Source: a virus. Taken from it: a stretch of 20,807 nucleotides of DNA. Location: the IMG/VR virus record IMGVR_UViG_3300028025_004346, positions 1 through 20,807 of that record; one strand, given 5' to 3'. The notes beneath the pieces were generated by a model that was not told the DNA's origin, did no database searches, and worked only from the letters and a program-made list of their open reading frames with translations. The position numbers and the translations under genes are program-made. Of the stretch, positions 1-20,807 are shown in pieces; positions within the stretch are counted from its first letter, which is position 1, and the number at the start of each line of letters is the position of its first letter.

Positions 1-1121
1 AAGTTGTACATTTTGGCGGTACGCTTGGTTATACTATCGATGTTGAAGCAGATAACACCTATTGGTTGAATCAAGTTGCTGATCCTACAATGACAATCGG
101 TGACACTTGGGACATGAACCAAACGATCGTACCCAAGGTGAAGCAATCCGATTTCCTTATGTACTTGGTTCGAATGTTCAACTTGTTTATCATGCCTGAC
201 AAGTACGACCCAAAGAAATTGTACATTGAACCATTCTCCGACTTTTACGACACTTCCAACTACATCGATTGGACTTCACGTTGGGATGTTGAGAAAGGTT
301 ACGAAGTCGTGCCATGTGGTTACATGAATCCAAAGACGTATAAGTTCAGTTACAAGGATGCGGGCGGTTACTTTGAGAAGCGTTACCAAAGTGCGTATCA
401 ATCGAGTTACGGTTCACGGTTGTACGTTAGTTCAAATGAATTCAGCAATGGGGAGCAAGCCGAGGACGTTGGATTTGGCAATAGCGTAATGGTTGGCTTT
501 TCACCAAGTCCACGCATTTACGCACGTTATTACGATATCGATAGCAAAGGAACTGCGAGCGGTGGGGATGTTGAATTAGACGTGAAGCCCGTTACCCCTA
601 ACCTTCGTATTCTTTACCATGAGTACATTGAATTCCCGAGCGAAACCGAGTTTGTTTTTGAGGGGAACGAATATACCAGTTATCCGTACGCTGGTAATTT
701 AGACAATCCGTACAACCCAACTTACGATTTGTGCTTTGGTATTCCACGGGAGTTGTACTACCAATCAGACGAAACCAGCGGAGCGATTTATAGGTACACC
801 AACAACAACTTATTCAACCGTTTTTGGTTGGATTATGTAAAGCTATATACCGACAAAGACGCAAAGAAAGTCAAGTTATTTGTACAACTTTCAGCGGTTG
901 ATGTGTTGAACCTTGATTTCCGCAAACCGATTTATATTAACGGCACTTTATTTTACTTGCTATCGGTAAACGATTACGATGCAAACAGCGACGAAAGTAC
1001 TTCAATCGAACTTTTAAAAGTATTGGATTTAGCACCATTTGAACCAACCGTTTTCCAATTAACGGGAGGTATAGGTGCATTTATTTCCGACGAACCTAAA
1101 CCCCAATTAATCACAGAGTAA
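1..1121 (+). CDS. Tail/baseplate structural protein, 5'-truncated
   Basis: The frame is open from base 3 to the TAA at 1119-1121, with no start required inside the window; an internal TTG at 66 is not a credible start because sensible coding sequence continues upstream of it. The visible 372 residues are rich in Tyr, Asp and Phe, have no membrane segment, and include a stretch like 'DFLMYLVRMFNLFIMPD' followed by 'LYIEPFSDFYD' and a later 'YPYAGNLDNPYNPTYDL'. I associate this pattern with a large tail (hub or baseplate-like) protein family of Bacteroidota phages; that is recollection, not a search. It overlaps the tape measure start by one base (TAATG), which supports a tail role. The exact position in the tail (hub, distal protein or fibre base) is not determined. 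Confidence 0.7.
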   Translation, partial: VVHFGGTLGYTIDVEADNTYWLNQVADPTMTIGDTWDMNQTIVPKVKQSDFLMYLVRMFNLFIMPDKYDPKKLYIEPFSDFYDTSNYIDWTSRWDVEKGYEVVPCGYMNPKTYKFSYKDAGGYFEKRYQSAYQSSYGSRLYVSSNEFSNGEQAEDVGFGNSVMVGFSPSPRIYARYYDIDSKGTASGGDVELDVKPVTPNLRILYHEYIEFPSETEFVFEGNEYTSYPYAGNLDNPYNPTYDLCFGIPRELYYQSDETSGAIYRYTNNNLFNRFWLDYVKLYTDKDAKKVKLFVQLSAVDVLNLDFRKPIYINGTLFYLLSVNDYDANSDESTSIELLKVLDLAPFEPTVFQLTGGIGAFISDEPKPQLITE

Positions 1122-3241
1122 TGGCAGATACTACTAAGGATATTTTGTTACGCGTAAAGACGGAAACCGACGACGCAAACAAAGATTTTAAATCATTAAA
1201 GGACGAATTAAGGCAAATAGAAAAAGCCTTAAATGATATGTCCAATGCTGGCAAAGCAGGTTCGGCTGACTTTAAAGTTTTGCAACAAAGAGCAGGGGAG
1301 GTTAAGGACCAAATCGGGGATACCAAAGCAGCGATCAAAGCTTTGTCTTCTGATACATTCAGGTTGGATGCGTTCGCCCAAGGTGCGCAAGGTATTGCAG
1401 GTGGTTTCGCAGCTGCACAAGGTGCCATGGCCTTGTTTGGTTCAGAGAACAAAGCGGTTGAGGAAGCGATCAAGAAAACGCAAGGCGCAATGGCATTGCT
1501 CCAAGGTGTGACTGCAATTACAAACATCCTTCAAAAAGACAGCGCGTTTTCATTAGCATTTTTGAGCAAAGCGCAAAAGGCGAATGAAGTTGCAACGGAA
1601 GGCGGTACAAAAGCAACGAAAGGGTTTTCAAAAGCATTGATCGCTACCGGTGTTGGTGCGTTGGTTGCTGCGTTAGGTTTTCTTATTGCAAACTTTGAGG
1701 ATGTAAAGAAGGTCGTACTAAACCTTATGAAGCCATTTGATGGTATCATTGCCAAAGTTCGTGACTTCTTACACACCATTTCTTTCGGATTGATTGACGA
1801 TGCAGCAACGGCAAAGACAAAAGATAACGCCGAGCAAACGGTTGAAGCCTTCAATAAAACGAAGGATGCCATGAAGGAAGCCGAAAAGGTAATCGAGCGC
1901 AGGATTGAATTGGCCAAAGCAGAAGGAAAGAGCACGAAAGAAATCTACAACCTTGAAAAGCAACTTGCTGATCTACGTTTGCAGAACTTAAAAGCAGAAC
2001 AAACAGCACTTCAAACAAAGGTTAAAGCCGGCAATGCTACCGACGATGAAAAGAAACGCATTAAAGAATTGACCACTGAAATTGCCGATGCAAATAACAA
2101 GCGGTTGATCCTGGATGCGAACTACAAAAAGGGCATTGACGATGCAAACAAAAAAGCACGTGAGAAAAAAGAAGCACAAGACAAAAAAGAGCGTGAAGAA
2201 AACGAGAAGAAACAAGCTGAACTAAAAAAGCAACTGGAGCAAAACGCAAAGGATTTTCAAGAGCGCACGAGCAAAGAATACGAGGATAGCAAGAAAGCCA
2301 GCGATGACTATTACGATCACCTGATCAACGTTGCAACCATCAACGGACAAAGCACCGAGGAATTGGAAGTAAAGAAATTGGAAAACCAACTTCAAATCCA
2401 AAAGGATTACGGACAATCCACGGTTAAAACTGAAGATGAAATCGCATTAAAGAAAAAAGAAATTGCCGACAAAGCATTTGAGGCCAACAAAGAGCTAACC
2501 GACAAAGAGCTTCAAATGGATATTGACGCTCAAAAGACGTCGCTCACATTGGCCCTTGAAAGTGAAACACTAAAGATTAACAAGAAAAAAGAACTTGCAA
2601 AGCAAGCGTATCTAGATGGCATTATTTCTGAAAAAGAGTATCAAGAGGCGATCAATAAATTAGAGGTATCGGCTGCTGCAAAAAGAGCTGAAATATTTAA
2701 GTTTGCCATGGAGCAAACACAAAAAGCGTTTTCAGCCGTTGCTGCTTTCCGAGAAAACCAAATGAACCAAGAGCTTCAGATGGCAAAAGGGAATGAAAAG
2801 GAGCAAGAGGCAATTAGAAAAAGATACTTCGAGCAAAACAAAAAGGTGCAAATTGCCGAGGCTTTAATTCAAACTATTGCCGGGGTACAAGGTGCGTTTA
2901 CTGCAACTTCAAAGAGCCCGATTACAACTGTATTCCCAGCCGCTCCATACATTGCCGCAGCTTCAGCACTTGCAGCCGGATTGGCAAACGTGCAAAAGAT
3001 TAAGCAAACACAATTCCAAGGAACTGCATCGCCAAGTTCTTCCAGTGGTAACGCTCCAAGCGTCAATTCACAACCGTCTTCTATGGCCGGTAGCACTCCA
3101 ACGATTGGAAGCACACAACTGCAACTTGATGCCCAGGGCAACCTTCAACAATCCGTAAAAACATACGTGCTTGAAACCGATATTTCGGACAAGCAGAAAC
3201 GATCACAAAGACTTAGACAAACTTCAACATTAGGAAAATAA
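1121..3241 (+). CDS. Phage tail tape measure protein
   Basis: A 706-aa protein with the typical build of a tape measure protein, which sets tail length and is ejected with the DNA. Residues 1-70 are charged and helical. Residues 85-135 are Ala/Gly-rich. Residues 171-192 form one strongly hydrophobic membrane-like segment, and residues about 240-520 are a long Lys/Glu/Gln-rich coiled coil. The C-terminus (about 560-700) has an Ala-rich hydrophobic patch, a Ser/Gly/Pro linker and a charged tail. At roughly 1.5 angstrom per residue, a rule known for this family, it would specify a tail near 100 nm, so a siphovirus-type tail is likely. Start chosen at ATG 1121 (TAATG overlap with the preceding gene). 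The stop overlaps the next start in the same way. No frameshifted tail-chaperone pair is visible upstream in the window. Confidence 0.88.
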   Translation: MADTTKDILLRVKTETDDANKDFKSLKDELRQIEKALNDMSNAGKAGSADFKVLQQRAGEVKDQIGDTKAAIKALSSDTFRLDAFAQGAQGIAGGFAAAQGAMALFGSENKAVEEAIKKTQGAMALLQGVTAITNILQKDSAFSLAFLSKAQKANEVATEGGTKATKGFSKALIATGVGALVAALGFLIANFEDVKKVVLNLMKPFDGIIAKVRDFLHTISFGLIDDAATAKTKDNAEQTVEAFNKTKDAMKEAEKVIERRIELAKAEGKSTKEIYNLEKQLADLRLQNLKAEQTALQTKVKAGNATDDEKKRIKELTTEIADANNKRLILDANYKKGIDDANKKAREKKEAQDKKEREENEKKQAELKKQLEQNAKDFQERTSKEYEDSKKASDDYYDHLINVATINGQSTEELEVKKLENQLQIQKDYGQSTVKTEDEIALKKKEIADKAFEANKELTDKELQMDIDAQKTSLTLALESETLKINKKKELAKQAYLDGIISEKEYQEAINKLEVSAAAKRAEIFKFAMEQTQKAFSAVAAFRENQMNQELQMAKGNEKEQEAIRKRYFEQNKKVQIAEALIQTIAGVQGAFTATSKSPITTVFPAAPYIAAASALAAGLANVQKIKQTQFQGTASPSSSSGNAPSVNSQPSSMAGSTPTIGSTQLQLDAQGNLQQSVKTYVLETDISDKQKRSQRLRQTSTLGK

Positions 3242-3816
3242 TGGAACTACCAATTTACAAACTAGTCATCAATCCCGAGGATGAAGAAACCGGGGTTGAG
3301 TTCGTGGCACTGGTAAACACGCCAGCCATTGAGCGAAATTTTCACGCGTTCAAATCGCATAAGTTCACCGCCGATGAAGAGAAGAGAATCGTCACCGGTC
3401 CGTTAATGATCCCCGACCAATTGATTTATCGAAGGGATAATTCCTTTGGGGAATACTACGTGACTTACGATGCCGAAATGGTGAAGAAGATCGCTGAAAA
3501 ATTTATGCGCGATCAGAATTCCAACAACGTAAACAAGGAGCACAAAGACCCGGTAGATGGAGTGTTCATGTTTGAAACCTTTTTAAAGGATTCGAGCCGT
3601 GGCATTTCAGCCCCCAAGGGATTCGAGGATTGCCCGGAGGGTACTTGGTTTGGAAGTTATAAAGTTTATAATAATGATATATGGAGCCAGGTGAAGGACG
3701 GCACGTTCAAAGGATTTTCCGTTGAGGGTGAGTTCTTACACGTATCACACACGGCTAACTTTTCTAAGAATGTGGAAATCACTACGTTATTGGATGAAAT
3801 CATTTCGTTGTTGTAA
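3241..3816 (+). CDS. Prohead protease, XkdF-like
   Basis: A 191-aa protein that resembles the XkdF-type putative phage serine protease domain, which matures the procapsid by cleaving scaffold and capsid proteins. Visible marks are 'VTGPLMIPDQLIYR' at residues 51-64, His101 in 'NKEHKDP', and Ser160 in 'GFSVEGEF' following 'GTWFGSYKV'. His101 and Ser160 fit the His and Ser of the HK97-type protease fold. It lies directly upstream of the scaffold-like and capsid genes, the usual neighbourhood. The ATG at 3241 overlaps the tape measure stop by one base. What is odd is the larger order: the head genes follow the tape measure gene instead of preceding it. The catalytic assignment is inference from motif spacing. 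Confidence 0.82.
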   Translation: MELPIYKLVINPEDEETGVEFVALVNTPAIERNFHAFKSHKFTADEEKRIVTGPLMIPDQLIYRRDNSFGEYYVTYDAEMVKKIAEKFMRDQNSNNVNKEHKDPVDGVFMFETFLKDSSRGISAPKGFEDCPEGTWFGSYKVYNNDIWSQVKDGTFKGFSVEGEFLHVSHTANFSKNVEITTLLDEIISLL

Positions 3817-3824
3817 CTATTTTC

Positions 3825-3855
3825 TGTCACTTTTTACCCTATTGTAATACTATTG
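3825..3855 (+). promoter_or_regulatory. Candidate late promoter upstream of scaffold gene
   Basis: TGTCAC at 3825 is followed by TTGTAATACTAT at 3842-3853. The same arrangement recurs at 6060-6088 with identical spacing. Read against the Bacteroidota promoter (TTTG-N19-TAnnTTTG), the match is TGTC-N19-TACTATTG, so the spacing is kept while both boxes deviate. The predicted start of transcription near 3859 would give a leader of about 11 nt before the ATG at 3870. Confidence 0.5.
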
Positions 3856-3869
3856 ATAAAGTCAAGTTT

Positions 3870-4451
3870 ATGGACATAAAAGCAGAATTGTTAAAGATCA
3901 AATCTTACTTAATGTCTTCAGAATTGCCTACTGATCCTACCGTAGAAGTTGGAGAAACGCCAGCCGTTGAGCACAACTTTGCAGAATACGAAACTGCTTC
4001 CGGTGTTAAGGTGAAGATTGACGGAGAAATTGCCGTTGGTGTTCCAGTTGTTGCAATTGCAGAAGATGGTACAGAAGCTCCCGCTCCTGATGGCGAGCAC
4101 GAAATTGTAGGTGTTGCAAAGATCGTTGTTAAAGACGGTTTGATTGCTGAAATCATGCCATTGGAAGAAGAGCCAAAGGTTGAGGTTGAAGTTGAATTGG
4201 CTGACGTTACGCCGGTTGTTGACATCACCGCAGAATTGCAAGATCGCATTGTGAAGCTTGAAGGCAAGCTAGATGAATTGATGAAGAAGTTTGAAGGAAT
4301 GACAAAAGCAACAGAAGCCATGACTGCCGTTGTTGAAGAAATTTCTACCCTTCCAACTGCCGAGGTTTCCAAGCCTGCATCGTTCACTTACTTGTACCCA
4401 AAGAGCAAGCAGAACGCAAACATTGACAAATTTTTACAAGCACTAAAATAA
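3870..4451 (+). CDS. Scaffold-like head protein
   Basis: A 193-aa, strongly acidic protein located between the prohead protease and the major capsid gene, the standard site of a scaffold. Residues 1-45 are followed by a beta-rich part (about 40-100) containing 'ASGVKVKIDGEIAVGVPVV' and an acidic Val/Glu run (about 98-112). A predicted coiled coil lies at about 120-158 ('LQDRIVKLEGKLDELMKKFEG'-like heptads), and a basic C-terminal tail ends in 'NIDKFLQALK'. An acidic body, a coiled coil and a short basic end that could bind capsid are typical of scaffolds, but sequence alone does not prove it. The start ATG 3870 lies just after a promoter-like motif. It could instead be a decoration or capsid-associated protein. 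Confidence 0.68.
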   Translation: MDIKAELLKIKSYLMSSELPTDPTVEVGETPAVEHNFAEYETASGVKVKIDGEIAVGVPVVAIAEDGTEAPAPDGEHEIVGVAKIVVKDGLIAEIMPLEEEPKVEVEVELADVTPVVDITAELQDRIVKLEGKLDELMKKFEGMTKATEAMTAVVEEISTLPTAEVSKPASFTYLYPKSKQNANIDKFLQALK

Positions 4452-4458
4452 AAAAAAG

Positions 4459-5445
4459 ATGAGTTTTTCACTTACCGGATTAACCAACTACGTTAATCAA
4501 AACACACTTCCATTGATGACCAAAGCCGTATTTGGTGCAAAGTCAATCGCAATGGCAAACAAAATGGTTGGACTTAAAAGTACTTCCGCTATCAACATCA
4601 TGGACACCACCGCTTCATTTGCTTACGGTGTTTCATGTGCTTTCTCAAACAATGGCACGACTACTTTCAGCCAGCGTAACATCGCTGTTAAGCACTTGAA
4701 AGTACACGAGTCTTTGTGTCCTCAAGCGTTGGAGCAAACTTGGTTGCAGCACCACCTTCCTCAAGGTTCTTTGTACCAAGCTATCCCATTTGAAGAAGCT
4801 TACGCTAACCAAAAGGTTGCTATGATTGGTCGCCAATTAGAGTCAATTTCTTGGGTTGGAGATAGCACTTCAATTGATGGTTGGAAAGATGCTATCGATG
4901 CAGTAACCGGTGGTACTGAAGGTGTGACTGATCCTATCAACGCTAACGCTACTGCTTACACTGGTAACGGTTCTGCAATCACCAAAGCGCAATTCGTAGC
5001 TAACGCTGCTGGTACTACTTCACGTCGTACTGTATTGCAAGCGATTGAGCGTGCAATCCCTACCGACATTTTGGGTACTGACGATGTTGTTGTTTTCTGT
5101 GGATGGGATGTATTCCGTTTGTTCCGTCAAGACATCGTAGAATCTAACTACTTCAACCTTTCTTACTACGAAGGTATGCAGTCTGGTGAAATGGTTATCC
5201 CAGGATCTAACATCAAATTGGTTGCAGTTCCCGGATTGAACGAAGGTATCGGTGGTAACACTTCATACTCTATCTACGCTATGCGCACTTCCAACTTGGT
5301 ATTCGGTACCGACCTATTGAACGAGCAAGAGAAATTCGAAATCTTCTACGCTAAAGAAGCAATGGAAGTTCGTTTCATTTGTGAGTTCAAGGCTGGTTTC
5401 CAGGTTGCGTTCCCTGAGCAGATCGTTAAGTTCGTAATGGCTTAA
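4459..5445 (+). CDS. Major capsid protein (HK97-fold type)
   Basis: A 328-aa protein with the length, position and composition expected of a major capsid protein: after protease and scaffold, just before a strong terminator. The N-terminus ('LTNYVNQNTLPLMTKAVFG') and the C-terminal half ('GWDVFRLFRQDIVESNYFN', 'GSNIKLVAVPGLN', 'AMEVRFICEFKAGFQVAFPEQIV') look like capsid proteins known from Bacteroidota phages. The ending 'FKAGFQVAFPEQIVKFVMA' fits the last beta strands of the HK97 fold. Codon choice is visibly more biased than in the neighbours (GCT, GGT, ACT, TCT, AAC and TAC dominate), which agrees with very high expression. The A-rich leader (eight A residues, then G, before ATG 4459) fits Bacteroidota translation starts. 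The fold assignment is inferred from context and pattern. Confidence 0.85.
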   Translation: MSFSLTGLTNYVNQNTLPLMTKAVFGAKSIAMANKMVGLKSTSAINIMDTTASFAYGVSCAFSNNGTTTFSQRNIAVKHLKVHESLCPQALEQTWLQHHLPQGSLYQAIPFEEAYANQKVAMIGRQLESISWVGDSTSIDGWKDAIDAVTGGTEGVTDPINANATAYTGNGSAITKAQFVANAAGTTSRRTVLQAIERAIPTDILGTDDVVVFCGWDVFRLFRQDIVESNYFNLSYYEGMQSGEMVIPGSNIKLVAVPGLNEGIGGNTSYSIYAMRTSNLVFGTDLLNEQEKFEIFYAKEAMEVRFICEFKAGFQVAFPEQIVKFVMA

Positions 5446-5469
5446 TCAACAGATTGAACAATTAACCAA

Positions 5470-5499
5470 GGGGTGGGTGAAATCGCCCACCCTTTTTTT
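5470..5499 (+). terminator. Intrinsic terminator after capsid gene
   Basis: GGGTGGG (5471-5477) pairs perfectly with CCCACCC (5486-5492) across an 8-nt loop and is followed by seven T residues (5493-5499). It lies 25 nt after the capsid stop codon. Confidence 0.92.
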
Positions 5500-5523
5500 G
5501 TATATCAATAAAGAAATAAAAAT

Positions 5524-6009
5524 ATGAGTTGCGCATTAACCGCTGGTTACACTTTAGGGTGTAAAGACAGTGTGGGTGGTATCAAACACATCCACATTGC
5601 AAATCAATCTTCCATTACTTACGACGCTCCAGTAGCCGGTGTAATTGCTACCGTTGCTGGTACTTTCTTCAAGTATCAATTGCCAATCAACACGGCACAA
5701 TTCACTGAAACAGTAACGTCTTCAGAGCAAACTGGAACTACTTTTTACACAACTGAATTGACCATTCAATTGCCTAAGTTGACCGCTGCCCTACGCAATG
5801 AGTTGAAGCTTATGGCACAGGCGAAATTAGCAGTTGTTGCTACCGATCGCAATGGTGTTCAGTGGGTACTTGGTTACGAAAACGGAGTGAATCTAACAAC
5901 TGGCACCGGTGCAACTGGTACAGCTATGGGAGATTTGAACGGATTGACATTGACATTCTCTACCAACGAAACGAGCCCAATCGTTGAGTTAACTGAAGTA
6001 TTGCCTTAA
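5524..6009 (+). CDS. Probable major tail (tail tube) protein
   Basis: A 161-aa soluble protein rich in beta-forming residues, Thr and Gly. It begins 'MSCALTAGYTLGCKDSVGGIK' and ends with 'LNGLTLTFSTNETSPIVELTEV', and a central helix-like part reads 'LPKLTAALRNELKLMAQAKL'. I recognise this as a structural family common in Bacteroidota phages; size, beta-rich character and a dedicated terminator right after it favour a major tail tube subunit made in many copies. Like the capsid gene, it is followed at once by a strong hairpin terminator. The start ATG 5524 follows an A-rich leader ('AAAGAAATAAAAAT'). Alternatives are a head decoration or head-tail adaptor protein. Confidence 0.6.
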   Translation: MSCALTAGYTLGCKDSVGGIKHIHIANQSSITYDAPVAGVIATVAGTFFKYQLPINTAQFTETVTSSEQTGTTFYTTELTIQLPKLTAALRNELKLMAQAKLAVVATDRNGVQWVLGYENGVNLTTGTGATGTAMGDLNGLTLTFSTNETSPIVELTEVLP

Positions 6010-6032
6010 TACCTTTCCATATTAGTTTTTGG

Positions 6033-6057
6033 GGGATCGGAAACGATCCCTTTTTTT
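6033..6057 (+). terminator. Intrinsic terminator after probable tail tube gene
   Basis: GGGATCG (6033-6039) pairs with CGATCCC (6044-6050) around a loop of bases 6040-6043 (GAAA), followed by seven T residues (6051-6057). This is a textbook Rho-independent terminator with a GNRA-type loop, 23 nt after the stop codon. Confidence 0.93.
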
Positions 6058-6059
6058 GT

Positions 6060-6090
6060 TGTTACTTTTTTGGATTTTGTAATACTATGG
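6060..6090 (+). promoter_or_regulatory. Second copy of the candidate late promoter motif
   Basis: TGTTAC at 6060 and TTGTAATACTAT at 6077-6088 repeat the motif at 3825-3855 with the same 17-nt offset. It lies directly after a terminator, where a new promoter would be needed to transcribe the portal operon. By Bacteroidota spacing transcription would begin near 6094, at or just after the ATG codons at 6087 and 6093, so the mRNA could be leaderless. Confidence 0.5.
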
Positions 6091-6464
6091 TTATGCAGTT
6101 ACTTAATTCCAATGAGGTTAACCGGTTGTTCTTTACTGCCACCGAGTTTTATAGCCAAGGTGATACGCTGTATTTGAATATCCATCAAATTTCAACCAAC
6201 AATGACTTCTTTTATTCCTTCGCGAAAACGAGTGATCTATCTTTCCAAACGGATCGTTACAATGCATTCGATGTATCTATCGGAAATATCCCAGGAGGTC
6301 AGTGTACTTACACGCTTTACGAGGGCGAAAGTGGTGCGACCGGTCCGGAAGATGCTGAAGTTTTGAGCGTTTTGGAGTGTGGATTGTATCAAATAATTGA
6401 ATCGGAAACAAACGATACCGTGTTTTCTGCAAACACGATCGAATATATTGAGCCAAATTTATGA
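6087..6464 (+). CDS. Small beta-rich phage structural protein, unknown role
   Basis: A 125-aa acidic protein without membrane segments or known catalytic motifs. The sequence alternates short hydrophobic strands and turns ('TEFYSQGDTLYLNIHQIS', 'GNIPGGQCTYTLYEGES', 'LECGLYQIIESETND'), suggesting a beta sandwich. Its place directly before the portal gene, with an ATGA overlap (6461-6464), implies a head or neck structural part. The start could be ATG 6087 or the in-frame ATG 6093; the promoter-like motif ends at about 6090, which favours 6093 if the motif really is a promoter. I do not recognise a named family with certainty. Confidence 0.72.
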   Translation: MVMQLLNSNEVNRLFFTATEFYSQGDTLYLNIHQISTNNDFFYSFAKTSDLSFQTDRYNAFDVSIGNIPGGQCTYTLYEGESGATGPEDAEVLSVLECGLYQIIESETNDTVFSANTIEYIEPNL

Positions 6465-8440
6465 GCGCACGTAGAATAAAAGGTAGTTATGGGGTCGCAA
6501 AGACCGACATGATGGCCAAAAAGAAACAGAACTTTGAATCCAAGTTACCCGAGTACAAGGTAATGAATGGGAAACCATACGTGTTTTACGGGGAAAGAAA
6601 CAATTATCCTTCTTACTTGTTGGAGATGTACCAACGTTCCGCAAAGCATAACGCTATTGTAAACGGAAAGGTGAACTACATAACCGGTAAGGGATGGACC
6701 TATGATCCCAAGGATTTGGCCGCCGATCTTGTTACAGAACTAAACCGTATGTTGGAAGATCCCAACCCATACGATGACTTGAACGACATTCTTTACAAGG
6801 TTACCCTTGACTTTGAGATTTTCAACGGGTTTGCGCTCGAGGTAATTTGGAACTTACAAGGTAAGATTTCACAAATTGCACACGTGAACTTTGGTAACCT
6901 TCGTGTAAATGAAAAGCAAGACAAGTTCTATTTCGCCACTGAGTGGAAAGAATTTGGCGAACCGGAAGGATTAAGAGAATATACCGCCTTCAATCCCGAG
7001 AACAAGCTCGGAAAGCAGTTGTTTTACTACTCCAGTTACGCACCGTCGGTAAAGTATTACCCCATTCCGGAATACCTCGGCGCATTGGCATACATCGAAA
7101 CAGATGCACGCATTGCAAACTACCACGTGAACAACCTTAGAAACGGTTTCCTTGGTGGTTATTTATTCAGCTTCAACAACGGTGTACCAACCGATGAAGA
7201 GCAACGCGACATCAAGCGTCAATTGATTACCCAAATGCGAGGCGACGATGGCGAGCGCATTGTCGTTGCATTCAATGACACCAAAGAAAACGGGTTGGAA
7301 ATTTCAGCACTGGAAGCAAACAACCTGGACAAGCAATTCGATATTTTAAACAACACCATTCAGACCGAGATCTTTGTTGCGCACCGCGTTACATCGCCGA
7401 TGCTATTCGGCATCCGTACATCCGGCCAATTGGGTGGACGCTCGGAGTTGATCGAGTCTTACGAGCTGTTTAAGTCGGTGTACGTTGAGGACCGCGTGCG
7501 TAAGATTGAAAAGGTTTTCAATTACATTTTGGATTTCAACGGCGTTGGAGTGTTGGAGATTTTACCGACCGATCCAATCAAAGAGCAATTGTCTGAACAG
7601 ACCTTGACCACCATTGCGAGCCGTGCTGAATTGCGCGAAATGGCGGGATTGAAAGACGATACCGTAGATGTACCAAAAACAACCGACAGCATCCAGGCGT
7701 TGAGCCCATTAGTGGCCAACAAGGTGCTCGAGAAAATGACCGATAGTGAAGTTCGTTCGTTGGTAGGACTTAACACCACACCGACAAGCCCAGTACCACC
7801 GCAAGAAACGTCTACAAGCTTTCACGGATTCAAGCGCAATGACAAAGTTGAGTTAGATTTGTTCCAACAATTTGGCCAAAGTAAGGAGAATTTTGTTGAG
7901 TTGAAAGCTCGAACCATGCGATACGGATTCGAACTTCAAGAGCAAGAATTTGCGAGCGAGTATGAAGAACTTGACAGCAATATCTTGAAAGAAATCAAGA
8001 AGGACCCGACCATTACAGCCGAAGATATTTCGCGTCGGTTAAGTACGTCCGTTGAAAAGATTAGCGAGCGCATTAGTGCGTTGGTTGAAAAGGGAGCGAT
8101 CAACATTCGTGGTGCATTGAAAGAACTAGGCGATAACGCCAAGGACTTTATTAAGCCCGACAAGCCACAAAGTGAGCCGTTGGTGCAAGTGATGTACCGG
8201 TACGATGTACTTCCCGAGTATGGTCCTGAAAAGTTGATTGACGGCAGCCGTGAGTTCTGTATCAAAATGATTGAACTGGGTAGGTATTACAGCCGGAATG
8301 ACATTAACCAAATTTCGCAAATCATGGGGTACAGTGTTTGGGAACGCCGAGGTGGATGGATGACATTGCCCGACACCAACACACACATTCCTTCGTGTAG
8401 ACATTCTTGGTTCCAAGTATTAGTTAAGCCAAAGCCATGA
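6461..8440 (+). CDS. Portal protein with winged-helix and MuF-like C-terminal extension
   Basis: A 659-aa protein. Residues about 1-430 look like a phage portal, the dodecameric ring for DNA entry and exit: 'GERNNYPSYLLEMYQRSAKHNAIVNGKVNYITGKG' near residues 45-80, then 'DFEIFNGFALEVIW', and 'TEIFVAHRVTSPMLFGIR...LGGRSELIESYELF' near 305-335. After a Pro/Ser linker (about 440-460), residues about 495-550 resemble a winged helix ('ITAEDISRRLSTSVEKISERISALVEKGAI'). Residues about 570-655 resemble the C-terminal domain of MuF-like head morphogenesis proteins, with Cys near 599 ('SREFCIKMI'), 'YSVWERRGGW', and 'HIPSCRHSW' near 640-648. Portal-MuF fusions are known in some phages, so one polypeptide may serve both head roles; the winged-helix part is unusual and its role is unknown. 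Start by ATGA overlap with the preceding gene. Confidence 0.87.
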   Translation: MSARRIKGSYGVAKTDMMAKKKQNFESKLPEYKVMNGKPYVFYGERNNYPSYLLEMYQRSAKHNAIVNGKVNYITGKGWTYDPKDLAADLVTELNRMLEDPNPYDDLNDILYKVTLDFEIFNGFALEVIWNLQGKISQIAHVNFGNLRVNEKQDKFYFATEWKEFGEPEGLREYTAFNPENKLGKQLFYYSSYAPSVKYYPIPEYLGALAYIETDARIANYHVNNLRNGFLGGYLFSFNNGVPTDEEQRDIKRQLITQMRGDDGERIVVAFNDTKENGLEISALEANNLDKQFDILNNTIQTEIFVAHRVTSPMLFGIRTSGQLGGRSELIESYELFKSVYVEDRVRKIEKVFNYILDFNGVGVLEILPTDPIKEQLSEQTLTTIASRAELREMAGLKDDTVDVPKTTDSIQALSPLVANKVLEKMTDSEVRSLVGLNTTPTSPVPPQETSTSFHGFKRNDKVELDLFQQFGQSKENFVELKARTMRYGFELQEQEFASEYEELDSNILKEIKKDPTITAEDISRRLSTSVEKISERISALVEKGAINIRGALKELGDNAKDFIKPDKPQSEPLVQVMYRYDVLPEYGPEKLIDGSREFCIKMIELGRYYSRNDINQISQIMGYSVWERRGGWMTLPDTNTHIPSCRHSWFQVLVKPKP

Positions 8441-9015
8441 GCCAAAAAGCATTATTCATATCAGAAAAGCAATTAAAGGATGCCTCGTTAATCAACGAGA
8501 ATGTATCCATGTTTAAGTTGCGACCAACGGTTATTATGTGCCAAGAGATGTACATTCAACCGATTATTGGAAGTGATCTATACAAGCAATTGCAAAACCA
8601 AATCATTGCCAATACCTTGACCAATGATAACGAAACTTTATTAGCCGATTACATCCAACCATGTTTACAAATGTGGGTTATGATGGAAGCACCCATGGCT
8701 TTAGGTTTCCAATTCAGAAACAAGAACATCGAACGTGGTACGGATCAGAACAGTACACAAGCGAGCGTAGAAGAATTGCAACGGTTGATGGATATGTACC
8801 GGAACAAGGCGCAATGGTATTCGGAGCGCGTGACTCGTTTCCTTTTGGCCAACACTACGCTGTATCCTTTGTTCTCCAGTCCTACATCCAACATCGACAC
8901 GATCCTTCCAACGCGTAGAAATTACACGAGCGGAATGGTATTGACTCGCCCAGGTTGTTGTGGTAGCTTTGAAGAAAAGTACCAAGCGAATTATAATAGA
9001 ACTTGCTGTGATTAA
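8437..9015 (+). CDS. Head-tail connector/adaptor-like protein (DUF6712-like)
   Basis: A 192-aa protein starting by ATGA overlap with the portal stop. The N-terminal 130 residues are helical with the pattern 'LFISEKQLKDASLINENVSMFKLRPTVIMCQEMYIQPIIGSDLY', which resembles head-tail adaptor proteins (gp6/gp15-like) and a Bacteroidota phage family I recall as DUF6712. The C-terminus is Cys-rich ('RPGCCGS', 'NRTCCD'). The gene order portal, connector, tail terminator supports a role in joining head and tail. The start of the family motif close to the N-terminus argues the ATG at 8437 is correct. The exact connector position is inferred only from order. Confidence 0.72.
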   Translation: MSQKALFISEKQLKDASLINENVSMFKLRPTVIMCQEMYIQPIIGSDLYKQLQNQIIANTLTNDNETLLADYIQPCLQMWVMMEAPMALGFQFRNKNIERGTDQNSTQASVEELQRLMDMYRNKAQWYSERVTRFLLANTTLYPLFSSPTSNIDTILPTRRNYTSGMVLTRPGCCGSFEEKYQANYNRTCCD

Positions 9016-9017
9016 CT

Positions 9018-9140
9018 ATGTCTACACACAAAAAGAACCTAGAAAAGTTACGGATTTACCTAGAAAAGCAGAAAAATGAAAAGTTGGAACAGCATAAAAA
9101 GAGTATTAAAGGAGTTCAGCGAGGGTCACCCGCTCGTTAA
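9018..9140 (+). CDS. Possible 40-aa Lys/Glu-rich peptide overlapping the next gene
   Basis: An ATG at 9018, two bases after the connector stop, opens a 40-codon frame ending with TAA at 9138-9140. The peptide is very basic and helical (begins MSTHKKNLEKLRIYLEKQKN) and runs 65 nt into the next gene in another frame. It fills the only gap between connector and tail-terminator-like genes, so it may couple translation across that gap. No family is recognised, and it may be chance. Confidence 0.33.
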   Translation: MSTHKKNLEKLRIYLEKQKNEKLEQHKKSIKGVQRGSPAR

Positions 9141-9891
9141 TTCCTTTGGTACCGGTGACATTTTAAACCCGGATAGTGCCGATATTACCAACTTTCTAAC
9201 CCCTGGTGTTGATCGCGTGTATTATCCGTTGGTTTTTGCCCTTATGGATCGCGCAAGCTTTGTTTCAAATGGTATTACTATCAGTTCTTCTTTGGTGTTT
9301 ATGGACAAAATCGAAGAGCTCCAGAAGGTTGCCGATATGCCGATGGGTGGCGATGCGACTGACTTCCAACAAAAGCAAATCGATGAAGTGATCAGTGACA
9401 TGATTCAGCTATCGAGTGACTACATGGTTAAGTTTCAACGGACCTATGGACAAGATTTTGCTGTGGATGTGAACGCCGGCATTGAACCATTTGTCGATCG
9501 CTTTGGTGATCGCGTGGCCGGTGTACGTGTGACGATGAATTTCACGATGCCATTGGCAATGTCTTTATGCGACCTACCTTCAGAGCTGAACCCCGATACT
9601 TGCTATTACGGCACGTCTGCAACGAGTTCGGTAGCTGATTACTTGGATGGGGAGATAATCTTTGTACGAGCCGGAAAACCCTTCACAATAGCCTTCGATC
9701 CTAACGCAGTGACCAATGACTTCATTTGGTTTGCGGTGCCCGAAGATTACGCGTTCACGGTATGGCAAAGAAGCAATATCGATGTCGGTAATTTCACCGA
9801 TCTATTTGAGTTGTACGACACGCAAGATGGGTACGACATTTGGATTTCACAGTGGCCTACGGATGTAGTTACACCAATGACAATAAGATGA
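9076..9891 (+). CDS. Tail-terminator/neck-like protein fused to fibre-like C-terminal module
   Basis: A 271-aa protein. Residues about 1-170 fit a neck or tail-completion family I know from Bacteroidota phages: 'KEFSEGHPLVNSFGTGDI', 'YYPLVFALMD', 'ISSSLVFMDKI', 'QIDEVISDMIQLSSDYMV' and 'DRVAGVRVTMNFTMPLAMSLCDLPSE'. Residues about 175-271 look different and resemble a beta module seen in tail fibres: 'GEIIFVRAGKPFTIAFDP', 'DFIWFAVPEDYAFTVWQRSN' and 'YDIWISQWPTDVVTPMTI'. The next gene encodes a fibre, so the module may have been joined here by recombination. Start ATG 9076 follows 'AAAAGCAGAAAA'; the stop overlaps the fibre start (ATGA). The neck role is inferred from order and recalled pattern. 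Confidence 0.66.
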   Translation: MKSWNSIKRVLKEFSEGHPLVNSFGTGDILNPDSADITNFLTPGVDRVYYPLVFALMDRASFVSNGITISSSLVFMDKIEELQKVADMPMGGDATDFQQKQIDEVISDMIQLSSDYMVKFQRTYGQDFAVDVNAGIEPFVDRFGDRVAGVRVTMNFTMPLAMSLCDLPSELNPDTCYYGTSATSSVADYLDGEIIFVRAGKPFTIAFDPNAVTNDFIWFAVPEDYAFTVWQRSNIDVGNFTDLFELYDTQDGYDIWISQWPTDVVTPMTIR

Positions 9892-11339
9892 TAAATATAA
9901 CCGACAATTTTAGAGTAAACAAACCCGCTCCGATTGATGATCGCTTGGGTCCTTTTGTATCGACTGCCTCGGCGTTGAGTTCTATTGAAATAGACCGCCG
10001 GCATATTGGCTTAACCGTTATCGTGGACGATGGAACTGGAGCTGTTGAGTATTGGTTCAAAGACGGTGTGACCAATGGTGATCTTGAAGCAAAGGCGTCG
10101 GGCGGTCCAGGTGGTGGTGTTCCTTACACCGGTGCAACACAAAACGTTGACCTCGGCACGTACAATTTAACTGCCGATCAATTAGCGTTGAATGTAAATC
10201 CAACCGGTACGCTTGCAGTTGGAATGACTGAATGGAACGACAATATCGGAAGTTCTCAAACACTTTTAAAAGGTGGGTCGGTTACCTTGAAGAACGGTGT
10301 TGATTTAGTCGCACGTGTGGTTAATAAGGTGAACCCAAACACCACACTAACCAAAGCACAATATCAGGTTGTAAAGGTTACGGGAGCGCAAGGTCAACGA
10401 TTAGCGGTTGACTTAGCACGTGCAAATACCGACCTTAATTCAGCCGATACGCTCGGAGTGGTAACGGAAACCATAGCACCAAACCAAGAAGGTTTTATTC
10501 TAACCGTAGGTCAACTTGAAGGCATCAATACCACTGGAAGCTTGCAGGGTGAAACATGGGTGGACGGTGACGTGTTGTATTTAAGTCCGACTACGGCAGG
10601 TCGCATGACTAACGTTAAGCCAAACGGTTCTACGGGTCACATCGTGGTACTTGGTTACGTGGAATATTCGCACGCTAATAACGGAAAGATCTATGTAAAG
10701 ATCATGAACGGATGGGAGCTCGATGAACTTCACAACGTTTACATTGATCCAGCAACGTTAGCCAATAACGATGCTTTGATTTACGAAAGTTCAACCGACC
10801 TATGGAAGAACAAGGTGATTGATATTTCAGCATCACAAATGACTTCGGGAACACTTAACAAGGCACGTCTTCCTAAAGTGATTCCAGCGGTTGCTATTGC
10901 TGGCAGTGCGTTTACATCGGGAAACACAACAGCGGAAACAATCATGGCCACGTTGACCATTCCAGCAAACACTTTGAACGTTGGTGATGTAGTTCGTATT
11001 TCTGGATTGATGACTTATACCACAGCGGCTACAAAGTCACTTCGTGTTAAGTTTGGAACGACTACGGCCGGAACATCTATGTATTCTCCAGCATCACTTG
11101 CAGCGTCTGTTACGTCTACTCAAATTGAATTATTGGCAGTTGTAACGGCTTCAACAACATTACGATTTACAACAAATACAGTGAGCAATAATACCATTTA
11201 TGGTAACGGCACAGGTGCGTTGGTGAGCCAAACGATTGATCGTACCCAACCGATAAGCTTTATTATTACCGTAGCAAAAACATCGGGTCCCGATACTGTT
11301 ACGTGCGAGAGTGCATTCCTTGAAATTATTACCTCATGA
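9888..11339 (+). CDS. Tail fibre protein
   Basis: A 483-aa protein if started at ATG 9888, which overlaps the preceding stop as ATGA; a frame extension to 9840 exists but would run far into the previous gene. Residues 1-69 are an N-terminal fibre-attachment-like part ('NKPAPIDDRLGPF', 'HIGLTVIVDDGTGAVEYWFKDG'). It is followed by a Gly linker (71-78) and 'VPYTGATQNVDLGTYNLTAD', a recurrent fibre motif. About 190-300 contains 'GRMTNVKPNGSTGHIVVLG' and 'GKIYVKIMNGWELDELHNV', typical of fibre shafts of Bacteroidota phages. The last 130 residues are Thr/Ser-rich beta structure that probably forms the receptor-binding tip. No catalytic motif is seen. Confidence 0.85.
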   Translation: MINITDNFRVNKPAPIDDRLGPFVSTASALSSIEIDRRHIGLTVIVDDGTGAVEYWFKDGVTNGDLEAKASGGPGGGVPYTGATQNVDLGTYNLTADQLALNVNPTGTLAVGMTEWNDNIGSSQTLLKGGSVTLKNGVDLVARVVNKVNPNTTLTKAQYQVVKVTGAQGQRLAVDLARANTDLNSADTLGVVTETIAPNQEGFILTVGQLEGINTTGSLQGETWVDGDVLYLSPTTAGRMTNVKPNGSTGHIVVLGYVEYSHANNGKIYVKIMNGWELDELHNVYIDPATLANNDALIYESSTDLWKNKVIDISASQMTSGTLNKARLPKVIPAVAIAGSAFTSGNTTAETIMATLTIPANTLNVGDVVRISGLMTYTTAATKSLRVKFGTTTAGTSMYSPASLAASVTSTQIELLAVVTASTTLRFTTNTVSNNTIYGNGTGALVSQTIDRTQPISFIITVAKTSGPDTVTCESAFLEIITS

Positions 11340-11479
11340 TATACGCAGTTACTGATTCAAAAGGTGTTACTACCTACGATTTAACCTTTGAGGATGCAAT
11401 GGCTTTGTACGTTGAAGGTTCACGTCTTTGGGCAAGCCAAGACGGTGGTTTGGGTTACTTTGAAATCTTTGTGCCATGA
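11336..11479 (+). CDS. 47-aa protein between fibre and holin genes
   Basis: ATG at 11336 overlaps the fibre stop (ATGA), and the TGA at 11477-11479 overlaps the holin start (ATGA), so the short frame fits exactly between two genes. The peptide begins MIYAVTDSKGVTTYDLTFED and ends GLGYFEIFVP; it is soluble with aromatic residues. No function is recognised. Perfect coupling at both ends is the main evidence that it is real; a small accessory of the fibre is possible. Confidence 0.68.
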   Translation: MIYAVTDSKGVTTYDLTFEDAMALYVEGSRLWASQDGGLGYFEIFVP

Positions 11480-11760
11480 AGCAGTTGCTCCACGACCTCG
11501 GCATTAACCTGGGCTTATCCTTCGCTGGTTTTGCAGGTTCGCTCGTTATGATCGGCAAGCGCGACTTTTCATGGAAGAAAGCATTGGTGAGTATTCCGAG
11601 CGGTGTGTTTTCTGCAAACTATCTTACACCGATCGTGGTGGATGCGTTAGGTATGCAGCAAGGTTCTGCAGAATACGGTATCGCGTTTATCATGGGCTAC
11701 CTTGGATTGAAAGGAACCGAAATATTTGCCACCAAATTTATCAAAAATGAAAAATCTTAA
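11476..11760 (+). CDS. Holin
   Basis: A 94-aa protein with three predicted membrane segments at about residues 8-27, 36-58 and 66-84, separated by short basic loops ('GKRDFSWKK') and ending in a charged tail ('KFIKNEKS'). Size and topology fit class I-type holins, and the pattern recalls LydA-like three-segment holins. It lies after the tail fibre, a common site for lysis genes. Holins form lesions in the inner membrane that release the endolysin; here the probable endolysin (M15 peptidase) is about 1.6 kb away in the early region. Start by ATGA overlap. Confidence 0.72.
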   Translation: MKQLLHDLGINLGLSFAGFAGSLVMIGKRDFSWKKALVSIPSGVFSANYLTPIVVDALGMQQGSAEYGIAFIMGYLGLKGTEIFATKFIKNEKS

Positions 11761-12004
11761 ACTTTTCCAAATGAAAAAAGCAAATGAAATGTCCGTTGTT
11801 GACCGCCTTAATGCGCCCACGCCTCCCTTTTTTAAGAAGCTTCGCACAATTGGTATCATGGTTGGTGTTGTTGGCGGTGCCTTAGCTGCTGCACCAGTTG
11901 CTTTACCGGTTGCTATTGTTTCTTTATCCGGTTACTTGATTACTGCCGGCAGCATTTTAACTGCTGTATCCAGTATTACCGTTGACGATTCGAAAGAAAA
12001 GTAA
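11747..12004 (+). CDS. Small membrane protein, likely lysis-associated
   Basis: An 85-aa protein if started at ATG 11747, which overlaps the end of the holin gene by 14 nt; later in-frame ATGs at 11771 and 11789 are alternatives. After a basic amphipathic stretch ('DRLNAPTPPFFKKLRTIG') residues about 35-75 form two membrane helices rich in Ala, Gly and Val, followed by an acidic tail. I know the 'APTPPFFKKLR + hydrophobic hairpin' pattern from many Bacteroidota phages, next to holin-like genes. A second holin, antiholin or anchor for a lysis protein are possibilities; no function is established here. It is the last late gene before a terminator. Confidence 0.66.
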   Translation: MKNLKLFQMKKANEMSVVDRLNAPTPPFFKKLRTIGIMVGVVGGALAAAPVALPVAIVSLSGYLITAGSILTAVSSITVDDSKEK

Positions 12005-12013
12005 TTTTTATTT

Positions 12014-12043
12014 TTTGATTGCCACTTTGCGCCCGTACTTTTG
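12014..12043 (+). promoter_or_regulatory. Promoter for a short transcript
   Basis: TTTG at 12014-12017 and TACTTTTG at 12036-12043 (fits TAnnTTTG), 18 nt apart, one less than the three early promoters. Only 34 nt separate it from the next terminator hairpin and no coding frame follows, so any product would be a small RNA. Confidence 0.5.
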
Positions 12044-12046
12044 AGT

Positions 12047-12113
12047 AGATAGTCATAAGTATCTATTTTTGGTTTTAACCCCGCTCGTTGTGTTTTTCAG
12101 GCGGGGTTTTTTT
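12047..12113 (+). ncRNA. Candidate small RNA, about 65 nt
   Basis: Downstream of the promoter at 12014-12043 lies a hairpin TAGATA (12046-12051)/TATCTA (12060-12065) with an 8-nt loop. It is followed by the terminator hairpin AACCCCGC/GCGGGGTT and a T run. A promoter, two hairpins and a terminator with no reading frame is the layout of a small regulatory RNA. The first hairpin overlaps the expected start of transcription (about 12047), so it might instead be an operator. Not tied to any known RNA family. Confidence 0.4.
12077..12113 (+). terminator. Intrinsic terminator at end of the late region
   Basis: AACCCCGC (12077-12084) pairs with GCGGGGTT (12101-12108) across a 16-nt loop, and the T run reaches 12113. 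It separates the late and early regions. Confidence 0.87.
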
Positions 12114-12154
12114 ATGAGCAAATTTTAACACTTCAAAAATATTTTCACTTTTAT

Positions 12155-12185
12155 TTTGGAGTTTTAATTTTCTGTTATAAATTTG
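12155..12185 (+). promoter_or_regulatory. Early promoter 1 (Bacteroidota type)
   Basis: TTTG (12155-12158), exactly 19 nt, then TAAATTTG (12178-12185). The leader that follows contains TTACCAAAATAAATGCTT before ATG 12206 and is nearly identical to the leader of the ERF gene at 13876-13896. Confidence 0.82.
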
Positions 12186-12205
12186 TGTTACCAAAATAAA
12201 TGCTT

Positions 12206-12574
12206 ATGAAAAATTTTAGCTCAAAGGTGCTTCCGAGCAACCTCAAAAAACTAGCCGATTGTCAAGGAGATTACGGTTGGGAAATCCTTGTAGGTCATTC
12301 AACCTACGAAAAGCAATGCGATCCGGTTACGCATTACGCATGGCGCGAAGTAGAACAGATTTTCAGCTACCTTCGTTTTATCGAAGATCAAGAAGTTGGA
12401 GTATCGGAGTTCTTCAATGAAGAAATGCAATTCGTTTCCCACAAAATGAATCACCGGGGATCGGTGGTAACGGATGGATGCTTCACGTGTCACGATGATC
12501 TTGTTTGTATTTCCTTCCGATTGAGCCGGCCTTCTTTTGAAACGTACAATGTTGTTTTTAACTATATCAAATGA
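12206..12574 (+). CDS. Hypothetical early protein (first gene of early operon)
   Basis: A 122-aa soluble protein from ATG 12206. An in-frame ATG six bases upstream (12200) is possible, but the matching leader of the ERF gene places its ATG at the position of 12206. The sequence is mixed helix and strand with several aromatic residues, a 'DGCFTCHDD' pair of Cys with a nearby His, and ends 'YNVVFNYIK'. No motif of known function is visible. As the first gene after an early promoter it may be among the first proteins made after infection, a place where phages often encode host-takeover proteins; that is inference from position. Confidence 0.7.
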   Translation: MKNFSSKVLPSNLKKLADCQGDYGWEILVGHSTYEKQCDPVTHYAWREVEQIFSYLRFIEDQEVGVSEFFNEEMQFVSHKMNHRGSVVTDGCFTCHDDLVCISFRLSRPSFETYNVVFNYIK

Positions 12575-12792
12575 ACCAATTACAGAACTTAACACGGGGT
12601 CGCAAGCGAGCGACCTCGTTAGTGTCCAAGGACCTAGCAGAATCATGGGAAGCACAACGCATCACGCGTCAAATCCCAGTGACTTTCTTACCAGTATCGG
12701 CACCGACGTATCGCAAAGTGATATTGACCGGTGTGTGTGATCGGACGGTATTCATCAAGCTTTCAAATTTTTTCCAGGGGGGTGAGAAATGA
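12571..12792 (+). CDS. Hypothetical basic early protein
   Basis: A 73-aa protein joined to its neighbours by ATGA overlaps at both ends (12571-12574 and 12789-12792), which is why this frame is preferred over a competing frame in the same DNA. It is basic in the N-terminal half ('RGRKRATSLVSKD') and has a hydrophobic central strand ('TYRKVILTGVC'). The last codons contain the G-rich Shine-Dalgarno-like sequence for the next gene, so its C-terminus 'QGGEK' matches that of the gene ending at 13192. Function unknown. Confidence 0.58.
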   Translation: MNQLQNLTRGRKRATSLVSKDLAESWEAQRITRQIPVTFLPVSAPTYRKVILTGVCDRTVFIKLSNFFQGGEK

Positions 12793-12989
12793 AAACGGCA
12801 ATTGAATGGTTAGAGGAAAAATTGAAGGAATCCCTTGGTGAAGACTTTGATTCAGTACGTGGGTACTTTGTTATGGCAAAGGAAATGGAAGCAGAACAGA
12901 TCATTGATGCTTACCAATCCGATAGGGTTCCATGTTCAGAACAAGACGCGGTTACATATTACATTGAAACATACGTGGGTAAGCTATGA
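12789..12989 (+). CDS. Small early protein, paralogue 1 of 3
   Basis: A 66-aa protein, the first of three tandem relatives. Shared pattern: an N-terminal 'MK-T-A-(I/V/L)-(E/D)-W' with an amphipathic helix, a middle 'AKEMEAEQIIDAY', and the C-terminal 'YYIETYVGKL'. I recall similar single genes scattered through Bacteroidota phages and prophages, with no known function. The start is preceded by a strong Shine-Dalgarno-like run (GGGGGGTGAG), rare for these hosts. The stop overlaps the next start (ATGA at 12986). Confidence 0.72.
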   Translation: MKTAIEWLEEKLKESLGEDFDSVRGYFVMAKEMEAEQIIDAYQSDRVPCSEQDAVTYYIETYVGKL

Positions 12990-13192
12990 AACAAACAGCA
13001 GTAGAATGGTTGGTAGAGCAATTATTTTGGTCAGAACAAATGGAAAGAATTGAAAGGGTAGTTCAACAAGCCAAAGAAATGGAGAGAGGACACGCTCAAT
13101 TGTATGCAATATATTGTTTAACATCTATAAAAGAAAACTTGCCAGTAATTAGATTTGAAGATTTTATCAAATTAGAAGGAGGTGAGAAATGA
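12986..13192 (+). CDS. Small early protein, paralogue 2 of 3 (divergent end)
   Basis: A 68-aa protein starting 'MKQTAVEWLVEQLFW', like its neighbours, with the shared 'QQAKEMERGHAQLYAIY' middle. It lacks the 'YYIETY' ending of the other two and ends 'FEDFIKLEGGEK', so its C-terminal half has diverged or been replaced. The sequence is more A/T-rich than surrounding early genes. Its last codons hold the Shine-Dalgarno sequence of the third copy. Function unknown. Confidence 0.68.
   Translation: MKQTAVEWLVEQLFWSEQMERIERVVQQAKEMERGHAQLYAIYCLTSIKENLPVIRFEDFIKLEGGEK
13176..13185 (+). promoter_or_regulatory. Perfect Shine-Dalgarno for paralogue 3
   Basis: AAGGAGGTGA sits 3 nt before ATG 13189 (6 nt from the GGAGG core). 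It is complementary to the 16S rRNA 3' end over ten bases. Most other genes in the window have only A-rich leaders, as is usual for Bacteroidota. Confidence 0.75.
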
Positions 13193-13392
13193 AACAGACA
13201 GCATTAGATTGGTTTATTGAACAATTATTAAGCGAAGAAGGTATTGACTTTATTCCTACATCATTTATTGTACAAGCCAGACAGATGGAGATAGAACAAA
13301 TTAGAAGAGCGTTCTGTCATGGCGAAGTTGCCCGTGATCGAATCGACTCTATGGAATATTACATTGAAACTTACGGACATGAAAATAAGTAA
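13189..13392 (+). CDS. Small early protein, paralogue 3 of 3
   Basis: A 67-aa protein with the family pattern: 'MKQTALDWFIEQLL' at the N-terminus, 'VQARQMEIEQIRRAF' in the middle and 'MEYYIETYGHENK' at the end. It starts 4 nt inside the previous gene (ATGA) behind a perfect Shine-Dalgarno sequence, and its last 14 nt overlap the peptidase start at 13379. Like paralogue 2, it is A/T-rich (many ATT, TTA and AGA codons). Function unknown. Confidence 0.72.
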   Translation: MKQTALDWFIEQLLSEEGIDFIPTSFIVQARQMEIEQIRRAFCHGEVARDRIDSMEYYIETYGHENK

Positions 13393-13837
13393 ACACATTA
13401 CACTAGCCGAGGCCACAAAGAGCAACACGGCCACACGCCTGGGAATCGATAACACACCGCCCCAAGCAATCATTGAGCGAATGACTGAAACAGCCGAAAA
13501 GGTTTTCGAGCCATTACGGGAAATCCTTGGTGCAATCCGAGTGAGTTCCTTCTACCGATCACCGGACCTTAACCGTGCCATTGGCGGGAGTAAGTCAAGC
13601 CAGCACTGCCAAGGGGAAGCAATCGATATGCAAGCATTGAACACATCCAACTTCCACCTATTTGAGGAAGCCTGCAAGCTACCCGAGTTCGATCAGATCA
13701 TTTGGGAGTTCGGCACCTTGGATGAGCCTGACTGGGTGCATATCAGCTACTCAAAAACACACAACCGCAAACAGATTTTGAGAGCAACCAAGATCGGCAA
13801 GCGAACCGCTTACGTACCATGGAAGAAAAAAATTTAA
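13379..13837 (+). CDS. M15 family peptidase, probable endolysin
   Basis: A 152-aa protein from ATG 13379, chosen because the 'MKISKHITLAEATKSNTA' start is where this family normally begins; the frame stays open further upstream only inside the previous gene. It has the peptidase M15A pattern 'VSSFYRSPDLNRAIGGSKSSQHCQGEAIDM' (residues 55-84), with zinc ligands His76 and Asp83, and 'DWVHISY' supplying His121. M15 peptidases cut peptide bonds in peptidoglycan stem peptides, and phages use them as endolysins. There is no signal peptide, so export would need the holin. It is placed in the early region, not beside the holin at 11476, which is unusual for timing of lysis. Confidence 0.88.
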   Translation: MKISKHITLAEATKSNTATRLGIDNTPPQAIIERMTETAEKVFEPLREILGAIRVSSFYRSPDLNRAIGGSKSSQHCQGEAIDMQALNTSNFHLFEEACKLPEFDQIIWEFGTLDEPDWVHISYSKTHNRKQILRATKIGKRTAYVPWKKKI

Positions 13838-13844
13838 AAAAAAG

Positions 13845-13875
13845 TTTGCACATTTAATTTTCTGTTTTAAATTTG
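13845..13875 (+). promoter_or_regulatory. Early promoter 2 (Bacteroidota type)
   Basis: TTTG (13845-13848), exactly 19 nt, TAAATTTG (13868-13875). From about 13852 to the ATG at 13897 the DNA is almost identical to the region before 12206, apart from a few substitutions and one extra A. Confidence 0.85.
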
Positions 13876-13896
13876 TGATACCAAAAATAAATACTT

Positions 13897-14505
13897 ATGG
13901 AAAACATCAAGAACTTGGCGAAAGCTTTGGTTAAAGCAACCGCCCAAATCGAAGGAGCTTCTAAGGACAGCACCAATCCTCACTTCCGCAACAAGTACGC
14001 CGATCTTGCGAGCGTTACGGATGCGATCAAAAAGCCGTTAAACGATCACGGTTTAACGTACTCGCAAATCATTCACCGCTTAGATGGAGGTGTTGGCGTA
14101 GAAACGCTTATCATTCATGAGTCGGGTGAAACTATGAGCAACGGTATTACGTTCGTTCCAGCGCCTAAAAACGACCCACACGGGTACGGTAGTGCGTTGA
14201 CCTATGCTCGCCGTTATTCCCTTTCTGCTTGCTTCGGAGTTATCCAAGAAGACGATGACGCGAACGGTGCAACTAATAAGTTACCAACGCAAGTGCCTAA
14301 CAAGCCCATCACCAAACCAAGTGCACCACAAACCAAGCAAGCCCAGGTTAAGGAATTACAGCCATTCACCGAGGAAAAGTATTTGAAGCTTGTAGAACTT
14401 CACGAAACCGATCCTACCCTATTGGAAAAAACGTGTGAGTACTACCGGATTACCCAAGAATGGAAGGAACGTTTTTACAAGGACACTAACAAGATTTGGA
14501 AATGA
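13897..14505 (+). CDS. erf: ERF-family single-strand annealing recombinase
   Basis: A 202-aa protein with the clear ERF pattern: 'NPHFRNKYADLASV' at residues 27-40, a beta-rich middle ('GVGVETLIIHESGETMSNG'), and 'GYGSALTYARRYSLSACFGV' at 96-115 followed by 'EDDDANGA'. ERF proteins bind single-stranded DNA and anneal complementary strands in phage recombination and genome circularisation. The C-terminal third (about 127-202) is a Pro/Lys/Gln linker and a short helical part. Transcribed from its own early promoter with a leader of about 18 nt. It heads an operon that includes HTH and HNH proteins. Confidence 0.93.
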   Translation: MENIKNLAKALVKATAQIEGASKDSTNPHFRNKYADLASVTDAIKKPLNDHGLTYSQIIHRLDGGVGVETLIIHESGETMSNGITFVPAPKNDPHGYGSALTYARRYSLSACFGVIQEDDDANGATNKLPTQVPNKPITKPSAPQTKQAQVKELQPFTEEKYLKLVELHETDPTLLEKTCEYYRITQEWKERFYKDTNKIWK

Positions 14506-14837
14506 TGACCGCTAAAATCTTAAATTCAGTCAAGAACCTATACCCACATTTATCAAACGCAGAGATTGCCGGCTTAGTCGGCATTTCTTCTGCGACGATT
14601 GTTAACTGGGCACGTAAGTACGGATGGAAGAAATCCGAAAACTTTAACGAAGTTCACAAGGTAGGATGTGGAAGGAAGCGAAAGGTGCGAGATAATGAAC
14701 CAGTGCACTATGACTATTGGTCCATGGTAAAGGAATTCAAGATCGAGCAATGGGAAACCAACGGAAGAAATCACCCCTTCTACCAACCAACACAAAGGCA
14801 ATACAAATACACAAAAGAAACCGATGGAACTAATTAA
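14502..14837 (+). CDS. Helix-turn-helix DNA-binding protein
   Basis: A 111-aa basic protein. Residues 18-43 read 'SNAEIAGLVGISSATIVNWARKYGWKK', a classic helix-turn-helix like those at the front of small terminases, transposase-like proteins and homing nucleases. The rest is basic and Tyr-rich ('HKVGCGRKRKVRDNE', 'YQPTQRQYKYTKET'). The start is ATG 14502 (ATGA overlap with the ERF stop), or ATG 14505. The final 14 nt overlap the next gene. It could regulate the operon or assist recombination or endonuclease function; there is no direct evidence for either. Confidence 0.72.
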   Translation: MMTAKILNSVKNLYPHLSNAEIAGLVGISSATIVNWARKYGWKKSENFNEVHKVGCGRKRKVRDNEPVHYDYWSMVKEFKIEQWETNGRNHPFYQPTQRQYKYTKETDGTN

Positions 14838-15297
14838 CCACACCGAGCAATTACTTTCGGGAATCACTGGAAGATTGCAAGTAAAGGCTTTAGAAGAAGC
14901 GTTTACTACTCAAATCGAAGAAGGCTATACCAATCCACTCGAGTTCACTGTTCGCGCAAAGATGTTGATCGATGCTTTACAAAAGACGTTGGATAATACC
15001 AAAGAGTTGGCAATGACCGAGCAAATGAAGTACGGTAAACGTGCCGAGGTATTTGGTGCCGAGGTTACCCAGGTGGAAAGCGGTGTAAGGTACGACTATT
15101 CACAATGTAACGATTCTGTTTACACGACCTTGAAAGCTTTGTGTGAAGAGAATACCGCCTTACTCAAAGAGCGCGAAAAGTTTTTGAAGGCATTGACTGG
15201 ACCTTTGCCGATCGTAACCGAGGACGGCGAAATCGTGGCGATCAAACCACCAATTAAACTATCAACCACCACATTAAGAGTAACGCTAACGAAATGA
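14824..15297 (+). CDS. Hypothetical phage early protein, helical
   Basis: A 157-aa protein, mainly helical. Marked features: 'NPLEFTVRAKMLIDALQKTLDNTKELAMTEQMKYGK' near residues 37-73, 'FGAEVTQVESGVRYDYSQC' near 77-96, and 'LLKEREKFLKAL' near 113-124. I recall this 'NPLEF.VKAKM...GVRYDYS.C...LKEREKFLK' layout from many Bacteroidota phage early regions, always uncharacterised. It lies between an HTH protein and unknown genes in the ERF operon, so a role in DNA recombination or replication is possible. Start ATG 14824 overlaps the preceding gene by 14 nt; the stop overlaps the next start by ATGA. Confidence 0.78.
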   Translation: MELINHTEQLLSGITGRLQVKALEEAFTTQIEEGYTNPLEFTVRAKMLIDALQKTLDNTKELAMTEQMKYGKRAEVFGAEVTQVESGVRYDYSQCNDSVYTTLKALCEENTALLKEREKFLKALTGPLPIVTEDGEIVAIKPPIKLSTTTLRVTLTK

Positions 15298-15506
15298 AAA
15301 CGTTTAAACATCTAATCAATGATTACGATTCGATGAACCGGATCATTCAGAACCAAACCAACCAAGCAAAACACCGGGACGCAATCGTAAAATTGATTGA
15401 TCTATTCAAAAAGAAACACGTTACCAGGTGCGAAAGTGTTGAAGAAATCTCTTTTGTTGATGACCTTTGCAGACGATTAAACCAAAAACTAAATGGAAGC
15501 AACTAA
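15294..15506 (+). CDS. Hypothetical small basic protein
   Basis: A 70-aa protein, basic and helical ('KHRDAIVKLIDLFKKKHV', 'VDDLCRRLNQKL'). It begins by ATGA overlap with the preceding gene and overlaps the following gene by 14 nt. No recognised motif. Coupling on both sides supports it as a real member of the ERF operon. Confidence 0.65.
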   Translation: MKTFKHLINDYDSMNRIIQNQTNQAKHRDAIVKLIDLFKKKHVTRCESVEEISFVDDLCRRLNQKLNGSN

Positions 15507-15870
15507 CCACCGATGGGATAATGATAAGTTCAAGCTTGCATTATTCCGCAACATCGTACTTATGCAATCACTTGCCGAGGTATTGGATGACCTGGAGAAC
15601 ACACCAGTTTACCGGCAATCAGTAAAGAACCGATGCCGGTCTTTGTCAGCTGATTTGATGGAGTTTCTCAAACACTTTATTGGTGTTTACTACCAGGAGA
15701 ATGAAGACGATATGCTGTTAATCAGTCGAGGCATTGACAAAGTAACGGAAGCTTTGAGCACCTGGCACCCATCGCAAATGATGGTCCTCGAAGAAGTGTT
15801 GAATGATATTGAAAGGCAATTCGATGAAGCGCAGAAAATTAACGCCGAATCAGGAGAAGTTCTTGATTGA
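15493..15870 (+). CDS. Hypothetical helical protein
   Basis: A 125-aa protein predicted all-helical with no membrane segment: 'FKLALFRNIVLMQSLAEVLDDLENT', 'SLSADLMEFLKHFIGVYYQ' and 'QMMVLEEVLNDIERQFDEAQ'. It resembles small structural-helix proteins of phage early operons without a named family. Its last 47 nt overlap the HNH gene start at 15824 in another frame, a longer overlap than elsewhere in the operon. Confidence 0.66.
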   Translation: MEATNHRWDNDKFKLALFRNIVLMQSLAEVLDDLENTPVYRQSVKNRCRSLSADLMEFLKHFIGVYYQENEDDMLLISRGIDKVTEALSTWHPSQMMVLEEVLNDIERQFDEAQKINAESGEVLD

Positions 15871-16447
15871 GAACTACCCTTTCCGATATGCCAAAGATGT
15901 CGCTATTGACCTGGGAATAAGCCTTAGTTCGGTTTACAATTACGTTCATTCATTGGGTTTAAAGAAGGACCCAACATTTAGACGGGAAGAACTAAACCGA
16001 CAGGCCGACCGCCTTCGATCGTTGGGAACTCCGGGAAGATTCAAGAAGGGATTTTCACCGCCAAACAAGGGGCAAAAGTTGACCCAAGAAATTTACGACA
16101 AGGTGAAACCAACCATGTTCAAGAAAGGCCAACGCCCGGCGAACTGGAAGCCCGATGGATCGGAGCGAATTGACAAAGACGGTTACGCCATGATAAAAGT
16201 AAATGGCAAGTTCATTCTAAAGCACAAGTACGTTTGGGAGTTGGTGAATGGTCCAATGCCCAAAGGCCATGCGGTTGTATTCAAGGACCGCAACAAATTC
16301 AACTTCAACATCGAAAACCTGGAGTGTATCACACGTGAGCAATTGATGTTAAGAAACACCATTCACAATTATCCTTCCGAGATTGTCGGAGCAATCAAAA
16401 TATTAGCAAACCTTAAAAAGAAAATCAATGCCAAAGAACAAAATTGA
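15824..16447 (+). CDS. HNH endonuclease with N-terminal helix-turn-helix
   Basis: A 207-aa protein from ATG 15824; the in-frame ATG at 15803 would only add a weak extension. Residues 23-47 form a helix-turn-helix ('AKDVAIDLGISLSSVYNYVHSLGL'). Residues 72-130 carry repeated 'FKKG' elements and 'GSERIDKDGYAMIKV'. The HNH core has His134 ('LKHKYVWE'), His149 in 'PKGHAVVFKDRNKFN' and Asn164 in 'NIENLECIT', then 'LMLRNTIHNYP'. It belongs to the phage HNH variant with 'PKGH..VFKD' in which a Phe stands where canonical members have His. Such proteins nick or cut DNA and may be homing nucleases or help replication or packaging. It may be a mobile gene that inserted in this operon. Confidence 0.86.
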   Translation: MKRRKLTPNQEKFLIENYPFRYAKDVAIDLGISLSSVYNYVHSLGLKKDPTFRREELNRQADRLRSLGTPGRFKKGFSPPNKGQKLTQEIYDKVKPTMFKKGQRPANWKPDGSERIDKDGYAMIKVNGKFILKHKYVWELVNGPMPKGHAVVFKDRNKFNFNIENLECITREQLMLRNTIHNYPSEIVGAIKILANLKKKINAKEQN

Positions 16448-16664
16448 AGACTTACGCAATCACTTATTTGCGACCATGGAAGCTTTGTTGGATGAAGACA
16501 AGCCAATCGAGTTAGATCGTGCCAAAGCAGTGGCCGACATCGCCCAGGTGATTATCAATTCAGCGAAGGTTGAAGTCGATTACGTGAAGGCCACAGAACG
16601 GAGCCGTGCTTCCAGTGGATTTTTCCCGGAAAATAACAATGGGTCAATCCTATTAAACGAATAG
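16428..16664 (+). CDS. Small conserved phage protein, unknown role
   Basis: A 78-aa protein with 'KIEDLRNHLFATMEALLDED' and 'LDRAKAVADIAQVIINSAKVEVDYVK', a helical pattern I recognise from numerous phages and prophages, close to recombination, HNH or replication genes. No function is known to me. ATG 16428 overlaps the HNH stop by 20 nt. The C-terminus ('SGFFPENNNGSILLNE') looks disordered. Confidence 0.76.
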   Translation: MPKNKIEDLRNHLFATMEALLDEDKPIELDRAKAVADIAQVIINSAKVEVDYVKATERSRASSGFFPENNNGSILLNE

Positions 16665-16666
16665 AA

Positions 16667-16885
16667 ATGGCACTAAAAATCAAACCGCCGAAATCAGCAT
16701 TCAAATACGTTACAGTTGCTCATTCATCAAATGCGTGGTATTACGTAGCATCGATTCAAATTGATGGCAAATTGGTAAGAAAGTATTTTGATAACGAACG
16801 GGATGCCGGGAAGTGTGTTGACATGAATCTAATTTCCCGAGGATTGCAACCAATCAATGTGTTGAAGAAACTAAACAAACAATAA
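16667..16885 (+). CDS. Stand-alone AP2-like DNA-binding protein
   Basis: A 72-aa basic protein. Residues 24-66 read 'WYYVASIQIDGKLVRKYFDNERDAGKCVDMN...GLQPINVL', with the order W-x-A-x-I, GK, YF, then a helix and Asn of AP2/ERF-type DNA-binding domains. In phages such domains are usually fused to HNH homing nucleases; here it stands alone, two genes after an HNH nuclease. A DNA-targeting partner, a leftover or a regulator are options. The start lies 2 nt after the preceding stop. Confidence 0.6.
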   Translation: MALKIKPPKSAFKYVTVAHSSNAWYYVASIQIDGKLVRKYFDNERDAGKCVDMNLISRGLQPINVLKKLNKQ

Positions 16886-17095
16886 ATGAGCAAATATCAA
16901 AAACCACAGAACGCCCAGGACGTTGAAGCTTTGAAGTGGAAGATGTCGTACTTGGAGAATCAATTAGACGGTACCATGGATGACCACCAATTCCAGCTAC
17001 GCCAGGAGATTTACGAGATCAAGCAGTTGATTGGAAAGGTTGAACCACAACGACCAGAGGATTCCAACTTTGAATGTTTTGGATGTGGTTCGTAA
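16886..17095 (+). CDS. Small coiled-coil protein with C-terminal CxxC
   Basis: A 69-aa protein with a helical, coiled-coil-like middle ('VEALKWKMSYLENQLDGT', 'LRQEIYEIKQLIGK') and a short tail 'NFECFGCGS' with Cys64 and Cys67. I recall proteins with this C-terminal 'CxGCGS' in Bacteroidota phage early operons. Two Cys are too few for a complete zinc site unless it dimerises. It begins directly after the TAA of the previous gene (TAAATG) and is the last gene before a terminator. Confidence 0.68.
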   Translation: MSKYQKPQNAQDVEALKWKMSYLENQLDGTMDDHQFQLRQEIYEIKQLIGKVEPQRPEDSNFECFGCGS

Positions 17096-17106
17096 GGTTA
17101 AAACTG

Positions 17107-17143
17107 ACGTGACAATTACTTGATAAAATTTGTCACGTTTTTT
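17107..17143 (+). terminator. Intrinsic terminator of the ERF operon
   Basis: ACGTGACAA (17107-17115) pairs with TTGTCACGT (17130-17138) across a 14-nt loop, with a T run to 17143. It lies 12 nt after the stop at 17095. The nine-base perfect arms could also be a protein-binding palindrome. Confidence 0.75.
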
Positions 17144-17167
17144 AAGCAAAAAACTGGACTTTTGATT

Positions 17168-17175
17168 TACCTTTG
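17168..17175 (+). promoter_or_regulatory. -7 element of replication gene promoter
   Basis: TACCTTTG fits TAnnTTTG and equals the -7 box at 18835. No TTTG occurs at the expected -33 position (about 17145); a T run there may substitute. Expected transcription start is near 17179. Confidence 0.5.
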
Positions 17176-17189
17176 TTGAAGTAAAAAAA

Positions 17190-17276
17190 GCGATTTAGCG
17201 GAATCGCCTTGAATAAAAACCTAATAACCCTGCCTTGGACGTGTACCGCTATACACCCCTCGGTGGGGTTTATTTT
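17190..17276 (+). promoter_or_regulatory. Structured leader of replication gene, possible attenuator
   Basis: Two hairpins lie between the promoter and ATG 17281. The first is GCGATT (17190-17195)/AATCGC (17202-17207). The second is ACCCC (17255-17259)/GGGGT (17265-17269), followed by TTATTTTT. The second resembles a weak terminator placed 4-5 nt before the start codon, so it could attenuate transcription or hide the ribosome site. The leader would be about 100 nt, much longer than the other leaders here (about 15-18 nt). Confidence 0.45.
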
Positions 17277-17280
17277 TACC

Positions 17281-18033
17281 ATGAACCTAATCGATTACAA
17301 CTTCAAGCTAAATGCGATCATTAAGGATGGCTATCTGACCACCAATGAGATTGCGTTGATGTTTGTTATTATCAACTTACAAAACACGCTTAGAACGGAA
17401 ATGTTTGGGTTACCAACTCGAACCACCTCGGCGCATCTTAACCTATCCATGCCTACATACTACCGTACCTTGGAAGGTTTGGAATCGAAGGGATTGGTAC
17501 AAATAATTGAGCCTGGGAAGAAGAACCAAGCACCGACAATTCGTATCATATTCGATAAAAAATTTTTAGCGAATACGTGCACTATTGAAGAATCATTCTC
17601 ACATTCGATAAAAGAAAATGAACAAATGCTATTAAAAAATTTTAGCGAATCCGTGCACATAAATAAGAAAGAAGAAAGAATAAGGAAGAAAGAATTACTT
17701 ACTAATAATAATAAGAGCAAAATTGAACCTTTTGGAACACCCGAAAAAAGCATCGAACAGCTGTGGGATTCCTTCATGGACCAGGTCAATTCCCGGATGC
17801 ATATCTTCCACTCCAACTTCCAACTATCGGAAGAAAAAGTTTTGGAACGATGCGAGAATTTTAAGAACTTTGGACTGCTGAAAGGAAACACTTACACCAA
17901 CCAATACAAAATGTTCGACCACTTCATCCACTGGAACAACAAGCAAGTGGAACGACCCAAAAAGAAACACGATGCAAACAGCATGACCGCCGATGAAATA
18001 GCGGAATTTGTAGCAAGCAAAATCATTAAATAA
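17281..18033 (+). CDS. Winged-helix replication initiator candidate
   Basis: A 250-aa protein from ATG 17281. A TTG at 17209 would extend the frame, but that would translate across the leader hairpin and give an odd N-terminus. Residues about 15-90 look like a winged helix of the replication initiator or MarR type ('GYLTTNEIALMFVIINLQ', 'TTSAHLNLSMPTYYRTLEGLESKGLVQII'). A charged, low-complexity middle (about 95-155) follows, then a helical C-terminus ('QLWDSFMDQVNSRM', 'MFDHFIHWNNK') ending with 'MTADEIAEFVASKIIK'. The coding DNA of the middle holds direct repeats in different frames (see origin), as in lambda-type O genes whose origin lies inside the gene. It probably binds those repeats; this is inferred, not shown. 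Confidence 0.7.
   Translation: MNLIDYNFKLNAIIKDGYLTTNEIALMFVIINLQNTLRTEMFGLPTRTTSAHLNLSMPTYYRTLEGLESKGLVQIIEPGKKNQAPTIRIIFDKKFLANTCTIEESFSHSIKENEQMLLKNFSESVHINKKEERIRKKELLTNNNKSKIEPFGTPEKSIEQLWDSFMDQVNSRMHIFHSNFQLSEEKVLERCENFKNFGLLKGNTYTNQYKMFDHFIHWNNKQVERPKKKHDANSMTADEIAEFVASKIIK
17550..17715 (+). other. Candidate replication origin inside the initiator gene
   Basis: Two near-identical repeats lie at 17557-17582 and 17634-17658: six A, four or five T, then AGCGAAT, A or C, CGTGCAC. A second pair, ATTCGATAAAA, lies at 17550-17560 and 17603-17613. Both pairs are read in different codon frames, so protein sequence does not explain them. Between the copies is a palindrome AGAAT-C-ATTCT (17589-17599). 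An A/purine-rich stretch (about 17659-17715) follows, which could be the unwinding element. The layout matches a lambda-like origin within an O-type gene. Confidence 0.6.
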
Positions 18034-18040
18034 ACCAAAT

Positions 18041-18805
18041 ATGACTATCAAGCAAATGGAAAAAAAAGATGCTATCAAGTATCTAACCAATCAACTCCTA
18101 AACCTTTACTCCTACTTTGGAAACAATGTCGGTGTTGATGACAATCTAATTCGCCAGGTGACCACCCTTCAAGAAGACCTCGAAGTGTATCACTCACTCA
18201 CAACCGAGCAATTTGAAGAAGCTTTGAAGTTCGGACGTAGAAACTCAAGCGATTCATTCAAGCCTTCAATCCGGTTAATCATTCAATGGGTTTCCCAGTA
18301 CATGGTCCGTTTCAACAAATCAAACCACACCATTCACCAACTACCCGCAGTTCAAACCGACCAAAAGAAATACGACATCAAATACCCAATGTCACAGCGC
18401 AAAGCATGGATCGTTTCTTCCTACCGGCAATACCACGAAAACAACTGCGACATGGCCAAGTTCTTTGACTTTGGTGGGGTAACGTACGAAGCAATCTACA
18501 AACACCACAGCTACGGTCTAACCAAAGAGCAAAAGGATTACTGCTTCGAAATGGCAAAGCGGTTGAACTTAACGATCATGCTTGGTTCCCTGGTGAATCG
18601 TGGCGGTGACCAAAGCGACTTCCGGAACAATGCCAGTGCGTGCGCCTATGCTTGCAAACTATTCTTCGACCAATTCAAAACCGAATCGGAATTGAGAACG
18701 GAATTGATGTACCATGAACCGGTAAACAAAGATCACTTCGTTGCAGCTTACGAAAAGACCCCACTCCTGGTGAACTATTTTGAAAAAAGAAACCAACCCT
18801 TTTAA
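18041..18805 (+). CDS. Hypothetical replication-region protein
   Basis: A 254-aa soluble protein that starts 7 nt after the initiator stop; ATG 18041 follows an A-rich leader, with 18056 as an alternative. It is helical with many Tyr, Phe and His: 'DAIKYLTNQLLNLYSYFG' at the N-terminus, 'PSIRLIIQWVSQYM' near 75-90, and a C-terminal part 'MAKRLNLTIMLGSLVN', 'CAYACKLFFDQFK'. No Walker A, DnaB, DnaC or primase motif is seen, so a helicase or loader cannot be claimed. Its position right after the initiator suggests a role at the origin, for instance as a partner protein, but this is only context. Confidence 0.7.
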   Translation: MTIKQMEKKDAIKYLTNQLLNLYSYFGNNVGVDDNLIRQVTTLQEDLEVYHSLTTEQFEEALKFGRRNSSDSFKPSIRLIIQWVSQYMVRFNKSNHTIHQLPAVQTDQKKYDIKYPMSQRKAWIVSSYRQYHENNCDMAKFFDFGGVTYEAIYKHHSYGLTKEQKDYCFEMAKRLNLTIMLGSLVNRGGDQSDFRNNASACAYACKLFFDQFKTESELRTELMYHEPVNKDHFVAAYEKTPLLVNYFEKRNQPF

Positions 18806-18811
18806 AAATAA

Positions 18812-18842
18812 TTTGCACAATTGATTTTTATTTGTACCTTTG
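18812..18842 (+). promoter_or_regulatory. Early promoter 3 (Bacteroidota type)
   Basis: TTTG (18812-18815), exactly 19 nt, TACCTTTG (18835-18842). The -33 region TTTGCACA is the same as in early promoter 2. The leader 'AACCAAATTAAACTT' before ATG 18861 recalls the other two early leaders. Confidence 0.82.
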
Positions 18843-18860
18843 AAAAACCAAATTAAACTT

Positions 18861-19097
18861 ATGTACTTACGAGAAGAAATTACCATTGAAGTTGAAGCCG
18901 GAGAAATCGAGTTCAACTATTCCCTAACCACCGAGGACGGTGAGTGGGAGATTCTAACCGAAACCATCACACTCAACGGAGCACCGCATTCACCCAGTAT
19001 CGAGGAATGGGCGATCATGCAAGAGGAAACCGAGGAGCAAGCCAAAGAAGCCTTGGAGCAATACGAGCAAGAACGGTTAGATAGTTGGGAGGATTGA
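18861..19097 (+). CDS. Hypothetical acidic protein
   Basis: A 78-aa, very acidic protein (many Glu, ending 'EQYEQERLDSWED'). Residues 1-50 look like alternating strands ('YLREEITIEVEAGEIEFNYSLT', 'WEILTETITLNGAP') and 53-78 like one helix ('IEEWAIMQEETEEQAKEALEQYEQE'). Start ATG 18861 was chosen; an in-frame TTG at 18840 lies inside the promoter. Small acidic early proteins of phages often mimic DNA or bind host proteins, but there is no specific evidence here. Confidence 0.7.
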   Translation: MYLREEITIEVEAGEIEFNYSLTTEDGEWEILTETITLNGAPHSPSIEEWAIMQEETEEQAKEALEQYEQERLDSWED

Positions 19098-19099
19098 TT

Positions 19100-19288
19100 A
19101 TGACAAAGGCTGAAGCAAGGGAAATGTTAGAAAAGTATTGTACAACATTTCCAATAGTTGATAGAATTGTTTGTCAAGATTGGAGTGATGCAAGCAATGT
19201 GAAGGTTTACACTTTTCGTCATTTGCTGAAAATTGCATACGACTTGCAAGACATTGAGCCGTCCGAGGAAAACGTACAACTGCCTTAA
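19100..19288 (+). CDS. Hypothetical small protein
   Basis: A 62-aa protein from ATG 19100, two bases after the preceding stop, with a Shine-Dalgarno-like GGGAGG at 19087-19092. It has an N-terminal helix ('TKAEAREMLEKYCTTFPIVDRIV') and a central part 'VKVYTFRHLLKIAYDLQDI'. Codons are A/T-rich compared with the gene before it, as in the paralogue cluster at 12986-13392. No function recognised. Confidence 0.62.
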   Translation: MTKAEAREMLEKYCTTFPIVDRIVCQDWSDASNVKVYTFRHLLKIAYDLQDIEPSEENVQLP

Positions 19289-19456
19289 AAGGGAACAAAA
19301 CCAATGATTCAATCCTTTTAAAGACCAGTTAAGACATTGCGCTCGAAGTACAAGAGATCGTAGTTCCTCAACCTCTGTGATTAAGTTGAGCGGGATCGTA
19401 AGCCCGATAGGTTGGCAACTGACCTACTGACCCTTGATAGGCAATAGTTGCAACAT
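19289..19456 (+). other. Non-coding stretch with tandem hairpins
   Basis: This is the first half of a gene-free stretch of about 343 bp (19289-19631). A weak inverted repeat TTAAAAGG/CCTTTTAA spans 19285-19321. Three hairpins then follow almost without gaps: CTCAAC (19367-19372)/GTTGAG (19385-19390), CGGG (19391-19394)/CCCG (19403-19406) with loop ATCGTAAG, and TAGGT (19408-19412)/ACCTA (19422-19426). The set resembles the arms of a tRNA, but no acceptor stem or TTCRA loop is found. It may be part of a structured RNA together with the tRNA-like element just downstream. Confidence 0.4.
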
Positions 19457-19537
19457 AGTCAGGTAATGCGTAATGTGAAAATGGCATCACATCCTTAGGT
19501 GGTTGCATCGTTGTAGGTTCGAGCCCTACCCTGACTA
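19457..19537 (+). tRNA. tRNA-like element 1, anticodon arm non-canonical
   Basis: Acceptor AGTCAGG (19457-19463) pairs perfectly with CCTGACT (19530-19536), discriminator A, no CCA. The T arm is canonical: GTAGG, loop TTCGAGC, CCTAC (19513-19529). The D region can pair ATGC/GCAT with a 14-nt loop lacking a normal GG. The anticodon region fits poorly. ATCAC/GTGGT leaves an 8-nt loop (ATCCTTAG); alternatively the loop CTTAGGT, usual for Leu(UAG), has a stem with only three pairs. It is either a decayed tRNA or a tRNA mimic. Amino acid not assigned. Confidence 0.5.
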
Positions 19538-19631
19538 CTTTGGGTTGGTTAGTACTATACGTTTTCGGGCTTTGTGTCCGTGCCGTTATAGAAGCACAAA
19601 ATTTCAATTAACAACTAAAATTAAATAAAAG

Positions 19632-19883
19632 ATGAAAAGGTCAATTAAAGCACTAAAGCAGGCATGGCACAAAACCCGTGTTATACGCAGGCATTTTCAT
19701 TTACATTGGTTTAGCAAGTATTGGTGGCAATATTTACTTGAAAAACCAAAGAATAAAGAATGGTGTAATTGGTGGGAAAGATTTTGGTGTAGAGCATCAA
19801 GTCATCCAGATGGAGTTTGGTATTATTCAAGTGGGAGTTGTCCAGATATGAGGTGTAAAAGGTGTGGTGACGACTTGGGATAA
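19632..19883 (+). CDS. Small Cys/Trp-rich protein, possible zinc ribbon
   Basis: An 83-aa basic protein flanked by two tRNA-like elements. The N-terminus is basic with His and Trp ('AWHKTRVIRRHFHLHWFSKYWW'). Cys45, Cys53, Cys70, Cys75 and Cys78 are present, the last three in 'SCPDMRCKRCGDDLG', which looks like half of a zinc ribbon. I recall short proteins with this 'PDM.CK.CGDDLG' ending in Bacteroidota genomes, without known function. ATG 19632 follows an A-rich leader. Composition (A/T-rich, AGA codons, TGT/TGG rich) differs from the core phage genes, so it may be a later acquisition together with the tRNA-like elements. Confidence 0.66.
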   Translation: MKRSIKALKQAWHKTRVIRRHFHLHWFSKYWWQYLLEKPKNKEWCNWWERFWCRASSHPDGVWYYSSGSCPDMRCKRCGDDLG

Positions 19884-19919
19884 TGCTTGCGTATAACAAC
19901 GAATAGAGGAAGTACAAAT

Positions 19920-20046
19920 AGTCAGGTGGCGGAATGGTAGACGCAAATGCCACTCGGAGAAGAAGGAACTACGCCAACATCTCCTTGCAAGTGGTAGGGT
20001 ATCCTAAAGAGTAAATCCCATACAGGTTCGAGTCCTGTCCTGACTG
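19920..20046 (+). tRNA. tRNA-like element 2, Leu-type with about 40 extra nt
   Basis: Acceptor AGTCAGG (19920-19926)/CCTGACT (20039-20045), discriminator G, no CCA. T8 is present. The D arm GCG-GAATGGTAGA-CGC (19929-19944) is typical of class II (Leu/Ser) tRNAs. The T arm is ACAGG, TTCGAGT, CCTGT (20022-20038). At 127 nt it is about 40 nt longer than a normal tRNA-Leu. GCCAC (19949-19953) pairs with GTGGT (19991-19995), extendable to 7 pairs, but the enclosed loop is far too long and holds an inner GGAGA/TCTCC hairpin. Removing 19955-19984 would leave a 7-nt loop TTTGCAA. A large variable arm (GGG/CCC) follows. Amino acid not assigned. Confidence 0.58.
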
Positions 20047-20058
20047 CAAAACAAAAGC

Positions 20059-20379
20059 ATGATTAAACGCTCAAAATACAACAACAAGAAAACAATTATT
20101 GACGGCATCACCTTCGATAGCAAGAAGGAAGCCGATAGATACGTTTCTTTGACGCTTAGAGCGAAGATCGGGGAGATACTGGACTTACACCTTCAGACGC
20201 CCTTTGTCTTCGCTTTAGACGGCAAAAAAATGTTCACGTACAAAGCCGACTTCGTTTACTACGACAAAACGCTAAGCAAGACGATTATTGAAGACGTGAA
20301 GGGTATGCGAACTCCGTTGTACAAACTGAAAAAGAAACTGATCGAAAACCAACACAAAATCACAATCACGGAAACATGA
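20059..20379 (+). CDS. DUF1064 family protein, PD-(D/E)XK nuclease fold
   Basis: A 106-aa protein with the DUF1064 pattern: 'SKYNNKKTIIDGITFDSKKEADRY' (5-28), a 'GEI' turn (38-40), 'LQTPFVF' (45-51), 'YKADFVYYD' (61-69) and 'IIEDVKGMRT' (76-85). Glu24, Asp64, Asp79 and Lys81 fit the metal-binding and catalytic set of PD-(D/E)XK nucleases. Phage members of this family are thought to be structure-specific nucleases, such as a junction resolvase for recombination, which would suit the ERF annealing protein in this genome. Start ATG 20059, shortly after the second tRNA-like element; the stop overlaps the next start by ATGA. Confidence 0.85.
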   Translation: MIKRSKYNNKKTIIDGITFDSKKEADRYVSLTLRAKIGEILDLHLQTPFVFALDGKKMFTYKADFVYYDKTLSKTIIEDVKGMRTPLYKLKKKLIENQHKITITET

Positions 20380-20753
20380 AAACGCACCCATTTGAAAAGT
20401 ACCGTTGGAATCGTTACGGGTTCGAGATAGGTCAGGAAGTCGAGTGGTTCGAATGGCTACACAAATACAAACACGCCCTACGTGGTTACCGTGAGCAACT
20501 TAAAAAAGAGCGATTCGATTGCTCCGAAATCATGGAACGTTACATTCAAATCAAAGATGAAATTCTGCAAATCAGCCAAACGATTTCCGAGTTCGCCACT
20601 GGTAATTCTTGCCGTCAATTCCACGGTAAGTTCTTGAAATCCAAAAAAGTGGACGCAGTCGACTTGGTAAAGTTCAAAAGTATCCTGTTAAAAAACTATG
20701 AAGAGAGCGAAAGTAAAGACGCAAAGTATTATCTTTCAATCATCAAAGCATAA
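20376..20753 (+). CDS. Hypothetical helical protein
   Basis: A 125-aa basic and helical protein with no membrane segment: 'EVEWFEWLHKYKHALRGYREQLKKE', 'IMERYIQIKDEILQISQTISEFATG' and 'DAVDLVKFKSILLKNYEES'. It is coupled to the DUF1064 gene by an ATGA overlap, so the two are probably made together. No recognised domain. The N-terminal 'FEKYRWNRYGFEIGQEVEW' may be a small nucleic-acid-binding patch, but that is speculative. Confidence 0.7.
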   Translation: MKTHPFEKYRWNRYGFEIGQEVEWFEWLHKYKHALRGYREQLKKERFDCSEIMERYIQIKDEILQISQTISEFATGNSCRQFHGKFLKSKKVDAVDLVKFKSILLKNYEESESKDAKYYLSIIKA

Positions 20754-20769
20754 CAATCACCAAAACAAA

Positions 20770-20787
20770 CGATAATTTAAGTTATCG
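20770..20787 (+). repeat. Palindrome at the window end
   Basis: CGATAA (20770-20775) and TTATCG (20782-20787) form a perfect 6-bp inverted repeat in the non-coding tail after 20753. CGATAA recurs once more at 20798-20803. It could be an operator or weak hairpin; no T run follows directly. Confidence 0.35.
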
Positions 20788-20807
20788 CCTAACTAAACGA
20801 TAAAAAT

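Follow-up and report, generated by a model that had tools for sequence, protein, structure and literature searches.

Four alternating repeats inside an initiator gene mark a candidate replication origin in a phage group that probably infects Bacteroidota

The window analysed here, by which we mean the whole stretch of 20,807 nucleotides from IMG/VR record IMGVR_UViG_3300028025_004346, carries a cluster of short repeats inside the coding sequence of a putative replication initiator gene, and the question raised by this locus is whether those repeats are a replication origin nested in the gene for the protein that would act on it. An earlier note on this DNA had proposed as much, adding that such an origin and initiator pair seemed undescribed in a Bacteroidota phage. 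To our knowledge, origins and initiators of Bacteroidota phages have hardly been described, and our literature searches found no Bacteroidota phage origin or initiator with this layout. From comparisons of related sequences, we consider it very probable that an origin lies in 17550-17700, within the linker-coding part of the initiator gene, and that the initiator and the product of the adjacent partner gene would act there in the manner outlined below. Coordinates of the features are collected in Table 1.

Table 1. Coordinates of the proposed replication module in the window
Feature	Position	Strand	Remarks
Promoter box TACCTTTG	17168..17175	+	matches Bacteroidota -7 element TAnnTTTG
Replication-operon leader, ~105 nt, up to ATG	17176..17283	+	two hairpins with complementary loops
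Leader hairpin 1	17190-17207	+	loop TAGCGG, 17196-17201
Leader hairpin 2	17228-17268	+	loop CCGCTA, 17246-17251
Replication initiator gene (putative), 250 aa	17281..18033	+	ATG conserved in full-length relatives
Site 1	17550..17560	-	TTTTATCGAAT on minus strand; invariant across 15 distinct ori regions
Site 2	17564..17574	+	TTTTAGCGAAT, then ACGTGCAC; near-palindrome with site 1; invariant across 15 distinct ori regions
Site 3	17603..17613	-	TTTTATCGAAT on minus strand; one base changed in clade B; 10/11 columns invariant
Site 4	17640..17650	+	TTTTAGCGAAT, then CCGTGCAC; 10/11 columns invariant; 76 nt from site 2
Purine-rich, strand-asymmetric AT tract, candidate unwinding element	17659..17694	+	directly after repeats
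Exchangeable C-terminal domain and tail (MTADEIAEFVASKIIK)	17752..18030	+	three C-terminal types in relatives
Partner gene, 254 aa	18041..18805	+	predicted all-helical; after initiator in relatives

Direct reading of the letters recovered both copies of the long repeat described in that note. Copy 1 consists of A6 at 17557-17562, T5 at 17563-17567, AGCGAAT at 17568-17574 and ACGTGCAC up to 17582, and copy 2 of A6 at 17634-17639, T4 at 17640-17643, AGCGAAT at 17644-17650 and CCGTGCAC up to 17658; the distance is 77 nt between the A-runs, as claimed, and 76 between the cores. A second pair, ATTCGATAAAA, is likewise present at 17550 and 17603. What had been taken for two pairs, however, is one single motif, ATTCGATAAAA being TTTTATCGAAT read on the other strand: the 11-bp sequence TTTTAKCGAAT occurs four times in the order minus, plus, minus, plus (17550-, 17564+, 17603-, 17640+), with MCGT directly after the core in the plus sites. 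The 25-mer originally described is a genuine repeat, but its GTGCAC end is not kept in relatives. Similarly, the palindrome placed between the copies exists as a small one, AGAATCATTCT, but the main palindrome is formed by sites 1 and 2 (17550-17574). The A- and purine-rich stretch reported 3' of the copies is also there, at 17659-17694.

The repeats are real, beyond chance and beyond protein coding. At a score of 19 and a distance of 76, they are the strongest short-range direct repeat of the 20.8-kb window, where 60 dinucleotide shuffles of the whole window gave a maximum of 15. TTTTAKCGAAT has no copy elsewhere in the window, and a 15-base pattern with two mismatches allowed finds one further place. 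That the copies are read in different codon phases, as the note had pointed out, was borne out by their offsets from the ATG at 17281 (269, 283, 322 and 359; phases 2, 1, 1 and 2), and thus they are not a protein repeat. The accompanying claim that selection on the protein cannot account for them agrees with synonymous-codon shuffles of the gene, none of 2000 of which reached the repeat score (maximum 14); four motif copies were seen in none of 5000 (maximum 2).

Conservation among relatives gave the comparative test. IMG/VR yielded 24 relatives of the initiator gene, one ending before the repeats, and all 23 that cover the region carry the sites in matching positions and at matching intervals, 76 nt from site 2 to site 4 in each. 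The finding that was to count against an origin, relatives that keep this DNA-binding domain and lack the repeats, did not turn up among those covering the region. Conservation is uneven along the region: the spacer at 17583-17602 keeps 6 of 20 columns across the 15 distinct ori regions, and identity between clades is 53% at 17581-17610 versus 89-98% at 17551-17580 and 17611-17640. With 24 of 26 columns kept, the stretch between sites 3 and 4 is also well conserved, and the functional element may extend beyond the motif. Roughly half of the distinct relatives have TTTTATCGAAT at site 4, a variation that changes Ser to Ile and still matches the motif, and L023 has one further change at its second site, just outside the core. 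In clade B loci (L024, L010 and others) the position of window 17590-17603 is held by a different palindrome-like spacer, ATTCGAAACGAAT in most, which is built of the motif half CGAAT where the window has AGAATCATTCT and perhaps supplies extra half-sites.

As DNA, the repeats are thus kept in a gene that otherwise varies, which is the outcome the note had looked for in an alignment with homologues. Counting degenerate codons only, with the residue identical in all sequences, 24 of 27 codons in the repeat region are synonymously frozen versus 17 of 67 upstream (Fisher p=1.4e-8), and the C-terminus of the protein changes among relatives while the sites stay in place. Furthermore, an exact scan for the palindrome in 2.9 million viral contigs returned 23 stretches, all in contigs of this gene family. 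At the comparative-sequence level, then, the reading of an origin within the replication gene is supported. The adjoining tract adds to the picture: no 30-mer of the window is richer in purines than 17665-17694 (29/30), and 17658-17717 is the 60-mer with the lowest duplex stability in it. This tract is conserved among type I relatives, that is, those with the window's kind of N-terminus, as an island in the DNA alignment like the sites.

Searches through the downstream gene uncovered a second kind of locus, type II, with an unrelated N-terminus (MTGYEIDN...) and the same C-terminal domains and partners. The seven intact type II loci have no type I site; at the same linker position they carry 4-6 GATGTTAA units and an inverted TTAACA, followed 3' by a similar purine-rich tract. 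The GATGTTAA units have a 12-bp period, equal to four codons, so that, by itself, the type II array might pass for a protein repeat. Since a different N-terminal domain comes with a different repeat array, DNA-binding domain and repeats swap together. Searches with the three C-terminal modules and the partner as queries returned types I and II and no third N-terminal type. One contig, IMGVR_UViG_3300042868_005071 (41149 bp; L014, L092), has type I and type II initiators about 30 kb apart, each with its own partner, and is either a chimera assembled from two related phages or the DNA of one phage that has two origins.

A second exchange involves the other end of the protein. Over 19 loci, partner distance is uncorrelated with N-terminal distance (Mantel r=0.10, n.s., 468/5000 permutations), correlated with distance in the C-terminal domain (r=0.63, 0/5000) and most closely with distance in the tail (r=0.89, 0/5000), to which physical neighbourhood may contribute; tail type equals partner type in 19/19. 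Crossovers lie immediately before the tail in L009 and three type II loci, and L022 joins a clade B head to another C-terminus by a swap directly after the repeat block. The analysis thus shows two joint exchanges, of the DNA-binding domain with the repeat type and of the tail with the partner type.

The initiator is predicted to comprise a winged-helix N-terminus (about residues 1-99), the linker that carries the candidate origin, a helical C-terminal domain and a C-terminal tail helix. Pfam TrmB/HTH families match the N-terminus in 15 of 15 sequences, weakly and below cut-off, and fold comparison matches winged helices with Z up to 7.8, a common-fold level reached with a low-confidence model (mean pLDDT 58). 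No replication family matched the window's N-terminal domain above cut-off, and a sequence search of solved structures gave chance-like matches only. DUF7833 was considered for the C-terminal domain and dropped (E 0.03-0.26), the record-level search having failed to confirm it.

For the partner we propose the role of a helicase loader, comparable to that of lambda P. Comparison with P by hhalign gave a non-significant E=0.13 over a 31-residue local alignment around FKPSIRLIIQW / FLPSPGQFVAW; this alignment, centred on F-PS, is suggestive as the sole hint of identity and is no evidence of homology. Neither the lambda P family PF06992 nor the G39P helicase loader family PF11417 matched the partner in any of six records (0/6 each). 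A structure model of the partner was too poor (pLDDT 49) for its fold matches to have meaning. At L092:4216-5004 and in L017, a gene that by eye resembles the PAPS-reductase type is inserted between initiator and partner.

In the mechanism we favour, the winged-helix N-terminus of the initiator would bind the four alternating TTTTAKCGAAT sites, and the resulting complex would strain and open the adjoining purine-rich AT tract. The C-terminal domain and tail would then hold the product of 18041-18805, which would deliver the host replicative helicase; binding, melting, helicase loading and the start of replication would thereby all fall at 17550-17700. A host helicase is proposed because none of the window proteins scanned was recognised as a helicase, primase or polymerase. 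The recombination genes in the window are ERF, HNH and DUF1064/Holliday junction resolvase-like. GC skew, which the note had suggested as a check, gave no clear origin signal, being positive nearly throughout with a local dip across the replication genes. A type II relative, G004 (L148, L149), has a 123-bp direct terminal repeat and measures 28541 bp after its removal; the repeat indicates a probably complete, circularly assembled genome, which gives the genome size of the group. Its detrended skew extremes lie at 15.6 and 25.2 kb and its candidate origin at 22.2 kb.

The DNA upstream of the gene may encode a new structured RNA that controls the replication operon. The promoter box fits TAnnTTTG, the -7 promoter consensus of Bacteroidota (PMC6847099), and almost every relative with a gene-adjacent leader, type I or type II, has it at -108 to -114; a -33 TTTG at the usual spacing from TACCTTTG is absent. 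The leader occurs in two sequence forms, a (the window's) and b, which are exchanged independently of initiator type. In form a, 22 pairs are 100% kept, 4 of them with double changes; in form b, 25/25 pairs are kept in 8/8 distinct sequences, 12 with double changes, and 4 of the 7 loop-loop pairs of the kissing helix are changed on both sides. Shifting the partner strand of form b by 1-3 columns lowered pairing to 28-51%. Folding z values are -3.0, -4.7 and -3.6. Each form's model detects the other (E 0.001-0.05 and 1e-4 to 0.005), so that the two probably constitute one class, for which Rfam gave no match.

In the scanned records the leader is found upstream of the replication operon only. 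In L008 and L018 it lies about 1 kb upstream, separated from the initiator by a further gene, and it is therefore an operon leader; by eye, the end of that gene (L008:2115-3113, L018:4006-5001) looks like a cytosine methyltransferase. Together with the U-rich tail UUUAUUUUU, hairpin 2 resembles an intrinsic terminator, so that initiator synthesis could be controlled either by attenuation or at the level of translation. Further upstream, before the promoter, 17110-17141 holds a terminator-like inverted repeat, GTGACAA...TTTGTCAC followed by TTTTTT, which is also found in L003, L098 and L101.

Could the sites serve something other than replication? As an autoregulatory operator, they would let the winged-helix protein block transcription elongation in its own gene or regulate the operon with no start of replication, an explanation with some appeal in that the N-terminal domain is like those of many transcription regulators (TrmB, LexA and MarR-type winged helices) and that autoregulation is conceivable as a second role of an initiator. 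The motif, however, is absent near the promoter at 17168 and elsewhere in the window, and a position about 270-370 nt into the gene, beside a purine-rich tract, suits an origin better, as do a C-terminal domain open to exchange and a partner gene that co-segregates; we regard an operator as improbable.

Still less probable, in our estimate, is that the block is a crossover point for C-terminal swaps, kept uniform by gene conversion. Swaps directly after the block do happen, as L022 attests, and an ERF annealing protein/recombinase is encoded at 13897; yet the positions conserved between clades cluster on the sites, with a divergent spacer in between, rather than forming a single tract, recombination at this boundary also occurs in type II phages, which lack the type I sequence, and four motif copies in two orientations would be left unexplained. 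An element of mRNA structure, or a chance by-product of an AT-rich, lysine-rich linker, could draw on the preference of lysine, glutamate and asparagine codons for A-runs and on a palindrome able to form a hairpin, but RNA folding of the repeat region is unremarkable (z -1.7) and codon shuffles never reproduced the repeats, which makes this the least credible of the alternatives. An origin within the initiator gene stays the preferred reading.

The phage group probably has Bacteroidota hosts, since the TAnnTTTG box and the portal protein, whose nearest match is Nonlabens phage P12024S (28% identity), both point there. No relative of initiator or partner turned up in the species genome collection, which therefore gave neither a prophage nor the name of a host. 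The relatives belong to a single narrow group of phages, and the collection of cultured phages searched contained nothing related to the initiator, type I or type II, or to the partner. A candidate origin, a putative initiator and a probable loader can now be named for phages of which no cultured member is known. We lean slightly towards a broader reading, with chances a little better than even, in which an origin inside the initiator gene, exchangeable cassettes (DNA-binding domain with matching repeats, C-terminal tail with loader) and an operon whose undescribed two-hairpin kissing leader gates initiator synthesis make up a module unknown from cultured phages. The type I and type II repeat cassettes are natural material for swaps of recognition specificity, and the whole module is less than 2 kb long.

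Among known systems, the O-like replication-initiation families PHROGs 270, 4221, 8102 and 678 are weakly matched by type II N-termini (E 0.0015-0.009), whereas the window's type I domain matches none. In single-record searches phrog_678 gave nothing and phrog_270 reached E 1.1e-5, a match that is unspecific because it appears in all 14 control genomes as well. Iteron plasmids with winged-helix Rep proteins share a predicted winged-helix initiator and repeated sites beside an AT-rich element, and the plasmid initiators 4pt7 and 5kbj match the fold (Z 5.9 and 5.6) no better than other winged helices do; the present locus differs in its intragenic sites, its separate partner gene and the lack of a plasmid Rep Pfam match.

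The closest parallel is the ori/O/P layout of lambda, which this locus matches (PMC4488673, PMC7466680). As in lambda, phi80, 82 and the Stx phages, putative binding sites lie in the initiator gene 3' of the codons for the DNA-binding domain, followed by an AT-rich, strand-asymmetric tract and, directly downstream of the gene, by the partner; the DNA-binding half is matched to the origin and the C-terminal part to the partner. The lambda iterons, four in number, measure 18-19 bp and are spaced at 20-24 bp (annotated coordinates), whereas here four 11-bp cores alternate in orientation and two of them abut. The comparison with lambda drawn in the earlier note holds for layout and logic but not for ancestry, as no O or P homology was detected (for the initiator, no Pfam O-family match at E<=0.1 and hhalign E=0.43 against lambda O); the locus would therefore work like the lambda ori and is not placed in the O/P family. 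An origin nested in an initiator gene is itself of a known kind. A lambda-like layout without detectable homology suggests that such nesting may evolve more than once, perhaps because a protein and its DNA target then stay together when phages recombine.

What the first reader, a model, noticed from the sequence alone, without database searches (positions are those of the whole stretch)
19457..20046. Two tRNA-like elements with identical acceptor stems and aberrant anticodon arms flank a Cys-rich gene
Both elements have the same 7-bp acceptor stem (AGTCAGG/CCTGACT) and a perfect T arm with TTCGA, yet neither folds a normal 5+7+5 anticodon arm. Element 1 has at best an 8-nt loop; element 2 is 127 nt, about 40 nt too long, with a hairpin where the anticodon loop should be. 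Shared acceptor stems indicate duplication, and the intact ends suggest selection on the acceptor/T-arm half. They could be decoys for tRNA-targeting host defences, mimics for processing, or tRNAs with an unusual insertion.
Basis: partly seen in the sequence, partly recalled or inferred. Interest (0 to 1): 0.72.

Follow-up and report, generated by a model that had tools for sequence, protein, structure and literature searches.

The report
Phage tRNA-like RNAs with swappable bodies
The two odd tRNA-like elements belong to a large, apparently undescribed family of phage RNAs that keep the top half of a transfer RNA but replace the anticodon part with hundreds of unrelated, interchangeable sequences, which looks like a natural tRNA scaffold carrying fast-changing RNA cargo.

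Summary
Both elements are real: 19457-19536 (80 nt) and 19920-20045 (126 nt), plus a discriminator base each. They belong to a large family. In 409 fetched loci, mostly unrelated uncultivated phages, I found 542 distinct elements with acceptor stem AGTCAGG/CCTGACT or near variants. Permuted acceptors gave 0 hits. The ends match (acceptor, usually D arm, T arm, U8, A14, U48, C74), but the middles fall into about 363 unrelated types; only 2% have an anticodon arm with U33, as in shuffles, against 81% of real tRNAs in the same loci. Elements lie on the tRNA strand (281/281) inside phage tRNA arrays. At one fixed site near-identical phages carry different elements or none, so they behave as exchangeable cassettes. 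Element 1's type has a covariation-supported fold without an anticodon arm; the acceptor also covaries. The family is absent from Rfam as such, from cultured phages and from 395 Bacteroidota genomes, though some members score weakly as tRNA. The closest precedent is T4 rnaC, an expressed stable RNA of unknown function. Best reading: a natural tRNA scaffold, matured by host tRNA enzymes, carrying fast-changing functional RNA bodies, probably for phage-host conflict. What the bodies do, and expression, are not shown.

The parts
19457..19537 (+). Element 1: tRNA-like RNA, 80 nt plus discriminator A73, followed by C74; E1 type
   Evidence: Regex; covariance model R1 scores 100.5 bits; covariation
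19457..19463 (+). Element 1 acceptor 5' strand AGTCAGG, paired with 19530-19536
   Evidence: 7/7 pairs; three pairs with compensatory changes among relatives
19466..19469 (+). Element 1 helix P2 5' strand (ATGC), paired with 19505-19508
   Evidence: All four pairs have changes on both sides in relatives
19473..19492 (+). Element 1 hairpin P3 (19473-19477 with 19488-19492), loop AAAATGGCAT with a D-loop-like GG
   Evidence: Two pairs with double changes
19493..19502 (+). Element 1 short helix P4 (CC 19493-19494 with GG 19501-19502); its loop can carry an extra about 40-nt module in other phages
   Evidence: Invariant pairs; module in L316, L364, L400
19513..19529 (+). Element 1 T arm GTAGG-TTCGAGC-CCTAC
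   Evidence: Three to four pairs with double changes
19920..20046 (+). Element 2: tRNA-like RNA, 126 nt plus discriminator G73, followed by C74; E2 type
   Evidence: 25-nt 5' end has at least 120 exact hits in IMG/VR
19929..19944 (+). Element 2 Leu-like D arm (GCG / CGC, loop GAATGGTAGA)
   Evidence: MFE and centroid fold
19948..19996 (+). Element 2 long two-part hairpin in place of the anticodon arm (UGCCACU/AGUGGUA and GGAGA/UCUCC)
   Evidence: GGAGA/TCTCC is GGAGG/CCTCC in the L370 relative
19997..20019 (+). Element 2 variable-arm-like hairpin GGG...CCC, ending 2 nt before the T stem
   Evidence: this geometry is enriched across the family
20022..20038 (+). Element 2 T arm ACAGG-TTCGAGT-CCTGT
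20059..20379 (+). Holliday-junction-resolvase-like gene; the site 13 nt upstream is where different phages carry different elements or none
   Evidence: phrog_190 E=1e-34; site comparison
19632..19883 (+). Cys-rich 83-aa ORF between the elements; nucleotide-identical upstream flank in other E2 carriers
   Evidence: no PHROG match
13897..14505 (+). Erf-like ssDNA-annealing protein; could promote exchange at the 24-25-nt conserved ends (inference)
   Evidence: phrog_2324 E=5e-46

Best explanation
The two elements are non-coding phage RNA genes built on a conserved tRNA top half: acceptor stem, T arm, usually a D arm, and the nucleotides that form the tRNA elbow. The anticodon domain is replaced by an unrelated body. 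Most likely mechanism: they are transcribed in the same direction as the phage tRNAs; host RNase P, the 3'-end nuclease and CCA addition release and protect them because they look like tRNA from the acceptor side; and the body, often closed by a helix ending 2 nt before the T stem, does the specific work by binding a host or phage factor. Bodies are exchanged between phages as cassettes, probably by single-strand-annealing recombination at the conserved 24-25-nt ends, and are kept diverse by selection, most simply phage-host conflict. Shown here by sequence: the architecture, family size, co-orientation with tRNAs, covariation and cassette swapping. Inferred: transcription, processing, stability, the recombination route and the purpose of the bodies.
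For: Family: 542 valid unique elements, 363 middle types, Chao1 about 1,090 types. Permuted acceptors 0 against 556. tRNA-like features kept: U8 in 524/542; A14 in 410/433 and U48 in 362/433 of D-arm-bearing members; C after the discriminator nearly always, as in real tRNAs of the same loci. No anticodon arm: 2.2% of types against 1.4% shuffled and 81% of real tRNAs. Common geometry: 7-bp Watson-Crick helices ending 2 nt before the T stem, 17 observed against 0.6 shuffled. Same strand as nearby tRNAs 281/281, and among themselves 171/171. Covariation in E1: 13 pairs changed on both sides, 0/500 shuffles. Swapping: L122 and L124 share 86/86 nt upstream and 84% downstream, but their middles are unrelated (12%); empty sites in L132 and L141-L151. 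The E2 type is also in a 75-kb tRNA-rich phage. Expressed precedent: T4 rnaC (PMC9697503).
Against: No expression or processing data exist for these loci. Only some bodies show clear structure; the mean z of middles alone is -0.76. No body could be tied to a target: no antisense excess to phage loci, tmRNA or RNase P RNA. If the ends serve only processing, the near-fixed acceptor sequence is not explained; part of that invariance is search bias, and other acceptors exist. The window itself has no canonical tRNA.
Confidence: 0.6

Rival explanations
1. Top-half decoys: the elements soak up enzymes that act on the acceptor and T arm (for example tail-cutting defence nucleases), and the body is filler.
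For: The acceptor and T arm are the best kept parts. Cas12a3 loads tRNA through the acceptor, tail and T arm (PMC12851939).
Against: Filler should not covary or be swapped as conserved types: E1 bodies covary, and an E2 body identical to the window's is found in another, 75-kb phage. Real phage tRNAs already present the same top half.
Confidence: 0.15
2. Charged but non-decoding tRNAs: a synthetase (LeuRS is the candidate) charges them through the elbow, and the amino acid is used outside normal decoding.
For: Leu-like D arm in about half of the members, A73 in most, class-II-like hairpin. LeuRS does not read the anticodon in E. coli (established knowledge, not tested here).
Against: Element 1 has no Leu-type D arm and element 2 has G73. 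Bodies are far too diverse for one synthetase fit. No tag-like ORF excess.
Confidence: 0.12
3. Selfish or neutral cassettes: a recombination hot spot or miniature mobile element with AGTCAGG/CCTGACT ends and no benefit to the phage.
For: Filled and empty sites, same types at several sites, body chimeras such as tRNA-Ile(TAT) with AGTCAGG ends in L392.
Against: Compensatory changes in body and acceptor, strict co-orientation with tRNAs, tRNA tertiary-contact nucleotides kept.
Confidence: 0.08
4. Intron-containing or decayed tRNA genes.
For: Leu-like D arm; several members score as weak tRNAs in Rfam, 30-47 bits.
Against: Members of 64-68 nt are too short for a tRNA plus an intron; canonical bodies with this acceptor are very rare; bodies are conserved across phages with compensatory changes.
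Confidence: 0.03

Closest known systems
T4 rnaC (species 1 RNA) and rnaD, stable RNAs of the T4 tRNA cluster
   Same: rnaC ends in a tRNA-like T arm (CCGGG-TTCGAAT-CCCGG) and acceptor-like strand, has long hairpins instead of an anticodon arm, lies in a tRNA cluster, is expressed, and has unknown function (PMC9697503).
   Different: No sequence relation found; acceptor pairing only about 5/7; one conserved RNA in about 700 T4-like records, not hundreds of swapped bodies with a shared acceptor.
Canonical tRNA (Rfam RF00005), class II tRNA-Leu in particular
   Same: Acceptor, D arm, T arm, U8/A14/U48, N73-C74; a hairpin 2 nt before the T stem.
   Different: No 5+7+5 anticodon arm with U33; length 64 to over 160 nt; the window's elements are missed by ARAGORN and Rfam.
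tmRNA
   Same: A tRNA-like acceptor/T-arm domain with the anticodon region replaced.
   Different: No tag ORF excess, no G3-U70, far shorter, no Rfam tmRNA match.
Engineered tRNA scaffolds for RNA expression (for example PMC3753655)
   Same: Foreign RNA carried in place of the anticodon arm on a tRNA top half.
   Different: Man-made; here natural, diverse and phage-borne.
YrlA-type bacterial Y RNA
   Same: tRNA mimicry by a non-coding RNA (from memory).
   Different: Not compared here; YrlA is tied to Ro60/Rsr proteins, which were not searched for.

Membership tests
Canonical tRNA (RF00005) | 7-bp acceptor stem and T arm with TTCRA loop | tested here: met
   Both elements perfect; acceptor and T stem covary in the E1 type
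Canonical tRNA (RF00005) | 5-bp anticodon stem, 7-nt loop with U33 | tested here: not met
   2.2% of types against 1.4% in shuffles and 81% of real tRNAs in the same loci; E1 comparative fold lacks it
Canonical tRNA (RF00005) | Recognised by tRNA finders | tested here: not met
   Window: ARAGORN none, Rfam none at E<=1; some relatives reach 30-47 bits against about 48-75 for real tRNAs
Intron-containing tRNA | Removal of an insert leaves a complete tRNA | tested here: not met
   Members of 64-68 nt leave no room for an intron
T4 rnaC-type stable RNA | tRNA-like T arm and acceptor ends with a non-anticodon middle | tested here: met
T4 rnaC-type stable RNA | Sequence homology to rnaC | tested here: not met
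   rnaC search finds enterobacterial T4-like phages; element searches of cultured phages find only short T-arm-size matches
T4 rnaC-type stable RNA | Location in a tRNA cluster | tested here: inconclusive
   True for many relatives (281 of 670 elements within 1 kb of a tRNA), not in the window
T4 rnaC-type stable RNA | Accumulates as a discrete RNA | not testable with these tools
   No RNA data for these phages
tmRNA | Tag-encoding mRNA-like domain and alanine identity G3-U70 | tested here: not met
   U3-A70 in the acceptor; no small-ORF excess (53 against 57 in shuffles); no Rfam match
Anticodon-nuclease decoy tRNA | Mimic of a target anticodon loop | tested here: not met
YrlA Y RNA | Association with Ro60/Rsr | not tested
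   No search for TROVE-domain proteins was made

The most novel reading that the evidence does not exclude
Phages use a tRNA top half as a standard chassis for an open-ended repertoire (over 1,000 estimated types) of exchangeable RNA effectors, each blocking or hijacking a different host factor: an RNA counterpart of interchangeable anti-defence gene cassettes.
Probability: 0.35. Interest if true: 0.95.

Novelty: new variant of a known kind. Interest (0 to 1): 0.84.

Why it matters
It would give a general answer to a 50-year-old loose end, the stable RNAs of unknown function in phage tRNA clusters such as T4 rnaC, and show that phage tRNA arrays also carry a large class of non-decoding, fast-evolving RNAs that standard tRNA finders skip or mislabel as odd tRNAs. 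If the bodies act against host factors, they form a large reservoir of natural RNA inhibitors delivered on a tRNA scaffold.

Tried and rejected
Antisense guides: middles matched phage loci above shuffles only because of unmasked further copies of elements; no excess of complementarity to a Bacteroidota tmRNA or RNase P RNA; a 16S search of the same genome found no 16S, so rRNA was not tested. Mini-ORFs or tmRNA tags: no excess. A host tRNA with the same acceptor: none in 296 Bacteroidota genomes beyond one phage-like contig. Weak covariance hits in 395 Bacteroidota genomes (at most 39 bits): the ten best that were checked are ordinary tRNAs, against 82-102 bits for true E1 members. A gene always next to the elements: none; the commonest ORF cluster is in 24 of 135 loci. 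Shared k-mers among bodies: only weak ones. Literature searches for this sequence or kind found nothing. The Rfam sR39 hit at 18131 is below threshold and treated as chance. One of 543 entries in the element table was an empty artefact; 542 are valid.

Full report
Observation. The window (a 20,807-base virus record) holds two tRNA-like elements at the stated place: element 1 at 19457-19536 and element 2 at 19920-20045, each with the 7-bp acceptor AGTCAGG/CCTGACT, a perfect T arm and a following N73-C. No tRNA finder sees them. Element 2 folds as a five-armed, class-II-like cloverleaf whose anticodon arm is replaced by a two-part hairpin and which has a GGG/CCC variable-arm hairpin.

A family, not a pair. 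The first 25 nt of element 2 gave at least 120 exact hits in IMG/VR, where the scan hit its limit. Nearly all are followed, 72-161 nt from their start, by the matching T arm and acceptor strand, but with unrelated sequence in between. After three pattern scans and one protein-based scan of viral contigs the 409 loci held 670 elements, 542 valid unique ones, in about 363 middle types of which 278 were seen once; a Chao1 estimate is about 1,090 types. The same search with six permuted acceptors found nothing, against 556 for the real one. The loci share few genes, so the carriers are diverse. Cultured phages gave only short T-arm-size matches. A scan of about 85,000 prokaryote genomes found four contigs, all in metagenome-assembled genomes.

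What is kept and what is not. U8 is present in 524 of 542; among 433 members with a D-arm start, A14 in 410, GG in the D loop in 409 and U48 in 362. The base after the discriminator is almost always C, as in most real tRNAs of the same loci. T stems vary (ACAGG/CCTGT, GTAGG/CCTAC, GTGGG/CCCAC and others). An anticodon arm with U33 is found in 2.2% of types, against 1.4% for shuffled middles and 81% of real tRNAs. Middles share one rule: a helix ending exactly 2 nt before the T stem, as in a class II variable arm (17 types with at least 7 Watson-Crick pairs against 0.6 in shuffles). Within types the most divergent pairs differ by 2.5% in the acceptor, 7.9% in the T stem, 13% in the D region and 15% in the middle.

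Structure of element 1. For the E1 type (29 unique members) RNAalifold and pair counting agree on acceptor, P2, hairpin P3, a 2-bp P4 and the T arm. With 16 sequences 96.7% of cells pair, 13 pairs have changes on both sides, no shuffle of 500 reaches this, and slid structures drop to 33-43% paired. Three acceptor pairs are themselves compensated (L056, L078). Elsewhere the 138-nt body of L061 recurs in L068 with the acceptor GGTGAGA/TCTCACC, which is three compensatory changes, and L121/L125 carry AGTTAGG/CCTAACT. So the acceptor acts as a helix in RNA, and its exact sequence is preferred rather than compulsory.

Genomic behaviour. Every element within 1 kb of a canonical tRNA is on its strand (281/281), and all elements of a locus share one strand (171/171). 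Some arrays hold a nearly full tRNA set plus eight elements, for example L117 with 26 tRNAs. At the site 13 nt upstream of the resolvase-like gene (window 20059), closely related phages carry elements of 68, 72, 73, 80, 81, 96, 121, 122, 123, 126 or 158 nt, or none. L122 and L124 are identical over 86 nt upstream and 84% identical downstream, but their middles are unrelated. Element 1's type occupies this same site in L134, L144 and L152. Element 2's type is also in L052, a 75-kb phage contig with 15 tRNA calls. The window phage encodes an Erf-like annealing protein, a plausible agent of exchange at short conserved ends; that link is inference.

Interpretation. The evidence favours RNA genes that use the tRNA top half as a chassis. 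tRNA-processing enzymes recognise chiefly the acceptor/T-arm side (established knowledge), so such RNAs should be released and capped like tRNAs. The functional part is then the body. Its diversity and cassette exchange resemble anti-defence loci, but no target was found, so the purpose is the weakest step. Decoy, charged-tRNA, selfish-cassette and intron/pseudogene readings are weighed as rivals.

Comparison with the known. T4 rnaC lies in the T4 tRNA cluster, has tRNA-like 3' ends and long hairpins in place of the anticodon arm, and is an expressed RNA of unknown function (PMC9697503). It works as the closest architectural precedent, but no sequence relation was found, and in about 700 T4-like records it is one conserved RNA. 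Rfam's tRNA model scores some members of the present family at 30-47 bits, below the real tRNAs around them, so they may sit in databases as odd tRNAs.

Limits. Loci were mostly fetched by the acceptor sequence, which inflates its apparent invariance; other acceptors do occur. Hosts are inferred only weakly: A-rich, Shine-Dalgarno-poor gene starts and two Chitinophagaceae MAG contigs. Nothing is known about expression. The paper library holds open-access papers only, so an existing description could have been missed.

Noticed in passing
window 19334-19450: A second conserved, probably structured RNA just upstream of element 1 (CTCAAC/GTTGAG, CGGG/CCCG, TAGGT/ACCTA hairpins). It occurs in L131 and L154 before other elements and in L153 and L155 without any element; CGGG/CCCG is CCAG/CTGG in L131, a compensatory change.
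   Followed up: partly
L370, L336, L066, L106, L405, L372, L227: Extra hairpin modules inserted in the D loop of some elements, with related modules in different types.
   Followed up: no
L316, L364, L400, L101, L115: A recurring 40-50-nt module (ACACCACGGTCCA...TGGACGCGAGAAGT) replaces the P4 loop of E1-type elements, so bodies are modular too.
   Followed up: no
L026, L060, L101, L353, L227: A 91-92-nt type that has a second complete T-arm-like hairpin (GTCGGTTCGAGTCCGAT) in the D-arm position.
   Followed up: no
L392 (element e67): A tRNA-Ile(TAT) body with its anticodon arm carrying the AGTCAGG/CCTGACT ends: a chimera of a real tRNA and the family's acceptor.
   Followed up: partly
L055, L096, L100, L204, L033, L307, L017, L102: Non-canonical tRNA-like elements with other acceptors (CGGCACA, AACCGAG, ACGTGGT, AGCAAGA, GGTGAGA), so the class is wider than AGTCAGG.
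   Followed up: partly
L122, L124, L126, L131, L133, L136, L139: A recurring spacer with a small hairpin (GACAGCTTGGAAAGACAAGCAACAT) immediately upstream of many elements at the swap site.
   Followed up: no
window 19632-19883: Cys-rich 83-aa ORF with a zinc-ribbon-like C-terminus (CPDMRCKRCG), without a PHROG match, whose DNA accompanies the E2-type element in several phages.
   Followed up: no
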